Assembly: GCF_000688455.1 (NCBI RefSeq)
Contig: NZ_JIAL01000001.1
Span: forward strand, 1,333,001-1,397,000
Source of the DNA: Pseudacidobacterium ailaaui
GTDB taxonomy: Bacteria; Acidobacteriota; Terriglobia; Terriglobales; Acidobacteriaceae
Reading direction: 5' to 3'
DNA length: 64,000 bases
Every line of letters starts with the position of its first letter. Position 1 is the stretch's first letter. This document shows, piece by piece, positions 1 to 64,000 of this stretch. The position numbers were made by a program, and so were the translations under genes. Below the pieces are notes generated by a model. That model was not told the origin of the DNA. It saw only the letters and a program-made list of their open reading frames with translations, and made no database searches.

Positions 1-1849
1 CATCTGCATACGGGAACCCTGTATTGGAAACGCACTGGCTGGACGCATTGCGCTGGCAAGTGAACTGTCCATTGAAGGTCAGATCGCCGCGCATTCCCGG
101 CTCGTCCTGAAAAAGGTTCCGCATGGGCAGATAGAGCGAGGCCCCGACCTTGAAGGTGTGCGTACCGCGAGTGAGTGAAAGCGTGTCATTGTACTGGTAC
201 TGCTGCGGCACCTGCTGCTTGGGCAGAAAGTCGGGAGAACCAAGGAACGCCCCGATGGAGCCACTGAATGTGGTCAGCGGCACGCCACCGCCCACTGCTG
301 GATTGATCGGAATACCGGGAACGTAGTCACCGGCATACTGCGTCAGCGCGAAGGGGTCCTGCTCGGCAAAGGCATAGTTGCGCACCCAGCCGAAGCGGAA
401 GTCATTGACAAGATTCGGGCTGAAGATGTGCGTCCATCCCAGGACGAAACTATGGTTCTTCAGGTACTGCCTGCCCCAGGCTGAAGTGCTGCTGCCATCG
501 GCCAGTCCGCCGAGATATCCGGGAATGAAGCGGAAGCGGTTGGAGTAGTTGTAGCGCGCAAAAACAGTGTCGTTGGACGAGGGCGTCCAGTCCACGCGGC
601 CGTCATAGCTGTCCGTATTGTCCTGGGCCAGCGCATTGCGAAAGTAGTTGTTCGTTTCCGGGGTGAGGCCATTTACGGTGACATTGGGTTGCGGAAACAG
701 TGCAATCAGTTTTGCGACGACTGGATCGATACGGGTCTGCGGGACCTGGTTATTGAGAAAAGGCTGTCCCGTCTGCGGATCATAAATGGTCGGATACTTG
801 ATGCCGATCTTTGCGCTGGTCGCCGGGCTGAAGTCGCCGATGCGTTCGTTGGGCAGCGGCACCGTGGAGGTACGCGTCACACCCTGTTTGATCCGTGTGC
901 CTTCATAGTTAAAAAAGCCAAACAGCCGGTTTTTGATGAATGGACCACCGAGGCTGCCACCAAACTGGTTCTGATTGTTTTCCGGTTTACGCTGGCCATG
1001 CTGCTTGGTGAAGAAGTCCGTCGAGTCAAAATACTGGTTGCGCACATACTCGTAGGCCAGCCCGTGGATCTCATTCGTACCGCTTTTGGTATTTACCGAG
1101 ACCACTGCCCCGGGAGCGCGTCCGTATTCAGCAGAGTAAGGGTTGGTGATGATGTTGAATTCTGCGATGACGTCCACCGAGGGATGGGCGGCCTCCGTGC
1201 TTAGCTCCTGCACGTTTTCTGAGAAGGTGTTGTTGTCAATGCCGTCCAGAATAAAGTTGTTCTGCAGCGAATGCACGCCGTTCACGTTGAAGTCGCCGGT
1301 GCGGCCCGCTGAAGTAGCGCCGCTCTGCTGGGTATAGCGAGAAATCTGCACGCCGGGCACGGTCCGCAGCAGGTCGTCCCAGTTGCGGAGATAAAGCGGA
1401 GTCTGCTCAATTGTATGCGCCCCAATCACGGTGCCGATCGAGGCATCATCCGGCGATAGCCCCTGGCCCTGAGCCTGCACCTCGACGGTCTGCTGTGCGG
1501 AGCCAACCTGAAGGGAAAAATCGCGGCGCCCCTTTTCTGCAACATTCAAAGTTACATTTTCTTCCACATTGCTGAAGCCGGCGGCCTCCACGCGCAGCGT
1601 GTACTGTCCAATCGGCAGGTTTTGGAAGGAATAGTATCCCGCATTGTCCGACTGGACTACGCGCTCGTATCCTGTAGCAGAATTTGTAGCTTTTATCGTT
1701 ACATTTGGAATGGCTGCACCGCTCGGGTCCGTGACCAGTCCGGTCAGGCTGGCGGTATTCACCTGGGCGGGGAGAAACGCCGCGCCCAGCAGGGCCACAA
1801 CGGCCAGAAAAACGTAACGATACCATGGCGGGGAACAGAACTTCTTCAT
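1..1849 (-). CDS. TonB-dependent receptor, Oar-like, partial (3' end outside window)
   Basis: Outer-membrane receptor of the large Oar/carboxypeptidase-regulatory type that is expanded in Acidobacteria; substrate unknown, often plant polymers or peptides in relatives. The start is ATG at 1849, with an AGGAGG Shine-Dalgarno about six bases upstream. A signal peptide (MKKFCSPPWYRYVFLAVVAL...) is followed by a CarboxypepD_reg-like domain at about residues 30-110 (LTGLVTDPSGAAIPNVTI) and a plug domain (VPGVQISRYTQQSG, FNVNGVHSLQNNFILDGIDNN). The beta-barrel begins after that, with typical SGTNEIHG and GGSLGGPF motifs. About 615 residues are visible; full-length members usually exceed 1000, so the C-terminal barrel lies to the left of the window. 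It is transcribed alone here. Confidence 0.9.
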   Translation of the reverse strand, partial: MKKFCSPPWYRYVFLAVVALLGAAFLPAQVNTASLTGLVTDPSGAAIPNVTIKATNSATGYERVVQSDNAGYYSFQNLPIGQYTLRVEAAGFSNVEENVTLNVAEKGRRDFSLQVGSAQQTVEVQAQGQGLSPDDASIGTVIGAHTIEQTPLYLRNWDDLLRTVPGVQISRYTQQSGATSAGRTGDFNVNGVHSLQNNFILDGIDNNTFSENVQELSTEAAHPSVDVIAEFNIITNPYSAEYGRAPGAVVSVNTKSGTNEIHGLAYEYVRNQYFDSTDFFTKQHGQRKPENNQNQFGGSLGGPFIKNRLFGFFNYEGTRIKQGVTRTSTVPLPNERIGDFSPATSAKIGIKYPTIYDPQTGQPFLNNQVPQTRIDPVVAKLIALFPQPNVTVNGLTPETNNYFRNALAQDNTDSYDGRVDWTPSSNDTVFARYNYSNRFRFIPGYLGGLADGSSTSAWGRQYLKNHSFVLGWTHIFSPNLVNDFRFGWVRNYAFAEQDPFALTQYAGDYVPGIPINPAVGGGVPLTTFSGSIGAFLGSPDFLPKQQVPQQYQYNDTLSLTRGTHTFKVGASLYLPMRNLFQDEPGMRGDLTFNGQFTCQRNASSQCVSNTGFPYAD

Positions 1850-1911
1850 GATGTGCCTCCTGAAGCAAAAACCACTGGATCCACGCACGCAGAGAAAGTG
1901 AGGACGTGCGC

Positions 1912-1947
1912 ATAGAAACGCGTAAATTTACGCAGATATAGAAACGC
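1912..1947. promoter_or_regulatory. Candidate operator upstream of the TonB receptor
   Basis: A perfect 14-base palindrome, GCGTAAATTTACGC (1920-1933), lies between two copies of the direct repeat ATAGAAACGC (1912-1921 and 1938-1947), 63 to 98 bases upstream of the receptor start. The arrangement suits a dimeric repressor or activator. No regulator is named; the call rests on symmetry and position only. Confidence 0.45.
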
Positions 1948-2029
1948 TAAAGGTTAACTCTGAAAAAGTGGTGAAGGCAAGATGAATACGGAATGAATTT
2001 GTAAATAGACGGTGACAAAAAAGGGACCC

Positions 2030-4279
2030 TTACAATTTCTGCGAGCGCTGCACATCGCGCACACCGGCGACCCGCTTGAGCCCTTGCACCAGACGGTTCA
2101 GATGGCGTACATCCTCGGCCTCGACGACAAATTCCACGGTGGCATCATTGTTTGGGCCGGGCTTGGAGTCCACTGAGCGGATGTTCGTATTGTCGTCACT
2201 AATGACTGCCGTCATCTCCTTCAGCATTCCGGCACGGTCGTCACAGTAGACCGTCAGACGCACAGGATACGTTGTCTTTCGTCCCTGGGTCTCCTCTGCC
2301 GTGCGCGCCCACTCGACCGAGATCCGGCGGTCAGATTCATAGAGCAGGTTCTGCACATTCGGGCAGCTCCTGGCGTGGACTGCCACCCCCTTGCCACGAG
2401 TGACGTAGCCAATGATTTCCTCGCCGCGAATGGGGTTGCAACATCGCGCACGATAGACCAGAAGCTCATTCTGTCCTTCCACCTGGAGGGAATCTGTGCT
2501 GGTCCGCGATACGCGCCTGACCGTTTCTGAAGTCCCTGAGGCCGATACGGCGGTTTCCGTTTCCGGCGTCTGCTGCGAGGTAGACCCCGGCGACAGCCGG
2601 TTCAGCACCTGCCGCGCGGAGTATTTGCCAAAACCAATGGCGGCCAGCAGGTCACTCGGAGTGGCCATGCTGTAGTCTCGGGCCACCCGCTCATAGTCCG
2701 GCTCTTCAAATTTTGCCAGCGAGACTTTGTATTTGCGCGCTTCGCGCTCCAGCAGTTTTTTACCGATTTCAATCGCACGCTCGCGCTGGTGTTCATTCAG
2801 CCAGTGCTTGATCTTGTTGCGGGCGCGCGAACTTTTGACAAAAGTAAGCCAATCGCGGCTCGGTGTGTGTCCGTTCTGTGTGACAACTTCGACAATGTCT
2901 CCATTGCGCAGACGGGAGCGCAGCGGCACCATGCGACCATTCACCTTGGCCCCGACACAGGTATGGCCCACTTCCGTGTGGATGGCATAGGCAAAGTCCA
3001 GGGGCGTGGCGTCTTTGGGAAGCACCACAACCTTACCTTTGGGGGTAAAGGTGTAGACCTCTTCGGGATACAGGTCAATCTTGAGGGTCGAAAGAAACTC
3101 GTTCGGGTCGCTCATCTCGCGCTGCCACTCAACGAGCTGCCTTACCCAGGCCAGACGTTGCTCGTCCCGGGCGCTGATGGGCGAGCCGTCCTTATACTTC
3201 CAGTGCGCGGCAATCCCTTCTTCAGCGATGCGGTGCATCTCTTCGGTGCGGATCTGCACCTCGAACTGGTGCCCGCCTTCGCCCATCACCGTCGTATGCA
3301 GGGACTGGTACAGGTTCGGCCGCGGCATGGCGATAAAGTCCTTGATGCGCCCCGGCACAGGCCGCCAGATGCTGTGAATCAGGCCAAAGACGGCATAACA
3401 GTCCTGCACACTTTGCGTGATGACGCGCAGGGCCAGCAGATCATATACCTGGTCCACAGTAATGCGCTGCTTGACCAGCTTCTGATGAATGCTGTACAGG
3501 CGCTTGATGCGCCACTCCATGCGCGCCCGGATGTTGTGTTCCCGCAGCCTCTCCTGCAACAGCGCCTCCACGCCGGCAAGAAACTGCTCGCCTTCGCTGC
3601 GGCGCGCTTCCACTGCATCATGCACCTGCTGGTAGGCGTAGGGGTCCACGTATCGGAAAGCCAGATCTTCCAGCTCGCCGCGCACCTTGCCCATGCCCAG
3701 GCGGTGGGCCAGCGGCGCATAGATGTCCAGCGTCTCGCGCGCAATCACCTGTTGCTTTTCCGGGGGAAGGTGCTCCAGGGTACGCATGTTGTGCAGGCGG
3801 TCGGCAAGTTTAATCAGCACCACACGCACATCGCTGACCATGGCCAGCAGCATTTTGCGTACATTTTCGGCCTGACGGTCTTCCTTGTTGGCAAACTGGA
3901 TCTTGTCAATTTTGGTGACGCCCTCGACGATATGTGCCACCTGCTCACCAAATTTGCTCGCAATCTCCGCCGTGGTGACGGGCGTGTCCTCTACGGCATC
4001 GTGCAGCAGTCCGGCGGCAATGGCGGTCGAATCCAGCTTCATCTCGGCCAGGACCACCGCAACCTCAAGTGGATGTAAAACAAAAGGCTCCCCGGAGGCC
4101 CGCCGCTGGCCTTTGTGGTGTTCCAGGCAGAACTCCCACGCTTTGCGGATGATCTCAGTATCGTCGTTGGGGCGATTGGCCCGGACCGTGGCAATCAGCT
4201 TCTGAAACTGGGGCGCAAAAGGATCGTGCGAAGCCGGGGCCGGAACGGGTTGGACCGACGCACTCTGCGCAGTTGCCAT
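2030..4279 (-). CDS. rsh: Bifunctional (p)ppGpp synthetase/hydrolase, RelA/SpoT family
   Basis: Makes and degrades the stringent-response alarmone (p)ppGpp. At 749 residues it has the standard long-RSH length. The HD hydrolase domain is intact (LLHDAVEDTP, His93-Asp94), so hydrolysis is expected. The synthetase domain follows at about 240-350 (DLLALRVIT, GRIKDFIAMPRPNLYQSLHTT), then TGS (VYTFTPKGKVVVLPKDATPLDFAYAIHTEVGH, about 405-460), a zinc-finger/helical stretch with CCNP, and a C-terminal ACT domain (about 670-745). It appears to be the only long RSH in the window. The neighbouring leftward gene upstream is a separate membrane protein. Confidence 0.96.
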   Translation of the reverse strand: MATAQSASVQPVPAPASHDPFAPQFQKLIATVRANRPNDDTEIIRKAWEFCLEHHKGQRRASGEPFVLHPLEVAVVLAEMKLDSTAIAAGLLHDAVEDTPVTTAEIASKFGEQVAHIVEGVTKIDKIQFANKEDRQAENVRKMLLAMVSDVRVVLIKLADRLHNMRTLEHLPPEKQQVIARETLDIYAPLAHRLGMGKVRGELEDLAFRYVDPYAYQQVHDAVEARRSEGEQFLAGVEALLQERLREHNIRARMEWRIKRLYSIHQKLVKQRITVDQVYDLLALRVITQSVQDCYAVFGLIHSIWRPVPGRIKDFIAMPRPNLYQSLHTTVMGEGGHQFEVQIRTEEMHRIAEEGIAAHWKYKDGSPISARDEQRLAWVRQLVEWQREMSDPNEFLSTLKIDLYPEEVYTFTPKGKVVVLPKDATPLDFAYAIHTEVGHTCVGAKVNGRMVPLRSRLRNGDIVEVVTQNGHTPSRDWLTFVKSSRARNKIKHWLNEHQRERAIEIGKKLLEREARKYKVSLAKFEEPDYERVARDYSMATPSDLLAAIGFGKYSARQVLNRLSPGSTSQQTPETETAVSASGTSETVRRVSRTSTDSLQVEGQNELLVYRARCCNPIRGEEIIGYVTRGKGVAVHARSCPNVQNLLYESDRRISVEWARTAEETQGRKTTYPVRLTVYCDDRAGMLKEMTAVISDDNTNIRSVDSKPGPNNDATVEFVVEAEDVRHLNRLVQGLKRVAGVRDVQRSQKL

Positions 4280-4373
4280 ATCTGATTATATGCCGGGAAA
4301 ATGGACCGCGTGGAAATGCCGCCGGCCGGCAGCAGCAGAAGCCGGATTCCCGAGGAGAGGCCCCACCCTGCCC

Positions 4374-4964
4374 TTATCCGCAGCAGCACTTTCCCCGGCG
4401 CGTCTCCCTGGCCTCAACGAGTACCAGAGGCACCAGCAGAAGCGCCGCGGCGGAGTCGGCCCAGGCCAGGCCCCAAAGGGCATTCAGGACCAAACCAGCC
4501 AGGGCAATCCATGCCAGAGATCCACATACCGAGCTCTGCGCAGCATCGGCCCGCAGGGAAGCACTCCCTGCTTTTGCAGCAAGAGCACGCTTTTTACGGC
4601 CCAGCCAGGGCATGACTGCGGCAGAAGCAGCCAGCAGGGCCATTCCTGCCCAGGAAGGCCGAGCGTGGGGAACGACTCCAGCCAGGGCAGCCATAGAACT
4701 GACCACGATAAAGACCGCCAGCAGAGAGAGAAGGGCTGCGGCCCGCCGTGCTGTCCGGTCCTCCTCATGTTCTCCCAGATAGAAGCGGCGCAGAACGATG
4801 GCCGCCGATAAGAGCTCGATGGCGCTGTCGCCCCCAAAGGCCAGCAGCGCGATGCTTTTCGCCTTCAGGCCAGAGGCCAGGGCCATACCAAATTCAAGGA
4901 TCATCCAGGCCAGCGTCATCCATTGCAGGCGCAGCACAGCTGCCCGGGCAGAGAGGGCCTTCAT
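4374..4964 (-). CDS. Cation-efflux-like (CDF fold) membrane protein
   Basis: A protein of about 197 residues with five to six membrane segments. The segments LLAFGGDSAIELLSAAIVLRRF, LRADAAQSSVCGSLAWIALAGL and ADSAAALLLVPLVLVEARE resemble the helices and spacing of cation diffusion facilitators. The usual metal-site HxxxD of the fifth helix is not clear (AQSSVC instead), and there is no cytoplasmic C-terminal domain. The ATG at 4964 is preferred because the in-frame extension upstream is polar, low-quality sequence that overlaps the divergent gene. It ends in a small Cys cluster (GKCCCG). Metal export is possible but unproven. Confidence 0.65.
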   Translation of the reverse strand: MKALSARAAVLRLQWMTLAWMILEFGMALASGLKAKSIALLAFGGDSAIELLSAAIVLRRFYLGEHEEDRTARRAAALLSLLAVFIVVSSMAALAGVVPHARPSWAGMALLAASAAVMPWLGRKKRALAAKAGSASLRADAAQSSVCGSLAWIALAGLVLNALWGLAWADSAAALLLVPLVLVEARETRRGKCCCG

Positions 4965-5006
4965 GCAGCTGATTCTATACTTGAGCACGTGGACGCATGG
5001 ACGGTC

Positions 5007-5861
5007 ATGGCTGCCGGGCTGGCGCTGGTCCCCCTTTTGGGCATGGGCCTCTGGCAAAATGGGATGCGACGCTTTGTCCGGCAGCTTCCTCCGCTGGCTC
5101 GTCTGCTGTTCCCGGCGGTGTTTGTCCTACCCTATCTGCTGGTCACCCTGCCGCGGCACTGCTTTCATATCTGGTGGTTCCTGCTCTATACAGAACTGCC
5201 CGTCGCCGTTGGGCTCCTTCTGGCACTTGCTGCGCATCTGGATCCCGAGCAGAAAGGGCACTGGCTGGATGCTACCGTGCTTCTCTCTCTGGGGCTGGCC
5301 GCCGACCTGCGCTGGTTTGAAGCCGCATGGCCGCCCCGGCTTGTCGCCATGAATAAGCTGCTCCTGCTGGATGCCGGCCTTTATGGCTTCCATCTTGTCC
5401 GTTGCCTGCATGGTACTGGTCTTGATCTGCGCTGGCGGCTTTCAGACTGGAAGACCGGTATCCGGGAATTTTGCTTCTACGCACCGATGGCCATCCTCAT
5501 GGGGCTGGCCATCGGCTTCCTGCACCTGCATCGTCAACCAGAACGTCCCTGGCTACTCCCCCTCGCCTGCATCTACACCTACCTTCTGATTGCTCTCCCG
5601 GAAGAGATCTTCTTTCGCGGCTGGATCCAGAACCTGCTGGAGCGCAGGACCGGACGAACAACGGCGCTGATGCTGACGGCAGCACTATTCGGACTGTCCC
5701 ACTTCAACAAACGCGCGGCTCACTTCAACTGGCGCTATGTCCTGCTGGCAGCACTGGCCGGTGTGTTTTATGGACGCGCCTGGCGGGCCAGACGCCGCAT
5801 TCCAGCCTCAGCCATCACTCATGCTCTCGTCGATGCGGTGTGGGGAGCATTTTTACAGTGA
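5007..5861 (+). CDS. CPBP-family intramembrane protease
   Basis: A multi-pass membrane protein of about 284 residues. It carries the CPBP (CAAX protease/bacteriocin-processing) signature EEIFFRGWIQNLLERRTG, then FGLSHFNKRAAHFNW and the last-helix THALVDAVW motif; the two Glu and the His residues are the catalytic set of this family. ATG 5007 gives a clean N-terminal membrane helix; GTG 4989 is an alternative. It diverges from the cation-efflux-like gene with about 40 bases between starts. Its substrate cannot be read from sequence; relatives process prenylated or small membrane proteins or take part in self-immunity. Confidence 0.85.
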   Translation: MAAGLALVPLLGMGLWQNGMRRFVRQLPPLARLLFPAVFVLPYLLVTLPRHCFHIWWFLLYTELPVAVGLLLALAAHLDPEQKGHWLDATVLLSLGLAADLRWFEAAWPPRLVAMNKLLLLDAGLYGFHLVRCLHGTGLDLRWRLSDWKTGIREFCFYAPMAILMGLAIGFLHLHRQPERPWLLPLACIYTYLLIALPEEIFFRGWIQNLLERRTGRTTALMLTAALFGLSHFNKRAAHFNWRYVLLAALAGVFYGRAWRARRRIPASAITHALVDAVWGAFLQ

Positions 5862-5896
5862 TGCCAGATGGCCGCACAATCTCTTAAGCTAAAAAC

Positions 5897-6511
5897 ATGC
5901 TTGTTCTTGCTTCTGCATCGCCGCGCCGCCGTGAACTGCTGGCGCAGGCCGGCTTTTCGTTTACCGTACGTCCCTCCGCCATACCGGAGGAAATGCAGCC
6001 CGGAGAAAACCCGATTGCTTTCGCCATGCGCCTGGCCCGCGAAAAGGCCGACGCTGTGTTTAACGATCAAGCTGCCACCGAGACCCCAGAGGACCCTCTG
6101 CTCGTGCTGGGTGCAGATACGGTCGTCATTTCACCGTCCGGGGAGGTCCTGGGCAAACCTCTTGATGCCCAGGATGCTGCCCGCATGTTGCGCGCGCTTT
6201 CCGGTGCAACCCATGCGGTCGTGACTGGCGTTGCCCTGGTTTCACGTCTGGGAGCAGAAGTCGCCTCCGAGCTGACGTATGTGACAATGCAGACGCTCTC
6301 AGACAAGGAAATTGCCGCCTATATCGAAACGGGAGAGCCGATGGACAAGGCCGGCGCTTATGGCATCCAGGGGCGGGCCGCAGCTTGGATTCCGCGCATC
6401 CATGGCTGCTATTTCAATGTGGTCGGTCTGCCCCTGGCGCTGGTCGCGGCCATGCTGGAGGGCATACGGGACCGCTTGCGTGTGGAGACGGCACTCCTGG
6501 TCCGTCCCTAA
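5897..6511 (+). CDS. maf: Maf-family nucleoside triphosphate pyrophosphatase
   Basis: Hydrolyses non-canonical or modified nucleoside triphosphates (dTTP/UTP-type Maf) to monophosphate and pyrophosphate. The protein has 204 residues, the normal length. The signature SASPRRRELL lies at residues 6-15, with LVLGADTVV, LGKPLDAQDAARML, GATHAVVTGVAL and the C-terminal GAYGIQGRAAAWIPRIHGCYFNVVGLPL. It starts 35 bases after the CPBP gene on the same strand and may share its transcript. Confidence 0.95.
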   Translation: MLVLASASPRRRELLAQAGFSFTVRPSAIPEEMQPGENPIAFAMRLAREKADAVFNDQAATETPEDPLLVLGADTVVISPSGEVLGKPLDAQDAARMLRALSGATHAVVTGVALVSRLGAEVASELTYVTMQTLSDKEIAAYIETGEPMDKAGAYGIQGRAAAWIPRIHGCYFNVVGLPLALVAAMLEGIRDRLRVETALLVRP

Positions 6512-6562
6512 AAATCCTCCCTTCTCCTCCGTCCTGTCCAGGACGTCTCCCGACCAAGGTCC

Positions 6563-7888
6563 CTAAGGGACTGCAGTAGGCCCATCGGTCATTGCATGGT
6601 CCGCCGGCACGTCCTCTCCAGACCAGATCCGCTTCTGTGTCCATGGGCGGGCTGGCGCCGTCCAGAAGGGGTCGGTGGGAGGCAGGCCGAGATGGAGCAG
6701 TCCCACCATACACAGATAAAGGCTTCCCGTAGAGATATATTTTTCGCCCAATTCCGGCTGGTGGCCAACCGCCCCGATCTGGAGCCACCCGTGCGCATCA
6801 AATGTGCCCGGCGCTTCGATCATCCTGCGGACCACAGCGGTCAGCGCCGAACGCACCGCTCCGGGATCCAGCGGGGCAGGGAGCTGGTGGAGCAAAGCCA
6901 TTTCTGAGAGTGTCTGGAATGCACCGAAACGATAAGCGCTGGAGCGTCCCATCACTGGAAAGGTAGCATCGGGAGCAATCAAACGTTCCTGAATGACCGC
7001 ATAGCGCTGCGCCCGTTCGAGCTCCACCGGATAGAGCCTGCCCAGCGGGTGCTGCTTTTCCGCACAGATGCGCAATACCGCGAGCAACATGGGATGGATG
7101 ACATAGCTGTTGTAGTAGTCCCAATGGAAATGCGCGCCATCACCATACACGCCATCGCCCTTATACCACTCCATATGCTTGTGGACGGCGTATTCGATGG
7201 CGTTCTGGTTACACTCTCCGGTGAATTCCCAGAGCGCCGCTTCGATCGTTGCGCTAAAGAGCAGCCAGTTGCTCTCATAAGGATGGATCGTGCGCGTCTT
7301 TTTGAGTGCCGTGATGAGATGTGCCTTGTCGCCATCGCTCAGGTTCCCCCACAACTGCCTGGGCGCGCGCAGAAGGGCCAGTGCAAGAAAGGCTGCGTCC
7401 ACTAAAGGCTGCTGGCCGTTGTCAAAGTTCATCGCGTCAGGTGAGGCAGGGTCCACGGCATGGGAAATTCCCTCGACTGCGAGCCGGATGTCATGCGCCC
7501 GCAACTTCCCCTCGGCGGTATCATCCGGTCCCAGTTCGAGCCATGGGGCCATTCCCGCCAGCAGACGACCCAGGGCCTCAAGATGTGTATAGGTGGCGCG
7601 GTCCGCCGGGCCTTCGACTGGCATGGTCTGCTTGAGCCTGTTCTCGCTGAGGGCTGTGAGCACAGGCCCGGCAATGCGCTGCATCACTGCTATCGAATCA
7701 GCGCGGTCTTCGGCCCCTGATCCGTCGGGCGGTGCGGTGCGGCTCTGGGACAATACCGAAAGCGCACAAAAGAATGCAGCCAATAGCCCGCACATGGCTG
7801 CACCAAAGCCGACTGTTCTCACGGAAGTCCCCGCAAAGTCGCGGTATCGCGTCCACCCAGCGGACCCAGCACGATCATCGTTCTGCAC
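6563..7888 (-). CDS. DUF2264 domain protein, exported
   Basis: A protein of about 441 residues with the DUF2264 pattern (glycoside-hydrolase-like alpha/alpha toroid): LGRLLAGMAPWLEL, FDNGQQPLVDAAFLALALLRAP, SNWLLFSATIEAALW, KGDGVYGDGAHFHWDYYNSYVIHPML and MGRSSAYRFGAFQTLSEMALL. Family members occur in polysaccharide utilisation loci, but no enzyme partners sit beside it here. The start is GTG at 7888; a hydrophobic stretch at about residues 25-48 looks like a signal peptide, so a start closer to it (ATG 7795 or a nearby GTG) is possible. Substrate unknown. Confidence 0.85.
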   Translation of the reverse strand: MQNDDRAGSAGWTRYRDFAGTSVRTVGFGAAMCGLLAAFFCALSVLSQSRTAPPDGSGAEDRADSIAVMQRIAGPVLTALSENRLKQTMPVEGPADRATYTHLEALGRLLAGMAPWLELGPDDTAEGKLRAHDIRLAVEGISHAVDPASPDAMNFDNGQQPLVDAAFLALALLRAPRQLWGNLSDGDKAHLITALKKTRTIHPYESNWLLFSATIEAALWEFTGECNQNAIEYAVHKHMEWYKGDGVYGDGAHFHWDYYNSYVIHPMLLAVLRICAEKQHPLGRLYPVELERAQRYAVIQERLIAPDATFPVMGRSSAYRFGAFQTLSEMALLHQLPAPLDPGAVRSALTAVVRRMIEAPGTFDAHGWLQIGAVGHQPELGEKYISTGSLYLCMVGLLHLGLPPTDPFWTAPARPWTQKRIWSGEDVPADHAMTDGPTAVP

Positions 7889-7917
7889 CTATCCAGTACT
7901 ACTGGAAGCAGCGGACC

Positions 7918-8847
7918 TCACGCCATCATTTTTCGCGACACTGTCCTTGTGTCCGGTACAGGACGCCTTGCTCTGAGCGTGACAAGGACGCCTGCCAGCA
8001 CCAGCAGCACACCCAGAAGCTGAAGCGCTGACAGGCGTTCGTCGGCCAGCAAAGCGCCAGCAATGAGTGCAATCACCGGATTGACATAGGCATAGCTGGC
8101 CACGCGGGAGGCCGGTTCATGCTCAATCAGCCACACATAGGCGGTATACGCCAGAATAGAAGCGGCAATCACCAGATAGGCCATGCAGGCCAGTATCCTG
8201 ACGCGGAGAAGGACCTCTGCTCCGGGTACATGGCGCATCTCTCCTATGGCGACTGAGAGGAGCAGAAGCAAGGCCCCGCCGGTAGCCATCTGCCATCCTG
8301 CACTTGCGGTCGGTGGTTTTGGCAGAGCAAGCCGGCGCGACCACAGCGTGCCGCCTGCCCAGCAAAGCGTCCCTCCGGCCATGACAGCGATGGCCAGAGC
8401 AGAGGCGCGGCCCGCCGATGCCGTGCGCGATCCGCCAGCCAGAACAACCACTCCGGCAAACCCCAGCAGAATGCCAGCAATCGAGGGCACCGTCACCTTC
8501 TGCGTGCGCAAAAGGACCACCTCTCCGGCAAAGATCCATACCGGAATCATTGCCGAGATGACAGCAGCAATTCCGGAGGAGACCCGAACTTCTCCCCAGA
8601 ACAGGGCCGCATACATGACGGTGAACATCAGGAAACCGAGTGCGCTGGCGTTGCGGATGGAGTACTTCGGGTATTGCGCTGCTCCTCGCAGATGGCTGTA
8701 GGCCACCAGCACCAGCCCGGCCAGAGTCATTCGGGACCCGGCAGCGAAGAACGGCGGCACATGGGCGACAAGGATGCGAATCGCCAGAAAGGAACCGCCC
8801 CAGAGAACATAAATTGCACCATAGGCCAGCAGCTTGCGGAGAGACAT
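7918..8847 (-). CDS. EamA/DMT-family transporter
   Basis: A permease of 309 residues with ten predicted membrane helices arranged as two EamA repeats. The first begins YGAIYVLWGGSFLAIRILVAHVPP; the second contains AGGTLCWAGGTLWSRR and ends GALLADERLSALQLLGVLLVLAGVLV, the typical EamA C-terminus. It likely exports a small metabolite such as an amino acid or nucleoside; specificity cannot be read. It ends 30 bases before the DUF2264 start, so the two leftward genes could be co-transcribed. Confidence 0.9.
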   Translation of the reverse strand: MSLRKLLAYGAIYVLWGGSFLAIRILVAHVPPFFAAGSRMTLAGLVLVAYSHLRGAAQYPKYSIRNASALGFLMFTVMYAALFWGEVRVSSGIAAVISAMIPVWIFAGEVVLLRTQKVTVPSIAGILLGFAGVVVLAGGSRTASAGRASALAIAVMAGGTLCWAGGTLWSRRLALPKPPTASAGWQMATGGALLLLLSVAIGEMRHVPGAEVLLRVRILACMAYLVIAASILAYTAYVWLIEHEPASRVASYAYVNPVIALIAGALLADERLSALQLLGVLLVLAGVLVTLRARRPVPDTRTVSRKMMA

Positions 8848-9083
8848 AGCTCAGGATACCGTCTCCCGTTTCTTGGAAGCGGTACCTTTTCTGTCCTCGC
8901 ATACCTGTTCATCCACCAGTCGAATTCTTCAGCCTTCTGCTGACCTTAAAACCGGCCCACGCCATGATTTTTTTTTGTGACTGGATAACGAAGCCAGTCG
9001 TCCTACTGGCGGACAATTCACAACTACCGGAAATGACTGTGGACAGTTTCGCACTGCCCAGAATCTCCGGAAAGGAAGGACGC

Positions 9084-9329
9084 ATGGCCTCTCAGCCTTT
9101 CAATGAAGATCACTTACGCAGACTGTTAGATCCAGGACACACGTTCGAGGCAAATGCTGAATCGCTGATACAGTCTACTGTCCACAGGGCACATCGGTAT
9201 CTTGGGGTTCGTAACGTTCTCTCGCTGATATTTGGCCGCATCTGGCTTGCGCTTCTTGCCTTGTTTGCGCCAATGATCTCGCGACTTCACCGTCATCTCG
9301 CAGTCCAAAACACCTTCAGGAGGAATTAA
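9084..9329 (+). CDS. Small membrane-anchored protein, first gene of the channel/sigma operon
   Basis: An 81-residue protein I do not recognise. The start ATG 9084 follows AAGGAAGGA. A polar N-terminal half (FNEDHLRRLLDPGHTFEANAESLIQSTVHRAH) precedes one hydrophobic segment (about 47-64, NVLSLIFGRIWLALLALFAP). It stops five bases before the MscS-like gene, and the AGGAGG of that gene overlaps its last codons, so the pair is surely co-transcribed. As the only unassigned partner of a sigma factor in this operon it could be a regulatory or membrane-tethering subunit, but it lacks a CxxC/zinc anti-sigma motif. Function unknown. Confidence 0.7.
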   Translation: MASQPFNEDHLRRLLDPGHTFEANAESLIQSTVHRAHRYLGVRNVLSLIFGRIWLALLALFAPMISRLHRHLAVQNTFRRN

Positions 9330-9334
9330 CTTCT

Positions 9335-10195
9335 ATGCAAACAACCAACCAGGCTTGGCATTATCTTTCCGACCCAATTGTGGCTCTCGGTGACCGTTTC
9401 GCGGCAATTGCCCCAAATCTGCTGGGCGCACTTGTCCTTCTCCTTCTGGGATATTTGCTTGGCAAACTAACCGGCTGGATCGTACAGCGCTTTTTGCACC
9501 GATTGGGGTTTGACACCCTGGCTCAACGGGCCGGGATTCAAGAAATGCTGGAGCGGGCTGGCACACGACGCCATTCGTCTGATCTTCTTGGCGGCCTTGC
9601 CTTTGCCTTTGTATTTCTTGCCTTTACTCTATCAGCCGTGGATGCACTGGGACTGACAACTGCATCAGCAGCTGTGACTGAGATCCTACTTTTCTTCCCT
9701 CGACTCGCTGCGGCCCTTCTGTTGCTTATTCTAGGACTGGTAGTATCTCGCTGGCTGGCAAGTGGTGTGCGTAACATCGCAGACCGGGCTGGGGTGGAAT
9801 ATGCTTCTACATTGCAGCGCATTACAGAAGGCATCCTCATCTCTGTCGTAGTCTTGATCGCAATTGACCAGGTGGGGCTCCGCATCGCACTTCTGCATGA
9901 AGTCATTGTTGTCATTCTTCTTGCCCTCGGTTTGTCCATCGCCTTGTCCCTTGGTTTGGGGACACGTTCCTTATCTGGCGAGATGGTTTCAGGCGTGTAT
10001 CTCCGTGATTTAATCCACAGCGGTGATCCCATCGAGTGGGAGAATCATCACGGCACAGTGGTCGAAGTAGGAACCGTGAAAACCACTTTACGGCTTTCGG
10101 ATGGCCGCCTTCTGTCATTACCCAATTCGCGGCTCATCGCCGACCACTTGGTCATTGGGAGCGACAGGATCGAATCTGCCAGTCAGAAACTATGA
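9335..10195 (+). CDS. MscS-like mechanosensitive channel family protein
   Basis: A 286-residue protein. The N-terminal part holds TM_helix-type segments (GALVLLLLGYLLGKLTGWIVQRFLHRLGFDTLAQRAGIQEML), with paired amphipathic and membrane repeats. The end has a short MscS-like beta domain (RDLIHSGDPIEWENHHGTVVEVGTVKTTLRLSDGRLLSLPNSRLI). The large C-terminal cytoplasmic cage of classical MscS is missing. The strong AGGAGG before ATG 9335 indicates good translation. Its stop overlaps the sigma factor start (ATGA at 10192-10195). Channel activity is inferred from the family only. Confidence 0.85.
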   Translation: MQTTNQAWHYLSDPIVALGDRFAAIAPNLLGALVLLLLGYLLGKLTGWIVQRFLHRLGFDTLAQRAGIQEMLERAGTRRHSSDLLGGLAFAFVFLAFTLSAVDALGLTTASAAVTEILLFFPRLAAALLLLILGLVVSRWLASGVRNIADRAGVEYASTLQRITEGILISVVVLIAIDQVGLRIALLHEVIVVILLALGLSIALSLGLGTRSLSGEMVSGVYLRDLIHSGDPIEWENHHGTVVEVGTVKTTLRLSDGRLLSLPNSRLIADHLVIGSDRIESASQKL

Positions 10196-10731
10196 ACGAC
10201 GGACCTGATGACCTGATACTCGTAAGACAGGCGCAGCAGGAACTCCCGTACCGGACAGCGGCCTTTGAACAGCTTATGTATCGCTATGCATCTCGTTTGC
10301 AGGCCGCTTGCCGATACTGGGTCCATAACCTTCATGACGCGGAAGACTTGGCGCAGGATATCATGCTCAAGCTCTTCTTTGAATTGCCCCGTTTTCGCGA
10401 GGAGTCCTCTTTTTCCACCTGGCTCTGGCGCATTGCCGCTAATCGCTGCATCGACCATTGCCGTAAACAAAAGCGAGAGGGAGTTACAGACTTGTCTCCT
10501 TCCGATTGCCTTCCCGGCAAGCAACGCCTCGAAAGTGAGGTATCCTCGCGCGTTGATGCAGAGCGCCTGATGGCAAAACTCGATGAATCCGAACGGATCG
10601 TGGTTACGTTGCGCATCTTTGGCGATCTTTCATTTGAAGAAATCGCTTCAGCATTACACATTGGACTCAGTGCCGCAAAAATGCGTTATTCGCGAGCACT
10701 GCAACGTCTGCGCTCCATGGTCGTTGAATAA
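10192..10731 (+). CDS. ECF-type RNA polymerase sigma factor
   Basis: A 179-residue sigma-70-family (group 4) factor. Region 2 is AFEQLMYRYASRLQAACRYWVHNLHDAEDLAQDIMLKLFFELPRFREESSFSTWLWRIAANRCID; region 4 is LDESERIVVTLRIFGDLSFEEIASALHIGLSAAKMRYSRALQRLR. ATG 10192 is chosen because it overlaps the upstream stop in ATGA, the mark of translational coupling; the open frame further upstream runs inside the channel gene. No recognisable anti-sigma is adjacent, unlike the SigK pair at 27-28 kb. A perfect hairpin terminator follows. Confidence 0.9.
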   Translation: MNDGPDDLILVRQAQQELPYRTAAFEQLMYRYASRLQAACRYWVHNLHDAEDLAQDIMLKLFFELPRFREESSFSTWLWRIAANRCIDHCRKQKREGVTDLSPSDCLPGKQRLESEVSSRVDAERLMAKLDESERIVVTLRIFGDLSFEEIASALHIGLSAAKMRYSRALQRLRSMVVE

Positions 10732-10734
10732 GCC

Positions 10735-10769
10735 CCGTCTGGATGGGCCTATCTAACCCATCCAGACGG
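10735..10769 (+). terminator. Rho-independent terminator after the sigma factor
   Basis: A perfect 13-base stem (CCGTCTGGATGGG, 10735-10747, paired with 10757-10769) has a 9-base loop. It is followed by TCTTTGTG and a later T-rich stretch. It lies three bases after the sigma factor stop and may also stop the convergent thiolase transcript. Confidence 0.85.
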
Positions 10770-10809
10770 TCTTTGTGCGATTTACCTTTTTGGGCTTTCC
10801 CACTTTCTC

Positions 10810-11997
10810 CTACAGCTCAACGGCGAGGGCGACGGAATTTCCCCCACCCAGGCAAAGGGCCGCCACGCCCCGACGCGCGCCGCGCCGGGCCATCTCATAA
10901 ATCAACGTCACCAGAATGCGCGCGCCGCTGGCCCCGATCGGATGTCCGATGGCCACCGAGCCGCCGTTGACGTTCACTTTGCTGTCCGGTATTCCCAGTT
11001 CGCGGGTGACGGCAATGGCCTGCACGGCAAAGGCCTCGTTCAGCTCAAAGAGGTCGACACTCTCCATGCTCCAGCCTGCTTTGGCAAGCACCTTCCGCAC
11101 GCCGCTTACCGGAGCCATCATCACCCACTGCGGTTCGACCCCACTGGTGGCCTGCGCGCGGATGCGGACCATCGGTTCCAGCCCAAGGGCCTGTGCCCTG
11201 GCCGCCGACATGACGACCAGGGCCGCCGCAGCGTCATTCACTCCGGGAGCATTTCCTGCAGTCACCGTACCATCTTTCCTGAAGGCCGGCTTGAGCGCAC
11301 GCAGTGCCTCAATGCTTGCATCCTCCCGCACCGACTCGTCCCGTTCAAAGACCGTAGATGTTCCATCTTTCTTCTTCGCCGGCAGCTCCACAGCAACCAC
11401 CTCCGGGCGAAAGCGACCTTCCTTCCAGGCCTGTGCCGCCTTACGGTGCGAGTGCAGCGCATAAGCATCCTGCTCTTCCCGGCTGATTCCGTATTTCTCC
11501 GCTACATTCTCCGCCGTCTGGCCCATGTGGTAGTTGTTATAAACGTCCCACAGACCATCGTGAATCATGGCATCCACGACCCTGCCATCGCCCATGCGGA
11601 AGCCAGCGCGCGCCTGCGGTAAAAGATAGGGCGCATTCGTCATCGACTCCATTCCGCCGGCGACCACAATCTCTGCATTTGCCGTCTGAATCGCCTGTAC
11701 CGCCAGGGCCACCGCCTTTAAGCCAGAGCCGCAGACCTTGTTGATGGTCAATGCTCCTACCGAGGAGGGTAGTCCGCCAAAGAGCGCCGCCTGCCGCGCC
11801 GGGTTTTGTCCCAGTCCCGCGGAAACCACGTTGCCCATGATGCACTCCTCCACCTGCGCAGGGTCTATTTTTGCGCGCTTTACAGCTTCGCGCACAGCAA
11901 TTGCCCCCAGTTGCGTTGCGGAGAGGCCCGATAACGCACCCTGAAACTTTCCAACCGGCGTGCGCACTGCTGAGACAATCACTGCATCTTCCATCAT
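10810..11997 (-). CDS. Acetyl-CoA C-acetyltransferase (thiolase)
   Basis: Condenses two acetyl-CoA or cleaves acetoacetyl-CoA; degradative or biosynthetic thiolase II type. The mature protein begins [24 protein letters not shown]. The acylated Cys sits in [12 protein letters not shown] (about residue 90), the substrate loop in [25 protein letters not shown], and the C-terminal catalytic His and Cys in [20 protein letters not shown] and [16 protein letters not shown]. Two tandem ATGs (11997, 11994) sit after GGAG; either can be the start. Length of about 395 residues is normal. No other beta-oxidation gene is adjacent. Confidence 0.95.
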
Positions 11998-12316
11998 CAA
12001 ATCTCCACACCTTCCACAAATGGCGAACGGATGAAGATAGCAGACCGCCCGTGCAGCAATCAAAACCGGCCGGAAAGAATGAGCAGGACGCCGGCCTGCT
12101 GGATATAAGCAGGACAAAAGAAAGGCCTGTCTCTCTCCATGAGAAAACAGGCCTTCACAAGGATCTTGAACTCACCGGGGGGAACCAAAGGCATGGCCGA
12201 AAGTTCCACATCAGCACCAAATAGAGAAGGTGGGATGGGAAAAGGCAAAGACTGCGTGATGATTTCCTCTCGTTCTGTCTTTTCGAGAGGGAGCTGGCTC
12301 TCTCTTCCTATTTTTT
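11998..12316. other. Intergenic stretch between thiolase and tiny-peptide genes
   Basis: It holds the thiolase leader (GGAG near 12003) and the terminator of the leftward tiny-peptide transcript. An open frame crosses it on the minus strand but lacks family resemblance and a ribosome site. I see no other gene. Confidence 0.5.
12112..12153 (-). terminator. Terminator of the leftward tiny-peptide transcript
   Basis: On the minus strand GGCCTGT (12153-12147) pairs with ACAGGCC (12130-12124) across a 16-base loop, followed directly by TTTCTTTTGT. It lies downstream of the three tiny-peptide genes and upstream of the thiolase start, so it separates the two units. Confidence 0.75.
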
Positions 12317-12394
12317 CTACAGAAGAGAAATGGTCAGCAGGTGGATTCCCAGCAGCGAGAGGTTCAGCACGATGGGCAGTAAACCAGTCAGCAT
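12317..12394 (-). CDS. Tiny hydrophobic peptide 1 (25 residues)
   Basis: The peptide begins MLTGLLPIVLNLSLLGIHLL and ends TISLL. It shares with the two genes upstream the pattern PIVxxLxLLGxxLLTxxL. Its only residue that can be charged is one His; the whole chain could form a single membrane helix. The ribosome site AGAAAGGAG lies eight bases before ATG 12394, and the coding stretch ends in TAG. Three tandem paralogues with equally placed strong ribosome sites argue that these are real genes. It is the last gene before the terminator. Possible roles are a type I toxin-like peptide or a small membrane regulator; neither is shown. Confidence 0.72.
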   Translation of the reverse strand: MLTGLLPIVLNLSLLGIHLLTISLL

Positions 12395-12617
12395 GGCTTT
12401 TTCTCCTTTCTTCCTGAAACAGGAATTTTTCGGTCTTACAGCACTGGGGTCGTCTCTTGACCGGCCCTCTTCCTCGGGGTCCATGGTCCAATGGAAGCAC
12501 TTCGGGAAGCAGTCAAGCTGACCATGCCGGGCAGCCTGGCCCCCTTGCCCTCCCGAGGAAAATCCGGCAGCGCGGTGAAGTCGGTCTGCACAACTCCACA
12601 GAAATGGGTCCTGAGTC

Positions 12618-12680
12618 CTAGAGGGTCAGGGTCAGAAGAGTGATTCCGAGCAGCGTAAGAGTGATAACGATAGGCGTCAT
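12618..12680 (-). CDS. Tiny hydrophobic peptide 2 (20 residues)
   Basis: The whole product is MTPIVITLTLLGITLLTLTL: no charged residue, mostly Leu, Thr and Ile, with a central Gly. AGGAGG sits eight bases before ATG 12680; the stop is TAG. It is the closest match to peptide 3 (PIV, LLG, LLTLT shared in register). About 220 bases separate it from peptide 1; I see no other gene in that spacer. Function unknown. Confidence 0.75.
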   Translation of the reverse strand: MTPIVITLTLLGITLLTLTL

Positions 12681-12763
12681 CGTATTCTCCTCCTTTCTCC
12701 CTTTTTGCAAAGGAAAATCAACTTCACCGCAAACCGAACCGGAAGAACATTGGAAAGCAATCA

Positions 12764-12829
12764 TTAAGCAATGGTCAGGGTCAGCAGAGTGACGCCAAGC
12801 AGCGCAAGGCTAACAACGATGGGCAGCAT
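12764..12829 (-). CDS. Tiny hydrophobic peptide 3 (21 residues)
   Basis: The product begins MLPIVVSLALLGVTLLTLTI and ends with Ala: uncharged, with a central Gly. ATG 12829 has AGGAGG eight bases upstream; an in-frame ATG two codons earlier (12835) lies too close to the ribosome site. It is the first gene of the leftward unit and lies beside the AT-rich region shared with the divergent RiPP operon, whose precursor gene carries the same AAGAAAGGAGG leader. Function unknown. Confidence 0.75.
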   Translation of the reverse strand: MLPIVVSLALLGVTLLTLTIA

Positions 12830-12871
12830 GGACATTTCCTCCTTTCTTGCGATGTAGGGACGGGCAAGCTA

Positions 12872-13067
12872 GGTAACCAATTTTAGTAATATTATATTTA
12901 GTTACTTTCGCCACCATGCTTATTACCCTTTGCAATCTGTGGAAGTCAAGAAAAAACGTATCTCCAACAAAAAAATCCTGCTTTCGCTAGAGTTTTTGTT
13001 ACCAGAGTAATAAAAATGAGTTTCGTATTACTTTTTTGTTGCGATAAGTAACCTGGCTGAGGTAACC
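12872..13067. promoter_or_regulatory. Divergent control region with repeated GTTACC/GGTAAC elements
   Basis: AT-rich sequence between the tiny-peptide unit and the RiPP operon. The palindrome GGTAACC occurs near each edge (12872-12878 and 13061-13067). Single elements in between are GTTACT (12901), GTTACC (12998) and GTAACC (13048). AGTAAT (13006) and ATTACT (13027) form a further inverted pair. The neighbouring sequence is GC-rich, so the repetition is not a composition effect of long range. It probably contains both promoters and the binding sites of one regulator; no -10/-35 pair could be fixed with confidence. Confidence 0.55.
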
Positions 13068-13095
13068 TTGACCTCACCTGAAGAAAGGAGGATGT

Positions 13096-13281
13096 ATGCA
13101 TACTGTCTCTTCATATATTCCCGGCTCCTCTGAAACAGACCTCGGTAAGCCATACGCCAGACCTGAAATTGTGGAATACGGCTCTGTAGCACAGGTGACC
13201 AAAGCCAGCTGGCCCTTTGGAGTGCACGGTTTTCCTGAGCCGGAGCAGTCCAGTCTGTCCGTGGCCGTTACACTCGTCTAA
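13096..13281 (+). CDS. RiPP precursor peptide with lasso-type leader
   Basis: A 61-residue peptide. The leader carries Y20-x2-P23-x-I25-x3-G29-x5-T35, an exact fit to the YxxPxLxxxGxxxxxT recognition motif of lasso precursors bound by PqqD-like B1 proteins (Ile for Leu). By lasso rules the core would begin two residues after the Thr, at Ala37: ASWPFGVHGFPEPEQ, then SSLSVAVTLV. That core has no Asp/Glu at positions 7-9, the residue needed for a lasso ring; the first is Glu at position 12. AAAGGAGG precedes ATG 13096. It is the first gene of the maturation operon, which contains a matching PqqD-like protein and B2-type protease. Confidence 0.85.
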   Translation: MHTVSSYIPGSSETDLGKPYARPEIVEYGSVAQVTKASWPFGVHGFPEPEQSSLSVAVTLV

Positions 13282-13312
13282 CTTCTGTTTTTGCTGAAGC
13301 TGTGCTTGCAGA

Positions 13313-14206
13313 ATGCGCTATCTAGCCTTTGGTTCGTGCATAGAAAGCGATTTCGACCTAGGGCCACTGCCAACGGCGGAGAGTGCACCGGTGGTAGTGT
13401 CCCTACAGTTTTCTCGGGTCGCCGAGCTTCCTGTTCCTAGGGTCGCAAAGATCCGCACACACCGTGCGCAGGCCAGAGACATTGAGACTTTTGCTCAGGG
13501 CCACGATGTTTATCTGCAGATTGAGGGCCTGTTGCAGTTCCACCTGGAGTGGAAGCACGATGTCCTCTCCTGCGTTGCAACACCGGAGGCGAGCGACACG
13601 GTCGTCCGCTACTGGATCCTGCAACACGCTTTGCCTGTCTTTCTACTGCTGAGCGGTCGGGTGGACCTGCTCCATGCAGGTGCGGTCGTCATGGATGATT
13701 CTGTCGTGGGCTTTCTTGCTGAATCCGGCGTTGGTAAATCCACTTTAGTGGGCCATTTTCTCTCCTATGGTCATCAGCTATGTACGGATGAACATCTCGC
13801 CCTGGTCCGGGACAAAGAGGGGGCCGTGGCTCCGGCGATCCCCTATTACCGTCCGGGCAGGGACACAGAGGACCTGGGGAGATTTGTAGCTGGCTTTTCC
13901 CCTGAGCCACGCCCGTTGCGGGCCCTCTATCTGTTGCAGCCTGCCCCGGCGGAAGGCCCGGTGATGGTGGAAGAGTTGCGGGGAATAGCTGCGGCCTCTG
14001 TGCTTCTGGAATACAGCCAGTGCACCCTGGCCAATCCGAAGGTCCCTTCCTTCCGGCCCATTCTGCAGAGGCGTTTCGAGGACCTGACCCGGCTCTCTAC
14101 CACCGTGCCTGTCCGGGTCTTGCGTGTGCCCAGAGCGCTCGATCGGCTTCCGGAAGTCTACCAGCACGTCTGCCAGGACCTTGGCCTGAAAGGAGCTGCG
14201 CATTGA
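13313..14206 (+). CDS. HPr-kinase-like ATPase of the RiPP operon
   Basis: A 297-residue protein with an HprK C-terminal-like fold: LLHAGAVVMDDSVVGFLAESGVGKSTLVGHFL, with the Walker A at Glu137-Thr144 (SGVGKST). LCTDEHLALVRD follows as the acidic segment of the family. Such proteins occur in many lasso and PqqD-containing peptide clusters; one lasso relative phosphorylates a C-terminal Ser of its precursor. Here the precursor ends in Val, although Ser52, Ser53 and Ser55 are available. The N-terminal 110 residues are of unknown fold. The stop overlaps the TTG start of the radical SAM gene. Confidence 0.8.
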   Translation: MRYLAFGSCIESDFDLGPLPTAESAPVVVSLQFSRVAELPVPRVAKIRTHRAQARDIETFAQGHDVYLQIEGLLQFHLEWKHDVLSCVATPEASDTVVRYWILQHALPVFLLLSGRVDLLHAGAVVMDDSVVGFLAESGVGKSTLVGHFLSYGHQLCTDEHLALVRDKEGAVAPAIPYYRPGRDTEDLGRFVAGFSPEPRPLRALYLLQPAPAEGPVMVEELRGIAAASVLLEYSQCTLANPKVPSFRPILQRRFEDLTRLSTTVPVRVLRVPRALDRLPEVYQHVCQDLGLKGAAH

Positions 14207-15225
14207 TCCGCTATGAGGTAGTCGGACTCCTTTACACCATGACCTGCCCGCTTACCTGTGCGCACTGCATCGTTGAATCGTCGCCGAAGGCCCAGGGCAA
14301 GATGAAAAAAGAGGTTGCCGAAGGCTATCTGCGGGTCATTCCTAAATACAGCGATACCGTCTGCTTCACAGGCGGAGAGCCATTTCTTTACTTCAACGAA
14401 GTGTTGGACCTTGTCCGGCAGGCCAAAGCCCTGGGCCTGAAGATCACCATGGTCTCCGGAGCAGGGTGGGTGCGCGTGGACAAGGCCGAAATTGCCCGCG
14501 AACGGGTTTCTCTGTTGAAGGAAGCAGGTTTGAACTCTCTGTGCATCAGTTGGGACGAGTACCATGAGGCCGGCGCCCCGCGAGAACAGCCCCTGCTGCT
14601 CGCTTCGCTGGCAAATGAATGCGGCCTGCAGGTCCTTGTGCGCAGCGTCATTCCCGCCACCTGCAATTATCAGGAGCAGGAAAAGGTCTTTGCCGGCATC
14701 CCGATCCACTATCAGCCGGTCAAACTGATCCAGCTTGGAGCGGCAAAAAAGCTGCCCAAAGAACAGTTTTATCAATATGACGGACTGCCCCGCGGGCGGT
14801 GCAGCGTGGTCTACTCACCCGCCATTGAGCCGGACGGCAATGTATATGCCTGCTGCGGTCCGGGAAGGTTCAGTCTTCCCTCGTCTCCGCTCATCCTGGG
14901 CAACACCAACCGGGAAGATCTGGACACCATCTTCGCCCGCGCTACAGCAGATCCTATCTTTGAGGCGCTTGCGTTGGTCGGCCCTTATGGCCTCCACGAA
15001 ATTCTGAAGGACACGCCAGCGATGAAGGACCATTTTCATCCTCGGCGCCAGTACTCCAGTATCTGCGACCTCTGCATTGACATCTGCGACACGCCGGAAC
15101 TGGTGGCCACGCTCCATGAGCGCATGAATGAGGCAGACTCGAAGGCCCTTCTGGTGGCCGCACGCCTTTGGTACGCGGAAAACCAGCGCCGGGAATCCTG
15201 TGGTCACGCTATTTCAAACGCCTGA
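14203..15225 (+). CDS. Radical SAM protein with auxiliary-cluster cysteines
   Basis: A 340-residue protein. The cluster motif CxxxCxxC is Cys15-Cys19-Cys22 (MTCPLTCAHC), with the SAM-binding FTGGEPFLY. Further cysteines at 200, 217, 218, 288, 291 and 295 (YACCGPG, CDLCIDIC) suggest a SPASM/Twitch-like auxiliary cluster as in peptide-modifying members. The start is TTG 14203, overlapping the previous stop, with AAGGAG seven bases upstream; no ATG fits before the cluster motif. Radical SAM enzymes install C-C, C-S or epimerised residues in RiPPs; which of these occurs here is unknown. It takes the place a lasso cyclase would have in a usual cluster. Confidence 0.85.
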   Translation: MIRYEVVGLLYTMTCPLTCAHCIVESSPKAQGKMKKEVAEGYLRVIPKYSDTVCFTGGEPFLYFNEVLDLVRQAKALGLKITMVSGAGWVRVDKAEIARERVSLLKEAGLNSLCISWDEYHEAGAPREQPLLLASLANECGLQVLVRSVIPATCNYQEQEKVFAGIPIHYQPVKLIQLGAAKKLPKEQFYQYDGLPRGRCSVVYSPAIEPDGNVYACCGPGRFSLPSSPLILGNTNREDLDTIFARATADPIFEALALVGPYGLHEILKDTPAMKDHFHPRRQYSSICDLCIDICDTPELVATLHERMNEADSKALLVAARLWYAENQRRESCGHAISNA

Positions 15226-15237
15226 GGTCAGAGATTT

Positions 15238-15519
15238 ATGCTCGCAACCGCAAAGATCAAGGTCCCGGAAGGGGTCCTTTCCCAGTCACTCGAAAACGAA
15301 ACCATTCTGCTGAATATGGACAGTGGCTTGTTCTTTGGATTGACCCCGGTTGCCAGCCGCATCTGGGCGCTGCTGGCCGCCGGACATACCCCGCTGGAGG
15401 TCCATCGGATGTTGCTGGAGGAATATCGCGTGGATCCCGCTGTCCTTGAACAGGACCTGGAAGACCTCCTGCACAGGCTGGCAGAAAAAGGTCTGATCCA
15501 GTACGTGGACGCCGCATAG
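15238..15519 (+). CDS. PqqD-family peptide recognition protein (B1-type RRE)
   Basis: A 93-residue stand-alone PqqD domain: ATAKIKVPEGVLSQSLENETILLNMDSGLFFGLTPVASRIWALL, then a helical C-terminal part (LEQDLEDLLHRLAEKGLI). The family binds precursor leaders and delivers them to the modifying enzymes. The precursor at 13096 has the leader motif recognised by lasso B1 proteins, so the pairing is well supported. It starts 12 bases after the radical SAM gene. Confidence 0.9.
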   Translation: MLATAKIKVPEGVLSQSLENETILLNMDSGLFFGLTPVASRIWALLAAGHTPLEVHRMLLEEYRVDPAVLEQDLEDLLHRLAEKGLIQYVDAA

Positions 15520-15530
15520 AGGTCTGCGCC

Positions 15531-16691
15531 ATGCCTCTCGATGAGTGCCGTCTTCTGCTTGCCTGCGTCCAGACTGCTTTGGGCCTTTCGCCACAAGAAG
15601 ACGTATGCCTGTTGCTCGAACGGCCCTGCGACTGGGAGCGGTTCCTGGAGCTCGCAGGATGGCATGGAGTTGTGCCACTCGTCCATCTTTCTCTCAGAGA
15701 ACAGGAGGCCGTACCCGCGGAGGTCCGCCAAAGACTGCACCGCTACTACACTCTGAACGCCCAGCGCTCTCTGCATCTGCTAGGGGCGCAGCTTCGCATC
15801 CACCAATGGATGACCGCGCGGGGGCTCCGCCTGGTTTCCTGGAAGGGGCCGATCATGGGAAAGCGGCTCTACGGAAACAACGCCTGGCGAGAGTCCTGCG
15901 ATCTGGATTTTCTGGCCCACCCGAATGACTTTAAAAGGGTGCTCGAAGCATTCTTGCAGATGGGCTATGTTCACGGCGCTTCCCGCTGGACGGCTGAGCA
16001 GTTGTCCCGCTGGCATCAGGCCCAGCATGAAGCCAGGCTTTTCCATCCGGAAACACGTACCGCCGTCGAACTCCATGATGCCGTACTCCCGGAGTATTTT
16101 CTGCTAAAAAGGCTGAATGCGCCGGACCTGATCGTGCGTGCCCAGCCTTTGGAGGCACACGGTCATCTTCTCTGTCTCCAGCCCGAGGATGAGTTTCTTG
16201 CCCTGTGCGGGCACGGCACAAAACATAGCTGGGACCGCCTGAAGTGGATCTGTGACATAGTGCAGTTTCTGCGGACTTACGCCCATGCTCTGGATGCGCA
16301 GGCGCTGATGGACCATGCCCGGACCTATTGCTGCACAAATGTTGTGCTTCTGGGCACAGGTCTGGCCCAGGAACTTTTCCGTATCCCATTGCCACAGCCC
16401 CTTGAAAGCGCCTTGCAACGCCATCGCCTGATGCGCGGAGAGGCTGCACGGCTGGCCCAGCGCTTTCTCTCCGGAGGAATGGGCGCCGAGGATGACGCAG
16501 AGAGGTCCAGGCTGCATCTGGCCGTGATGCAGGGGCCGTTTTCTAAGGCAGGGTATCTCCTTCGCAAGCTGGTCTGGATCAACCCGGAGGTAATCCAGGA
16601 TTATCGTTCGGACTGGCGCTGGCGCATTCGCTACTATTCCCGGAGGCTCCTGCACGTCACGGCCAAAGGGCTGCGGCTTATGCCGCGCTGA
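15531..16691 (+). CDS. Nucleotidyltransferase-family protein of the RiPP operon
   Basis: A 386-residue protein of the NTP_transf_5 type: LVSWKGPIMGKRLYGNNAWRESCDLDFLAHPNDFKRVLEAFLQMGY is the family core, with acidic residues in CDLDFL, and FLALCGHGTKHSWDRLKWICDIVQFL follows. Such proteins are frequent in lasso and related clusters but their job there is poorly known; nucleotidyl transfer to the peptide or a helper is possible. It starts 11 bases after the PqqD gene and ends 11 bases before the protease gene. Confidence 0.8.
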   Translation: MPLDECRLLLACVQTALGLSPQEDVCLLLERPCDWERFLELAGWHGVVPLVHLSLREQEAVPAEVRQRLHRYYTLNAQRSLHLLGAQLRIHQWMTARGLRLVSWKGPIMGKRLYGNNAWRESCDLDFLAHPNDFKRVLEAFLQMGYVHGASRWTAEQLSRWHQAQHEARLFHPETRTAVELHDAVLPEYFLLKRLNAPDLIVRAQPLEAHGHLLCLQPEDEFLALCGHGTKHSWDRLKWICDIVQFLRTYAHALDAQALMDHARTYCCTNVVLLGTGLAQELFRIPLPQPLESALQRHRLMRGEAARLAQRFLSGGMGAEDDAERSRLHLAVMQGPFSKAGYLLRKLVWINPEVIQDYRSDWRWRIRYYSRRLLHVTAKGLRLMPR

Positions 16692-16702
16692 AGGACCGCC
16701 CT

Positions 16703-17191
16703 ATGATTCCCCTGCAACGCATGTGGACGCTATTGCGGAAATTTCTCTCCCTACCGGGGGAAAGAAAATTGCAGCTTTTGCATTGCTGGCTGCTGCTTTG
16801 GGGCGTGCGAGGCGCTCTGCTGGTGTTGCCTTCGCAGGCCCTTCTGGCTTGGGCCAAGCGCAGCCTTCGTCCGGACCGCGTCTCCTCACCAGAAGAACGC
16901 AGGACAGAGGGCAGGAAACTTGCCGCGATGGTGGCCCGGTGCAGCCGTGCCGTGCCCGGGGCCAGATGCCTTGCCCGTGCACTCACCTTGCAGGTCCTGC
17001 TAGGCCATAGAGGACACTCCTGTGACCTGCACATCGGCGTCGCCCGCTCGCCTCGCGAAGGGTTTACTTCTCATGCCTGGATTGTGCTGGACGGCGAAGT
17101 GGTTCTGGGTGGCACCGGCGCTCCCCTCGCTTACCGTTCGATTCTGGTATCGGCCAGCAGCCGGACGCAGGCTTCCATACAGGGGTCCTAG
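16703..17191 (+). CDS. Lasso B2-type leader peptidase (transglutaminase fold)
   Basis: A 162-residue protein matching the lasso B2 protease family. Cys89 sits in PGARCLARALTLQVLLGHRGHSCDLHIGV, His124 in FTSHAWIVLDG, with Asp130 beside it, giving a plausible Cys-His-Asp triad. Expected role: cut the precursor after the leader, near Lys36/Ala37. It closes the operon; no transporter or cyclase gene follows. Its stop overlaps that of the convergent gene by four bases. Confidence 0.88.
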   Translation: MIPLQRMWTLLRKFLSLPGERKLQLLHCWLLLWGVRGALLVLPSQALLAWAKRSLRPDRVSSPEERRTEGRKLAAMVARCSRAVPGARCLARALTLQVLLGHRGHSCDLHIGVARSPREGFTSHAWIVLDGEVVLGGTGAPLAYRSILVSASSRTQASIQGS

Positions 17192-17925
17192 TTGCGCCGC
17201 CGGTAGCGTATCTCAAACTCATATCCAGGATTGGGTGGAAACAGCCCGGCCACGTACCTCAGACGTTCGGCCAGGGCAGGCGCAGCCAGCAGAGGATACT
17301 CGCGCTCCCGCAGGTCCATGTAATCAAAGTCCATGGTGAGGGAAAGCATGTAAATGGCGATGACATCTGCAAAGGCCACCTCAAGAAAATAGCTCCTTGC
17401 CTTCTCATCTACAGGGCCGGGAGTGAGGGCGCGGCGGCGGTGCTCCCAGGCATCCTGGCTGGTCTCCCCGCGGACATCGCTTTGCACCTGCGCCCAGGCC
17501 AGGCTGCAAAAACCTTCCGGTACCCCGGCCTCCTCTACAAAATGACGGGCCACGTTGATAAAAAACTCAAAAGCCAGGGCAAAGCGGTCCTGCATCAGCC
17601 GCGTGGAAATGAAAATACATTCCGAGCTGCCAAAGCGGACATTGCGATGACAAATGGCGCGGTCACTCAGCTCCACCGAATACGCGGGCGCGACCAGTGC
17701 AGTATTTTCCTCACTGATGGCGAGAGGAACAAAATACCAAGCCCGCTGCTGCAGGGCCGAGGCCATCGAGGCAGGCACGGCCTGCACCATGTGCTCCAGC
17801 TCCTGCGCGGTCAGGTGGGTTTCTCCAAACTGCGTGTAGCAAAGACCATTGGGCGCCTGAAAGACCTGCGCGGTCTGCGCTACCTGATGTGCCGGCAGCA
17901 ACTCAATCTGAGCGGTTTCAGCCAT
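17188..17925 (-). CDS. Hypothetical protein, 245 residues
   Basis: I do not recognise this protein. It is soluble, without signal peptide or membrane segment. A mid-region reads like a small globular domain (CIFISTRLMQDRFALAFEFFINVARHFVEEAG, VQSDVRGETSQDAWEHRRRAL), with an aromatic, acidic C-terminal stretch (LSLTMDFDYMDLREREYPLLAAPALAERLRYVAGLFPPNPGYEFEIRYR). Codon use matches the neighbours. It is convergent with the RiPP protease and divergent from a small membrane protein with only 25 bases between starts, so it could belong to either neighbour. Function unknown. Confidence 0.8.
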   Translation of the reverse strand: MAETAQIELLPAHQVAQTAQVFQAPNGLCYTQFGETHLTAQELEHMVQAVPASMASALQQRAWYFVPLAISEENTALVAPAYSVELSDRAICHRNVRFGSSECIFISTRLMQDRFALAFEFFINVARHFVEEAGVPEGFCSLAWAQVQSDVRGETSQDAWEHRRRALTPGPVDEKARSYFLEVAFADVIAIYMLSLTMDFDYMDLREREYPLLAAPALAERLRYVAGLFPPNPGYEFEIRYRRRN

Positions 17926-17950
17926 AGATTTACATTTATTCTAATGTGGG

Positions 17951-18199
17951 ATGAACAACAGCAGGAATTTCGGCCTGGTGGCCAGCCTCTTACTCTCCAT
18001 CTCCCTGGGTGTGGCGGCCTTCTTTGCTACTTGCTGTCTGGCGATTTTCGGCATCCTTTTTTATAACCTGGCCGGACACCGGGTAGACTTTGCAAACAGC
18101 TACAAATTCTTTGCGCTGCCCGCTGGAATCACCGTCCTGGGAATCAGTCTGGTGGTGCTTCTGGGTTCGTGGCTGCGGCGAAAATTGAGCAGGAGCTGA
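17951..18199 (+). CDS. Small membrane protein, 82 residues
   Basis: Two hydrophobic segments (about 8-37 and 54-72: VASLLLSISLGVAAFFATCC and FFALPAGITVLGISLVVLLG) separated by a short polar loop, with a basic tail (SWLRRKLSRS). No family recognised. It ends four bases before the Kdo hydroxylase gene and is probably co-transcribed. The ribosome site is weak. Confidence 0.65.
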   Translation: MNNSRNFGLVASLLLSISLGVAAFFATCCLAIFGILFYNLAGHRVDFANSYKFFALPAGITVLGISLVVLLGSWLRRKLSRS

Positions 18200-18203
18200 T
18201 TCT

Positions 18204-19118
18204 ATGGCAGTCGTTCCCATTTCCCTTGATGCCCTCTCCACACACACCCCCGAACAGGCGCGCCAGTGGTGCGCACAGCTCGAAGCCGGAGACATCCTCT
18301 ATTTTCCCAGCACGCCCGTCCCGTTACCTCACGATGAAATCGACTTCTTGCTCGGCCAGCAGCAGACCGACAGCTCGCTGCATAAAAATATTGCCTACAA
18401 ACCAAATCTGGACAAGCTAAGCGGTGTCGACACCAGTACCGCCGACGCGCAGGCCGTGAAACGCCTGCAGGAGGTCATGCGGCAATACTCGCAGCGCGTC
18501 ACCGGCTTTCTGACACAGTTCCTCTCTCCTTACCAGTCCCGCTGGCAACTGGATTACGCCAGCTTCCGTCCGCAGGAAGAAGAAGGCCGGGACCTGCCTC
18601 TGCGCCGCCGGAATGATCTGCTGCACACCGATGCATTTCCCACCCGGCCGACCTATGGAGCACGCATTCTGCGCTTCTTTAACAACATCCATCCTTCGCG
18701 TACGCGTGACTGGGTCGTGAGCGATCCCTTTGCCGCCATCGTCAGACAGTTCGTCCCCCAACAGATTGCCCCGCGAAAAGATGGGCCTTTGGGCCGTTCG
18801 GCGAAGGTCCTGGGTCGAGCAATCGGACTGGGCGCCGCCATCCCATCGCTCAAACGCTCCCCTTATGACGACTTCATGATGCGCTTCCACAATTTCCTCA
18901 AAGAAAACTCGCGCTTTCAGGCCGAATGCCCGAAATACTCCTTCCATTTCCCCCCTGGTTCAAGCTGGATGGTCTACACCGATACCGTCCCCCATGCCGT
19001 GCTGGCCGGCCAATACGCTCTGGAGCAGACCTTTCTGGTAAAGCCGGAGGCCCTGGTCCGGCCGGAGATCTCCCCGCTCCGACTGCTGGAAGAGATCGCA
19101 GAGAGTCGGCTGGTGTAG
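18204..19118 (+). CDS. kdoO: Kdo 3-hydroxylase-family Fe(II)/2-oxoglutarate dioxygenase
   Basis: Hydroxylates Kdo of lipid A-linked inner core to Ko in relatives from Burkholderia and Yersinia. At 304 residues it is near the usual length. A facial triad is visible as His141-x-Asp143 (NDLLHTDAFPTRPTYGARILRFFNN) and His264 (YTDTVPHAVLAGQYALEQTFLV). This fits a Gram-negative envelope. No other LPS gene is adjacent; the upstream neighbour is a small membrane protein four bases away. Confidence 0.9.
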   Translation: MAVVPISLDALSTHTPEQARQWCAQLEAGDILYFPSTPVPLPHDEIDFLLGQQQTDSSLHKNIAYKPNLDKLSGVDTSTADAQAVKRLQEVMRQYSQRVTGFLTQFLSPYQSRWQLDYASFRPQEEEGRDLPLRRRNDLLHTDAFPTRPTYGARILRFFNNIHPSRTRDWVVSDPFAAIVRQFVPQQIAPRKDGPLGRSAKVLGRAIGLGAAIPSLKRSPYDDFMMRFHNFLKENSRFQAECPKYSFHFPPGSSWMVYTDTVPHAVLAGQYALEQTFLVKPEALVRPEISPLRLLEEIAESRLV

Positions 19119-19190
19119 CCGCCCTCAAGGCCCTCGGCTCCCTCCAGAAAAATCGTCTGGACCCGTCTAGCCAGGAGGAAGGATTCTGTA

Positions 19191-19220
19191 TTAATCTAAA
19201 TACGACTGATTTAGTCTTAA
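19191..19220. promoter_or_regulatory. Candidate operator upstream of the siderophore receptor
   Basis: An AT-rich dyad: TTAATCTAAAT (19191-19201) and ATTTAGTCTTAA (19209-19220) around seven bases, core CTAAAT/ATTTAG. It stands out in a GC-rich region about 190 bases before the receptor start. Iron-dependent control would fit the gene, but the sequence does not match a classical Fur box. Confidence 0.4.
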
Positions 19221-19405
19221 TTTAAACCTCATCCCATCCATCTCTTAGGGATGCCTAAGGTCCGCGTGAAGCGGAAAGAATGAAGGCCCCCGCGGCAGTC
19301 TTTTGGCGAAGCACCGCGGAGGCCGGAGATCGACAACCCGAAGGCTGACGACTGTCTTTACTTTAGACCAGCCGGGCGCCTTCGGAAAGGAAAGGTGCCT
19401 GACTC

Positions 19406-21856
19406 ATGAATTTTCGCTCTTTTCAGCTTGCCTCCATACGATTTGCCCTTTGGCTGCCGGTAGGATTTCTGCTTTGTCTGCTTTCCTGCTTTTTGCTGGC
19501 CGCGGCGCAGTGTGCCCAGGCACAGGGGCCCATGCCTGACACTTCTGTGGACGGAGCTTCAGCTCCGTGCACCGCTGAGGCCGGGGGACCTTCCCGAAGA
19601 CTTTACGGGATGGTGACGGACCCATCAGGTGCGGGGGTGCCCCATGCCCAGATTGTTCTTGACTGCGGCAGTCTTCACATCACGGCTGCGGCCGACGCTA
19701 CCGGGGCCTACTCGGTGCTGGCGCCCGCGGGCCGCTATCAGTTTTCTGCTGAAGCGCCCAACTTCGAGGTACTGCATCAGACGGTAACCATCGCGGACAC
19801 GTCTGCGGGCACAGAAATGAATCCGGTACTGCAGCTTGGCCAGATGAAAAGCTCTGTCATCGTAACGGCCGGCAATGAATACGCGACAACAGCGACCAGC
19901 AGCGGCACGAAGACTGAGCTGCCGCTCAATGAAATTCCCCAGGCCATTACGGTCATCAACCGCGACCTGATGAACTCGCAGGATGTGGTCAAGCTCGATG
20001 ACGCGCTTCGAAATGTCGCTGGAGTGATGCCGGGAGGTTATTACGATGGATGGGACTATTACCGGATCCGGGGCTTCGACGCCTCCTTTAACACCTATGT
20101 GGATGGCCTTCGTGGCGGCAATGGAATGATGGAGGAGACCTGGGGGCTGGAATCCATCGAAGTGCTGAAAGGGCCTTCCTCCGCGCTCTATGGACAAAGT
20201 GTGCTGGGTGGACTGGTGAATCTGGTCACTCGCAAGCCGGTACCGGAAAGCTTTGCTCATGTCCAGGTCACCGGCGGGTCCTTCAACTTTGTGGACCCTG
20301 CTATCGACGCCGGAATGCCGCTGAACACTTCCCGCACCTTGTACGGCCGCATGGTTGCGCTCTATCATTCTGCCGACACATTTGTGGACTACACCTATCG
20401 CCATCGCTATTATGTGGCCCCGTCTCTCACCTGGCATCCTTCCGCGGCCACCTACTTTACTCTTCTGGGCCGCGTGGAGCGGGACAATGGCCGGCAGCCC
20501 ATGCCCTTGCCCGCCGATGGAACGGTGCTGCCCAATCCCAACGGACCGATTCCCATCAGCCGCTACATCGGAGAACTGGAGGCCCATGCCAACCAACTGG
20601 CCCAGGCCAACCAGCAGATTGGCTACCAGTTCAGCCATCAGTTTCACGAGCATCTTTCGCTGCACCAAAATGCACGCTTTGACTGGTACCAGCAGAATTG
20701 GAACCGCATCTACTACCCGGGTTATCTGGGAGCTGACCAGCGCACCCTCTATCGCTATCCGCTCAACTGGTACGGCCTCTGGCGCGATGATGAGGTGGAC
20801 ACGCATCTGGATGGACATGCCAGCTTCTGGGGCATGGAACACAGCGCCCTGGTTGGCTTTGACTTCTTCCGCAGTCCCGCGACCGCCATGGGCGAATCGA
20901 TTGACTTCTCTGATCTGTCTCAGTACGAGCCGCTCGACCTCTTCGCCCCCGTCTATGGGGCCAATCCGGTGCGTCCGCTGTCTCTTTACACCACATCGAA
21001 TACGGTGACCCAGTATGCCGGCACCTATGTGCAGGACCATATCGCCCTTCCCGGGCGCGTGACCATCACTGGAGGGGGCCGTCTGGATTTTGCGAAAAAC
21101 GAGAGTAAAGGCTCTCCGAACCAGAACAGCACCGGGCTCACTCCGCGGCTGGGGATCACCTGGCAGGCCGTACCCTCAACGGCCCTTTATGCCAGCTTCA
21201 GCAAGTCTTTTCTGCCGCAATCCGGACAGGTATACAACGGGACGACAAGCGGCGCCTATCTGCCACCAGAGCGTGGCCAACAGTGGGAGGGAGGCCTGAA
21301 ATCTTCTTTCTGGGACGGGAAGGCCCTGGCTACAATCGCGGTCTTCCAGCTCAACCGAAACAATGTCTCTACCACGGACCCGTCGCATCCGAACTTTTAT
21401 CTTGTCACCGGTGAGCAGCGCAGCCGGGGCGTGGAATTTGAGGCCACACTCCACCCACTCACAGGCTGGAACCTCACCACAGCTTACTCCTACACAAATG
21501 CCGAGGTCCTGCATGATACAACCATCCCAGCGGGCACCCCGACCCTCAATGCACCCAGAAACATCTTCAATGTCTGGACAACGTATGAAATTCCGCGCGG
21601 ATTCTTGCACGGTCTGCTCTTTGGCGTAGGCGGCCAGCACTACACTGACCAGGCCGGCGACCTGGAGAACAGCTTCCAGCTTCCCGGATATGGGCTGCTC
21701 AATGCATCCCTCAGCTATCATCATGGTCCGATGCAATGGCAAGTAAATGCGAACAACCTGACCGACAAGCGTTACTTCAGCGGATCATACAATGATCTTT
21801 ACGTGAAGCCGGGTGAACCCCGCACCCTTCGCGGGACCATCTCCTGGAACTTCTGA
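19406..21856 (+). CDS. TonB-dependent siderophore receptor
   Basis: An 816-residue outer-membrane receptor. It has a signal peptide, a carboxypeptidase-regulatory-like domain (about 70-135, RRLYGMVTDPSGAGVPHAQIVLDCG), then a plug with siderophore-receptor signatures: LPLNEIPQAITVINRDLMNSQ, DALRNVAGVMPGGYYDGWDYYRIRGF and SIEVLKGPSSALYGQSVLGGLVNLVTRKP. The barrel ends in the aromatic LRGTISWNF. Plug and barrel most resemble hydroxamate-type (FhuE/FhuA-like) receptors. The upstream stretch 19221-19405 has no gene I can support; a terminator follows. Confidence 0.93.
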   Translation: MNFRSFQLASIRFALWLPVGFLLCLLSCFLLAAAQCAQAQGPMPDTSVDGASAPCTAEAGGPSRRLYGMVTDPSGAGVPHAQIVLDCGSLHITAAADATGAYSVLAPAGRYQFSAEAPNFEVLHQTVTIADTSAGTEMNPVLQLGQMKSSVIVTAGNEYATTATSSGTKTELPLNEIPQAITVINRDLMNSQDVVKLDDALRNVAGVMPGGYYDGWDYYRIRGFDASFNTYVDGLRGGNGMMEETWGLESIEVLKGPSSALYGQSVLGGLVNLVTRKPVPESFAHVQVTGGSFNFVDPAIDAGMPLNTSRTLYGRMVALYHSADTFVDYTYRHRYYVAPSLTWHPSAATYFTLLGRVERDNGRQPMPLPADGTVLPNPNGPIPISRYIGELEAHANQLAQANQQIGYQFSHQFHEHLSLHQNARFDWYQQNWNRIYYPGYLGADQRTLYRYPLNWYGLWRDDEVDTHLDGHASFWGMEHSALVGFDFFRSPATAMGESIDFSDLSQYEPLDLFAPVYGANPVRPLSLYTTSNTVTQYAGTYVQDHIALPGRVTITGGGRLDFAKNESKGSPNQNSTGLTPRLGITWQAVPSTALYASFSKSFLPQSGQVYNGTTSGAYLPPERGQQWEGGLKSSFWDGKALATIAVFQLNRNNVSTTDPSHPNFYLVTGEQRSRGVEFEATLHPLTGWNLTTAYSYTNAEVLHDTTIPAGTPTLNAPRNIFNVWTTYEIPRGFLHGLLFGVGGQHYTDQAGDLENSFQLPGYGLLNASLSYHHGPMQWQVNANNLTDKRYFSGSYNDLYVKPGEPRTLRGTISWNF

Positions 21857-21878
21857 TTCCGAGAAACCCTGACCGCCA

Positions 21879-21936
21879 CAGGAGCCGAGCGCCCTCCCCT
21901 TCGCGGGAGGAGCACTCTGCTCCTGTTTGTGTTTTT
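21879..21936 (+). terminator. Terminator after the siderophore receptor
   Basis: A nested hairpin: CAGGAGC (21879-21885) pairs with GCTCCTG (21919-21925) and inside it CCTCCC pairs with GGGAGG; TTTGTGTTTTTC follows. It separates the receptor from the phytochrome operon. Confidence 0.75.
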
Positions 21937-21968
21937 CGCCGCGGCCCTCATGCCCGGGCGATTTGCAT

Positions 21969-21989
21969 CCGTGTAACATGTCCGTGTAA
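21969..21989. promoter_or_regulatory. Direct repeat upstream of the phytochrome operon
   Basis: CCGTGTAA occurs at 21969-21976 and 21982-21989, 13 bases apart start to start, about 100 bases before bphP. It is a candidate activator site; nothing more can be said. Confidence 0.3.
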
Positions 21990-22084
21990 AACAACTTGAG
22001 AAGCGGCTGGCTCATCCAAGGGTAAAGTCGAGTCTGTCCTTCCCTAAGCTATATCCGGTTGCGACCTCCAGACCTGTGCCGCGA

Positions 22085-24418
22085 ATGAGTGAAACGAAGA
22101 GTTTTTCCTACAGCTTTCAGGGCAACGGTGATGAGCAGGCCGCTGTCAACCTGACCAATTGTGACCGCGAACCCATCCGCATTCCCGGCAGTATTCAGGC
22201 CCATGGCTTTTTGCTGGGGTTGGACCACCGCAGTGATCGCCCCAGGGTCCTGCTGGCCAGCGAAAATGTGCCGGAGTATCTGGGCATCCCCCTGGACCGT
22301 GTGCTGGGCAGAGAGTTGCACGAGTTTCTTCCCTCTGAAATCGCTGCGTCCTTTGCCGAGGCCGAGACTGTTTCGGACGCTCGGATCGAGTCGCCCCGCT
22401 TCTGCGGGACCGTAGAACTTTCCTCGCAGCAGTTCCATGGAGTCAGCCACTGGACCGGCGGTCTTCGCATTCTGGAATTTGAAAAGGTTACCCCTGCCGC
22501 CGATGGCCGCGACTTGAACACCATCATTGCGGACTTTGTGACCGGACTGGAGCGGTGCCGGGAAGAAGAGGAGCTATGGCAGACCATTACCCGCCAGGTC
22601 CGGCAACTGACGGGCTTTGATCGGGTCCTGTTTTATTGCTTTGACGAAAACGGGCATGGAAATGTTCTGGCGGAAGAAAGGAACGACCGGCTTCCTTCCT
22701 ATCTCGGTCTCCGCTTCCCGGCCAGTGACATACCCCGCCAGGCACGGGAACTATATGTCCTGAACCGGGTGCGTATTATCCCCGATGTTGAGTACCGGCC
22801 CTCGCCGTTGGTCTCCGCGGACCCATCCTTCGACCCGTCCAGACTGGACCTTTCGTTTTCCATGCTGCGCAGCGTTTCTCCCATCCACCGGGAATACATG
22901 CGGAACATGCGCACCCACTCTTCCATGTCAGTCTCGATCGTGATGGACGGACGCCTGTGGGGGCTGATCTCGGCCCATCATCGCGAAGCCAAAATGGTGC
23001 CTTATCTGGTGCGCTCCGCCTGTGACATTCTGGGCCGGATCCTGGCGACGCAACTGGCCGCCTTCCACAAGGCCCGGGAGATGGAGCACGCCATCCAATT
23101 GCAGAATGTTCATCGCCGGCTGCTGACCTACATGGCCGCGGGAGAAAACTACATTGACGGGCTGGCCAACCACGCCGATGAGCTGTGCGCGCTCACCGGG
23201 GCCAGGGGTGCAGCCATCATTGTGGGGGAACGGTGCGTCTGTCTGCGACAAACCCCGCCCCAGAAGGACGTCCTGGCCCTTTCCAACTGGCTCACTGACC
23301 GGCTGCAAAACAGCATCTTTGTTACGCATGAGCTGGGCTCGCTTTTTCCGGTGAGTGAAGGGCTGCGCACCCATGCCAGCGGCGTATTGGCCCTCTCGCT
23401 TTCCAAAATCCACCGGATGCATGTGCTCTGGTTCCGTCCGGAAATGGTGCAAACAGTCCACTGGGCCGGAGAACCAGACAAGGCGCCGGAAGTGGTGGAC
23501 GGCGTGCTTCAGATCCACCCCCGACAATCCTTTGCTTCCTGGAAGGAGACGGTCCGCGGAAAATCCGAGCCGTGGAAGGCGGTCGAAGTAGAATCTGCAC
23601 GGGACTTCCGCAATGCCGTGCTGGAAATCGTCCTGAAGAAGGCAGAAGAGCTGGCAGACATGGCCTTTGAGCTGGAGGTGGCAAACAAGGAGCTCGAAGC
23701 ATTCTCCTATTCCGTTTCGCACGATCTGCGCGCACCCTTCCGGCACATCTCCGGCTTTGCCGAGCTGCTCTTGGCCAATGAAAACGAGCGCTTGAGCGAG
23801 CGCGGCCGCAGACACCTCGCTACGATTGCCGAATCGGCACAGTACGCCGGGATGCTGGTGGACAGCCTGTTGAACTTCTCCCGGCTTTCCCGCTCTCCGC
23901 TTGAGATGAAGCCTGTGGACATGCGCCTGCTGGTCGAAGACGTCTGGCGGGACATCCTCAAGCAGGAGGTGCTCGAACAAAAGGTCCTCTTTGAGGCCGC
24001 TGCGATGCCGGTTGTACAAACAGACCTGAACCTGATGCGCCAGGTCTGGTGGAACCTCTTGTCCAATGCTGTGAAATACTCCCGTAAGAAAGATCCCGCC
24101 ATCATTCGCGTTGGCTTTGAACGCAAAAACGAAGAGCTGGTTTTTTCTGTCCATGACAACGGCATTGGCTTTGAAAACGAATATGCGCACAAACTCTTTG
24201 GTGTTTTTCAACGCCTGCACCGCCAGGAAGAATTTGAGGGCATTGGAATCGGCCTTGCCAATGTGCGCCGCATCATCACCCGCATGGGAGGCCGGACCTG
24301 GGCAGAGGGACGTCCTCAGCAAGGGGCCAGCTTCTCTTTCTCACTTCCGGCCTCGGCTGAAGTGACCGGGAACGGAGCAACAACAAAAAATAAAAGTACC
24401 AAGCACGAAAGTATATGA
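22085..24418 (+). CDS. bphP: Bacteriophytochrome histidine kinase
   Basis: A red/far-red photoreceptor kinase of about 777 residues. Cys26 in TNCDREPIRIPGSIQAHGFLLG is the biliverdin attachment site of bacterial phytochromes. PAS, GAF (PASDIPRQARELY, SFSMLRSVSPIHREYMRNM) and PHY domains follow; the PHY tongue motifs WAG and PRQSF are present. The kinase part has His546 (FSYSVSHDLRAPFRHISGF), the N box NLLSNAVKYS, DNGIGF and GIGIGLANV. ATG 22085 is used; GTG 22076 is an alternative. The stop overlaps the response regulator start (ATGA), and a heme oxygenase lies at the operon end, so the chromophore is made in place. Confidence 0.95.
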   Translation: MSETKSFSYSFQGNGDEQAAVNLTNCDREPIRIPGSIQAHGFLLGLDHRSDRPRVLLASENVPEYLGIPLDRVLGRELHEFLPSEIAASFAEAETVSDARIESPRFCGTVELSSQQFHGVSHWTGGLRILEFEKVTPAADGRDLNTIIADFVTGLERCREEEELWQTITRQVRQLTGFDRVLFYCFDENGHGNVLAEERNDRLPSYLGLRFPASDIPRQARELYVLNRVRIIPDVEYRPSPLVSADPSFDPSRLDLSFSMLRSVSPIHREYMRNMRTHSSMSVSIVMDGRLWGLISAHHREAKMVPYLVRSACDILGRILATQLAAFHKAREMEHAIQLQNVHRRLLTYMAAGENYIDGLANHADELCALTGARGAAIIVGERCVCLRQTPPQKDVLALSNWLTDRLQNSIFVTHELGSLFPVSEGLRTHASGVLALSLSKIHRMHVLWFRPEMVQTVHWAGEPDKAPEVVDGVLQIHPRQSFASWKETVRGKSEPWKAVEVESARDFRNAVLEIVLKKAEELADMAFELEVANKELEAFSYSVSHDLRAPFRHISGFAELLLANENERLSERGRRHLATIAESAQYAGMLVDSLLNFSRLSRSPLEMKPVDMRLLVEDVWRDILKQEVLEQKVLFEAAAMPVVQTDLNLMRQVWWNLLSNAVKYSRKKDPAIIRVGFERKNEELVFSVHDNGIGFENEYAHKLFGVFQRLHRQEEFEGIGIGLANVRRIITRMGGRTWAEGRPQQGASFSFSLPASAEVTGNGATTKNKSTKHESI

Positions 24419-24870
24419 GCCTGTTGAAACCGATCCTCCTGGTGGAGGACAGCCTGAATGATATTGAATTGACTTTGGCGGCCCTGTCCCAGACCGGCCT
24501 CGCCAATGAAGTGGTTGTGACCCGCGATGGGGCCGAGGCCAGAGATTATCTCTTTCGCAAGGGGGCCTACCAGGACCGCCCTCCGGATTTGCCGATCGTT
24601 GTGCTTCTCGACCTGAAGCTGCCAAAAATTGACGGTCTGGAGCTGCTCCGCATCATCCGGGAAAATCCTGAAACCAAGAACCTGCCGGTCGTGATCCTGA
24701 CCTCTTCCCGCGAAGAAAGAGATGTGGCAGCAGGATACGCTCTGGGCAGCAACGCCTATGTTGTAAAACCTGTGGCGTTCCATGAGTTCTTTAAAGCCAT
24801 TCAGGACCTGGGGATCTTCTGGGCCGTTCTGAATGAACCCCCGCCGGGAGTCGCGAGGAAGAAAAAATGA
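24415..24870 (+). CDS. Single-domain response regulator (Rcp1-like)
   Basis: A stand-alone receiver of 151 residues without output domain, as in phytochrome partners Rcp1/Rcp2. The acidic pair sits in LLVEDSLNDIELT, the phosphoacceptor Asp66 in VVLLDLKLPKIDGLELL, the Thr/Ser in VILTSSREERD and the Lys in YVVKPV. Coupled to bphP by overlap ATGA and to the next kinase gene by the same overlap. It probably takes phosphate from BphP. Confidence 0.93.
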   Translation: MSLLKPILLVEDSLNDIELTLAALSQTGLANEVVVTRDGAEARDYLFRKGAYQDRPPDLPIVVLLDLKLPKIDGLELLRIIRENPETKNLPVVILTSSREERDVAAGYALGSNAYVVKPVAFHEFFKAIQDLGIFWAVLNEPPPGVARKKK

Positions 24871-26327
24871 TGGGGCAAGAAGGGAATCCTTACCACCTGC
24901 TTTACATTGAGGACAACCCGCTGGACGTCGAGCTTGTGCTCGAAAGACTGCGCAGGTCGGGGCACCATTTTGATGCTGTGATCGCCAGCAGCCGTGCGGA
25001 GTTCGAGCAGCATTTTCAGGCGAACAACTTCGACCTGGTCCTGGCCGATTACGCCCTGCCCGACTTCGATGGTCTTTCTGCGCTGGCCATGGTGCGCGCA
25101 CGCGACGAGCACCTGCCCTTCATTTTTGTCTCCGGGGTGCTGGGCGAAGATGTTGCCGTGGACACCCTGCACCGCGGCGCTACCGACTACGTACTCAAGC
25201 AGAAGCTGGACCGGCTGGCCCCGGCCATCCAGCGCGCCCTGGCAGAGTATGCCACCTTCTGCTCGCGGGAAAAGGCCGAGCATGACCTGCGCAAAGTCGA
25301 AGAGCGGTTTGAAAAGCTCACCAACAGTCTGCCCGCCATGGTCTGGACCAGCGACCAGGAGGGCCGGCTTACCTATACCAACCTGCTGTGGAAACAATGC
25401 ATGGGAGAAGCCGCGTTCTGGCTGGAAGAAAGGCACATCCACCCCTCGGATTATGACCACTGCCTCCAGGTGTGGGAAGGGGCCCGGCAGCAGTCGCGGC
25501 CCTTTGAAATGGAATGCCGCTTTCGGCTGGCCCCGGCCCTCCATTATCACTGGCACATTGTGCGCGCGCTTCCCCTCGCCGTCAATGGACATCACCAGGA
25601 ATGGTTGGGCACCTGCATTGATATCCAGGAGCAGAAAAGCCGCGATGCGGAACTGAAGACGGCCGAACGCCTGGCGCTCATCGGGCGCATGAGTTCGGTC
25701 ATCGCGCATGAAATCAACAACCCGCTGGAAGCCCTTACCAACATTCTTTATCTTGTCAACTCAGACAAGACCTCGCCCGAGGAGGCCAAGGCCTATCTGG
25801 CCGATGCGCAGCATGAGTTGCTGCGCATCTCCGCGATTACCAAGCAGACGCTGGTCTGGTCCAGGGAAGAAAGCGCGCCCGTTGAGGTTTCAGCCGTGAC
25901 GCTGATGGAAGAAGCCCTGAAGCTGTTTACCGGAAAACTGCGCAACAAAGGGCTGGCCGTACACAAGCACTTCCGCGGGACGCCCCGGATCCATGCTGTC
26001 CCGGGTGAGATCCGCCAGGTCTTAGTCAACCTCATCAGCAACGCCATCGACGCTACGCGGCCCGGAGGAAACATTCATCTGGCCGTCGAGCAGCCAGCTG
26101 GCTCCAGCTACGTGGAGTTTCATGTTCATGACGACGGCCACGGAATTGAGAACGCTCGCATGGAAGACCTCTTCCGTCCCTTCCAGACCACCAAAGGAAA
26201 TCTGGGCAACGGGCTGGGGTTATATGTTTCCAAAGGCATCGTGGACCGGCACCATGGAGAGCTGAAGATCCTCTCCCAGCCCGGACACGGCACTCGGGCC
26301 GTGATGAGAATTCCCTGCGCAGCGTAA
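24867..26327 (+). CDS. Hybrid protein: receiver-PAS-histidine kinase
   Basis: A 486-residue protein. The receiver domain is at about 5-125 (YIEDNPLDVELVLERL, phosphoacceptor Asp61 in LADYALPDFDG). A PAS domain follows at about 140-260 (ERFEKLTNSLPAMVWTSDQEGRLTYTN), then the kinase core with His281 (MSSVIAHEINNPLEALTNILYL), NLISNAIDATRPGG, DDGHGI and GNGLGLYVSKGIV. Receiver first, kinase last suggests a relay: phosphate from BphP could tune a second kinase. No DNA-binding output is encoded in the operon, so its final target lies elsewhere. Confidence 0.93.
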   Translation: MMGQEGNPYHLLYIEDNPLDVELVLERLRRSGHHFDAVIASSRAEFEQHFQANNFDLVLADYALPDFDGLSALAMVRARDEHLPFIFVSGVLGEDVAVDTLHRGATDYVLKQKLDRLAPAIQRALAEYATFCSREKAEHDLRKVEERFEKLTNSLPAMVWTSDQEGRLTYTNLLWKQCMGEAAFWLEERHIHPSDYDHCLQVWEGARQQSRPFEMECRFRLAPALHYHWHIVRALPLAVNGHHQEWLGTCIDIQEQKSRDAELKTAERLALIGRMSSVIAHEINNPLEALTNILYLVNSDKTSPEEAKAYLADAQHELLRISAITKQTLVWSREESAPVEVSAVTLMEEALKLFTGKLRNKGLAVHKHFRGTPRIHAVPGEIRQVLVNLISNAIDATRPGGNIHLAVEQPAGSSYVEFHVHDDGHGIENARMEDLFRPFQTTKGNLGNGLGLYVSKGIVDRHHGELKILSQPGHGTRAVMRIPCAA

Positions 26328-26336
26328 GGAGAGAGA

Positions 26337-26903
26337 GTGGAGATCCAGAAACTCAGAGAGGCCGTGCGGGAAGACCATGAGCGCGTGGAAAGAAGCTTTC
26401 CCATCCTGTCCCCATCTCTGACACTTTCCGCATATCGGGAGCTGCTCTCGCGGCTCTATGCGTTTGTCTCTTCGTGGGAAGATCTGGCCTGCTCCGCCCT
26501 TCCCGGAGAATGGAAGCAGCTGGCTAAGGCCCATGCGCGCGCCCCTCTGCTCGAACAGGACCTACGGACCCTCGGCATCTCGCCGGATGCAGACCTGCGT
26601 CCCGTGATGCCGCGCTTTACGGCGGTCCCGGAGCTGCTGGGCGGCATGTACGTCATGGAAGGCTCCCGGCTCGGCGGGCAGCACATCGCCCGGCATCTTG
26701 AGTCGAGATTCCAGGAAGAATTGCGCGGGGCCTGTCGCTACTTTCGCGGCTTTGGCACCGATACAGGGATGCACTGGCGCAATTTTCTGAAGAGGCTTGA
26801 GGCCCTCCCGGAGGAAGACACTCCCTCGGTCGTGCGCGGCGCAAAGGGCATGTTTACTGCCTTTGAACAGTGGGTCTGCGCCCGAAAGGCCTTGGCAGGC
26901 TGA
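26337..26903 (+). CDS. bphO: Biliverdin-producing heme oxygenase
   Basis: A 188-residue heme oxygenase. The proximal His is His14 in LREAVREDHERVERSFP, and the distal helix contains ELLGGMYVMEGSRLGGQHIARHL. It opens heme to biliverdin IXalpha, the chromophore of the BphP encoded at the head of the operon. The start is GTG 26337 after AAGGAGAGA, nine bases after the hybrid kinase stop. Confidence 0.93.
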   Translation: MEIQKLREAVREDHERVERSFPILSPSLTLSAYRELLSRLYAFVSSWEDLACSALPGEWKQLAKAHARAPLLEQDLRTLGISPDADLRPVMPRFTAVPELLGGMYVMEGSRLGGQHIARHLESRFQEELRGACRYFRGFGTDTGMHWRNFLKRLEALPEEDTPSVVRGAKGMFTAFEQWVCARKALAG

Positions 26904-26944
26904 AAGCCTGCACCTTTGGGGCGGCTGCGCGTCTTTGTCAGTCT

Positions 26945-27730
26945 TTACGCCGCGCCGATGAGCACTTTGGGCCCGGTGGCCTTGGGCACACCGCCCTGAG
27001 GCTCAATCGTTACCGCAAAGGCCTTGGCAGGAACGTCTTTCGGCAATGGGGGCAGAATCACGGTACCGTTTCCTCTGCTATCGGGAGAGAAGGTGCCGGC
27101 AGCGATGGGGTCTCCCTGAGGCGGCACCAGCCACAGCTCATAGACGCGGTCTGGCGGAAGTGCAGGCATGTTCTGCGCATAAAAGATGAGGCCGTGCTGC
27201 GGATGGTAGAAGACCCGTCCGGCTGGCTGCGGTTTTTCCGCCAGCGCGGTCAGCGTGACTTTCTGCGTCTCTCGGGCGTTGAGCAAATCCAGCACGGCAC
27301 GGGCGCGCTCCACCTGCGCCTGCTGCGCCTCGGCGCGGGCGCGGTCCTGCTGCATCGTGGTCCGGAGCTGGTGCGCGTCCCAGGCAAAGAAGACGGCGAG
27401 CAATGCAAAGACTGCGGCGAAGGCCCAGCCAAAGGCGGGCCTGCTCCACCAGTAAACCCGCGGGGACGGCCCCTGCTTCTCAACAACAGCAGTCCGCGAT
27501 TTCGTGCCATGGACCCGTTCCATGAGCTGGCGCTTTACATGGGCCGGGGGCTCCTGTTCCGGCAGCGTAAGGGCCACCAGAGAGACACGCTGCTGCGCCT
27601 GCGCGAGCTTTTCCCGGCACGCGGCACAGTTCTGAAGATGGGCCGACATCTCCGCGCGCTCGCCCTCGTCCAGGACGCCGAGCGCGTAGAGGTCAAAGTC
27701 CTCGTCGAATTGTGGATGCCCGTTCATCAT
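26945..27730 (-). CDS. Anti-sigma factor, RskA-type
   Basis: A 261-residue single-pass protein. The N-terminal anti-sigma domain has a zinc-finger-like motif (LDEGERAEMSAHLQNCAACREKL, HxxxCxxC). A membrane segment follows at about 97-116 (FGWAFAAVFALLAVFFAWDAH), then a periplasmic RskA domain (GRVFYHPQHGLIFYAQNMPALPPDRVYELWLVP, GTFSPDSRGNGTVIL, FAVTIEPQGGVPKATGP). Start ATG overlaps the sigma factor stop (27727-27730), so the pair is made together. It should hold the SigK-like factor at the membrane until cut by regulated proteolysis. Confidence 0.92.
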   Translation of the reverse strand: MMNGHPQFDEDFDLYALGVLDEGERAEMSAHLQNCAACREKLAQAQQRVSLVALTLPEQEPPAHVKRQLMERVHGTKSRTAVVEKQGPSPRVYWWSRPAFGWAFAAVFALLAVFFAWDAHQLRTTMQQDRARAEAQQAQVERARAVLDLLNARETQKVTLTALAEKPQPAGRVFYHPQHGLIFYAQNMPALPPDRVYELWLVPPQGDPIAAGTFSPDSRGNGTVILPPLPKDVPAKAFAVTIEPQGGVPKATGPKVLIGAA

Positions 27731-28329
27731 TCAAAGGCCCGCCGCACGCTGGTCAGCGCCGTGCGCAGGCGTGTCTTCACCGTTCCTAAAGGTTGTCCCG
27801 TCTGGGCTGCAATTTCCGAGTGTGACAGTCCAGAAAAATATGCCAGTTCAAACAATTTGTTCTGCTCGTCCGGTAGCTGCGCCAGTGCGCTGCGCACACG
27901 GGCCACAATCTCTCCCTGCTCGGCTGCGGTGTCCTGCAGTCTCTGGCCGGAAGCGGCCCACGGCTCAGTCAGCTCGTCGAGCGTTTCATAGCGGGGCCGC
28001 CGCCTCAGATAGGAGATGGCCCGGTTCCGCGCCATCACCAGAAGCCACGACTGCAATGCGCCGCGTTCGGGGGAAAACCGCGATGCATTCTGCCACAAAA
28101 AGAAGAAGACGTCTTGCAGGACCTCTTCGGCTACAGTCTTGTCCTGCAAAATGCGCAGCAGCAGGGAAAAGACCGGACGGCTGTATCGGTCATATGCTTC
28201 GCTCAGCGCGGCCTCATCTCCGGATGCAATCCGGGCCATCAGACTTGCATCATCTGCATGGGGCCAGGAATTCTGCGCTTTCGTGGGCAAGCGAAGCCTC
28301 ATCTCCTTGAGCGTACGTTCAGGATACAT
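27727..28329 (-). CDS. SigK-like ECF sigma factor
   Basis: About 200 residues. Region 2 is DEAALSEAYDRYSRPVFSLLLRILQDKTVAEEVLQDVFFFLWQNASRF; region 4 is LPDEQNKLFELAYFSGLSHSEIAAQTGQPLGTVKTRLRTALTSVRRAF. The start is uncertain: ATG 28329 is used; ATG 28302 has AAGGAG directly abutting it, which is too close, and ATG 28377 is possible. Coupled to the RskA-type gene. A fasciclin gene lies just upstream on the same strand, recalling the mycobacterial SigK regulon, whose members include fasciclin proteins MPT70/MPT83. Confidence 0.9.
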   Translation of the reverse strand: MYPERTLKEMRLRLPTKAQNSWPHADDASLMARIASGDEAALSEAYDRYSRPVFSLLLRILQDKTVAEEVLQDVFFFLWQNASRFSPERGALQSWLLVMARNRAISYLRRRPRYETLDELTEPWAASGQRLQDTAAEQGEIVARVRSALAQLPDEQNKLFELAYFSGLSHSEIAAQTGQPLGTVKTRLRTALTSVRRAFE

Positions 28330-28437
28330 GATGAGATGCAGCGGGGAACATATGCCGGCATGGAGGCGCGTAAGCATAAGACTTTATCAAGCAAATTCGA
28401 CCTTTATGTCATAGAAAAACTTTCCGACAATTTTTGA

Positions 28438-28473
28438 ATGGCTGGAAAGAGGGTCCTCTCACATTCCAGCCAT
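28438..28473 (-). terminator. Hairpin between fasciclin and sigma genes
   Basis: ATGGCTGGAA (28438-28447) pairs with TTCCAGCCAT (28464-28473), a perfect 10-base stem. On the minus strand it follows the fasciclin stop but lacks a clear T-run (TCAAAAATTG), so it may attenuate rather than end transcription. Confidence 0.5.
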
Positions 28474-28484
28474 CCTGTCCGCCC

Positions 28485-29036
28485 TTAGTTTGGAAGCAGC
28501 ACAGCATCCACAACGTGAATCACACCATTCGACTGATAGACGTCGGGGATGGTGACCGTGGCCGTTCCGCCCTTCTCGTCCTGTAAAACAATGTGTCCGC
28601 CCTGCATCATGGCCTTAAGGGTCTCGCCATTGACAGTTTTCAGCTCTGCGGTACCGTGGCCGGCCTTGATCATCTTTTTCAGCTCTGCGGAATTGATCTT
28701 GCCGGGCACTACGTGATACGTCAGCACCTTCGTCAGCTGGTCCTTGTTCTCAGGTTTCAGCAGATTGTCCACTGTACCCGCGGGCAGTTTTGCGAACGCC
28801 TCATTGGTTGGCGCAAACACGGTAAAAGGCCCTGGTCCTTCCAGCGTGTCCACCAGGCCTGCCGCCTTCACTGCCGCCACCAGAGTGGTGTGGTCCTTGG
28901 AATTGACGGCGTTCTGAATGATGTTCTTGGTGGGATACATCGGGGCGCCGCCAACCATAGGATCTTTCTGCGCAAAAAGTGTAGACGCAGCCAGTACTAC
29001 AGCCAGCCCGTATGCTCCAAATTTCCATTTCTTCAC
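28485..29036 (-). CDS. Secreted fasciclin-domain protein
   Basis: A 183-residue protein with a signal peptide (MKKWKFGAYGLAVVLAASTLFAQ) and one FAS1 domain: VAAVKAAGLVDTLEGPGPFTVFAPTNEAFAKLPAGTVDNLL (H1 motif), then VLTYHVVPGKINSAEL and NGVIHVVDAVLLP (H2). The start is GTG 29036, eight bases after GGAG. FAS1 proteins mediate adhesion. The place next to SigK and its anti-sigma suggests SigK control. Confidence 0.93.
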   Translation of the reverse strand: MKKWKFGAYGLAVVLAASTLFAQKDPMVGGAPMYPTKNIIQNAVNSKDHTTLVAAVKAAGLVDTLEGPGPFTVFAPTNEAFAKLPAGTVDNLLKPENKDQLTKVLTYHVVPGKINSAELKKMIKAGHGTAELKTVNGETLKAMMQGGHIVLQDEKGGTATVTIPDVYQSNGVIHVVDAVLLPN

Positions 29037-29182
29037 TTGCGATCTCCTCTGTGAGTGAATTGCACTTCACTACCAATACGCAGAATGGCCCGGCATGGAT
29101 TGCAGCCCAGCACGCAAAATATCGGCAAAAAAAAATTTCTTTTTTTCAATCCACTTGTGCATCGGCGGGCGTACTCCACACG

Positions 29183-29199
29183 TGATTTGCGACAAATCA
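29183..29199. promoter_or_regulatory. Perfect dyad between fasciclin and ferritin-like genes
   Basis: TGATTTG-CGA-CAAATCA, a perfect seven-base inverted repeat around three bases, lies in the 210-base region between the divergent fasciclin (29036) and ferritin-like (29247) starts. A poly-A/poly-T stretch (about 29130-29150) is nearby. Candidate binding site for a dimeric regulator; it is not an FNR or CRP consensus. Confidence 0.5.
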
Positions 29200-29246
29200 A
29201 GCGCGCCGCAGATCACCAAATCCCACAAACATGAGGTGGCGCAATC

Positions 29247-30152
29247 GTGAAATCTGTAGATGATCTACTGAAACGGGGCGTGTCACGCCGCAGGTTTCTG
29301 GCAGGCGCTGGTGCTGGGGCCGGCGTAGCTGCCCTGACCCTGGCAAGCGGCTGTGGCGGAAGCAGCAGTTCCTCCAACCCAACCCCCACTCCAACCCCTA
29401 CTCCGACCATCACCGACACAGACATTCTGAATTTCGCGCTCAACCTGGAATATCTGGAAGCTGAGTTCTATCTGCGCGCTGTCACCGGAGCGGGGCTTTC
29501 TTCTACCGATGCCGGATCGGGAGCTGGTTCCGTGACCGGCGGTTCGCAGGTGCCCTTCAAGACACCGGCGATCCAGCAATATGCACAGGAAATTGCGAAC
29601 GATGAACTTGCACATGTGCGCTTCCTGCGCCAGGCGCTGGGGTCTTCGGCCGTACCCCGTCCTGCGATTGACCTGATGAACAGCTTCAACGCTGCGGCAC
29701 AGGCCGCCGGTATCGGCTCTTCCTTCAACCCCTTTGCCGATGAAGACAGTTTCATCGTCGGTGCATTTGTTTTTGAAGACGTGGGCGTCACTGCATATCA
29801 CGGCGCGGCCACTTTACTCTCCAGCTCCACCAACCTGGCTGCCGCGGCCGGCATCCTCGCCACAGAGGCCTATCACGCCGGAGAAATCCGCACGCTGATT
29901 ACCCAGTTGGGCGGTGCATACCTGACCTATGCCAACCAGATCTCCGCGTTGCGTGCCAAAGCAGGTGGTGGTGCGGAAACGACCCTTTCCGCCAGCACCA
30001 TCGTCAACGCCGACTCCAACTCGATTTCCTATGACCGCACGACCGACCAGGTACTGCACATTGTCTACCTGGCGCCCAGTCCCGGGGTCGTCAAAAGCGG
30101 CGGCTTCTTCCCCAACGGCCTGAACGGCACCATCACAGCGACAGCTTCCTAA
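29247..30152 (+). CDS. Tat-exported ferritin-like protein 1
   Basis: A 301-residue protein of the Ferritin_2/Rds1-like group. The N-terminus has a twin-arginine motif (SRRRFLAGAG) and a lipobox-like LASGC, then a Thr-Pro linker (PTPTPTPTPT). The four-helix domain carries Glu/His residues in LNLEYLEAEFYLRAV, EIANDELAHVRFLRQALG, FEDVGVTAYHGAA and ATEAYHAGEIRTLI, a plausible metal site. The start is GTG 29247 after AGGTGG. The next gene is a paralogue 12 bases downstream. Role unknown; relatives are linked to stress and desiccation. Confidence 0.88.
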   Translation: MKSVDDLLKRGVSRRRFLAGAGAGAGVAALTLASGCGGSSSSSNPTPTPTPTPTITDTDILNFALNLEYLEAEFYLRAVTGAGLSSTDAGSGAGSVTGGSQVPFKTPAIQQYAQEIANDELAHVRFLRQALGSSAVPRPAIDLMNSFNAAAQAAGIGSSFNPFADEDSFIVGAFVFEDVGVTAYHGAATLLSSSTNLAAAAGILATEAYHAGEIRTLITQLGGAYLTYANQISALRAKAGGGAETTLSASTIVNADSNSISYDRTTDQVLHIVYLAPSPGVVKSGGFFPNGLNGTITATAS

Positions 30153-30164
30153 AGGAGACAGGCG

Positions 30165-31064
30165 ATGAGCACAATCGAAAAAGATTGCAACACCGTAGAA
30201 AATGGCAATGGATCTTCGCGCCGCTCCGCCATCCTGATGGGTGGGGCTGCGCTGGCGGGGCTGATGCTGGGCAGAAATGCTCTGGCGCAGTCTTCGAGCG
30301 TCTCTGATTCAGACATCCTGAACTTCGCCCTCAACCTTGAGTTTCTTGAGGCCCAGTTCTATACACTGGCAACCACCGGCCAAACCATCGATGTCGCCGC
30401 TGGAATTTCCATCAAAGGCGGCGATGGCAGCGCAGGGGGAACGGTCAAAGTCAAGGCCAACCCGATGGTCCCCTTTTCTGACCCTCTTCTGAAGCAGTTC
30501 GCAGCAGAGGTGGCCATGGACGAGCAAAACCATGTGAAGTTCCTGCAGCAGCAGTTGAGTACTTCCGCGGTTGCTATGCCCAACATTGATCTGCTCAACA
30601 GCTTCAATGCTCTGGCGCAGGCCGCGGGGCTCGGCTCCTCCTTCGACCCTTTTGCCAGCGACGTGAACTTCCTGCTGGGGGCCTTCATCTTTGAAGACGT
30701 AGGAGTGACCGCATATCAGGGGGCCGCTGGCCTTCTTTCCAGCAAGACCTTCCTGGACAAGGCCGTAGGCATCCACAACGTGGAGGCGTATCACGCGGCC
30801 GGCATCCGCACCCGCATCTTCCAGGCCGGGGCCACAGCACAGGCCGCCTCTCAGGCCATCGCGGCCACCCGGGCCAAGCTGGACGGCACCGGGAACGATG
30901 ACATCGGAGTGGGTGTGACCAGCGGCGCGGCCACCATTGTGGACAACAACTCCATGGGCATGACCTATGCGCGCACCACCACGCAGGTGCTCAGCATCGT
31001 CTATGGTGGAGGCAGCGGCGGCGGTGCATTTTTCCCCAATGGCCTGAATGGAAAAATCAAGTAG
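30165..31064 (+). CDS. Tat-exported ferritin-like protein 2
   Basis: A 299-residue paralogue of the gene before it. It has the same helices and metal-ligand positions (LNLEFLEAQFYTLA, EVAMDEQNHVKFLQQQL, FEDVGVTAYQGAA, NVEAYHAAGIRTRI) and the same FFPNGLNG end. The signal differs: SRRSAILMGGAALAGLML with an ALA-Q cleavage site and no lipobox, so this copy should be soluble in the periplasm while copy 1 may be lipid-anchored. A tandem duplication, start 12 bases after copy 1. Confidence 0.88.
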   Translation: MSTIEKDCNTVENGNGSSRRSAILMGGAALAGLMLGRNALAQSSSVSDSDILNFALNLEFLEAQFYTLATTGQTIDVAAGISIKGGDGSAGGTVKVKANPMVPFSDPLLKQFAAEVAMDEQNHVKFLQQQLSTSAVAMPNIDLLNSFNALAQAAGLGSSFDPFASDVNFLLGAFIFEDVGVTAYQGAAGLLSSKTFLDKAVGIHNVEAYHAAGIRTRIFQAGATAQAASQAIAATRAKLDGTGNDDIGVGVTSGAATIVDNNSMGMTYARTTTQVLSIVYGGGSGGGAFFPNGLNGKIK

Positions 31065-31124
31065 ACCAGAGCACCGGGCGCCGCTTGCATTTCCGGCGTC
31101 CGGACTGCCCCATCTCAATCTTTC

Positions 31125-31586
31125 ATGACAACGTATCAGATCGAACGGGAACAACAAGTCTTCGGTACGCTATCGGAGGTCTTCGGCTTTTTCTCCAATG
31201 CCGAGAACCTTGCCGCTATCACACCGCCCTGGCTCGACTTTCATATCCTCACCCCCTTGCCCATCGAAATGAAGGAAGGGGCGCTGATTGCCTATTCTCT
31301 ACGGGTCCATGGCATCCGCTTCCGCTGGCTGACGCGCATCGAGCGGTGGCAATCTCCTCTGGAATTTGTGGATGTGCAGCTCGAAGGCCCCTATCGCCTA
31401 TGGAGACATACCCACTGCTTCATTCCTAATTCTGAAGGTGTGCTGGTCAAAGACTGTGTGGAGTTTGCGCTGCCCTTTGGAGTGCTGGGCCGGCTTGCCT
31501 ATCATTTCCGGGTCTCACGCGATCTGAAAGAAATTTTCGATTACCGCGCACAGCAGATTGCCGAACGCTTTCCCCATCCCGGATAA
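31125..31586 (+). CDS. SRPBCC-fold protein
   Basis: A 153-residue ligand-binding START/cyclase-like protein: TYQIEREQQVFGTLSEVFGFFSNAENLAAITPPWLDFHIL, SLRVHGIRFRWLTRIERWQSPLEFVDVQLEGPYRLWRHTHCF, ALPFGVLGRLAYHFRVSRDLKEIFDYRAQ. This pattern is that of cell-division-inhibitor-like SRPBCC proteins, often annotated only by fold. It follows the ferritin-like pair by 60 bases and could be co-transcribed. Ligand unknown. Confidence 0.85.
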   Translation: MTTYQIEREQQVFGTLSEVFGFFSNAENLAAITPPWLDFHILTPLPIEMKEGALIAYSLRVHGIRFRWLTRIERWQSPLEFVDVQLEGPYRLWRHTHCFIPNSEGVLVKDCVEFALPFGVLGRLAYHFRVSRDLKEIFDYRAQQIAERFPHPG

Positions 31587-31627
31587 AGCAGGCTGCACCC
31601 ACAGAGACCGCGCCCACAGGCACCCTG

Positions 31628-32503
31628 TCAGAGACTCCGCGAATGCCCCGCCTTCGGGGATGCGGTGAGGACCGCTTTTCTTCGTCCCCGGTTCGGGGCC
31701 AGCAACTGCATCGTAATCCAGAAAGCAGGGAAGAGGAAGACCGTGGAGTTGGTGACCCACATAAATGCTCCGGCGGCCGCCTGGTCCGTAAGCGGATCCA
31801 CACCCAAAAGCGGCGTTGTGACCGCATATGTGGGATAGACCACGCGCCCGGAAAAGCAGAGTGAAGCAGAGATAATGGTGTTGATCAGGTCAGAGGTCAG
31901 CAGATAGGGCAGAAGCATCCAGCTTAGTTTCTGCCGAGCGTCGGGCCACGGTCGAATGATGGGCCACCAGAAGAGAATGCTGGTGAAGAAGAAACAGGCA
32001 TGCTCCAGGTTGTGCCAACTCTCTGACCGCAGGGCCAGCTCATAGGCAGCCGGAATGTGCCATCCGATGTAGGACAAGTTCATCAGCAGCCATGCTGGTT
32101 TCAGGCTGGTTAGGAGGTGCCCCAGTTTTTTCCACCATGCGGTCCGGAAAAGCGGTCCCAGGACACGGCGGATGACAGACCGAGGCAGTCCGCGTAGCAG
32201 CGGGACCTGTGGCAGCCCCAGCAGAAGCAGCGGCGGCGCTGCGGTCATGAACAGAAAATGCTGCCCCATGTGGGCGGAGAGTAATTGTCCGTCCAGGGTA
32301 TCAAGAGGCGAAGCCACTGCCAGGAACAGCATAAACAGCCCCAGCAAAAAGCAGCCCAGCCGCCATACAGGAAACTGCCCGGGCCGGGTCTGTCCAATAA
32401 GCAGCCAGCCACGGAGATAAACGATCGCAGTCAGTAATAGAAGAAGGGTGGTCACCGGAGGGATGTTCCAGTTCAGCAGGGCGGATTGGAACTCTGGCGA
32501 CAT
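31628..32503 (-). CDS. ctaG: CtaG-type cytochrome c oxidase assembly protein
   Basis: A 291-residue, seven-helix membrane protein of the caa3_CtaG family: LLLLTAIVYLRGWLLIGQTRPGQFPVWRLGCFLLGLFMLFLAVASPLDTLDGQLLSAHMGQHFLFM, LNLSYIGWHIPAAYELALRSESWHNLEHACFFFTSILFWWPII. His residues in HMGQH, WHIP and HNLEHACF are family hallmarks. It helps build the caa3 oxidase encoded upstream on the same strand, and ends the respiratory gene series. Confidence 0.92.
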   Translation of the reverse strand: MSPEFQSALLNWNIPPVTTLLLLLTAIVYLRGWLLIGQTRPGQFPVWRLGCFLLGLFMLFLAVASPLDTLDGQLLSAHMGQHFLFMTAAPPLLLLGLPQVPLLRGLPRSVIRRVLGPLFRTAWWKKLGHLLTSLKPAWLLMNLSYIGWHIPAAYELALRSESWHNLEHACFFFTSILFWWPIIRPWPDARQKLSWMLLPYLLTSDLINTIISASLCFSGRVVYPTYAVTTPLLGVDPLTDQAAAGAFMWVTNSTVFLFPAFWITMQLLAPNRGRRKAVLTASPKAGHSRSL

Positions 32504-32572
32504 GCGAAGGGCTTTTTCTGCTCTTCCGCCCCAGCAAGCGAAGGGACAGAAGAGCAGCGGTTGGTTAGCGGC

Positions 32573-34036
32573 CTATCGGCCCAGCTGCGCCTGCGCCTGC
32601 TGGGCTGCGTTCACCGCCGCAGGACGGCCGGCTGGCTTTAGCGTTTCCAGAAACTGCACCAGCGCCGTGACTTCCGGTGGACTCAGGTTCTTGCCATAGG
32701 CGGGCATATTGCCGCCCCCTTGCAGCACCTGGCGGATCAACTGGTCTTCGGTCAACCGCGTGGCCACATCGTCGAGGGCCGGACCACGCTGTCCACCCTC
32801 TCCGCCAATCGAGTGGCAGTTACGGCACTGTTTGGCCTGGAAAACCACGGCCCCCTGTCGTTCCAGCGGAGTCTCACTGTGGACCAGCTTCTCTGGGACC
32901 GGATCACCGCTCCAGGCGTTCATGATGGGGCTCCATGGAGTATGCACCCCCAGGTGAGTAAAGATGCCCCACGAGACCGCAACCGTCACCAGCACCAGCA
33001 CGGCAACCGGACGCCGGTGCCAGCTCTTCTCGCCAACTCCCGCAACAAAGGGCAGCGCCAGCAGGACTAGAATGCCGATGGCCGGGGCGATCAGCACAAA
33101 CGGGGTCTCCATCTCCGGCGGCAGGTAAGAAAGCACCGCGAAGAGCCACAGGAAGAAAAAGTCCGGCTTGGGCGATGTCTGAATAATGGTCGGGTCCGGC
33201 TGCCCACCCGGTCCATAGGGGCCAAACACAAGGGCGCATAGCGCGACCGCAGCCAGAATGGCAGCAGAGAAGAACAGGTCTTTCCACAGCGCATCGGGAA
33301 CAAACGGGACGCCATCCTTGTGCGTCAACTCGTTGTATTCCTGCAGGTAGGTCTCGCGGCGCACGATGCGTCCTGGCATGGGCCATTCATTGATGCCCAG
33401 CTTCAGCACCATCCACACATGCAGCCCGGTAAAGAGCAGCATGGCGCCCGGAATGACGAAGACATGCAGCGCAAAGAAGCGCGAAAGGGTCGCACCGGCA
33501 ATGATGGGACCGCCCAGCAGAAGGTGCACCAGCGACCCGCCAATGACCGGCACCCGGCTCATAATGGAGGCGCCAATCCCCAGTCCCCAGTAGGCGTCCT
33601 GGTCAAAGCGCAGCACCTGCCCGGTAAAGGCCATGCCCAGCGTCATCAGAAGCAGGAAGACGCCCAGCACCCACGTCAGCTCTCGCGGGTATTTATATGC
33701 GCCAAACAGGAAGACCTGCGCCATATGGATGAGCACGACGGCGACCATGAAATTGGATCCCCATCCGTGCATGGCGCGTAGAAACCAGCCAAGATGAAGC
33801 TGGTTGTTCAGCTCATTCAGGGTCTGCCAGGCTTCGCTGCCGGAAGGCACGTAGATGATCGCCAGCAGGATTCCGGTGGCAATCTGCAGAAAGAGCAGCG
33901 TCATCGCGGCGCTGCCAAACACATACCACCAGCTCGCCGTGTTGCGCGGAACCGGATGCAGCGCGGCCTCTTTGACCGGCCCTTCCAGCTGAAGGCGGCT
34001 CTCAAACCAGTTGTAGACCTGCTTCAGCCGAGACAT
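32573..34036 (-). CDS. Cytochrome b fused to a C-terminal cytochrome c domain
   Basis: Quinol oxidation subunit of the bc-type complex, 487 residues. The N-terminal b domain has heme His pairs (LHLGWFLRAMHGWGSNFMVAVVLIHMAQVF; FALHVFVIPGAMLLFTGLHVWMVLKLGINEWP). The subunit IV-like part has DALWKDLFFSAA and the PEM-type loop PDFFFLWLFAVLSYLPPEMETP. A single heme c domain is fused at the end (QCRNCHSIGGEGGQRGPALDDVATRL, Met in GNMPAYG). The fusion places an electron acceptor on the b subunit. It overlaps the Rieske gene by 13 bases. Confidence 0.93.
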   Translation of the reverse strand: MSRLKQVYNWFESRLQLEGPVKEAALHPVPRNTASWWYVFGSAAMTLLFLQIATGILLAIIYVPSGSEAWQTLNELNNQLHLGWFLRAMHGWGSNFMVAVVLIHMAQVFLFGAYKYPRELTWVLGVFLLLMTLGMAFTGQVLRFDQDAYWGLGIGASIMSRVPVIGGSLVHLLLGGPIIAGATLSRFFALHVFVIPGAMLLFTGLHVWMVLKLGINEWPMPGRIVRRETYLQEYNELTHKDGVPFVPDALWKDLFFSAAILAAVALCALVFGPYGPGGQPDPTIIQTSPKPDFFFLWLFAVLSYLPPEMETPFVLIAPAIGILVLLALPFVAGVGEKSWHRRPVAVLVLVTVAVSWGIFTHLGVHTPWSPIMNAWSGDPVPEKLVHSETPLERQGAVVFQAKQCRNCHSIGGEGGQRGPALDDVATRLTEDQLIRQVLQGGGNMPAYGKNLSPPEVTALVQFLETLKPAGRPAAVNAAQQAQAQLGR

Positions 34037-34563
34037 ACCAGCTTCTCCTTCTGGTTCATGGCCTCATTGGCCAGGGTTGGCATCTGTCCGGCATTGATGT
34101 GCAGCTCGCCGCCCACAATCTTGTAATCGTACTGGAACAGCCCGCGCTCCGGAGGTCCCGACGCCCGGTCGCCATTGGCGTAATAAACACCACCGTGGCA
34201 CGGGCACATAAACAGCTCGGACTGGGGAAACCAGCGCACCGGGCACCCCAGATGCGCGCAGTTGATGGCAAAGACCTGGAACTTATTTCCACTCAGGCGG
34301 CGCACCCAGCAGGGCGTCTTTGCCGTTTCGCCGTCCTGCGGACGCCGGAACGGATTGACAAACTCGGCCAGCCGCGTCTGTCCTTCAGGAAACTGGTTCA
34401 GGCTTCCGAGAGAAATCCACTGGTTGTAAGCGCCCTTGCGCTTCACCGGCGACAACAGGTATCCAATGACCGGAGTGGCAATGGCGATTCCCACGATCGC
34501 GTTCATCGCAATGCCGATCTTCATCAGAAGCGTCCGCCGTGTGACTTTCTTTTCTTCACTCAT
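34024..34563 (-). CDS. Rieske iron-sulfur protein
   Basis: A protein of about 179 residues. An N-terminal membrane anchor (VTRRTLLMKIGIAMNAIVGIAIATPVIGYLL) carries a twin-arginine-like start. The 2Fe-2S cluster motifs are INCAHLGCPVRW (Cys, His) and MCPCHGGVYYANGDRASGPPERGL (Cys, His). ATG 34563 is chosen because it overlaps the stop of the upstream diheme cytochrome in ATGA. It carries electrons from quinol on cytochrome b to the c-type cytochromes. Confidence 0.94.
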   Translation of the reverse strand: MSEEKKVTRRTLLMKIGIAMNAIVGIAIATPVIGYLLSPVKRKGAYNQWISLGSLNQFPEGQTRLAEFVNPFRRPQDGETAKTPCWVRRLSGNKFQVFAINCAHLGCPVRWFPQSELFMCPCHGGVYYANGDRASGPPERGLFQYDYKIVGGELHINAGQMPTLANEAMNQKEKLVCLG

Positions 34564-35318
34564 AACTTCTTCCCTGTTCCATCCTCTGCCTGCGGTGGAT
34601 AAGGCTGTCCCGGTGTCTGCTGGCGCTGGCTGGCCATCCATGCCACCAGGTCGGTCACTTCCTGATCGCTCAAGGCGTGTCCGGGCTGCGCATTGCGCCA
34701 GTCCGGATGCCCCAGGTCAGGACGTCCAGCAATGATGATGGCGCGTAGCGCCTGGTCACTGATTAAGGCCAGAAAAGACCCGTCCGTGATCGAGCCGCCC
34801 TTGTTCGCCCCGGAAGCCGCAAGCGGCTGTGCTCCGGTCGAATGGCAGCGCGCACAGGCAGAAGCAAAAACCTGCTGTCCACGGGCCGCATCTCCCTGCT
34901 TGTTCGCCTGATATGGAGGCACCTCTGCTCCCTGCAGATACCCGGCTTTGAACCAGCGCGCCCGCATGCCCTTGACCAGCGCGTCTATCTGCGCATCCGT
35001 CAACATGCCACCTGCGCTCTGCGCAAAGGCCGGCATGAGTGTTCCTGCCTCACCATTCGCGATGACGTTGCGCAGTGTGCTTTCGTCCACAATGGCCTGG
35101 TATTCGGGATTGGCCAGAGCAAGGGCCGGCCCGTGCTGACCGTCCGCGCCGTGGCACCCGGAACAGTTCTGCGCGTAGAGGCGGTTGAAGTCGGTGACCT
35201 CATCCGGGCGGAGGTTTTCCGCACCAGTATGAGGTCCGGCCACAAAACGGCCGCATCCAGCAGCCAGAAACAGGCCCCCCAGCAGAATGGCCCCGCTGAA
35301 AAATTGTCGTGCATTCAT
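34560..35318 (-). CDS. Diheme cytochrome c lipoprotein of the respiratory operon
   Basis: A 252-residue protein. Its signal ends in a lipobox (ILLGGLFLAAGCGRF), so it should be membrane-anchored. Two CxxCH sites are present: CSGCHGADGQHGPALAL and CARCHSTGAQPLA, each with downstream Met ligand candidates (GTLMPAF and a later region). It stands between Rieske and oxidase genes, so it likely shuttles electrons between the bc complex and caa3 oxidase. The start overlaps the upstream membrane-protein stop. Confidence 0.92.
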   Translation of the reverse strand: MNARQFFSGAILLGGLFLAAGCGRFVAGPHTGAENLRPDEVTDFNRLYAQNCSGCHGADGQHGPALALANPEYQAIVDESTLRNVIANGEAGTLMPAFAQSAGGMLTDAQIDALVKGMRARWFKAGYLQGAEVPPYQANKQGDAARGQQVFASACARCHSTGAQPLAASGANKGGSITDGSFLALISDQALRAIIIAGRPDLGHPDWRNAQPGHALSDQEVTDLVAWMASQRQQTPGQPYPPQAEDGTGKKL

Positions 35319-36169
35319 GGGCGGCGGTCTTCTCCTTCTTCCACGTGCGGATGCAATCCGGACGCCTCAATTCCCATGCGCAGAACAAAAGGCATGGACT
35401 GGCTGGTATGGATCCGGCTCTGGTGCGCAACGACCCATCCGGCCACCAGACCATAGGTAAACTGCGAGATCAGAAACCATCCCCACTGGATGCGTTCATC
35501 AAAGGCCGGATTGATAATCCCCAGCGAGGCATGAAGGAGGCCGGTCCACAGCAGCGGAGCAATGATGCCGCCCAGAATGATGGGATGGCGCGGCAGCATC
35601 GGCAGCATGGCCCCGTAAAGCAGTCCAACCAGGATGCTGGCCGTAGCATGGATCACGATGGCGATGACCAGCGCCTGCGGGTGAAAGGCAGCAATCTCGG
35701 CCGTCGTCGGATGGGTCCAGTGGGCAACGCCGGCCCCGCCCAGCAGGTTCACCGGATACCAGATGCTGTGAAACCCGATGATCCCATAGAGCAGGGCTGG
35801 CACAATCATCGCCAGTCCGCCGGCAATGCCGCCCTTCAATCCGGAAAGCACCGGGTATGTCTCCAGAGGAAGGTGTGCGCGGTGCTCTTCCTTGATTTCA
35901 ATGCGCGTCACATGCGTGCGCTCTGACTCGATTGTGACCTCGTGCTCGACCACAGGCACATCTTCATGTGCCTCGTGCGGCAGTACCTGGCGAAACCACC
36001 CTACGCAGGCAGTCACCAGCAGCACTGCGCCAAGGACGCTGACGGCTGCATGGGTCACCAGCCCGGCAAAGATCAGAGTGGCCCCAAAGGCAAGCACGAT
36101 CGGCCACGCGGTTGGCGCAGGCAGATGGATCGTGTTGCCGGAATGACCGTGTTGTTCTTGCGGTTCCAT
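35315..36169 (-). CDS. Membrane protein of the bc-caa3 operon, unknown role
   Basis: About 284 residues. The N-terminal part has two close helices (TAWPIVLAFGATLIFAGLVTHAAVSVLGAVLLVTACVGWFRQVLPHEAHED), like a small oxidase subunit IV. It is followed by an acidic soluble linker and a second membrane domain of four to five helices (GLKGGIAGGLAMIVPALLYGIIG, ALVIAIVIHATASILVGLLYGAMLPMLP, GWFLISQFTYGLVAGWVVAHQSR). I do not know a named family for the whole. Its place between subunit III and cytochrome c genes, with an overlap on one side, argues for a structural or assembly role. ATG 36169 avoids an extra N-terminal extension. Confidence 0.75.
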   Translation of the reverse strand: MEPQEQHGHSGNTIHLPAPTAWPIVLAFGATLIFAGLVTHAAVSVLGAVLLVTACVGWFRQVLPHEAHEDVPVVEHEVTIESERTHVTRIEIKEEHRAHLPLETYPVLSGLKGGIAGGLAMIVPALLYGIIGFHSIWYPVNLLGGAGVAHWTHPTTAEIAAFHPQALVIAIVIHATASILVGLLYGAMLPMLPRHPIILGGIIAPLLWTGLLHASLGIINPAFDERIQWGWFLISQFTYGLVAGWVVAHQSRIHTSQSMPFVLRMGIEASGLHPHVEEGEDRRP

Positions 36170-36270
36170 AGATGCTTTTTCAAGGCTGGCCAAAACACCG
36201 GGGATTCAGCCTGGTGTATCAGCGCAGTCGTGCAAGGGGCCTCTGCCCCAGACAATCCTTGACCGCCTGT

Positions 36271-36864
36271 TCAGCGGCCGATGACGTAAACCACGGTGAA
36301 GACAACAATCCACACCGCATCCACAAAGTGCCAGTAAAGAGCAAGGACCTGGATGCGCTCCGCGTGCTCCTCACGCACATGTCCCGTTACAGTGAACAGA
36401 AGCACCACCAGCAGCGCAATCAGTCCCAGAATCACGTGCGAGGCGTGCAATCCAACCAAGGAGTAGAACGTGGTCCCAAACAGATTGGTGCTGATCGTCA
36501 ACCCGTCCACTGTTATCAGCTTGTGCCATTCCACCCCGGTCCCGACCAGAAAGATCGTGCCCAGAGCAAAGGTCAACGCCCACCACAGGCCAAAGACCTT
36601 GATTTTTCCATGCTCCACCGCCCGCTCCGCCAGCCAGATGGTCAGACTGCTCGACAAAAGAAAGATGCTGTTCCATATCGGGACCTCCAGGACCTGCGGA
36701 GTCGGCCCGTACAGACTTTTGCCGAGGTTATAAATGTATGCGACGACGAAGATGGTGAAGATGGCCGACTCAGCAAGGATGAGGCAGAACATGGCGACGC
36801 GGCCCTTGGAGGGCTGCACCCATGCTTCGGCCTGCGCCTGTGCGACCGCTACGGAACTCATCAC
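36271..36864 (-). CDS. ctaE: Cytochrome c oxidase subunit III
   Basis: A 197-residue heme-copper oxidase subunit III with five helices: KGRVAMFCLILAESAIFTIFVVAYIYNLG, WNSIFLLSSSLTIWLAERA, FGTTFYSLVGLHASHVILGLIALLVVLLFTV and VLALYWHFVDAVWIVVFTVVYVIG. The GLHASHV and YWHFVD motifs are conserved in the family. The stop of subunit I's upstream position overlaps it by four bases, so subunits I and III are translationally coupled. Confidence 0.95.
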   Translation of the reverse strand: MMSSVAVAQAQAEAWVQPSKGRVAMFCLILAESAIFTIFVVAYIYNLGKSLYGPTPQVLEVPIWNSIFLLSSSLTIWLAERAVEHGKIKVFGLWWALTFALGTIFLVGTGVEWHKLITVDGLTISTNLFGTTFYSLVGLHASHVILGLIALLVVLLFTVTGHVREEHAERIQVLALYWHFVDAVWIVVFTVVYVIGR

Positions 36865-38558
36865 TCATATCTCCAGTCCGGGTCTTCCGGATGCTTGATG
36901 TCCCACAATGGACGGCGGCTGGTCACCACCGGATCTTCAGCAAAGTTGTAGGCCGGCGGCGGAGAGGGCGTTGCCCATTCCAGCGTCCAGGCATCCCAGG
37001 GATCGTTGCCCGCAGATTTTCCCTTGAAGTAGGAGTAAATCAGGTTGTAGGCAAAGACCAGGACGGCAATGGCCTGAATAAACCCGCCGATGGAAACGAT
37101 AAAGTTCCAGGTCCCCCATCCACGGTCGGCTTCATAGGTGAAAATGGACCGGGGCATGCCCAGAATGCCAGGAATGTGCATCGTGTCAAACGTGACATGG
37201 AAGCCGATGACAAAGAGCCAGAAGTGCCACTTGCCCAGTTTTTCGCTCAGCATCCGCCCTGTGGCCTTGGGATACCAGTAATAGATGCCAGCAAAAATAG
37301 CGAAGACAATGGCCCCCACCAGTACATAGTGGAAATGCGCAATGACAAAGTAGGAGTTGTGCAACTGCCAGTTCCACGGGGCGACGGAAAGGATGATGCC
37401 GGTCAGCCCGGCAATCAGGAACTGGAAGAGAAATGCAGTGCAGAAAAGCATGGGGGTACTGAAACGGATTTTTCCGCCCCACATCGTCGCCACCCAGTTA
37501 AAAATCTTGATGCCGGTCGGAATACCCACCAACTGCGTGGAAAGCACAAAGAAGGCGTTCCCAACAGAGGTCATTCCGATGGAAAACATGTGGTGCGCCC
37601 AGACACCCAGACTCACAAACGCAATTCCTACCGAGGCCGCCACCATTGCCGGGTAGCCAAAGATCGCCTTGCGGGAAAATACGGGGATGACCTCATTGGC
37701 AATGGCAAAGCTCGGCAGCACCAGCACATAAACTTCCGGGTGCCCGAAGATCCAGAAGAAGTGGGCCCAGATCAGCGCCGAACCCCCGGCCTGCGTGTCA
37801 AAGAAGTGCCCGCCAAGATAGCGGTCGATCAGCAGCATCACCTGTGCCGCCGTCAGCGGCGTGACCGTAATCAGCGCCAGGAACGAGGTCACCATGTTCA
37901 GCCAGACAAACAAGGGCAGCCGCATCAGCGTCATCCCCTTGCAGCGCATGCAGAGCGCCGTGGCAATCACATTGATCGAAGCCCCGATGGTGCCGAAGCC
38001 GGTGATAATCAGCGAGAGCGCCCAGTAATCAGGAGCATGCCCAGGAGAAAAGGCGCGCTCGGTCAGAGGAGAATAGGCCCACCACATGGTGTCCGGCGCG
38101 CTGCCTGCTCCATAGAGGCCGTATCCGCCGATGAAGCTGTAGTAGAGCAGCAGACCGCCGAAGAAGGTCAGCCAGAAGCTCAAAGCATTCAGCCTCGGGA
38201 ATGCCATGTCCCGCGCGCCCACCATGAGCGGAATCAGATAGTTGGCAAACCCGAAAATATAAGTCATGCCCACGAGAAAGACCATCGTGGTGCCATGCAT
38301 CGTAAAGACCCGGTTGAAGACCTCCGGCGAGAGAAAATGCATCTCCGGCCGGATAAGCTGGATGCGGATCAGCATCGCCTCCACCCCGCCCACCAGCAGG
38401 AAGAAGATGGCGTACAGCATGTAGAGAATGCCTAGCTTCTTGTGGTCTACGGTGACCACCCAGTCATGCAGCCACGCAAGAAACGCGGTCTGCGACCACT
38501 GCCGCCTGGGCGCTGCGGCCCCGATTGCGCCTGGAACTGGAAATGTTGAATCTGCCAT
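36861..38558 (-). CDS. ctaD: Cytochrome c oxidase subunit I
   Basis: A 565-residue catalytic subunit of an aa3/caa3-type oxidase; it reduces oxygen to water and pumps protons. It has twelve helices. Heme and CuB ligands are seen in FTMHGTTMVFLVGM, WAHFFWIFGHPEVYVLVLPSFAIANEVIPVF, GVWAHHMFSIGM and NSYFVIAHFHYVLVGAIVFAIFAGIYYWYPK. Length is normal. It lies 15 bases after subunit II. Confidence 0.97.
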   Translation of the reverse strand: MADSTFPVPGAIGAAAPRRQWSQTAFLAWLHDWVVTVDHKKLGILYMLYAIFFLLVGGVEAMLIRIQLIRPEMHFLSPEVFNRVFTMHGTTMVFLVGMTYIFGFANYLIPLMVGARDMAFPRLNALSFWLTFFGGLLLYYSFIGGYGLYGAGSAPDTMWWAYSPLTERAFSPGHAPDYWALSLIITGFGTIGASINVIATALCMRCKGMTLMRLPLFVWLNMVTSFLALITVTPLTAAQVMLLIDRYLGGHFFDTQAGGSALIWAHFFWIFGHPEVYVLVLPSFAIANEVIPVFSRKAIFGYPAMVAASVGIAFVSLGVWAHHMFSIGMTSVGNAFFVLSTQLVGIPTGIKIFNWVATMWGGKIRFSTPMLFCTAFLFQFLIAGLTGIILSVAPWNWQLHNSYFVIAHFHYVLVGAIVFAIFAGIYYWYPKATGRMLSEKLGKWHFWLFVIGFHVTFDTMHIPGILGMPRSIFTYEADRGWGTWNFIVSIGGFIQAIAVLVFAYNLIYSYFKGKSAGNDPWDAWTLEWATPSPPPAYNFAEDPVVTSRRPLWDIKHPEDPDWRYE

Positions 38559-38573
38559 AATCTCTTCTCTGTC

Positions 38574-39623
38574 CTACCGCAATGTGGAAAGATAAGCGGT
38601 CACCTGGTCCAGCTGCTGGTCGCTCAACTGCATGGCCGGCATCAGCGATCCCGGCTTGAAGGTGTCCGGGTTCCGGATCCACTCCCGCAGATGGTCCGGC
38701 GTATTGCTCGTCGCCCCGGAGGCGAGGGTATCGCGGCTCATCAGGTGCGTCAGGTCCGGACCAAAGCGCCCCGTGGCCGCCGTGCCCGCAATGGTGTGGC
38801 AGTTCATGCACGCCTGCGTCTCAAACACATGCCGGCCCTCGGCAACCTTCGGATCATTCACCGCCTGCTGCTGCTGGTTCTTCACCCAGGCGGCAAATTG
38901 CTCGGGTGTATCTACATAGACGCGAAGCAGCATCTTGGCATGCTCCACACCGCAAAACTGCGCGCACTGCCCCACGTACAGCCCAGGGTGATGCGGATCA
39001 ATCCACAGATGGTTCACCTTGTTGGGGACCAGGTCGGTCTTGCCGGAAAGCTGCGGCACCCAGAAGCTGTGCATCACATCTGCAGAAAGCAGGGTGAGAT
39101 AGGTCGGCGTGGGGTGGTCCGCATCGCTCAGAGGCACATGCAGCTCATTCACAGCGTGGATCCCCAGCTTGGGATAATTGAACTCCCACCAGTACTGGTG
39201 TCCGACTACCGTCACATCCAGCGCAGACTTGGGCTTCGGCGCATCCTGGATCGCAAAGATGACCCGCGCCGTAGTCAGGAAGAGCACAACAACAATAAGG
39301 ATGGGAATGACCGTCCAGGCCAGCTCAACCTGCGTGGACCCATAAATCTGCGCCGGCTCACTGGTGTCGTCCTGTCCGTGTTGGCGATAACGAAACGCCG
39401 CCCAGGCAATCAAGGACCCTACGGTAACAAAAATTCCGCCTGTAATGGCAATGACAAACAGAGACAACTCATAAATCGAGTTTGCAGGCGTCGAAGCAGG
39501 GGCAAATATGCTCGGCGTGGATTGTGGTCCCTCGGCAAAAATGGCCTGGCTCGCCAAAAACAGAAAAAGAAACAAAAACCATTTGACAGACCACTTCACG
39601 CATCGATAAGGTTCTGTGAGCAT
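38574..39623 (-). CDS. ctaC: Cytochrome c oxidase subunit II with fused cytochrome c (caa3 type)
   Basis: A 349-residue subunit: signal peptide, two anchors, a CuA domain (VVGHQYWWEFNYPKLGI, DVMHSFWVPQLSGKTDLVPNKVNHLWIDPHHPGLYVGQCAQFCGVEHAKMLLRV with Cys-x3-Cys, His and Met ligands) and a C-terminal heme c domain (ACMNCHTIAGTAATGRFGPDLTHLMSRDTLASG, Met in GSLMPAM). The fused heme marks a caa3 oxidase. It is the first gene of the leftward respiratory series. Confidence 0.96.
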   Translation of the reverse strand: MLTEPYRCVKWSVKWFLFLFLFLASQAIFAEGPQSTPSIFAPASTPANSIYELSLFVIAITGGIFVTVGSLIAWAAFRYRQHGQDDTSEPAQIYGSTQVELAWTVIPILIVVVLFLTTARVIFAIQDAPKPKSALDVTVVGHQYWWEFNYPKLGIHAVNELHVPLSDADHPTPTYLTLLSADVMHSFWVPQLSGKTDLVPNKVNHLWIDPHHPGLYVGQCAQFCGVEHAKMLLRVYVDTPEQFAAWVKNQQQQAVNDPKVAEGRHVFETQACMNCHTIAGTAATGRFGPDLTHLMSRDTLASGATSNTPDHLREWIRNPDTFKPGSLMPAMQLSDQQLDQVTAYLSTLR

Positions 39624-40078
39624 CGTTTCTTAAACTTCCTTCACCGCGCCTGATGGAGAGCGAAGACTGGATTTTGATGTGAAAAAGGACCAGTCCCTTC
39701 AAACAAAGGCGGAACCTCTGCAAAGAGACAGAATGGCTGCTCACATTCTGTAAGCAGCAGGAACCATTACTTATCTATCCTATCAGCAACGGAGTTTTTC
39801 TGCTCGCCGCGTCGAAGTCGGCACCGTTTCTTTGTGGATGAAACTTCTACCTCTCCGCAAGAGTTTTCATAAACAAAATATTCCTCGCAATCCGCCAGCA
39901 TCAGGACGTTTCTTTTTCGCAGTCATTTCCGGACAAGCTTTCATTACAAATGGCGGTCCAAGAGTTGATCTTCCCGGAAGCTGCTTGAAAATTTGAAAGC
40001 GGACTATTTTTGTCGTATTTTAGGGAACATGGCGCTCAGCCTTTCCACTCTCCAAATGATTGAGAGGTACATCTAGGA
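39624..40078. other. Intergenic region, divergent promoters expected
   Basis: A 455-base gap between subunit II and the PepSY protein, which point away from each other. Base composition is visibly more AT-rich than the flanks, mainly 39741-40020, as expected for two promoters. I see no gene, RNA structure or clear operator. Confidence 0.5.
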
Positions 40079-41326
40079 ATGACGATGGCTTTATGCACGG
40101 AACCGGCCGAGAAAGGCAGCGCCGCCCGTCGAGGACTGCTCTGGCGTCTGGTCCACCGTCCGCGCGAGACATTTCTGCGCCGCGCCCTCTTTCAGGTGCA
40201 CCTTTGGGCAGGCATCGCGATTGGGCTGCTGACGACCATCGTGGGCATTTCCGGCAGCGCCATTGTTTATAAACACGATCTGGAAAGGCGCTTGACGCCT
40301 GCGCTTTACAGGACCACCAGCACTCCACGTCTTTCGGCCGATGCTTTAATGGCGCGCGCAGAAAATCTGCATCCAGGCTGGACCCTTGAATACGTCGCCA
40401 CCGAAGAGGCATCCCCGTCGGCGCTCCCCGATCCGTGGATTCTGTATTTGGCCCCGCCGGGGAGCAAGTCTTTTGAAAAGGACGTGCTGGTGTACCTTGA
40501 CCCCGGGACCGGAAAGGTCCTGGGTGAAACACGCCGGTCCACGGCGCTCCATCCGGCAAGTCTTATCGACTGGACCGCCGAGTTGCACTATCGCCTGCTT
40601 GCCGGAGAGACAGGGCTGGTGGTCAACGGAATTGGCGCGGCGCTCCTGTTTGTGTTGTGTGTGAGCGGCCTCATTCTCTGGTGGCCCGGACGGAAACACT
40701 GGCGGTCGCACCTGAAGGTCCACTGGCGCGCACGTTGGCCGCGCCTGAACTGGGACCTGCATAATGTCATCGGTCTGTGGACCACGCTGCCCCTTGCGGT
40801 GGAAGCGCTGACGGGAGTGCTTTTTTGTTTCTATCTGCCCACCGCCACACTGCTCGTCACTCTGCTGGGCGGAAATGCGCAGCAGCTCCGGGAATTGTTC
40901 TCTGCGCCGTTGTCTGCTGCTCCGCATACGCGGCAGGCCCTGGTCGAGCCCATGGTGAGGACTGCTCTTCGGGCGTATCCTGGTTCCTCGCTTTACGGCA
41001 TCACACCTCCGGCAGATGCTTCCGGGTCTGTGCTCATACGCCTGGCCCCGCCCCACGCCGCAGACCGAGGCGACTTCATTCTGATGGCCTTCGACCAGTA
41101 TTCGGGCCAGCTTCTGCGTCAGATGGATTCGCGCCAGATGGGATTTGCTGCGCGGGTCCTGCTCTTTATGGGACCGCTGCATTTCGGGTCATTTGCCGGC
41201 AATTTCTCCCGGATGGCCTGGGTCCTGCTCGGCCTCACTCCGGGCCTGCTCTTTTTCACCGGCTTCCTGATGTGGTGGAGGCGGGTACCGGCACGGCGCA
41301 TCAGGCAGCAGTCCGTCCCATCTTAG
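40079..41326 (+). CDS. PepSY-associated transmembrane protein (PiuB-like)
   Basis: A 415-residue inner-membrane protein: an N-terminal helix (QVHLWAGIAIGLLTTIVGISGSAIVYKHDLERRL), a PepSY-type periplasmic domain (LDPGTGKVLGETRRS), then further helices (GIGAALLFVLCVSGLILWWPGRKHW, NWDLHNVIGLWTTLPLAVEALTGVLFCFY) and a last PepSY region (LMAFDQYSGQLLRQMDSRQMGFAARVLLFMGPLHFGSFAG). Relatives act in ferric-siderophore reduction or uptake. It shares a 4-base tail overlap with the convergent methyltransferase. Confidence 0.88.
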   Translation: MTMALCTEPAEKGSAARRGLLWRLVHRPRETFLRRALFQVHLWAGIAIGLLTTIVGISGSAIVYKHDLERRLTPALYRTTSTPRLSADALMARAENLHPGWTLEYVATEEASPSALPDPWILYLAPPGSKSFEKDVLVYLDPGTGKVLGETRRSTALHPASLIDWTAELHYRLLAGETGLVVNGIGAALLFVLCVSGLILWWPGRKHWRSHLKVHWRARWPRLNWDLHNVIGLWTTLPLAVEALTGVLFCFYLPTATLLVTLLGGNAQQLRELFSAPLSAAPHTRQALVEPMVRTALRAYPGSSLYGITPPADASGSVLIRLAPPHAADRGDFILMAFDQYSGQLLRQMDSRQMGFAARVLLFMGPLHFGSFAGNFSRMAWVLLGLTPGLLFFTGFLMWWRRVPARRIRQQSVPS

Positions 41327-41940
41327 ACATAGCGCGAAGAGGGCTGCGCCGGGACGATACGTCGGCGTGAAAGACAAAACCAGGCCTGCGCAGCAATGAT
41401 CTCGAATTCGGCAGACCGTAGTTCGACGATCTCCAGCTCCGGCTCCATGGCGAGGACCACTTCCCTTGCAGACCGGCGCGGAGGACCTACCTCCCGCGGC
41501 GGCCCTTCTGTGCTGCCAATCAAACTCAGCCACAGGCCGCCAGGGGCCAGCACAGCAGCCACCTGCTGGGCAAAGCGCCGCTGTTCCGCCGGATCATCGA
41601 AGACATGGAAGCAGCCGCGGTCAAACACAAATCGGAATGGGCCCTCGGGCGGCGGACTAGAGAGGATGTCCCAGACCAAAAACCGGCAACGGAGGGCGCG
41701 CCCTTCCATCTTTGCCTGCGCTCGTTGGACAGCGAGCGGTGCAATGTCCACCCCCAGAACATCAAAACCCCGCTCTGCCAGCCAGATGGCATTTGTGCCT
41801 GTGCCGGCCCCGATCTCAAGCGCTGGTCCAGGTGGGAGTCGACCCGAGGTGACAAATTCCATCAGCAAAGGGTCGGGCCGTCCCGTGTCCCAGGGCAGCT
41901 CTCCTCTGGCATAGCTCTCATTCCAGGATGCATGCGGCAT
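41323..41940 (-). CDS. Class I SAM-dependent methyltransferase
   Basis: About 205 residues of the TPMT/methyltransferase-25 type: WNESYARGELPWDTGRPDPLLMEFV, PALEIGAGTGTNAIWLAERGFDVLGVDIAPLAV (motif I, EIGAGTG), FVFDRGCFHVFDDPAEQRRFAQQVAAVLAPGGLWLSLIG. The GELPWDTG start resembles tellurite/thiopurine methyltransferases. ATG 41940 after GGTAGG is preferred. Substrate unknown. Confidence 0.88.
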   Translation of the reverse strand: MPHASWNESYARGELPWDTGRPDPLLMEFVTSGRLPPGPALEIGAGTGTNAIWLAERGFDVLGVDIAPLAVQRAQAKMEGRALRCRFLVWDILSSPPPEGPFRFVFDRGCFHVFDDPAEQRRFAQQVAAVLAPGGLWLSLIGSTEGPPREVGPPRRSAREVVLAMEPELEIVELRSAEFEIIAAQAWFCLSRRRIVPAQPSSRYV

Positions 41941-41991
41941 CCTACCAATGTAGTTCCGGTATGGCTTCTGAGCAACCAAGACCAGACACCC

Positions 41992-43377
41992 TCAGCACTC
42001 AATCACATTCAGAGCCAGTCCCGCAAGCGAAGTCTCCTTGTAGCGCGACTGCATGTCTAATCCGGTGAGGTACATGGTCTTGATGACCTGGTCCAGCGAG
42101 ACTTTGTGCTGCTCCGATTCATGCAGTGCGATGCGGCAGGCGTGGACGGCCTTCACCGAGGCCATGGCATTGCGTTCAATACAGGGAATCTGCACCAGCC
42201 CGCCAATCGGATCGCAGGTCATGCCCAGGTTGTGCTCCATCGCGATTTCCGCCGCGTGTTCAATCTGGCCATTGGTGCCCTTCATGGCCGCCACCAGGCC
42301 GCCTGCGGCCATGGAGCAGGCCACACCCACCTCGCCCTGGCAGCCGACCTCGGCGCCGCTGATGGAAGCATTCTCCTTATAAAGGACGCCGATTGCGGCC
42401 GAGGTCAGAAAATAACGCAGGATCCCTTCCTCGTCCGCTCCGGGAACAAAGTCGCAGTAATAACGCGCCACCGCCGGGACCACGCCCGCTGCCCCATTGG
42501 TAGGAGCAGTCACAACGCGGCCGCCAGCGGCATTTTCCTCATTCACTGCCATTGCATAGACGGTCACCCAGTCCAGCGGGGCCAGCGGGTCCACCGAGCC
42601 TTTCTCGCGCAATCGTGCAGCCAGCCGCGGAGCGCGTCGGCGCACGTTCAGTCCTCCGGGAAGAATGCCCTCTGTCTTCATGCCGCGCTCGATGCAGTCC
42701 TGCATCACGCTCCAGATATGCAGAATGCCCGACCGGACCTCTTCGCGCGGGCGCAGCGCGGCCTCATTCTCAAGCATCAGGTCCCAGATGCTGAGGCCCT
42801 TTTCCGCTGCCATCTGGAGAAGCTCGGCGGCGCTTCGAAAGGGAAAGGGCAGCGTTGCCGTCGTCATCGCTGTCGCGTTACCAGCACCCTCTGCATCGGA
42901 GACGATAAAGCCTCCGCCAATGGAAAAATAGACTTCGCTGGCCAGCAACGCCCCATCAGGGGAAAATGCGGAAAACCGCATCCCATTCGGATGCTGCGTC
43001 TTCGCCCCCTCCGGATACATCCGGTCGCGATGAAAAACCAGGTCGGTTTCTTCGCAGAAGGAGACCCGCTTGCTGCTCGCAAGCAGAATGCTGTGGCTGC
43101 TGTGAATCTCTCCCAGCTTCGGCCCAATGCTTTCCGGATCGATGGTGGAAGGTTCTTCACCAGAGAGGCCAAGCAGGACAGCGCGGTCCGTACCATGACC
43201 ATGTCCCGTAAGGGCCAGCGAGCCGAACAGTTCGGCACAAACGCGACCGGTACGCTCCAGCGTTCCAGATTCCGCCAGACCGACAACAAAGCGCCGCGCC
43301 GCACGCATCGGCCCCATGGTGTGCGAGCTGGAAGGCCCGACCCCTACCTTGAACAAATCAAACAGGCTCGTTTTCAC
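41992..43377 (-). CDS. sdaA: L-serine ammonia-lyase, iron-sulfur dependent, single chain
   Basis: Deaminates L-serine to pyruvate. At 461 residues it is the one-chain type, with the beta domain first ([26 protein letters not shown]) and the alpha domain after ([83 protein letters not shown]). Cysteines in VGCQG, TCDPIGG and IPCIERN are the Fe-S ligands. The start is GTG 43377, one base after the HEAT-repeat stop, so the two genes are co-transcribed. Confidence 0.96.
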
Positions 43378-43378
43378 C

Positions 43379-44329
43379 CTACATTGTACGTCGTCTCGCA
43401 GAATGCTTTACAGCCATCTCATTCACCCGCAGATAGGAAGCCGCTGCCATAAAGCGCACGGCCGTCTTCTTGTCATTGAAGGCATTCATCAGGGCATCGT
43501 CTACATCTTTTCCATGGAATCCACCCAGAGCGCGCGCCGACGCCGCCCTCACAAAGTAGTCTTTATCGCCCAGGGCAGCGATAAAGTTCTTTTTGGTCTC
43601 TGGCGAATGGTCTTCCGCAAGCAGCGTTGCCGTCAGCACTCGCGCCGAATTGGCATGGTTGGATTTCACCATCAGTCGCGCGGCATCCAGACCAATGCCG
43701 AAAGGCCCCAGCAAGGCATAGGCCGCCTGCTTGGCGCCGATCCGGGCCAGCGCCGCAGGATCATGCAGGTCTTTGTTGGCCTCCCGCTCTCCACTCTTGA
43801 TGAAAGAACTCTGCGTCCGCTGCTCTCCGGCAAGCACGCCATAAAGCACATTGGTCCCGGACGGATCATGCAGCTTCCACAGCGAAACAGCCGCGGCAAA
43901 ATCCACCTCCGGGGCAGGATCGTCGAGCGCTTCGCGCAGGGCCGGGATCAGGTTTCTGTCTCCCGTCCCGCTGCTGGCGGCCACGGCGGCGACGCGCACA
44001 TCCACATTCGTGTCCTTGAAGGAATCCTGCAGCAGCTTTTCCGATTGCCGCATTCCGCGCAGCGTGCCCAGTGCGTTCAAAGCATCAATGCGGACCTGCT
44101 CTTTCGGGTCCTTAAGCCCGTCTTCCAGCATCTTCCAGGCTGTCTTGGTCGCTGTTGCTGCATCCATCTTCACCGCAGGTTCGGACAAGGGCTGGTCCGG
44201 CTCTTCTCCGGCGTCGCCGACAATACCGGCATCGGCGTCCGCCGGCGGCTTCTGCTGTGGGTGGCTGGTCTGCGCAAATGAAGAGAGGGCAAGACAGACA
44301 AGACAAGCAGTGGTGAAACGAAAACGCAT
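43379..44329 (-). CDS. Exported HEAT-repeat protein
   Basis: A protein of about 316 residues with a signal peptide ([20 protein letters not shown]), a Pro/Asp-rich linker and several HEAT repeats ([86 protein letters not shown]). Likely a periplasmic scaffold for protein contacts. ATG 44329 follows AAGGAGG. No partner can be named. Confidence 0.85.
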
Positions 44330-44469
44330 GGGCCTCCTTGCATGCACATCAGTATTCCAGAGCTTTGGCAATATGCCGAAAGTTTTTCCGCGCTCAGTTA
44401 AGATGCGCGAATTGTCTCCGGCGCGCTGGTTGCCGGGTGCTATACTCCAGCCGGAATCCTGAAAACATC

Positions 44470-46029
44470 ATGCTTTTTAAGGCCCTGAGCGCAGCCGTTT
44501 ATGGCATTGACGCCAACATCATTGATGTTGAAGTAGACTACTCCGGAATCAAGACCACAGAAGACCATTTCCATACCGTCGGCCTGCCTGATGCCGCCGT
44601 GCGTGAGAGCCGGGACCGCGTCCGCGCCGCCATCAAAAACTCCGGCTTCGATGTGCCTTCAACCCACATCACCATCAATCTGGCCCCCGCAGACATCAAG
44701 AAAGAAGGCTCCGGGTTTGACCTGCCCATGGCAGTCGGTATCCTGGGCGCCTATGGCGCATTACAGTTGCGCGACCTCAGCCAGTTCCTGCTGGTCGGCG
44801 AACTCGGCCTGGATGGCGCCTTGCGGCCTGTCTCCGGAATGTTGCCCATTGCTGTGGCCGCCCGCTCGCGCGGCATCCAGAACCTGGTCTTGCCGAAAGC
44901 CAATGCCCGCGAAGCCGGGGTCGTGGAAGGAGTGAATGTCTATCCGGTCGAGTCACTCCACCAGACCCTCGATCTGCTCAACGCCGCCGCCAACGGAGGC
45001 ATCCACACCCCGCCTTTCCGCATGGCGGCCACCGAGATGCTGGGTGAGTTGCAGCACTTTCCATTGGACTACGCTGATGTCCGCGGCCAGCAGGGCGCCA
45101 AGCGCGCGCTGGAAGTTGCGGCCGCAGGCGGACACAATATTTTGATGATCGGGCCGCCCGGCTCCGGCAAGACGATGCTGGCCAAGCGCCTGCCTTCGAT
45201 CCTCGCCCCGCTGACTTTTGATGAGGCCCTTGAAACGACAAAAATCCACTCTGTCGCCGGAGTGCTGGATGCCGAAGCCGGACTCGTCACCCAGCGCCCC
45301 TTCCGCGCGCCGCACCATACCATCTCGGACGCCGGATTGATCGGTGGCGGAGCGGTACCGCGTCCGGGGGAAGTCTCCCTTGCGCACAATGGCGTGCTGT
45401 TTCTTGATGAGTTGCCCGAGTTTCCCAGGAATGTGCTGGAAGTGATGCGGCAGCCGCTCGAAGACCGCCAGGTGGTCATTGCCCGCGCCTCTATGTCGCT
45501 GACCTTTCCCTCGGCCTTCATGCTGGCAGCAGCGATGAATCCCTGCCCCTGCGGCTACTTCAATGACAAATCGCGCGAATGCTCCTGCACGCCGCCCATG
45601 ATCCAGCGCTATGTATCGAAAGTCTCAGGGCCGCTGCTGGACCGCATTGACATTCACATCGAAGTACCGGCGGTGCAATACCGTGAGCTGCGCGCGGGGG
45701 CGGCCAGCGAAAGCTCTGCTGCAATTCGCGCCAGAGTGCTCAAAGCGCGGTCCATTCAACGGGAACGCTTCTTTAAGGCGAAAGAGAAAATCTATTCGAA
45801 CGCGCAGATGACCACGCGCCAGATCCGCACCTTCTGCGAACTCGGCCCCGACGCCGAGCGCCTGCTCGAACGCGCCATGCAGCAGCAGGGACTCACCGCC
45901 CGCGCCCACGACCGCATCCTGAAGGTGGCCCGCACCATCGCCGATCTCGAAGGGTCCCACTCCATCAGCGTGCCCCACATCGCCGAGGCCATCCAGTACA
46001 GAACACTGGACCGGAGCTACTGGAGCTGA
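44470..46029 (+). CDS. comM: YifB/ComM-family AAA+ ATPase (Mg-chelatase-like)
   Basis: A helicase-like AAA+ protein of 519 residues; ComM drives branch migration during natural transformation in other bacteria. The N-terminal domain starts [26 protein letters not shown]. The ATPase has Walker [19 protein letters not shown], Walker [11 protein letters not shown]-like ([14 protein letters not shown]) and a Cys cluster [20 protein letters not shown]. The C-terminal helical domain is [28 protein letters not shown] 44470 is the family start. Confidence 0.95.
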
Positions 46030-46099
46030 AGCGAAACCATCTATGGTCCTGCGAAGACCAGATGAGGACCTGTTCATGCCCAGGCACCGGGCCGGTCGC

Positions 46100-46726
46100 C
46101 TAGGACGCTTTGTTTCGCCTTGGCAAATATCTCCGGCCAACAATTTCATATTCGCCGGAAAGGACCCGTGCAATGGCTTCCGGATAGGCCAGATGCTCCT
46201 GTTTGAGGATGCGCGAGGCCAGAGACTCCGCCGTGTCTTCATCGAGCACCGGAACGGTTTTTTGCAGCACGATGACGCCGTGGTCCAGCTCTTCGTCCAC
46301 AAAATGCACAGTACAGCCGGAGACCCTGACGCCGTATTCCAGGGCCTGCCGCTGCGCGTCCAGCCCAGGAAAGGCCGGGAGCAGGGAAGGATGGATGTTC
46401 AGGATGCGCTGTGGAAAGGCGCGCACAAAATCTGGCGAGAGCAGGCGCATGTATCCCGCAAGACAAACCAGGTCCACTCTGTGCTCTCGCAGGCAGGCGA
46501 TGATTTCCTCGTCATGCTCGGCACGCCTGCGGCCGCGGGCCTCAATGACCCGGGCCGGAAGGCCGCGTTCGGCCGCCACTGCGATGCCGGGCGCATCCGC
46601 TTTGTTTGAGATGACGATGGCAATGTCTGCACCGCGCAGTCTTCCTTCCGCAATGGAGTCAGCAATCGCCAGAAAGTTGGAGCCACGCCCGGAAAGCAGA
46701 ATGCCCAGGCGCTGGGGCGCGCTCAT
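46100..46726 (-). CDS. purN: Phosphoribosylglycinamide formyltransferase
   Basis: Transfers the formyl group of 10-formyl-THF to GAR in purine synthesis. At 208 residues it has normal length. Signatures: GILLSGRGSNFLAIADSIAEG, VCLAGYMRLLSPDFVRAFPQRILNIHPSLLPAFPGLDAQRQALEYGVRVSGCTVHFVDEELDHGVIVLQ, with catalytic Asn, His and Asp. Start overlaps purM stop by four bases. Confidence 0.97.
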   Translation of the reverse strand: MSAPQRLGILLSGRGSNFLAIADSIAEGRLRGADIAIVISNKADAPGIAVAAERGLPARVIEARGRRRAEHDEEIIACLREHRVDLVCLAGYMRLLSPDFVRAFPQRILNIHPSLLPAFPGLDAQRQALEYGVRVSGCTVHFVDEELDHGVIVLQKTVPVLDEDTAESLASRILKQEHLAYPEAIARVLSGEYEIVGRRYLPRRNKAS

Positions 46727-47745
46727 TGGTAGATCACCTTGCGCTCGCCCTTAACGGTGCGTCCAATGACATAAAACTTCTCGTTGGCCCGCTCCAGGGT
46801 GGACTTGACCCGCTTGAATTTGTCCGCCGGTACCACACAGATCAGCCCGATGCCCATATTAAAGGTGCGCAGCATCTCTTCCTGCGGGACCCGGCCCAGC
46901 TCCTGGAGGTGCTCGAAGATTGGCAGGACCGGCCAGCTCCCCAGCTCGACCACAGCGGAGATGTTTTTCGGCAGGACCCGAGGAAGGTTCTCCGTAATGC
47001 CGCCGCCCGTGATGTGCGCCATACCGGTCACATGTTCGTTGGCGGTCAGCTTTTTGATCACGTTCAGGTAGCTGCGATGGACCTTCATCAGCGCGGCACC
47101 GGCCTTTTCCTTAAGAGCATTCACATACTGGTCGGCCTTGTATCCGGCCACTTCAAAAAACAGCTTGCGGGCCAGGGAGTAGCCGTTGGTATGCAGGCCG
47201 GTGGAAGGCAGTCCAATCAGAACGTCTCCGGCCTGAATGCCGGCCCCGGTGATGAGCTTGTCTTTTTCGACGATACCAACAATAAATCCAGCCAGATCAT
47301 ACTCACCATTGGCATAAAAGCCGGGCATTTGGGCCGTCTCTCCGCCAATCAGGGCGCAGCCATTGGCGCGGCAGGCATCGGCCAGGCCGCTGACAATTTT
47401 CTCAGTCACCGCTCCGTCGAGCTTGCCGGTGGCCAGGTAGTCGAGGAAGAACAATGGGCTGGCTCCCTGGACGGCAATGTCGTTGACGCAGTGATTGACC
47501 AGGTCGGCCCCGACGGTATGATGGATGCCCAGCTCGAAGGCCACTTTCAGCTTGGTGCCCACGCCATCCGCGCTGGAAACCAGTACGGGCTGCTTGTATC
47601 GTGCCGTATCCAGTTTGAAGAGGCCGCCAAAACCGCCGATTTCTCCTAAAACATTGCGGGTAAAGGTCTTCTGTGCGAGATACTTGATACGTTGTTTGGC
47701 CCGGTCACCGCTGGTGATGTCCACGCCGGCGTCGGCATAGGTCAT
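46723..47745 (-). CDS. purM: Phosphoribosylformylglycinamidine cyclo-ligase
   Basis: Makes AIR from FGAM with ATP. About 340 residues, the normal length: YADAGVDITSGDRAKQRIKYLAQKT, VSSADGVGTKLKVAFELGIHHTVGADLVNHCVNDI, ALIGGETAQMPGFY, GLPSTGLHTNGYSLAR, HITGGGITENLPRVLP. ATG 47745 gives the usual MTYADAG start; TTG 47766, with GGAAGGA before it, would add seven residues. It forms an operon with purN. Confidence 0.96.
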   Translation of the reverse strand: MTYADAGVDITSGDRAKQRIKYLAQKTFTRNVLGEIGGFGGLFKLDTARYKQPVLVSSADGVGTKLKVAFELGIHHTVGADLVNHCVNDIAVQGASPLFFLDYLATGKLDGAVTEKIVSGLADACRANGCALIGGETAQMPGFYANGEYDLAGFIVGIVEKDKLITGAGIQAGDVLIGLPSTGLHTNGYSLARKLFFEVAGYKADQYVNALKEKAGAALMKVHRSYLNVIKKLTANEHVTGMAHITGGGITENLPRVLPKNISAVVELGSWPVLPIFEHLQELGRVPQEEMLRTFNMGIGLICVVPADKFKRVKSTLERANEKFYVIGRTVKGERKVIYQ

Positions 47746-47950
47746 GCTGGAAATTTGTTCTGGCAATGGTCCTTCCGTGAAAACAAGGTTGGGAAAAGCC
47801 AGTTTAGCACCTGCTCGGGGTCAAAAATACCTCGCTTCTCGGCGGAAAAGGGTGCAAAGCCTTTCCTGTTTTTCGGAATAAAAGTCTTTTCTGAGGGAAA
47901 TTCCAGGGCTAGGCTAGTCGCAAGCGCAAATCTGCGCATTGGAGAGTACC

Positions 47951-48154
47951 GTGAAAATTCTGTTTCGTTTCCTCCTCCCTGCCGTCGTGGTGTGCCTGTC
48001 TGCCTCTTCCGCATTCGGCGCACAGAACCCTTTCGGTCCCGGCGACCCCTGCCCTCTGGGACACGTTAGCGCCGGACCGGGCGATCCCAATCCGCTGGGC
48101 CATATGGTCCCCGGACCGGGTGATCCGAACCCGCTGGGCCATTTTACCGAGTAG
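47951..48154 (+). CDS. Tiny secreted protein with three GPGDPNPLGH repeats
   Basis: A 67-residue protein I cannot place in a family. GTG 47951 follows GGAGAG. A signal peptide (about residues 1-24, ending SASSAFG-AQ) leaves about 43 residues, almost all of it three copies of a 13-residue unit: GPGDPCPLGH, GPGDPNPLGH, GPGDPNPLGH, each with three linker residues. The repeats are also near-identical in DNA. One Cys occurs, only in the first unit; each unit ends in His. This might bind metal or act as a small structural or signal peptide. No neighbour explains it. Confidence 0.75.
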   Translation: MKILFRFLLPAVVVCLSASSAFGAQNPFGPGDPCPLGHVSAGPGDPNPLGHMVPGPGDPNPLGHFTE

Positions 48155-48245
48155 GACGGCGCCCAAAAAGTAGGCCCTTTTATGGGCTGAATGGACAGGT
48201 AATTTTAACCATGCTGTTCCTTGCGGAACATCGTAAGATTCGTGT

Positions 48246-49028
48246 ATGCATTTCAACCTGCTGGACAATCTGCTCTGGGCCCTGAGCTTTGCCGGAAATG
48301 TTGTCCTGCTTGTTGTCCTGCTGATGAAGGAGCGGTGGAAGCAGTTTCCTGTCTTTACCTTTCTGATTGCTGATTTTGTAGCAGAGACCATCGCGCTCTT
48401 CCTGATCTATTCCTATGGATCGTTCCGGTGGTACACCATCATTTACTGGGCCACCTTTCTCCTCGATTTCCTTCTCCAGATTGCGTTGTTGTTTGAAATT
48501 GCCCGGATTGTGCTGCGTCCCACCGGCACATGGCTCCGGGACGCACGCTCTTCCTTTCTTCTATGGGCGGCCAGCGGGGCCATTGCCGCCCTGGCCCTCA
48601 GCTATGCAGTACGCCCTCCGGCGCAGTCCTGGCTGGCAGCGCTGGAGGTGCGCGCCATTCTCTTTACCAGCCTGTTGTTTTGCGAATTGTTCTTTGCCAT
48701 GATGCTGGCCGCCCAGCGTCTGGGGTTGGTGTGGCGCAGCCATGTGATGCGGCTGGGGCAGGGACTGACTGCCTGGTCACTGGCGACGATGCTGGTCAAT
48801 ACCGCGCACAGCTACCTGGGCACCACCAACAAGCAGCTTTTTAATACGCTGGAGCATGTCCGGATCCTGGTCTATATTTTTGTAACAGCTTACTGGGCTG
48901 TAACCTTCTGGTCGCCAGAGCCGGAACGGCGGCCGCTTTCGCCGCAAATGCTGCAATATCTGGTTGCCTTACACGAAAAAGTGCAATACGATGCTTCCCA
49001 GGTTCGCGGTGCCCAAAATCCTCACTAA
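48246..49028 (+). CDS. Multi-pass membrane protein of unknown function
   Basis: A 260-residue protein with about seven hydrophobic segments: LLWALSFAGNVVLLVVLLMKE, FPVFTFLIADFVAETIALFLIY, IIYWATFLLDFLLQIALLFEIARIVL, SFLLWAASGAIAALALSYAV, FCELFFAMMLAAQRLGLVW, GLTAWSLATMLVNTAHSYL and VYIFVTAYWAVTFWS. I know no named family. It is followed after nine bases by a second unknown protein and they form a pair. Confidence 0.8.
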   Translation: MHFNLLDNLLWALSFAGNVVLLVVLLMKERWKQFPVFTFLIADFVAETIALFLIYSYGSFRWYTIIYWATFLLDFLLQIALLFEIARIVLRPTGTWLRDARSSFLLWAASGAIAALALSYAVRPPAQSWLAALEVRAILFTSLLFCELFFAMMLAAQRLGLVWRSHVMRLGQGLTAWSLATMLVNTAHSYLGTTNKQLFNTLEHVRILVYIFVTAYWAVTFWSPEPERRPLSPQMLQYLVALHEKVQYDASQVRGAQNPH

Positions 49029-49037
49029 GAGCTGACT

Positions 49038-49565
49038 GTGGTTCCGATTCTGCTGCTGACATTCGTCGTTCTTCTGGCCGGGGGACTGGTCTGGTTACAG
49101 GTCAGTGCCCATCGCGCGGCCGCCAGGTCCTGGGAAGAGCTTGTTTCGCAGCTCCAGCACATCCCGCCGCGAGGGCTGGAAATTGTCGCCCTGGATTACA
49201 TGGAACCGAAGCCCAACCAGTTGAAGCTGGAGCCGGAACATCTGTGGGCCCTGATTGGCGGCTTGGAGGGCCTGCGGGCGATGCGCCGCAACGCCAACCT
49301 GCTGATTGCGCTGGCGGCCTATGTGCAGCGCTGGAATTTTGACGAGGGCGTGATTGTGACCGAGCGGATGCGTCAGGATGCAATCCAGCTCAAACGCGCG
49401 CTCTTCCATATCCGCATGGAGAGGGTCCTGCGCCGCACGCCGCTGCGGACCCCTTTCTATCTTCAGCAGGCCGCATCCGCTTATTATCTGATGACGCGCC
49501 GGCTGCTGGCCCTCTATGCAACCAGCCACGCCGGGCTTCTGCCAGCACTCCGGGCAGCGATCTAG
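49038..49565 (+). CDS. Hypothetical protein with N-terminal anchor
   Basis: A 175-residue protein with one N-terminal membrane helix (VPILLLTFVVLLAGGLVWLQV) and a helical soluble part (WALIGGLEGLRAMRRNANLLIALAAYVQRWNFDEGVIVTERMRQDAIQLKRALFHIRMERVL). Start GTG 49038. Probably co-transcribed with the multi-pass protein upstream. No family recognised. Confidence 0.75.
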   Translation: MVPILLLTFVVLLAGGLVWLQVSAHRAAARSWEELVSQLQHIPPRGLEIVALDYMEPKPNQLKLEPEHLWALIGGLEGLRAMRRNANLLIALAAYVQRWNFDEGVIVTERMRQDAIQLKRALFHIRMERVLRRTPLRTPFYLQQAASAYYLMTRRLLALYATSHAGLLPALRAAI

Positions 49566-49751
49566 CCATTCTTTCTCTGCCCGTCCCGGTCCCAGGTATG
49601 CAAAAGATTTCACGGGTTTTTTGGACGAATCTGGTAGACTGGTAGCGCGTTAGAACCGACCGGGCAAACGCAGTACCTCGCCCACCAGCAAGATTCTGCC
49701 GGAAATTGGCTCCGTTCGCTCCAGCGCAATCCCAAACAGGAACAGCATCAC

Positions 49752-49952
49752 ATGGAACAAGGTACCGTAAAATGGTTTAACGACGCGAAGGGTTTCGGCT
49801 TTATTTCGCGGCAAAACGGCGAAGATGTCTTTGTACATTACTCCGCCATTGTCTCGAATGGCTTCAAGAGCCTTCAGGAGGGCCAGGCCGTTCAATTCAA
49901 CGTCGTAAAGGGGCCGAAGGGCTGGCAGGCAGCGGACGTTCAGCCGCTCTAA
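49752..49952 (+). CDS. Cold-shock-domain protein
   Basis: A 66-residue CSD protein: [20 protein letters not shown] (RNP1 KGFGFI), [10 protein letters not shown] (RNP2), [18 protein letters not shown]. It binds single-stranded RNA/DNA as a chaperone. A leader of over 100 bases without another gene precedes it, as in many regulated csp genes, and a hairpin terminator follows. AGGAAC lies before the ATG. Confidence 0.96.
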
Positions 49953-49990
49953 GACGCGAAAGAACAAATTTCACTTGGATTTTTTATCAG

Positions 49991-50016
49991 AGGCGGGCCT
50001 GGCCCGCCTTCGCTTT
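49991..50016 (+). terminator. Terminator after the cold-shock gene
   Basis: GGCGGG (49992-49997) pairs with CCCGCC (50003-50008) around CCTGG, followed by TTCGCTTTAT. On the other strand it also sits at the end of the GntR gene. Confidence 0.65.
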
Positions 50017-50791
50017 ATCTGGCCATCGAGGCTTCCAGCAGTTCGCGGTTGACGCGCGTCAGCCGGTTCACCACACGATAGCGGTCTCCGCGATAGACCG
50101 ACCGTACGTGTTCGATGGGCTGGCCGCTCTGCACATAAGCAATCCGCGTAAACAGAAACGCGGGGTGGTTCTTTGCGGTCTTCAGCAGTTGCGCCTCCTG
50201 TTTTTTGGCAAACCCCACCTCGACCACCTCATCGGCAACCGCAATGTGGATCCCGTAGCTGCGGGACAACGCTTCATACAGCGAAGTAGAAGGATCGAAA
50301 CGCTCCATCAGGTCCGGGCACAATCGCCGGGGCAGCGAGCAGTATTCAATGCCCAGCGGCAGCGCATCGGCCAGCCGAAGACGGGCCAGATGAAAGATCT
50401 CTTCCTCGGGCCCCAGACGCAGAGCATCGGCCACGTCCGGAGCCGGCTTGCGCACTTCAAACTTCAACACCCTGGTGGCCGGGACCCAGCCGCGCGCCTT
50501 CATGTCTTCCGTAAAAGAGAGAACCTGTCGGAAGTTTTTGTCTATCTTGATGCCAGAGACAAAGGTGCCTTTTCCCTGTTCGCTGTAAATGACGCCCAGC
50601 TCACAGAGGGACTTGATCGCCTGCCGGACAGTCATCGGGCTTACCCCCAGGGCCGACGCAATTTCCTGGGCAGAAGGCAAGGGTTCCCCCAGCTTGAAGA
50701 CTCCGGCCTGAATCTGGCCCAACAAACGCTGCTGGATCTGGTGATAGAGGGGGATGACGCTTTCGCGGTCAAGTGGTGGCAGGGAAACCAT
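50015..50791 (-). CDS. GntR-family regulator with UTRA domain (HutC type)
   Basis: A protein of about 258 residues. The winged helix is VIPLYHQIQQRLLGQIQAGVFKLGEPLPSAQEIASALGVSPMTVRQAIKSLCELGVIYSEQGKGTFVSG. The UTRA ligand domain follows (FTEDMKARGWVPATRVLKFE, EEEIFHLARLRLADALPLGIEYCSLPRRLCPDL, FTRIAYVQSGQPIEHVRSVYRGDRYRV). ATG 50791 begins the conserved part; no strong ribosome site is seen. No sugar or amino-acid operon is adjacent, so its targets are elsewhere. Confidence 0.9.
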   Translation of the reverse strand: MVSLPPLDRESVIPLYHQIQQRLLGQIQAGVFKLGEPLPSAQEIASALGVSPMTVRQAIKSLCELGVIYSEQGKGTFVSGIKIDKNFRQVLSFTEDMKARGWVPATRVLKFEVRKPAPDVADALRLGPEEEIFHLARLRLADALPLGIEYCSLPRRLCPDLMERFDPSTSLYEALSRSYGIHIAVADEVVEVGFAKKQEAQLLKTAKNHPAFLFTRIAYVQSGQPIEHVRSVYRGDRYRVVNRLTRVNRELLEASMAR

Positions 50792-51113
50792 TTCTGTTTG
50801 CGCGCTCTGGCTGACTTGACTATATAACACAAAGACGAGGCAATTTCCCAAAGAGAAATTCCTGCGGCCGGACCAATATGCAGGTACGGTCAAAAGGCCC
50901 TTGCGCAGGAAGCTGCACGAAACTTTTCAGAACTGTCCGGGTTACAAATGGCAGCGCCATTTCCGGCGCTGACCAAAATCCCAGCACTCTCTTGCCGGGC
51001 AGTGTTATACGTCCTTTCTTTCCGAGCGAGGAACCTTATTGATTCATCAAACGCGCGCTTCGCGCCAGGGGAAGACCGCGCCTGCAAGAGTCTGCGGAAG
51101 GAAGTGACCCACG
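50792..51113. other. Divergent intergenic region
   Basis: Between GntR and the DUF4382 lipoprotein. On the minus strand TTGGGA and TTATAT (about 50850 and 50824) are 18 bases apart and may be the GntR promoter. GAAGGAAGTGACC lies before the lipoprotein ATG. No further gene is supported. Confidence 0.4.
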
Positions 51114-52514
51114 ATGTTACGCAAATCTTCTGGTAAGACGCTCCTGCTCTCAGTCCTTTCGGTCCCGCTTGCCCTCCTGCTGGTAAGTGGATGCGGCACC
51201 GCACCGTCTGGCTCCAACAGCTCCGGCGGCACCTCTTCCAATACTGCGCCGGCCTTTGTGATTGGTACCGATGCCCCACGCGCAGGGGTCACCTCGTTTT
51301 CCGTCCAGGTGATGAGCATCAACGCCCTGGACGCCCAAGGAAACAGCGTCTCCCTGCTCAGCGGATCGCCCACTGTGGACTTTGCCCGCTACAACGGCCT
51401 GCAGACCCTGCTGGATATGAATGACGTCCCGGCTGGCACCTACAACAGCATTGTGATTACGCTGGGAAGCGCCACCATTGGCTATCTCCAGACCCAGCAG
51501 GGTGCTCCTCCCACCATCCAGACCATGCCGGCCGTCCTGACGCAGTCCACCATCACTGAGACCCTCTCTTCGCCGCTGGTCGTGGCGCAAACCGGACCGG
51601 TCGGCATCCGGCTGGACTTTGACCTGTACAAATCCATCCAGGTCGACAGCAGCGGCCAGATCACGGGCCAGGTCACGCCCACCTTTGACGTAAAGGCCAT
51701 TGGCCCCGATGACCCCGGCGCTTACATTGACGAGTTTGATGCCGGAGTGGTCAGCGTGAACGCCTCCGGGCAATCGTTCGTCATTCAGGGGCCGCACGGG
51801 AATCAGTTCACGGTCCAGGTGAATGGACAAACCGAATGGGACAATAACGAGAGCATCAATCAGCTTACAAGCAACAGCATCGTGCAAATCTCCGGCGTAC
51901 TGGACCGCGCCGATTCCACCATTGATGCCGATGAGGTCGCCATCCTTTCGCAGGACGGCTTCTACGCATCCGGACAGATTACATATGTACAGCCCTCCAG
52001 CGGGACCGCTTCGAGTTTCGATCTTTATGTCCGCGGACTGCTGCCGGCCTCGACCGGTCTATCGCTGGGCCAGATTGCGCAGGTCAATCTTACCGGCAAC
52101 GAAAAGTACTTCATCTACTGGATGCACAATCCGCTGAGCCAGTTCCTCTTCAACTCTGGCTCTCTGCTCCCCGGACAGCATGTCTCGATCGGAGGCCCGG
52201 CCAGCGGCGCCAGCAATCCGCAGGCAGTTACGGTCAAGCGCGTGGTGCTGCGCCACTGGGGCTATGTGGGAACGCTGGTCCCCAACAGCGTGAAGGGCAA
52301 CACGTTCCAGATGAATGTGACGGGATTTGCCGGGCTGCTGGTGCCGGGGACCGTCACAGTCTACGTAACGGACGGTACGCACTACCGCGGCGGTCTGAAC
52401 GGTCTCAATGACGTCAGTTCGGCGGCCACTGTCCGCGTGGTTGGCCTGCTCATCCGGGACCCGTTCTCCGGAAACCTGGTGCTGCTGGCCCACTATGTGG
52501 ACGATATGGACTGA
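51114..52514 (+). CDS. DUF4382/DUF5666-type lipoprotein
   Basis: A 466-residue exported lipoprotein: signal with lipobox (VPLALLLVSGCGT), a Ser/Gly-rich linker, then DUF4382 (FVIGTDAPRAGVTSFSVQVMSINALDAQGNSVSLLSGSPTVDFARYNGLQTLLDMNDVPAGTYNSIVITLG). The second half has repeated beta domains like DUF5666 (GVVSVNASGQSFVIQGPHGNQFTVQVNGQTEWDNNESINQL; GYVGTLVPNSVKGNTFQMNVTG). Common in Acidobacteria; function unknown. Single gene with its own terminator. Confidence 0.88.
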   Translation: MLRKSSGKTLLLSVLSVPLALLLVSGCGTAPSGSNSSGGTSSNTAPAFVIGTDAPRAGVTSFSVQVMSINALDAQGNSVSLLSGSPTVDFARYNGLQTLLDMNDVPAGTYNSIVITLGSATIGYLQTQQGAPPTIQTMPAVLTQSTITETLSSPLVVAQTGPVGIRLDFDLYKSIQVDSSGQITGQVTPTFDVKAIGPDDPGAYIDEFDAGVVSVNASGQSFVIQGPHGNQFTVQVNGQTEWDNNESINQLTSNSIVQISGVLDRADSTIDADEVAILSQDGFYASGQITYVQPSSGTASSFDLYVRGLLPASTGLSLGQIAQVNLTGNEKYFIYWMHNPLSQFLFNSGSLLPGQHVSIGGPASGASNPQAVTVKRVVLRHWGYVGTLVPNSVKGNTFQMNVTGFAGLLVPGTVTVYVTDGTHYRGGLNGLNDVSSAATVRVVGLLIRDPFSGNLVLLAHYVDDMD

Positions 52515-52523
52515 AACTCACGC

Positions 52524-52575
52524 CTGACAGGGCGTTCCTTGCCACTGAGGGCAGGAGCGCTCTGTCAGTTTTTTC
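52524..52575 (+). terminator. Terminator after the DUF4382 lipoprotein
   Basis: CTGACAG (52524-52530) pairs with CTGTCAG (52562-52568), extended inward by GCG/CGC, and is followed by TTTTTTC. A clear intrinsic terminator. Confidence 0.88.
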
Positions 52576-52635
52576 TATGTGACTTTTGCGCGTCGCCAGC
52601 AAGGGTCGCGTCCCCCGCGCAGGCCAAAGCGCTCC

Positions 52636-53280
52636 TTAGACCTGGACCGCATGGGCAGGCACAATGGACGGCAGTCCGGCGGCCTCCACGGTGGCCTTCA
52701 CCATGGCCTCAAATCCCATGCAGGAATTGAGCATCAGGTGGTACATCCGGTAGTCGTTCCATTCACGGTCATAGAAGCGGCGGACGTAGGCGGCGCGGCG
52801 CTTGTCTGTGGCCAGGATCTCCTGTTCGGCCTCATCCGCGTGGTCAGGAAAATTTTCCCGAAACCAGGCGACCTTGCGCTTCATGGAAGCATGAACAAAG
52901 ACGTGGAAGACGCCGGGCATGGTGAGCAGGGCGGCCGTTGCGCCCCGTCCGACGATGACACAGTGGCCCGCCTTCACCTGCTCCTGAAAATATTCGCGTA
53001 CGAATTTCACCATGCGTTCTGCGTCGAAGACGCTGCTCTCGTCCAGGGCAGGCAGACGCTCGATGGACCCATGCCAGAAGGCCTTTCCGAAGCGGTAATA
53101 CCAGGGGTCGAGCCGCTCATCGCAGCTTTCGGCAAGTTTCTTGGTGATTCCGGCCTTGGCTGCAATTTCATCAATCAGGCACTGGTCAATCAGTTTCCAG
53201 TCAAGATATCGCGCCAGATGGTGCGCATAGGCCGCGCCCTGGCTGCCATATTCCCGTTCGACCGTGATGACCCGGATCAT
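52636..53280 (-). CDS. Cytidylate-kinase-like protein
   Basis: A 214-residue P-loop protein of the Cytidylate_kin2 type: VITVEREYGSQGAAYAHHLARYLDWKLIDQCLIDEIAAKAGI, HCVIVGRGATAALLTMPGVFHVFVHASMKRKVAWFREN. The usual GxxxxGKS loop is replaced by EYGSQGAAYA, a variant seen in this subfamily. Nucleotide binding is expected; the true substrate is uncertain. Downstream of MutS2 on the same strand. Confidence 0.85.
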   Translation of the reverse strand: MIRVITVEREYGSQGAAYAHHLARYLDWKLIDQCLIDEIAAKAGITKKLAESCDERLDPWYYRFGKAFWHGSIERLPALDESSVFDAERMVKFVREYFQEQVKAGHCVIVGRGATAALLTMPGVFHVFVHASMKRKVAWFRENFPDHADEAEQEILATDKRRAAYVRRFYDREWNDYRMYHLMLNSCMGFEAMVKATVEAAGLPSIVPAHAVQV

Positions 53281-53375
53281 GCTTCGGCCCTCCGCGTTGC
53301 GTATCGTAGCACTGGCTGAGGGGATTTACAAAAGCTGCTTTTCTCTTTTTGAGCAGAGAAAAACCTGACCTCGCC

Positions 53376-55859
53376 TTAACTTCGCAGCTCGACCACCGTC
53401 GCCCCCGCGCCGCCTTCGGCCTGCGTAGGCTCGCTGATGGAAGCCACATGGGGATGCCGTTCCAGCATCGAGCGCAAGGCCCGGCGCAGGATGCCCATGC
53501 CGGTCCCGTGGACAATGCGGACGCGGGGTAGTCCGGCAAGATAGGCCCGATCAAGATACTTTTCCACCTCGTCGGTGGCCTCATCCACGGTCCGTCCGAT
53601 GAGGTTGATCTCCGGGCGCAGGTCTTGGCTGGTATCTGCTACGGAAACGGACACACCACGCTTCCGCGCCGCTTCTATGGGACTTGGACGCGCAGCCAGG
53701 ACCTCGGCGATCTCATCGCGGGCAATGCGCATTTTCATGGGGCCAACAGCGACTTCATAGGTATTGGCATCGATCTCGCGCTGCACGACCCCCATGCGGC
53801 CCAGGGTGCGCAGCTTGACGGTGTCTCCGGCAGCCACGTGACGGACGATGTGGGGCTGGGCGTGGCGGTCGCCTTTGTCTGCCCCGGTTTTGTCGGCCAC
53901 GACAGCAGCGTGAAAACTCTCCTGAAACTCCCGTCGCAGTTTTGCAATGCGCTGCTCGGCCTGCTTTGAAAGCTTTTGCTGGGCCGCGCGGTCATCAAGG
54001 GCGCGGACGGTTTCTCTGGCGCGGAACTCGAAGTCTTTGAGGAGAGACTGGAGTTTCTGTTCCAGTTCGCGCACCTTGGCGCGCCACTCCTTCATGCCTT
54101 CTTGGGCCAGGCGGCTGCGTTCGCGGTTCAGCTCATATTCCAGATCGCGCACCCGCTTGCGCTCGGCTTCCAGCTCCTGTAATTGCTGATGGAGCCTGTC
54201 CAGAAAAGAGGCAATGTCCAGGGTCTGCGTGCTGAGCTGGGCCCGCGCCGCAGCAACGATCTCCGGCTGTAAACCAAGCCGCTGCGCGATGTTGATGCCT
54301 GCGGAGGCCCCGGGGACACCGAGGCGCAGTTCATAGGTAGGAGCAAGCGTCATTTCATCAAAGCCGACAGCGGTGTTGCGCACGCCGGGACGACTTGCGG
54401 CATAGACTTTGAGCGAGGTCAGATGGGTGGAGATGATGCTCCATGCCCCGGAACGGAGGAAGTGTTCTGCAATGGCGACGGCGAGCGCCGCCCCTTCTTC
54501 CGGGTCCGTCGCTGAACCCAACTCATCGAGCAGGACCAGCGAATGCGGTCCGGCAAGCTGCGCAATGTGGTTGAGATGGACGATGTGGGCGGAAAACGTA
54601 GAGAGGTCCTTCTCAATGGACTGTGCATCGCCAATATCGGCAAGCACCTGATGAAAGACCGGAAAGACCGCGTCTTCCGCGGGGACCGGCACTCCGGCCT
54701 GCGCCATGATGGCCAGCAGGCCCGCCGTCTTGAGCGAAACCGTCTTTCCTCCCGTGTTCGGGCCGCTGATGATGAGCTGCCGCTCGGAGCTGGAAAGTCC
54801 CAGGGTCATGGGGACGATGGCCTGACGTTCCGGGTGCTGAGAAGGGCCGGTCCGTAATCTTTTTTCAAGCAGGGGATGGCGCGCCTTCTTCAATTCCAGC
54901 TGCGCTTCCTGCTGCGGCGCAAAGCGCGGCTGCACGCAGGCAAAGTCTTTTGCAAACCGGGCGCGCGCCAGCAGCGTTTCCACCTCGGCCAAGATGGCCG
55001 CTCCCTGCTGGATGATGCCAGCATGGAAGCCAATCTGGCGCGTCATCTCAAGAAAAATTCGGTGGACCTCGGCCTGTTCGTCTTCGAGCAGGCGCACCAG
55101 GTCGTTGTTCAGCTCAATGGTTTCCAGCGGTTCCAGATAAACGGTCTGCCCGCTCGAACTGGCCCCGTGAATGACCCCCTGGACGCGGCGCTTCAGCTCG
55201 CTTTTGACCGGAATGACGAAGCGCTCGCCGCGGATGGTGATGAGGTCCTGCTGTGTGCTGCCTTCACTGGAAAGCCGCCGCAGTGCTGTATGGAGGCTCT
55301 CTTCAATGGCGCGCTGCTGCCGTTCCATTTCGCGCCGGATGCGCCTCAGTTCCGGGGATGCGTCGTCGGCCAACGTGCCGTCCGGGCCGATCTTCGCCCG
55401 CAGCGATTCCAGCAGGGGACCGAGGTCGGTGGAAAGCAGCGGAGCAGACAACTCCCGAAGACCCGCGACCTGCTCGCGCACGCGCTCGGGAGGCACGCGC
55501 ATCAGTGCCGTCCAGGCCGTGATATCGGCGGCAAGGTCGAGTACCTTCAGGACCTCTTCAGACTCCAGCACTGCGCCTTCAATGCGCGCCTTGTTCAGAA
55601 GTTGTGTCGGGTCCAGCAAGGAACTGAGACCCGGGTGCACGCCCTCTTCCAGCAGCAGACGCATCTCGGCCACCAGAGCATGCTGTTGCTCGATCCATGC
55701 GCGGTCTGTGGAAGGCACCAGACCCAGGACCCAGGCGCGTCCCGTTGCAGAGACGGTATAGCCTGCCAGCAGGTCGAGAAATCTGTCCCACTCAAGCACC
55801 TGACGGCTATAATCGTCCACCTGGGACGGAATGTCTTTCACCCATGCCATATCTTCCAT
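53376..55859 (-). CDS. mutS2: MutS2 with Smr endonuclease domain
   Basis: About 827 residues. MutS-type core with Walker A GPNTGGKTVSLKTAGL (Lys372), Walker B LVLLDELGSATDPEEGAALA and STHLTSLKVYA; a coiled coil (LQELEAERKRVRDLEYELNRERSRLAQEGMKEW) with a KOW-like segment; C-terminal Smr domain (INLIGRTVDEATDEVEKYLDRAYLAGLPRVRIVHGTGMGILRRALRSML, HGTG motif). MutS2 restrains recombination or rescues collided ribosomes in other bacteria. ATG 55859 is used; ATG 55850 is close behind. Confidence 0.95.
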   Translation of the reverse strand: MEDMAWVKDIPSQVDDYSRQVLEWDRFLDLLAGYTVSATGRAWVLGLVPSTDRAWIEQQHALVAEMRLLLEEGVHPGLSSLLDPTQLLNKARIEGAVLESEEVLKVLDLAADITAWTALMRVPPERVREQVAGLRELSAPLLSTDLGPLLESLRAKIGPDGTLADDASPELRRIRREMERQQRAIEESLHTALRRLSSEGSTQQDLITIRGERFVIPVKSELKRRVQGVIHGASSSGQTVYLEPLETIELNNDLVRLLEDEQAEVHRIFLEMTRQIGFHAGIIQQGAAILAEVETLLARARFAKDFACVQPRFAPQQEAQLELKKARHPLLEKRLRTGPSQHPERQAIVPMTLGLSSSERQLIISGPNTGGKTVSLKTAGLLAIMAQAGVPVPAEDAVFPVFHQVLADIGDAQSIEKDLSTFSAHIVHLNHIAQLAGPHSLVLLDELGSATDPEEGAALAVAIAEHFLRSGAWSIISTHLTSLKVYAASRPGVRNTAVGFDEMTLAPTYELRLGVPGASAGINIAQRLGLQPEIVAAARAQLSTQTLDIASFLDRLHQQLQELEAERKRVRDLEYELNRERSRLAQEGMKEWRAKVRELEQKLQSLLKDFEFRARETVRALDDRAAQQKLSKQAEQRIAKLRREFQESFHAAVVADKTGADKGDRHAQPHIVRHVAAGDTVKLRTLGRMGVVQREIDANTYEVAVGPMKMRIARDEIAEVLAARPSPIEAARKRGVSVSVADTSQDLRPEINLIGRTVDEATDEVEKYLDRAYLAGLPRVRIVHGTGMGILRRALRSMLERHPHVASISEPTQAEGGAGATVVELRS

Positions 55860-55921
55860 GGTAATCTTCGTGGGAACCGGCAGCGTCTTTCCTGCGTAGC
55901 AACGGATGGAGGTGGAACCCA

Positions 55922-56440
55922 ATGTTCTGCTCTGGTTGTGGACAAGCCATGCAGGCCTTTGAACAGGTCTGCCCGCGATGCGGACGGCCCGTACCTCCGA
56001 TGCCGGCGGCCCGCCCGGTCCCTTCTTCCCGCGTGCAACGTCATCTGCATCCCATGGCGACGCTCTGGATTGTCTGGGCCGTCTGGAACATGCTGGCCTG
56101 GATGATCGCGCTGCCGTTCTTTGCGGGCTTTATGGGCGGATGGCAGCATTGGGGTTCGCCGGGACATGGCTTCTATGCCTTTGGCCCTGGATTTCCCTTC
56201 ATGCACATGATGTGGCTGCCCTGGGTCATCACTGCCACAGTGGTCCTTCGCTCGGCCCTGGCTGCTGCCACCGGGTTTGCTCTTCTCCGCCGCGCACCGT
56301 GGGGCCGCACGCTGGCCATCGTGACCGCTTTCCTGACGCTGATCAAACCAATCACCGGGACCATCCTGTCCATTTATACGCTGTGGGTGCTGCTGCCTTT
56401 TCCCTCCGGACAGGAGTATGAGCAGATGGCGGTGCATTAA
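55922..56440 (+). CDS. Zinc-ribbon membrane protein
   Basis: A 172-residue protein. An N-terminal zinc ribbon (CSGCGQAMQAFEQVCPRCGRP, two CxxC pairs) is followed by a linker and three to four membrane helices (LWIVWAVWNMLAWMIALPFFAGFMGGW, WVITATVVLRSALAAATGFALL, IVTAFLTLIKPITGTILSIYTLWVLL). GGAGGTGG precedes ATG 55922. Divergent from MutS2. Role unknown. Confidence 0.85.
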   Translation: MFCSGCGQAMQAFEQVCPRCGRPVPPMPAARPVPSSRVQRHLHPMATLWIVWAVWNMLAWMIALPFFAGFMGGWQHWGSPGHGFYAFGPGFPFMHMMWLPWVITATVVLRSALAAATGFALLRRAPWGRTLAIVTAFLTLIKPITGTILSIYTLWVLLPFPSGQEYEQMAVH

Positions 56441-56544
56441 GCTGCCGGTCATGGTCTCCATCATGGCCTCCATGAGGCCAGAAGCATCTCTTGGGCAAAG
56501 GCTGCGCGGTCCGGCACTCCACTCGGCCCCGCTACAATAAACAC

Positions 56545-57534
56545 ATGGAGTATCCTGTCACCCGCCTGCGCCGTCTGCGGTCGAGCGAAGCCATGCGCTC
56601 TTTTGTACGTGAGACCCACCTGGAGCCGGGTGCGCTTGTCTGTCCGCTTTTCATCTGTCCGGGAGAAGGTGTACGGAACCCCATCGCTTCCATGCCGGGG
56701 GTCTTCAATCTTTCCATCGACGAGGCCCTGAAGGAGGCAGAAAAGGCCGCCAGCCTGGGCATCGGAGGCTTACTGCTGTTTGGCCTGCCCGAGAGCAAGG
56801 ACGAGCAAGGCTCCGGCGCATGGAGCGAAGACGGGATCGTGCAGCGTGCTCTTCGCGAGTTGAAAAAGAGCGCAGCGCTCCGGGACCTTCTGCTGCTTGC
56901 CGATGTTTGTCTCTGCGAATACACCTCGCACGGACACTGTGGTCTGGTGAAGAAGCAGGGCGAAGCATACGAGATTGAAAACGACTCCAGTGTGCGCCTG
57001 ATTGCCCGCACCGCGGTTTCCCTCGCCCGGGCCGGTGCAGACATTGTGGCCCCAAGCGACATGATGGATGGTCGCGTGGCCGCGATCCGTGACGACCTCG
57101 ACGAGGCGGGACTCGAAAAGGTCCCGATTCTTTCTTACGCCTCAAAGTTCGCCTCGGCCTTTTACGGCCCCTTCCGCGAGGCGGCAGATTCGGCCCCCCA
57201 GTTTGGCGACCGGCGCAGCTACCAGATGGATGGGGCAAACCTGCGCGAGGCCATGCGTGAAATTGAACTGGACCTGGCCGAAGGCGCAGACATGATCCTG
57301 ATGAAGCCCGCCATGCCCTACCTCGATGTCATCCGCGCCGCGCGCGAGCGCTTTGACGTGCCCATCGGTGCCTATCAGGTCTCCGGCGAATACTCTATGC
57401 TGCAGGCCGCCTTTGCCAAAGGCTGGCTGGAACCCGAGCGGGCGATGATGGAATCGCTGCTCTCTATCCGCCGCGCCGGGGCGGGATTTATCGTGACGTA
57501 CTTCGCCCTGGAAGCCGCGAAGTTGCTCGGTTAG
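56545..57534 (+). CDS. hemB: Porphobilinogen synthase (delta-aminolevulinate dehydratase)
   Basis: Joins two 5-aminolevulinate molecules in heme synthesis. About 329 residues, normal length. Zinc-type metal site [14 protein letters not shown] (three Cys); catalytic lysines in [19 protein letters not shown] and [20 protein letters not shown] 56545 starts [24 protein letters not shown]. Supplies heme for the cytochromes and for phytochrome chromophore made elsewhere in the window. TACAAT just upstream may be its -10 box. Confidence 0.97.
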
Positions 57535-57564
57535 ACCCGGACCGGCAGGTGGGAGAAGCGGCCG

Positions 57565-58530
57565 TCAATACTCCCCCTGGACCACATTCAGCAGAGGCCC
57601 TCCGCTCATAAAGCGCAGCACCTGCTCGCCCGCAAACTGAAATGCACGCGGCATAAACAGCGGACTCGACCCACCGATATGCGGCGTCAGCAACAGGTTC
57701 GGCGCTTTCCACAATGGATGGCCGGGTGGCAGCGGCTCGGGATCGGTGACGTCGAGCGCGGCCCGGATGCGCTTTTCTTCAAGGGCCTTCACCAGGGCGC
57801 CAGTCTCGACCACCGGACCGCGGGCCGCATTGACCAGCAGCGCGCCCTGCTTCATTTTGGCAATCATCTCGGCGTTCATCAGGCCGCGGGTCTGCTGGGT
57901 GAAGGGTACAATCAGCACAACAATGTCGGCCAGCGGCAGCAGATGGGGCAGCTTGTCCACTGCTTCCACACCCGGACGGGCCGTGCGCGCAATGCGAAGG
58001 ACATTCACCCCAAACGGAGACAGCCGCTCCTCAATCGAGCTCCCGATGGACCCATACCCTACAATCAGCACGGTCTTTCCTTCCAGCTCCTCAATCAGCA
58101 CCGGAGGGTAAGGGCTGTGGTTTCCGCCGAAGACGGAATGGTAATGGGCATCGGCCAGCTCGCGCGTGATCCACTGCTGCTGCCGCTGCAGATCAAAATA
58201 AAACGGGAAGAATTTGGTCCAGGCGAGGATGGCGGCCACCGCCCACTCTGAAGTGGCGACGTTGTGGACGCCTTGTGCATCACAAAGCAGCGCGCCCTGC
58301 GGGACCAGACTGCGTAGCCAGTCCACTCCGGCCAGCAGCGACTGCACCACCTTCACCCCGCGCAGGTACGGGGCCACCGGCCCGGCCTGCCGCGGAAACA
58401 GGGGTGCAATCCAGAAGTCGATTTCCACCGGCGACGAAGGCTGCTCCGGTAAAACCACTATCTCCGCTTCAGCAGGAAGCTTGGCCAGAAGATCTTTGCT
58501 TGTCCAGTGTGGAACGCCGACCCTGATCAT
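57565..58530 (-). CDS. D-2-hydroxyacid dehydrogenase family protein
   Basis: A 321-residue NAD-dependent oxidoreductase. Rossmann motif VLIVGYGSIGSSIEERL; catalytic Arg in LLVNAARGPVVETGALVKAL, Glu in the ALDVTDPEPLPPGHPLW segment and His in LLLTPHIGGSSPLF. The LPPGHPLWKAPNLLLTPH block is like phosphoglycerate or glyoxylate/hydroxypyruvate reductases. Substrate cannot be fixed. Convergent with hemB, 30 bases apart. Confidence 0.92.
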   Translation of the reverse strand: MIRVGVPHWTSKDLLAKLPAEAEIVVLPEQPSSPVEIDFWIAPLFPRQAGPVAPYLRGVKVVQSLLAGVDWLRSLVPQGALLCDAQGVHNVATSEWAVAAILAWTKFFPFYFDLQRQQQWITRELADAHYHSVFGGNHSPYPPVLIEELEGKTVLIVGYGSIGSSIEERLSPFGVNVLRIARTARPGVEAVDKLPHLLPLADIVVLIVPFTQQTRGLMNAEMIAKMKQGALLVNAARGPVVETGALVKALEEKRIRAALDVTDPEPLPPGHPLWKAPNLLLTPHIGGSSPLFMPRAFQFAGEQVLRFMSGGPLLNVVQGEY

Positions 58531-58611
58531 GCGCAGAAAATTCCCTCCTTCTCTGATGCTAAAGGAGATGTATTGGCAAAGACCGGGAGACGGCGGTCGC
58601 CGGAAGATTTT

Positions 58612-59355
58612 TTACTGCTTCTGATGAAAGATGGCGTTGTTGATGTCGGGCCAGAATTCCTTGAAGATGAACGTCATTCCATCCAGGCCGACATCGGTAA
58701 GCCAGTGCTGGCCGACTTTGGTCCAGGTGCGCTCCCTGTCCGGATAGTAGAGGCTGGAAATTCCGGAGGCGGCGCCGGCGCCGATGATCTCAGAAGCATT
58801 GAAGGTCTCATTGCCTGCATCAGTGCGTGTAATCAGGACCCGCGAAAACGAATAGGCCGTGCGCTTTACAATGCCACCGCGCCCCAGCGTGTAATAGCGG
58901 GAATCCTGCCGCAGGGCCGAGGGAAAGATGGCCTCGACCATATAATTTTCCACGGCCTGGTCGGCCAGCGTATGCCAGTAATAACGGCCATAGCCAACCG
59001 CGCCCTGATGAAATTCAGGATAGGAGTCCTGCGCCATGCTGATGCCTGCCAGGGCACCGGCAAAGATAAACGCCGAATAATCAAAGCTGTCTTCGGTCGC
59101 CGTGATGAATTTGTCTTTGGCCGACTGGGGAGGAAGTTTTTCATCGACAGATACGGACCGGAAATTCGGGATGACCCCCAGAATCCGTTTGGTCTGCTTG
59201 CCTTCCATACTGTCTGGAGTGCTCTGCTGTTGCGTCTGTGCAGCCGGCGCGTCAGGAAGTGCGCCCGCCGGGGATGCTGCCTGTCCAAAAGCAAGGCCTG
59301 CCCAGGCGAAAAAAGCCATGCCTGCAAGCTTTCTCACAAAACCACAAATGTACAT
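58612..59355 (-). CDS. Exported protein of unknown function (Acidobacteria type)
   Basis: A 247-residue protein with signal peptide (LAGMAFFAWAGLAFGQAASPAGALPDAP), a Gln/Pro-rich linker and a conserved C-terminal part: KRILGVIPNFRSVSVDEKLPPQSAKDKFITATEDSFDYSAFIFAGALAGISMAQDSYPEFHQGAVGYGRYYWH, FNASEIIGAGAASGISSLYYPDRERTWTKVGQHWLTDVGLDG. I recall such proteins mainly from Acidobacteria genomes. Possibly an outer-membrane-associated protein. Function unknown. Confidence 0.8.
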   Translation of the reverse strand: MYICGFVRKLAGMAFFAWAGLAFGQAASPAGALPDAPAAQTQQQSTPDSMEGKQTKRILGVIPNFRSVSVDEKLPPQSAKDKFITATEDSFDYSAFIFAGALAGISMAQDSYPEFHQGAVGYGRYYWHTLADQAVENYMVEAIFPSALRQDSRYYTLGRGGIVKRTAYSFSRVLITRTDAGNETFNASEIIGAGAASGISSLYYPDRERTWTKVGQHWLTDVGLDGMTFIFKEFWPDINNAIFHQKQ

Positions 59356-59413
59356 GTGTTTTTAGACGGCAGGCGCCGGCCTTCGGGTGCAGAGAATTGC
59401 ACAGCAAATCCTG

Positions 59414-60586
59414 TTATTTGAGGAATTTTGACAACGCCTCCAGTCCAGCCTCAATCGCCGGCAAGGGAACGGAGTAGCCAAAACGCACATGGCCTTCGCC
59501 CTGCGCTCCGAAGACCACGCCGGGGATGGTGGCCACATGCGCCTTTTCCAGCAGCAACGCAGCGGCCTTGCGGCTGTCCCTGTGGATCCTGGTAATCGAC
59601 GGCATGGCATAGAACGCACCCGCAGGTGGATCGCATTCCAGGCCTAACGCATTGAGTCCCCGGACCAGCAGGTCGCGCCGCTGGCGGTATTCCTTCAGCC
59701 GGTCATCGAAGTAGCTCTGTGGCAGAGAGAGCGCTTCCAGCGCGGCCCACTGCGTTGGCGTGGAGACGCCGTTGGCCGAATAGAGCACCAGCTTGCGCAG
59801 CCCGGTCATGAACGGCTCCCTGGCTACGATGTAGCCGATGCGCCACCCGGTCATTCCGTAGCTCTTTGAAAAGGTGTAGGCAGTAATGGTGCGCTCCGCC
59901 ATCCCGGGCAGCGATGCGATCGAAACATGTTCGCCTTCATACACCAGGTCCTCGTAGGCTTCATCGGCAATCACAATCAGGTTGTGTTTTTTGGCGAAGG
60001 CCGCGACTTCTTCAGCTTCCGCCCGGGAAAATACAATGCCTGTGGGGTTTTGCGGCGTGTTGTAGTAGATGGCTTTGGTGTGCGGAGTGGCGAACTCCTC
60101 AAGCGTCTTTGTAAGCCCGTTGCGGCGCGCCGTCGCGGTAGGCACCAACAGGGCGCGGGCCTGCGTTCCGGTCACCATGTCGCGAATGGGCGTCCAGTAG
60201 GGCGAAAACAGCAGCATGTCATCGCCGGGGTCCAGCACGGCCTGAAAGGCCACATAAAGGGCGTGCGCCCCTCCAGCGGTAATGAGCACATCATCACTGC
60301 TGACATGGAGCCGGTTGCGTCGTTTCAGTTTTTCTGCCAGCGCTTCACGCAGCACGGGAATGCCGGAAGAAGGAGCATACTTCGTCTTGTTTTCCACCAG
60401 GGCGCGGACCATGGCGAACTTTACCGCATCCGGTGTTTCAAAAAATGGCTCGCCCCCATGAAAAGCATGGACCGTCTGTCCGGCGGCACGCAGCTCCAGG
60501 ACCTTATTGCGTATCTGAACAATATCAGAAAATCCGACTTCTTCCAGCCGTCTGGCCAGACGCAGGGTGTGTTTCTTCGTCGTCAT
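59414..60586 (-). CDS. PLP-dependent aminotransferase (class I/II)
   Basis: A 390-residue aspartate-aminotransferase-fold enzyme: VHAFHGGEPFFETPDAVKFAM, ITAGGAHALYVAFQAVLDPGDDMLLFSPYW, YYNTPQNPTGIVFSRAEAEEVAAFAKKHNLIVIADEAYEDLVY, and the PLP lysine in TAYTFSKSYGMTGWRIGY. ARGEGHVRFGYS-like C-terminus (AQGEGHVRFGYSVPL) has the substrate carboxylate Arg. Likely aspartate or prephenate aminotransferase. Confidence 0.93.
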   Translation of the reverse strand: MTTKKHTLRLARRLEEVGFSDIVQIRNKVLELRAAGQTVHAFHGGEPFFETPDAVKFAMVRALVENKTKYAPSSGIPVLREALAEKLKRRNRLHVSSDDVLITAGGAHALYVAFQAVLDPGDDMLLFSPYWTPIRDMVTGTQARALLVPTATARRNGLTKTLEEFATPHTKAIYYNTPQNPTGIVFSRAEAEEVAAFAKKHNLIVIADEAYEDLVYEGEHVSIASLPGMAERTITAYTFSKSYGMTGWRIGYIVAREPFMTGLRKLVLYSANGVSTPTQWAALEALSLPQSYFDDRLKEYRQRRDLLVRGLNALGLECDPPAGAFYAMPSITRIHRDSRKAAALLLEKAHVATIPGVVFGAQGEGHVRFGYSVPLPAIEAGLEALSKFLK

Positions 60587-60683
60587 GTTTGTTTCGTCCT
60601 CCCGGAATCCAGCGGGACTCTACAGCTTATCTGAAACCGGGAAAAAAAATGGAGGGAAATGGCCCGTCCCCGAAGCGAATGGT

Positions 60684-60860
60684 ATGCTTCGCTGTATGCG
60701 ACGCTCCTCGGTCTGGTTTCTGATTGCTGCGCTCTGGTTTGTCATCACCGTGGTCTCCACGGTGCGGCGCGTGTGGCCGCTGGCGGCGCTGCAGGGAGCG
60801 ATTGCGCTCGTGTTTTTTCTGACGGGGACGTTTGTCCGGCGCCGCGAAAACCTCAGGTAG
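60684..60860 (+). CDS. Small two-helix membrane protein
   Basis: About 58 residues (start ATG 60684 or 60696): two hydrophobic helices (WFLIAALWFVITVVSTV and PLAALQGAIALVFFLTGTFV) and a basic tail RRRENLR. It overlaps the 3' end of hisA by eight bases on the opposite strand. Coding is plausible from the helix pattern but no family is known. Confidence 0.5.
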   Translation: MLRCMRRSSVWFLIAALWFVITVVSTVRRVWPLAALQGAIALVFFLTGTFVRRRENLR

Positions 60861-61524
60861 CCAGCGCTCCCGTATAGATGGCCATGCCGGCCACCGCATC
60901 CACTCCGATCTGGTCCAGAGCATCGATTTCCGCCTGCTCGCGAATGCCTCCGGCGACAATCAACTGCCGGTCGGTGAGCGCACGAAGGCGGCGTGCCGTT
61001 TCCAGGGGAAAGCCCTGCATGGTGCCCTCCGTGTCCACGTGCGTATAGAGAAAAGCGCCGCAAAAGGGCGAGAGGGCGAGCACGGCCTCGTCCGGGGTGA
61101 TGGCGGCCTGTTCCTTCCATCCCCGGATCGCCACGCGGCCCGCTTTGGTATCAATGCTGGCTACGAATTGCTCCATACCAATGGCGCCTGCGATCTCCTG
61201 CGCGAGGGCAGTGTTGATCTGGGCCGGAAATAAGGCCGAACCGAAAATGACGCGCTTTGCACCGGCTGCCAGCAACTGCTTTGCGCGCTCCACAGTTGCG
61301 ATGCCTCCGCCGACCTGACAGGGCAAGCGGCGAGCAATCTGCTCAATCAGCACTGCGTTGTCGCCCTGGCGCATGGCTGCGTCGAGGTCAATCAGCTGCA
61401 CGATGGGGTAGGCAGAAAACTTCTCAATCCAGTATTCGAAGTCATCAAAGGCGAGTTTCAGCTTTTCGCCGCGGACAAGCTGGACGATACGGCCGCCCAT
61501 CAGGTCAATGGAAGGAATCAGCAT
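60853..61524 (-). CDS. hisA: ProFAR isomerase
   Basis: Isomerises ProFAR to PRFAR in histidine synthesis. A 223-residue TIM barrel, slightly short: [101 protein letters not shown]. Catalytic Asp8 and the second Asp of the family are present. It overlaps hisF by seven bases. Confidence 0.96.
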
Positions 61525-62297
61525 GGCAGCCTCACGGGAACGCCGCAGCGGGCGATCTCTGTTTTGAGTTCGCGGACATCGGCAATGCCGAAATGAAAGA
61601 TGCTGGCCGCCAGGGCGGCATCGGCCTTGCCCTGAAGCAGCACATCGGCAAAGTGCTGCGCGTTGCCTGCGCCGCCTGAAGCGATGACGGGGATCTGCAC
61701 CGCCTCACTGACCAGCGCCGTCAGCTCGCAGTCAAAACCGGAGCGGGTCCCGTCTGCATCCATTGAGGTGAGCAGGATCTCCCCGGCACCTCGCGATTCG
61801 GCCTCACGCGCCCATTCGATGACGTTGCGGCCTGTGGGCCTGCGTCCGCCGCTGATGAATACTTCGGCCCCTTTCACCGGGTCCCTGCTTTCCTTTGCGC
61901 GGCGCGCGTCAATCGCCACGATGACGGCCTGGGCACCGAAGCGCCCACCGATTTCTTCAATCAACTCAGGGCGCGCAATGGCGGCAGAATTGATGCTCAC
62001 CTTGTCTGCGCCTGCGTCAAAGACAGCGGCAGCATCGTCCACGCTGCGGATGCCCCCACCGACCGTGAAAGGCACAAAAATCTGCTTCGCCGTTTTTCTT
62101 ACTGTTTCGATAAGAGTACCGCGGCCCTGGTGCGTGGCCGTGATGTCGAGTAACACGATTTCATCAGCGCCCGCCTCGGCGTGGCGGCGCGCCAGTTCGG
62201 CAGGGTCGCCTGCATCCACAATGTCCACAAACTGCACGCCCTTGACGACGCGGCCCGCGTCCACGTCCAGACATGCGATGATGCGTTTGGTCAGCAC
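61518..62297 (-). CDS. hisF: Imidazole glycerol phosphate synthase, cyclase subunit
   Basis: A 259-residue TIM barrel paired with His[116 protein letters not shown]. Both catalytic Asp residues ([13 protein letters not shown]) are intact. It starts four bases after hisH. Confidence 0.97.
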
Positions 62298-62300
62298 AGA

Positions 62301-62888
62301 TCAAAGCTCCACAAAGTTACGGAGAATGCGCAGGCCCGCTTCTCCTGATTTTTCCGGATGGAACTGCACGCCCATCACATTGCCGATTTCTACCGCAGCG
62401 GTAAAGGGGCCGCCGTAATCTGTAACCGCTACAGTGCCATTTGTGAGCGGAGCGCGGTAGGAGTGCGTGTAATAGACGAAGGTCCCGGACGAAATGCCGC
62501 GCAGCAGGCGGGAGGGCCGGACCTCAAGCGCATTCCAGCCCACGTGCGGTACCTTCAACCCCGCGGAAAAGCGCTCACACTGGCCCTTGCAGAGGCCCAG
62601 GCCCAGGGTCTGCGGCGATTCGGTACTGCCCTCAAAGAGCCATTGCAGACCAACGCAGATGCCGAGAAACGGTATCCCTTTGGCAATCTGTGCCTGCATG
62701 GCGGCCCTCAGCCCTTGCTTTTCCAGAAACTCCGTGGCGGCAAAGTGGCCCACACCGGGCAGGACGATTTTTTCCGCGCGCAGCACCCCATCCGCATCCT
62801 GCGTCACCCGAACATCGGCCCCTGCGGCATGGAGGGCCTTCATCACCGAGGTGAGGTTCCCGGCCTTGTAGTCTACGACAGCAATCAC
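62301..62888 (-). CDS. hisH: Imidazole glycerol phosphate synthase, glutaminase subunit
   Basis: A 195-residue class I glutamine amidotransferase: [37 protein letters not shown], catalytic Cys in [15 protein letters not shown], His-x-Glu in [18 protein letters not shown]. It feeds ammonia to HisF. Start overlaps hisB stop by four bases. Confidence 0.97.
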
Positions 62889-63484
62889 AGCAGCCCCTTT
62901 GTGCTGGGTAGCACGGCGCCCATTTGAACGTCCTTCATGCAGGCAAAGCGCAGGGCGCGCGCAAAGGCCTTGAAAAGCGCTTCCACTTTATGATGGTTGG
63001 AGCGGCCATACATCGTCTTCAGATGAACATTGGCCCGGGCGCCGCGGGCAAAACCCTCAAAGAAATCGTCCACCAGTTCCGATTGCAGGTCTCCCACCAG
63101 GCGTGTCTTCACCTTTGTGTCAATCACAGAGGCGACGCGACCGCTCAGGTCTACCGCGGCGATGCCCAGCGTTTCGTCCATGGTCATCAGGAAATAACCA
63201 GCACGCATGATGCCCTTTTTGTCGCCCAGGGCGCGATCAAAGGCCTCACCTAATGCAATGCCCACGTCTTCGACCGTGTGGTGCTGGTCTACGTCGAGGT
63301 CGCCTTTGCAGGAGAGATCAAGATCAAATGCCCCGTGGCGTGCAAAAAGCTCAAGCATATGGTCGAAGAAACGAATGCCAGTGCTGATTTTGTAGCGGCC
63401 TGCGCCTTCGATGGTAAGACGAAGGGCAATCTGCGTCTCAGCGGTCTTGCGGTGGATTTCTGCGGTGCGTTTCTTTTTGCTCAT
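62885..63484 (-). CDS. hisB: Imidazoleglycerol-phosphate dehydratase
   Basis: About 199 residues: [124 protein letters not shown]. Metal-binding His clusters are complete. ATG 63484 is chosen over 63493 because it overlaps the hisC stop in ATGA. The single-function type, without phosphatase domain. Confidence 0.96.
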
Positions 63485-64000
63485 GCCTTCCATCCGATCT
63501 CAGCCAGCGATTCTTCGAGCGCTGCGATGCCTTTGCGTGTATGTTCGAGTACGCCGATGGTAATCCGTACGCAGCCTTCGCAGCCGGGGTCCGTCGAGCG
63601 GTCGCGCACCAAAACATCGCGTCGACGCATGGCAGCGACGAATTCCCGGTGCCTGGCGCCTATCTTTGTGAGTACGAAGTTTGCCTGCGAAGGCCAGTAG
63701 GGCAGACCCAGTCGGTCCAGGGCCGCAGTAAACAGGGCGCGACCCTCCCGTACCTGGGCCACATACCACTCCAGATAAGCATGGTCTTCCAGCGCGGCAG
63801 GCAGGCACGCAAGCGCCAACCCGTTTACGCTGTAAGGCGAAATCATGCGGCGGAGCCATTGCATCTGCTCGTGGCTGGCAATGAGTGCTCCCAGGCGTAG
63901 TCCAGCCAGCCCGTAAGCCTTGGAGAATGTGCGTGTTACAACAAGGTTCGGGGCGCGGCCCACCAGGTCCAGCACCGTCTCACCATAGAAATGGTAGTAG
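63481..64000 (-). CDS. hisC: Histidinol-phosphate aminotransferase, partial (5' end outside window)
   Basis: The last about 172 residues of a PLP aminotransferase: [33 protein letters not shown] carries the PLP lysine (FSKAYG), then [31 protein letters not shown] and [31 protein letters not shown] with the substrate Arg. It heads the visible his operon; its start lies beyond position 64000. Confidence 0.94.

Follow-up and report, generated by a model that had tools for sequence, protein, structure and literature searches.

A six-gene operon with lasso-type leader genes and a radical SAM gene

The window, a 64-kb stretch of the single-contig genome of Pseudacidobacterium ailaaui, contains a six-gene operon at positions 13096 to 17191, identified by sequence reading and profile searches, with all genes on the + strand. 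A Shine-Dalgarno-like AAGGAGG (13085..13091) lies 5′ of the first gene, which encodes a 61-aa precursor peptide (13096..13281). It is followed by genes for an HprK-like kinase (13313..14206), an EpeE-like radical SAM protein of 340 aa (14203..15225), a PqqD-type RRE protein in the lasso B1 role (15238..15519), an NTP_transf_5 protein (15531..16691), and a lasso-type B2 leader peptidase (16703..17191). The initial annotation had placed six genes at these positions and described them as close-packed or overlapping. All six were confirmed, with intergenic spacings of 31, -4, 12, 11, and 11 bases; the radical SAM gene, which has a TTG start at 14203, overlaps the kinase gene by 4 bases. EpeP and EpeAB genes are absent from the six-gene operon. 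The next two large genes downstream encode a Kdo hydroxylase and a protein that scored above no family's cut-off, and no exporter or immunity gene was identified in the part of the flanks that was scanned.

The precursor bears the perfect lasso leader motif originally read from it, Y20-x2-P23-x-I25-x3-G29-x5-T35 (13153..13200), and scored 19.2 bits against the NCBIfam lasso leader model NF033521 (cut-off, 19). Six homologues of the precursor adjoin close relatives of the radical SAM gene (see below). The model cut-off was reached by five of these seven precursors, the other two scoring 18.1 and 18.4 bits. The leader residues Y, P, E, Y, and G are conserved across all seven, and the Thr at position -2 is found in six, with Ser in its place at locus L134. 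Judging from T(-2), the leader would comprise residues 1 to 36 and the predicted core, starting ASWPFG, residues 37 to 61. Proteusins have a long leader resembling nitrile hydratase, in contrast to the 61-aa precursor described here, for which no Pfam match was obtained at E ≤ 1.

All seven cores close with a Ser-led, mostly beta-branched tail, which reads S-V-A-V-T-L-V in the window (13258..13278) and is a candidate target of the modifying enzyme. The Ser is the seventh residue from the end in six cores and the eighth in L099, and the last six residues are drawn entirely from V, I, L, A, T, S, F, G, and M in every case. None of 20,000 core shuffles equalled the observed values, a result that is descriptive only, as the pattern was chosen post hoc on seven related peptides. 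No core ends in Ser, and the L028 core ends in Thr. Cys is absent from all seven cores, which argues against thioethers of the sactipeptide or ranthipeptide kind, and no aromatic residue is common to all cores (none in L028; Phe last in three). Positions 7 to 9 of the window core are V-H-G. The initial statement that Asp and Glu are missing from these positions holds for the window, L001, and L028 but not for the remaining 4/7 cores, which have Asp or Glu at positions 8 to 9.

The kinase, RRE, nucleotidyltransferase, and peptidase

The kinase is weakly recognized by sequence (HprK_rel_A, 24.4 bits, E = 1.4e-5; cut-off, 200), and its predicted fold is nearest, again weakly, to HPr kinase and PEP carboxykinase. 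Residues H121, K142, and D159 are invariant in six aligned kinases, and the last motif residue is Glu instead of Asp in the window, L001, and L028. The PqqD-type protein matched PF05402 with 56 bits, and its best PDB match was the lasso RRE TbiB1 (63.5 bits); two NCBIfam lasso PqqD models ranked best for it, at 42 bits against cut-offs of 70 and 80. The NTP_transf_5 protein (PF14907, 175 bits) contains a D-x-D within RESCDLDFL that is conserved in five aligned sequences. The B2 peptidase (Transglut_core3) scored 78 bits against NF033537 (cut-off, 33); the Cys of its CL/CF motif and the His of its HAW/HTW motif, which we take to be catalytic, are conserved in eight aligned B2 proteins. Searches of PDB sequences returned no match for B2 at E ≤ 0.1 or for the kinase at E ≤ 1.

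The closest known gene sets are those of phosphorylated lasso peptides (pseudomycoidin, the bsf cluster, and, for the kinase, paeninodin), which share the YxxP leader, the discrete RRE, B2, the HprK-like kinase, and an NTP_transf_5-like gene. As described in the available portions of PMC9266682 and PMC10368454, the kinase and the nucleotidyltransferase are tailoring partners in known lasso pathways, lasso RRE proteins aid tailoring besides cleavage, and the phosphate is carried by the C-terminal Ser in paeninodin and by Ser3 in BsfA. Those clusters keep the lasso cyclase; the operon here has none, and a radical SAM enzyme takes its place.

The radical SAM protein is most similar to the epipeptide epimerase EpeE

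The radical SAM CxxxCxxC motif is formed by C15, C19, and C22 (PF04055, 46 bits). Rather than the six additional cysteines counted initially, the protein has 11 beyond this motif, for a total of 14. The best NCBIfam match was TIGR04078 (YydG) for all seven close radical SAM proteins. The window protein scored 88.4 bits, with the next family at 40, and its six relatives scored 76 to 96 bits, all below the equivalog cut-off of 300; in L028, the best TIGR04078 stretch spans residues 12 to 129 only. EpeE was the only strong match among PDB sequences (phmmer E = 5e-15). In Foldseek, the nine best rows were all EpeE (TM, 0.66 to 0.72; 18 to 20% identity), and none of the other rows, among the matches listed, exceeded 0.52 by query or 0.64 by target. 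VIA-align placed PqqE (Z, 18.2 over 207 residues) close behind EpeE (Z, 19.5 over 296 residues), so the chemistry cannot be read from the fold alone. The structure model is of middling quality, with a mean pLDDT of 69 and values below 50 for residues 14 to 31 and for stretches around the later cysteines.

Cysteines C200, C217, C218, C288, and C291 align with cysteines of EpeE and are conserved in all seven proteins. C218 aligns with Cys223, under a numbering of the EpeE chain shifted by 25 as deduced from the D210A mutant chain; the cluster-binding role of the aligned cysteines is putative. The available portions of PMC8326336 and PMC5682303 describe Cys223 of EpeE as the hydrogen donor and a second cluster at the C terminus. 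Asp210, which the authors of the EpeE work mutated, is not kept: its equivalent is Ser in three and Gln in four of the seven proteins.

These relationships link the operon to the epipeptide EPE of Bacillus subtilis (epeXEPAB, with EpeE/YydG), whose enzyme shares with the window protein the CxxxCxxC motif, Cys223 (C218 here), and the further aligned cysteines toward the C terminus. In the accounts available, EpeE targets Val and Ile; V, I, and T abound in the tails described here. D-Val and D-allo-Ile are features of the epipeptide product. The operon differs from EPE in the low identity, the score below the TIGR04078 cut-off, and the lost Asp210, and by its lasso leader, RRE, B2, kinase, and NTP_transf_5 protein; the EpeX leader has 32 residues and is removed on export (PMC8326336, available portion). 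The initial annotation had considered the chemistry to be of an unknown kind; instead, the protein is nearest to an epipeptide epimerase, and the enzymes beside it are of types known from lasso tailoring.

The operon recurs, and each radical SAM gene has its own precursor

Close radical SAM genes, including that of the window, were found at seven loci (564 to 621 bits) in 5/398 genomes of the family, so that four genomes besides that of the window carry the operon (G017, G100, G289, and G342). The six other proteins are 46 to 76% identical to that of the window. The whole operon is present at five of the seven loci, in each case in the order HprK, radical SAM, PqqD, NTP_transf_5, B2, and this order recurs at 48 to 51% radical SAM identity. 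The other two loci (L030 and L134) lack PqqD, NTP_transf_5, and B2 and are in genomes that also carry a full operon.

Each of the seven radical SAM genes has its own lasso-leader precursor alongside. A precursor model yielded full-length matches (56 to 92 bits) at exactly these loci in the 398 genomes and, beyond them, only three leader-only matches (26 to 31 bits); six of the loci supplied the sequences for both the precursor and the radical SAM models, and the seventh, L134, was found with the radical SAM model. As the precursor search ran independently of the radical SAM gene, chance neighborhood of the two was rejected. The precursor and the radical SAM gene occur together, without a cyclase, at all seven loci, in line with the initial claim that radical SAM chemistry has been coupled to the lasso genes for recognition and cleavage, here as a conserved unit. 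Between the window and L001, pS and pN were 0.72 and 0.17 for the radical SAM gene and 0.85 and 0.27 for the few sites of the precursor core; the latter values suggest purifying selection on the precursor. This, together with the recurrence in four other genomes, indicates that the operon is more than a chance assembly.

In phylogenetic trees, the five full operons group into a single clade for B2 (97/92), for NTP_transf_5 (96/91, with only 11 rows in this tree), and for HprK (100/100), and the PqqD proteins form no clean clade. The B2 clade falls within a branch that holds cyclase-bearing clusters. One leader-only relative of the precursor (L146, in genome G026) belongs to a cluster with a cyclase and has Asp at core position 9.

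The sets of 398 and 396 genomes are samples from larger groups. Spread beyond the family was under-sampled, since it was followed with one contig scan, a single-sequence query, and exact patterns; the only close relative found in this way was L001. Deltaproteobacterial EpeE-like proteins (L002 to L011) are 23 to 27% identical to that of the window, and their stretches had no match at E ≤ 0.01 to the window precursor, PqqD, HprK, NTP_transf_5, or B2. Weaker relatives in Acidobacteriota (G108, G035, G193, G167, G317, and G700) likewise had no such match alongside and were left out of the family count. EpeE-like proteins were present in 12 plasmid records, of which the ten listed have 23 to 25% identity and include two annotated as YydG, and none of the 29 viral contig stretches that matched a pattern encodes a relative. 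A loose leader pattern matched frames in L004, L006, L011, and L031 that look like chance, lying on the opposite strand. When precursors were sought by eye with a loose pattern in 11 relatives, most matches looked like chance frames.

No lasso cyclase is associated with the operon

The operon had been described as lacking a cyclase, and none is present at any of the seven loci: our own cyclase profile, at E ≤ 10, found no match among ORFs of ≥80 aa in the 64-kb window or at L001, L028, L029, L030, L099, and L134. The window genome has a single B2 match, that of the operon, and two full-length PF00733 proteins. These ranked best as an XrtA amidotransferase (530 bits) and an asparagine synthase (522 bits), compared with 294 and 252 bits for the lasso cyclase model, which ranked first for all of six B2-linked cyclases. 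Neither B2 nor PqqD was found in the 18 kb around either gene. NCBIfam ranking and gene context thus rule out a lasso-type cyclase elsewhere in this genome; our own profile would be indecisive alone, because the B2-linked cyclases of L084 (281 bits) and L105 (278 bits) score like the amidotransferase (273 bits).

Among the other genomes with the operon, G100 (88% complete) and G289 had no cyclase match at E ≤ 1e-5. In G017 and G342, a cyclase is encoded away from the operon (513 and 694 bits, respectively), in each case adjoining a separate B2 of its own. A cyclase consistently paired with the precursor family, which would have spoken for a lasso product, was therefore not found, cyclases being present in two of five genomes and there beside separate B2 genes. 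Sampling of 39 additional B2 regions showed a cyclase in 33 and, in one, a radical SAM operon like that of the window.

A proposed pathway and its alternatives

We propose, with a probability of roughly two in three, that this is a cyclase-free RiPP operon derived from the phosphorylating lasso lineage, which lost the cyclase and gained an EpeE-like epimerase, and that its product is a linear, decorated D-amino-acid peptide rather than a lasso. The lasso origin is suggested by the single clades of B2, NTP_transf_5, and HprK, the position of B2 near cyclase-bearing clusters, and the cyclase accompanying L146. The PqqD protein would bind the YxxP leader and present the precursor. The radical SAM enzyme would take the C-alpha hydrogen from at least one Val, Ile, Thr, or Ala of the conserved tail, and Cys218 would return a hydrogen from the opposite face to give D-residues. 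The kinase would phosphorylate Ser or Thr, possibly the conserved Ser close to the C terminus, and that phosphate may in turn be built on by the NTP_transf_5 protein. B2 would cleave one residue beyond Thr35, after residue 36.

That the radical SAM enzyme acts as an epimerase is suggested by YydG/EpeE as best match, by the cysteines aligned in all seven proteins, and by the Cys-free cores. The low TIGR04078 scores, the changed Asp210, and the middling model weigh against it, and an enzyme forming another bond (a C-C, C-O, or ether cross-link) or oxidizing one residue would fit the first two of these and a general fold common to other RiPP radical SAM enzymes, PqqE included. We consider such chemistry improbable, though worth keeping in view, given the clear margin by which EpeE is the closest solved enzyme in both sequence and Foldseek comparisons, the invariant counterpart of its hydrogen donor, and cores that contain no Cys and have no aromatic residue in common. 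Comparable use of an enzyme Cys as proposed hydrogen donor in radical SAM epimerization is described for the proteusin epimerases PoyD and OspD in the accounts available.

The Asp or Glu at lasso ring positions in 4/7 cores counts against a cyclase-free linear peptide. It would be expected if the product were still a lasso, with a cyclase acting in trans and the radical SAM protein as an added tailoring epimerase, and the cyclases of G017 and G342 and a leader, RRE, B2, kinase, and nucleotidyltransferase all known from lasso clusters agree with this. A precedent for such tailoring is MS-271 (siamycin), in which, according to the available portion of PMC9266682, the lasso leader machinery is combined with a B1-assisted peptide epimerase, MslH; MslH belongs to the metallophosphatase superfamily and acts on the C-terminal Trp, and the cluster retains its cyclase, MslC. 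We judge a lasso product unlikely here, in view of the two genomes without a cyclase match, the assignment and surroundings of the PF00733 proteins of the window genome, its sole B2 lying in the operon, and the three cores without Asp or Glu at positions 7 to 9. Decay of a lasso cluster beside an inserted radical SAM gene might account for the two partial loci. It is very improbable, because each of these loci has a full operon elsewhere in its genome, the reading frames are open, with constraint seen between the window and L001, and the gene order persists at 48 to 51% radical SAM identity.

The initial annotation had called this a RiPP class unknown as described. That the combination is undescribed is plausible, no such pathway having been found among the titles and abstract openings listed from an open-access collection; the likeness to EpeE and the familiar lasso tailoring partners speak against novelty of the single steps. 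Whether it amounts to a new class, in which lasso leader, RRE, and B2 serve a cyclase-free product defined by EpeE-like tail epimerization and phosphate-based decoration, we regard as evenly balanced.

A new class of this kind would show that the lasso module for leader processing can move naturally between pathways, with the cyclase as its replaceable part. If the proposed pathway is correct, it is a natural counterpart of the swaps of the class-defining enzyme that RiPP engineers attempt while keeping leader, RRE, and peptidase fixed. For genome mining, a lasso leader with B1 and B2 alone does not mean a lasso peptide. Cyclase-bearing relatives such as L146 and the cyclase-free operons offer a natural comparison of the ways in which an RRE can deliver a single type of leader to unrelated enzymes. 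The operons also supply probable peptide epimerases of a divergent branch for study, and they give the isolation of D-amino-acid peptides from Acidobacteria a small, concrete target.

Organization of the operon and its precursor

The operon at 13096-17191 on the forward strand comprises six genes arranged head to tail, which encode a precursor, an HprK-like kinase, a radical SAM protein, the RRE protein PqqD, an NTP_transf_5 protein, and a lasso-type B2 leader peptidase. The precursor, encoded by the first gene, is 61 aa long and carries the complete lasso leader motif (NCBIfam leader model, 19.2 bits; cut-off, 19); its predicted core, with the boundary placed from T(-2), is ASWPFGVHGFPEPEQSSLSVAVTLV. 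The radical SAM gene has a TTG start and overlaps the kinase gene by 4 bases. Diverging from the operon are three tandem tiny hydrophobic open reading frames (ORFs) of ~20 to 25 aa with LLG.TLLTLT-like ends (12317-12835, reverse strand). Three similar ORFs are located at 1070-1442 of L001, a locus from the same genus, and the pattern is absent from the stretches searched upstream of loci L028, L029, L030, L099, and L134. Downstream of the operon is a gene of the Kdo hydroxylase family (18204-19118, forward strand; PF11004, 333 bits; KdoO model, 230 bits with a cut-off of 300).

The precursor and the radical SAM enzyme recur together

A query with the single radical SAM protein against 300 genomes of the family returned four close places beyond the window, in three genomes. 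A six-row profile searched against 398 family genomes returned seven, including the window, at 564 to 621 bits in five genomes; four more genomes had only distant matches (91 to 140 bits). In a sample of 396 genomes from the phylum (E ≤ 1e-30), close places were restricted to G000 and G289, both already known, and distant matches occurred in G108 (132 bits) and G700 (163 bits). The G700 gene, from another Acidobacteriota family (L075, 6998-10934), is EpeE-like and flanked by two large unnamed ORFs; no lasso-type precursor was found in that stretch, and the gene possibly serves a different epimerized RiPP. Distant EpeE-like proteins (23 to 25% identity among the matches listed) are also encoded on plasmids of Thermus, Rhizobium, Tropicibacter, Eleftheria, Streptomyces, and the archaeon Halocatena, where they are annotated as radical SAM proteins or come from an unannotated record.

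The gene order is complete at five loci (the window, L001, L028, L029, and L099). The two partial loci consist of the precursor and radical SAM genes only (L030 in G289) or of these plus the kinase gene (L134 in G342), and both genomes also have a full copy. A model of six precursors was run over the 398 family genomes regardless of neighboring genes, and its full-length matches (56 to 92 bits) were exactly the seven radical SAM loci; six of the seven matches are by construction for both the precursor and the radical SAM models, and the seventh locus, L134, is in neither. No further precursor copy was found in the five radical SAM genomes. The co-occurrence of motif precursor and radical SAM gene without a cyclase at the locus, raised in the initial annotation, was borne out at seven loci in five genomes.

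Three leader-only matches (26 to 31 bits) were found in the same 398 genomes. In G026 (L146, 6504-8670), a leader of the window's type is accompanied by a kinase, PqqD, B2, NTP_transf_5, and a cyclase, and the core has Asp at position 9. The G015 locus (L149, 6533-8630) is a related lasso-leader cluster with a kinase, NTP_transf_5, and B2, and no cyclase was seen in its 18-kb stretch; both clusters contain a gene that looks methyltransferase-like by eye. The match in G024 adjoins a kinase gene on a short contig that breaks off there.

The seven precursors (53 to 61 aa with manually set starts) have a common leader and tail. Since core lengths range from 15 to 28 with this common tail, the tail is conserved and the middle is variable. 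Six cores have a tail Ser seven residues from the C terminus, and in L099 it is eight residues away; the residues after this Ser are exclusively V, I, L, A, T, S, F, or G. None of the seven cores contains Cys, and the L028 core has no aromatic residue. The reported lack of Asp/Glu at lasso ring positions 7 to 9 holds for the window, L001, and L028 but not for L029, L030, L099, and L134, where such a residue is present. Between the window and L001 cores, pS is 0.85 and pN is 0.27, calculated over few sites.

An EpeE-like radical SAM enzyme

TIGR04078 (YydG) is the top NCBIfam match of the window radical SAM protein and its six close relatives, at 76 to 96 bits against a cut-off of 300. Among PDB sequences, only EpeE, the epipeptide epimerase, matches the window protein strongly (next rows, E of 0.026 and above). 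With an AlphaFold model of mean pLDDT 69, the first nine Foldseek matches were all EpeE (TM, 0.66 to 0.72), and none of the other 41 matches listed exceeded 0.52 by query or 0.64 by target. VIA-align aligned 296 residues with EpeE (Z score, 19.5) and 207 with PqqE (Z score, 18.2). In the HMMER alignment, C200, C217, C218, C288, and C291 align with EpeE cysteines, and all five are kept in the seven close proteins. C218 would correspond to EpeE Cys223, given a numbering shift of 25 deduced from the D210A chain; two reviews describe Cys223 as the hydrogen donor (PMC8326336, PMC5682303). EpeE Asp210 is conserved in none of the seven. The match to EpeE and the kept cysteines, together with scores under the cut-off and the lack of Asp210, led us to class the enzyme as one that probably works like EpeE but lies outside the YydG equivalog.

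The structure model of the kinase weakly resembles HPr kinase and PEP carboxykinase (TM up to 0.59 by target and 0.46 by query). Among six kinases compared, the His, Lys, and first Asp of the lasso kinase motif (PMC9266682, PMC10368454) are invariant, and the last motif residue is split evenly, with Glu and Asp in three kinases each. The nearest match of PqqD is TbiB1. Because B1 in other clusters aids a kinase, a hydroxylase, and an epimerase besides B2 (PMC9266682, PMC10368454), PqqD here likely gives similar help to the tailoring enzymes and B2.

Absence of a lasso cyclase from the operon

Thirty-nine further B2-centered regions (L076 to L114; 10.8 to 15 kb each), hand-picked among B2 matches and mostly on long contigs, were compared. 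A cyclase-type gene is present in 33. Of the remaining six, L099 is one of the radical SAM operons, and the other five (L079, L082, L095, L102, and L112) have neither. The cyclase profile was built with 16 of the 33 cyclases; all 33 had been recovered beforehand by a phmmer search that used two synthases from the window's genome as queries. In about 14 kb around B2, no cyclase was detected at L082, L095, L102, and L112, and other uses of B2 without a cyclase may exist.

The window's complete genome has PF00733 matches at six places. Two are full-length proteins, ranked best as an XrtA amidotransferase and an asparagine synthase; a third is a weakly matching 463-aa protein, and the remainder are QueC, MnmA, and NAD synthase. 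The lasso cyclase model ranked first for all six B2-linked cyclases checked. No B2 or PqqD was found within 18 kb around the two full-length genes, and the sole B2 match in the genome is that of the operon. The cyclase noted as missing from the operon was, by NCBIfam ranking of the PF00733 matches and gene context, also not found as a lasso-type enzyme anywhere in the complete genome. Genomes G100 and G289 had no cyclase match at E ≤ 1e-5; in both G017 and G342, a cyclase is present at a B2 locus separate from the operon. Among the open-access papers listed in literature searches, judged by title and the opening of the abstract, none dealt with a lasso-leader pathway that lacks a cyclase and has a radical SAM epimerase.

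Origin of the operon

Midpoint-rooted trees were built for B2 (41 rows), NTP_transf_5 (11), HprK (18), and PqqD (38). The five full operons fall on one side of a branch for B2 (97/92), NTP_transf_5 (96/91), and HprK (100/100); they are not quite grouped for PqqD, where the long-branched row L076 falls among them. The B2 group sits in a 16-row branch with seven cyclase-bearing loci, which also holds four of the five loci where no cyclase was detected. As the trees are midpoint-rooted, the direction of change, in which a radical SAM enzyme would have replaced the cyclase, is an inference. The operon is best explained by a single such swap in a phosphorylating lasso lineage.
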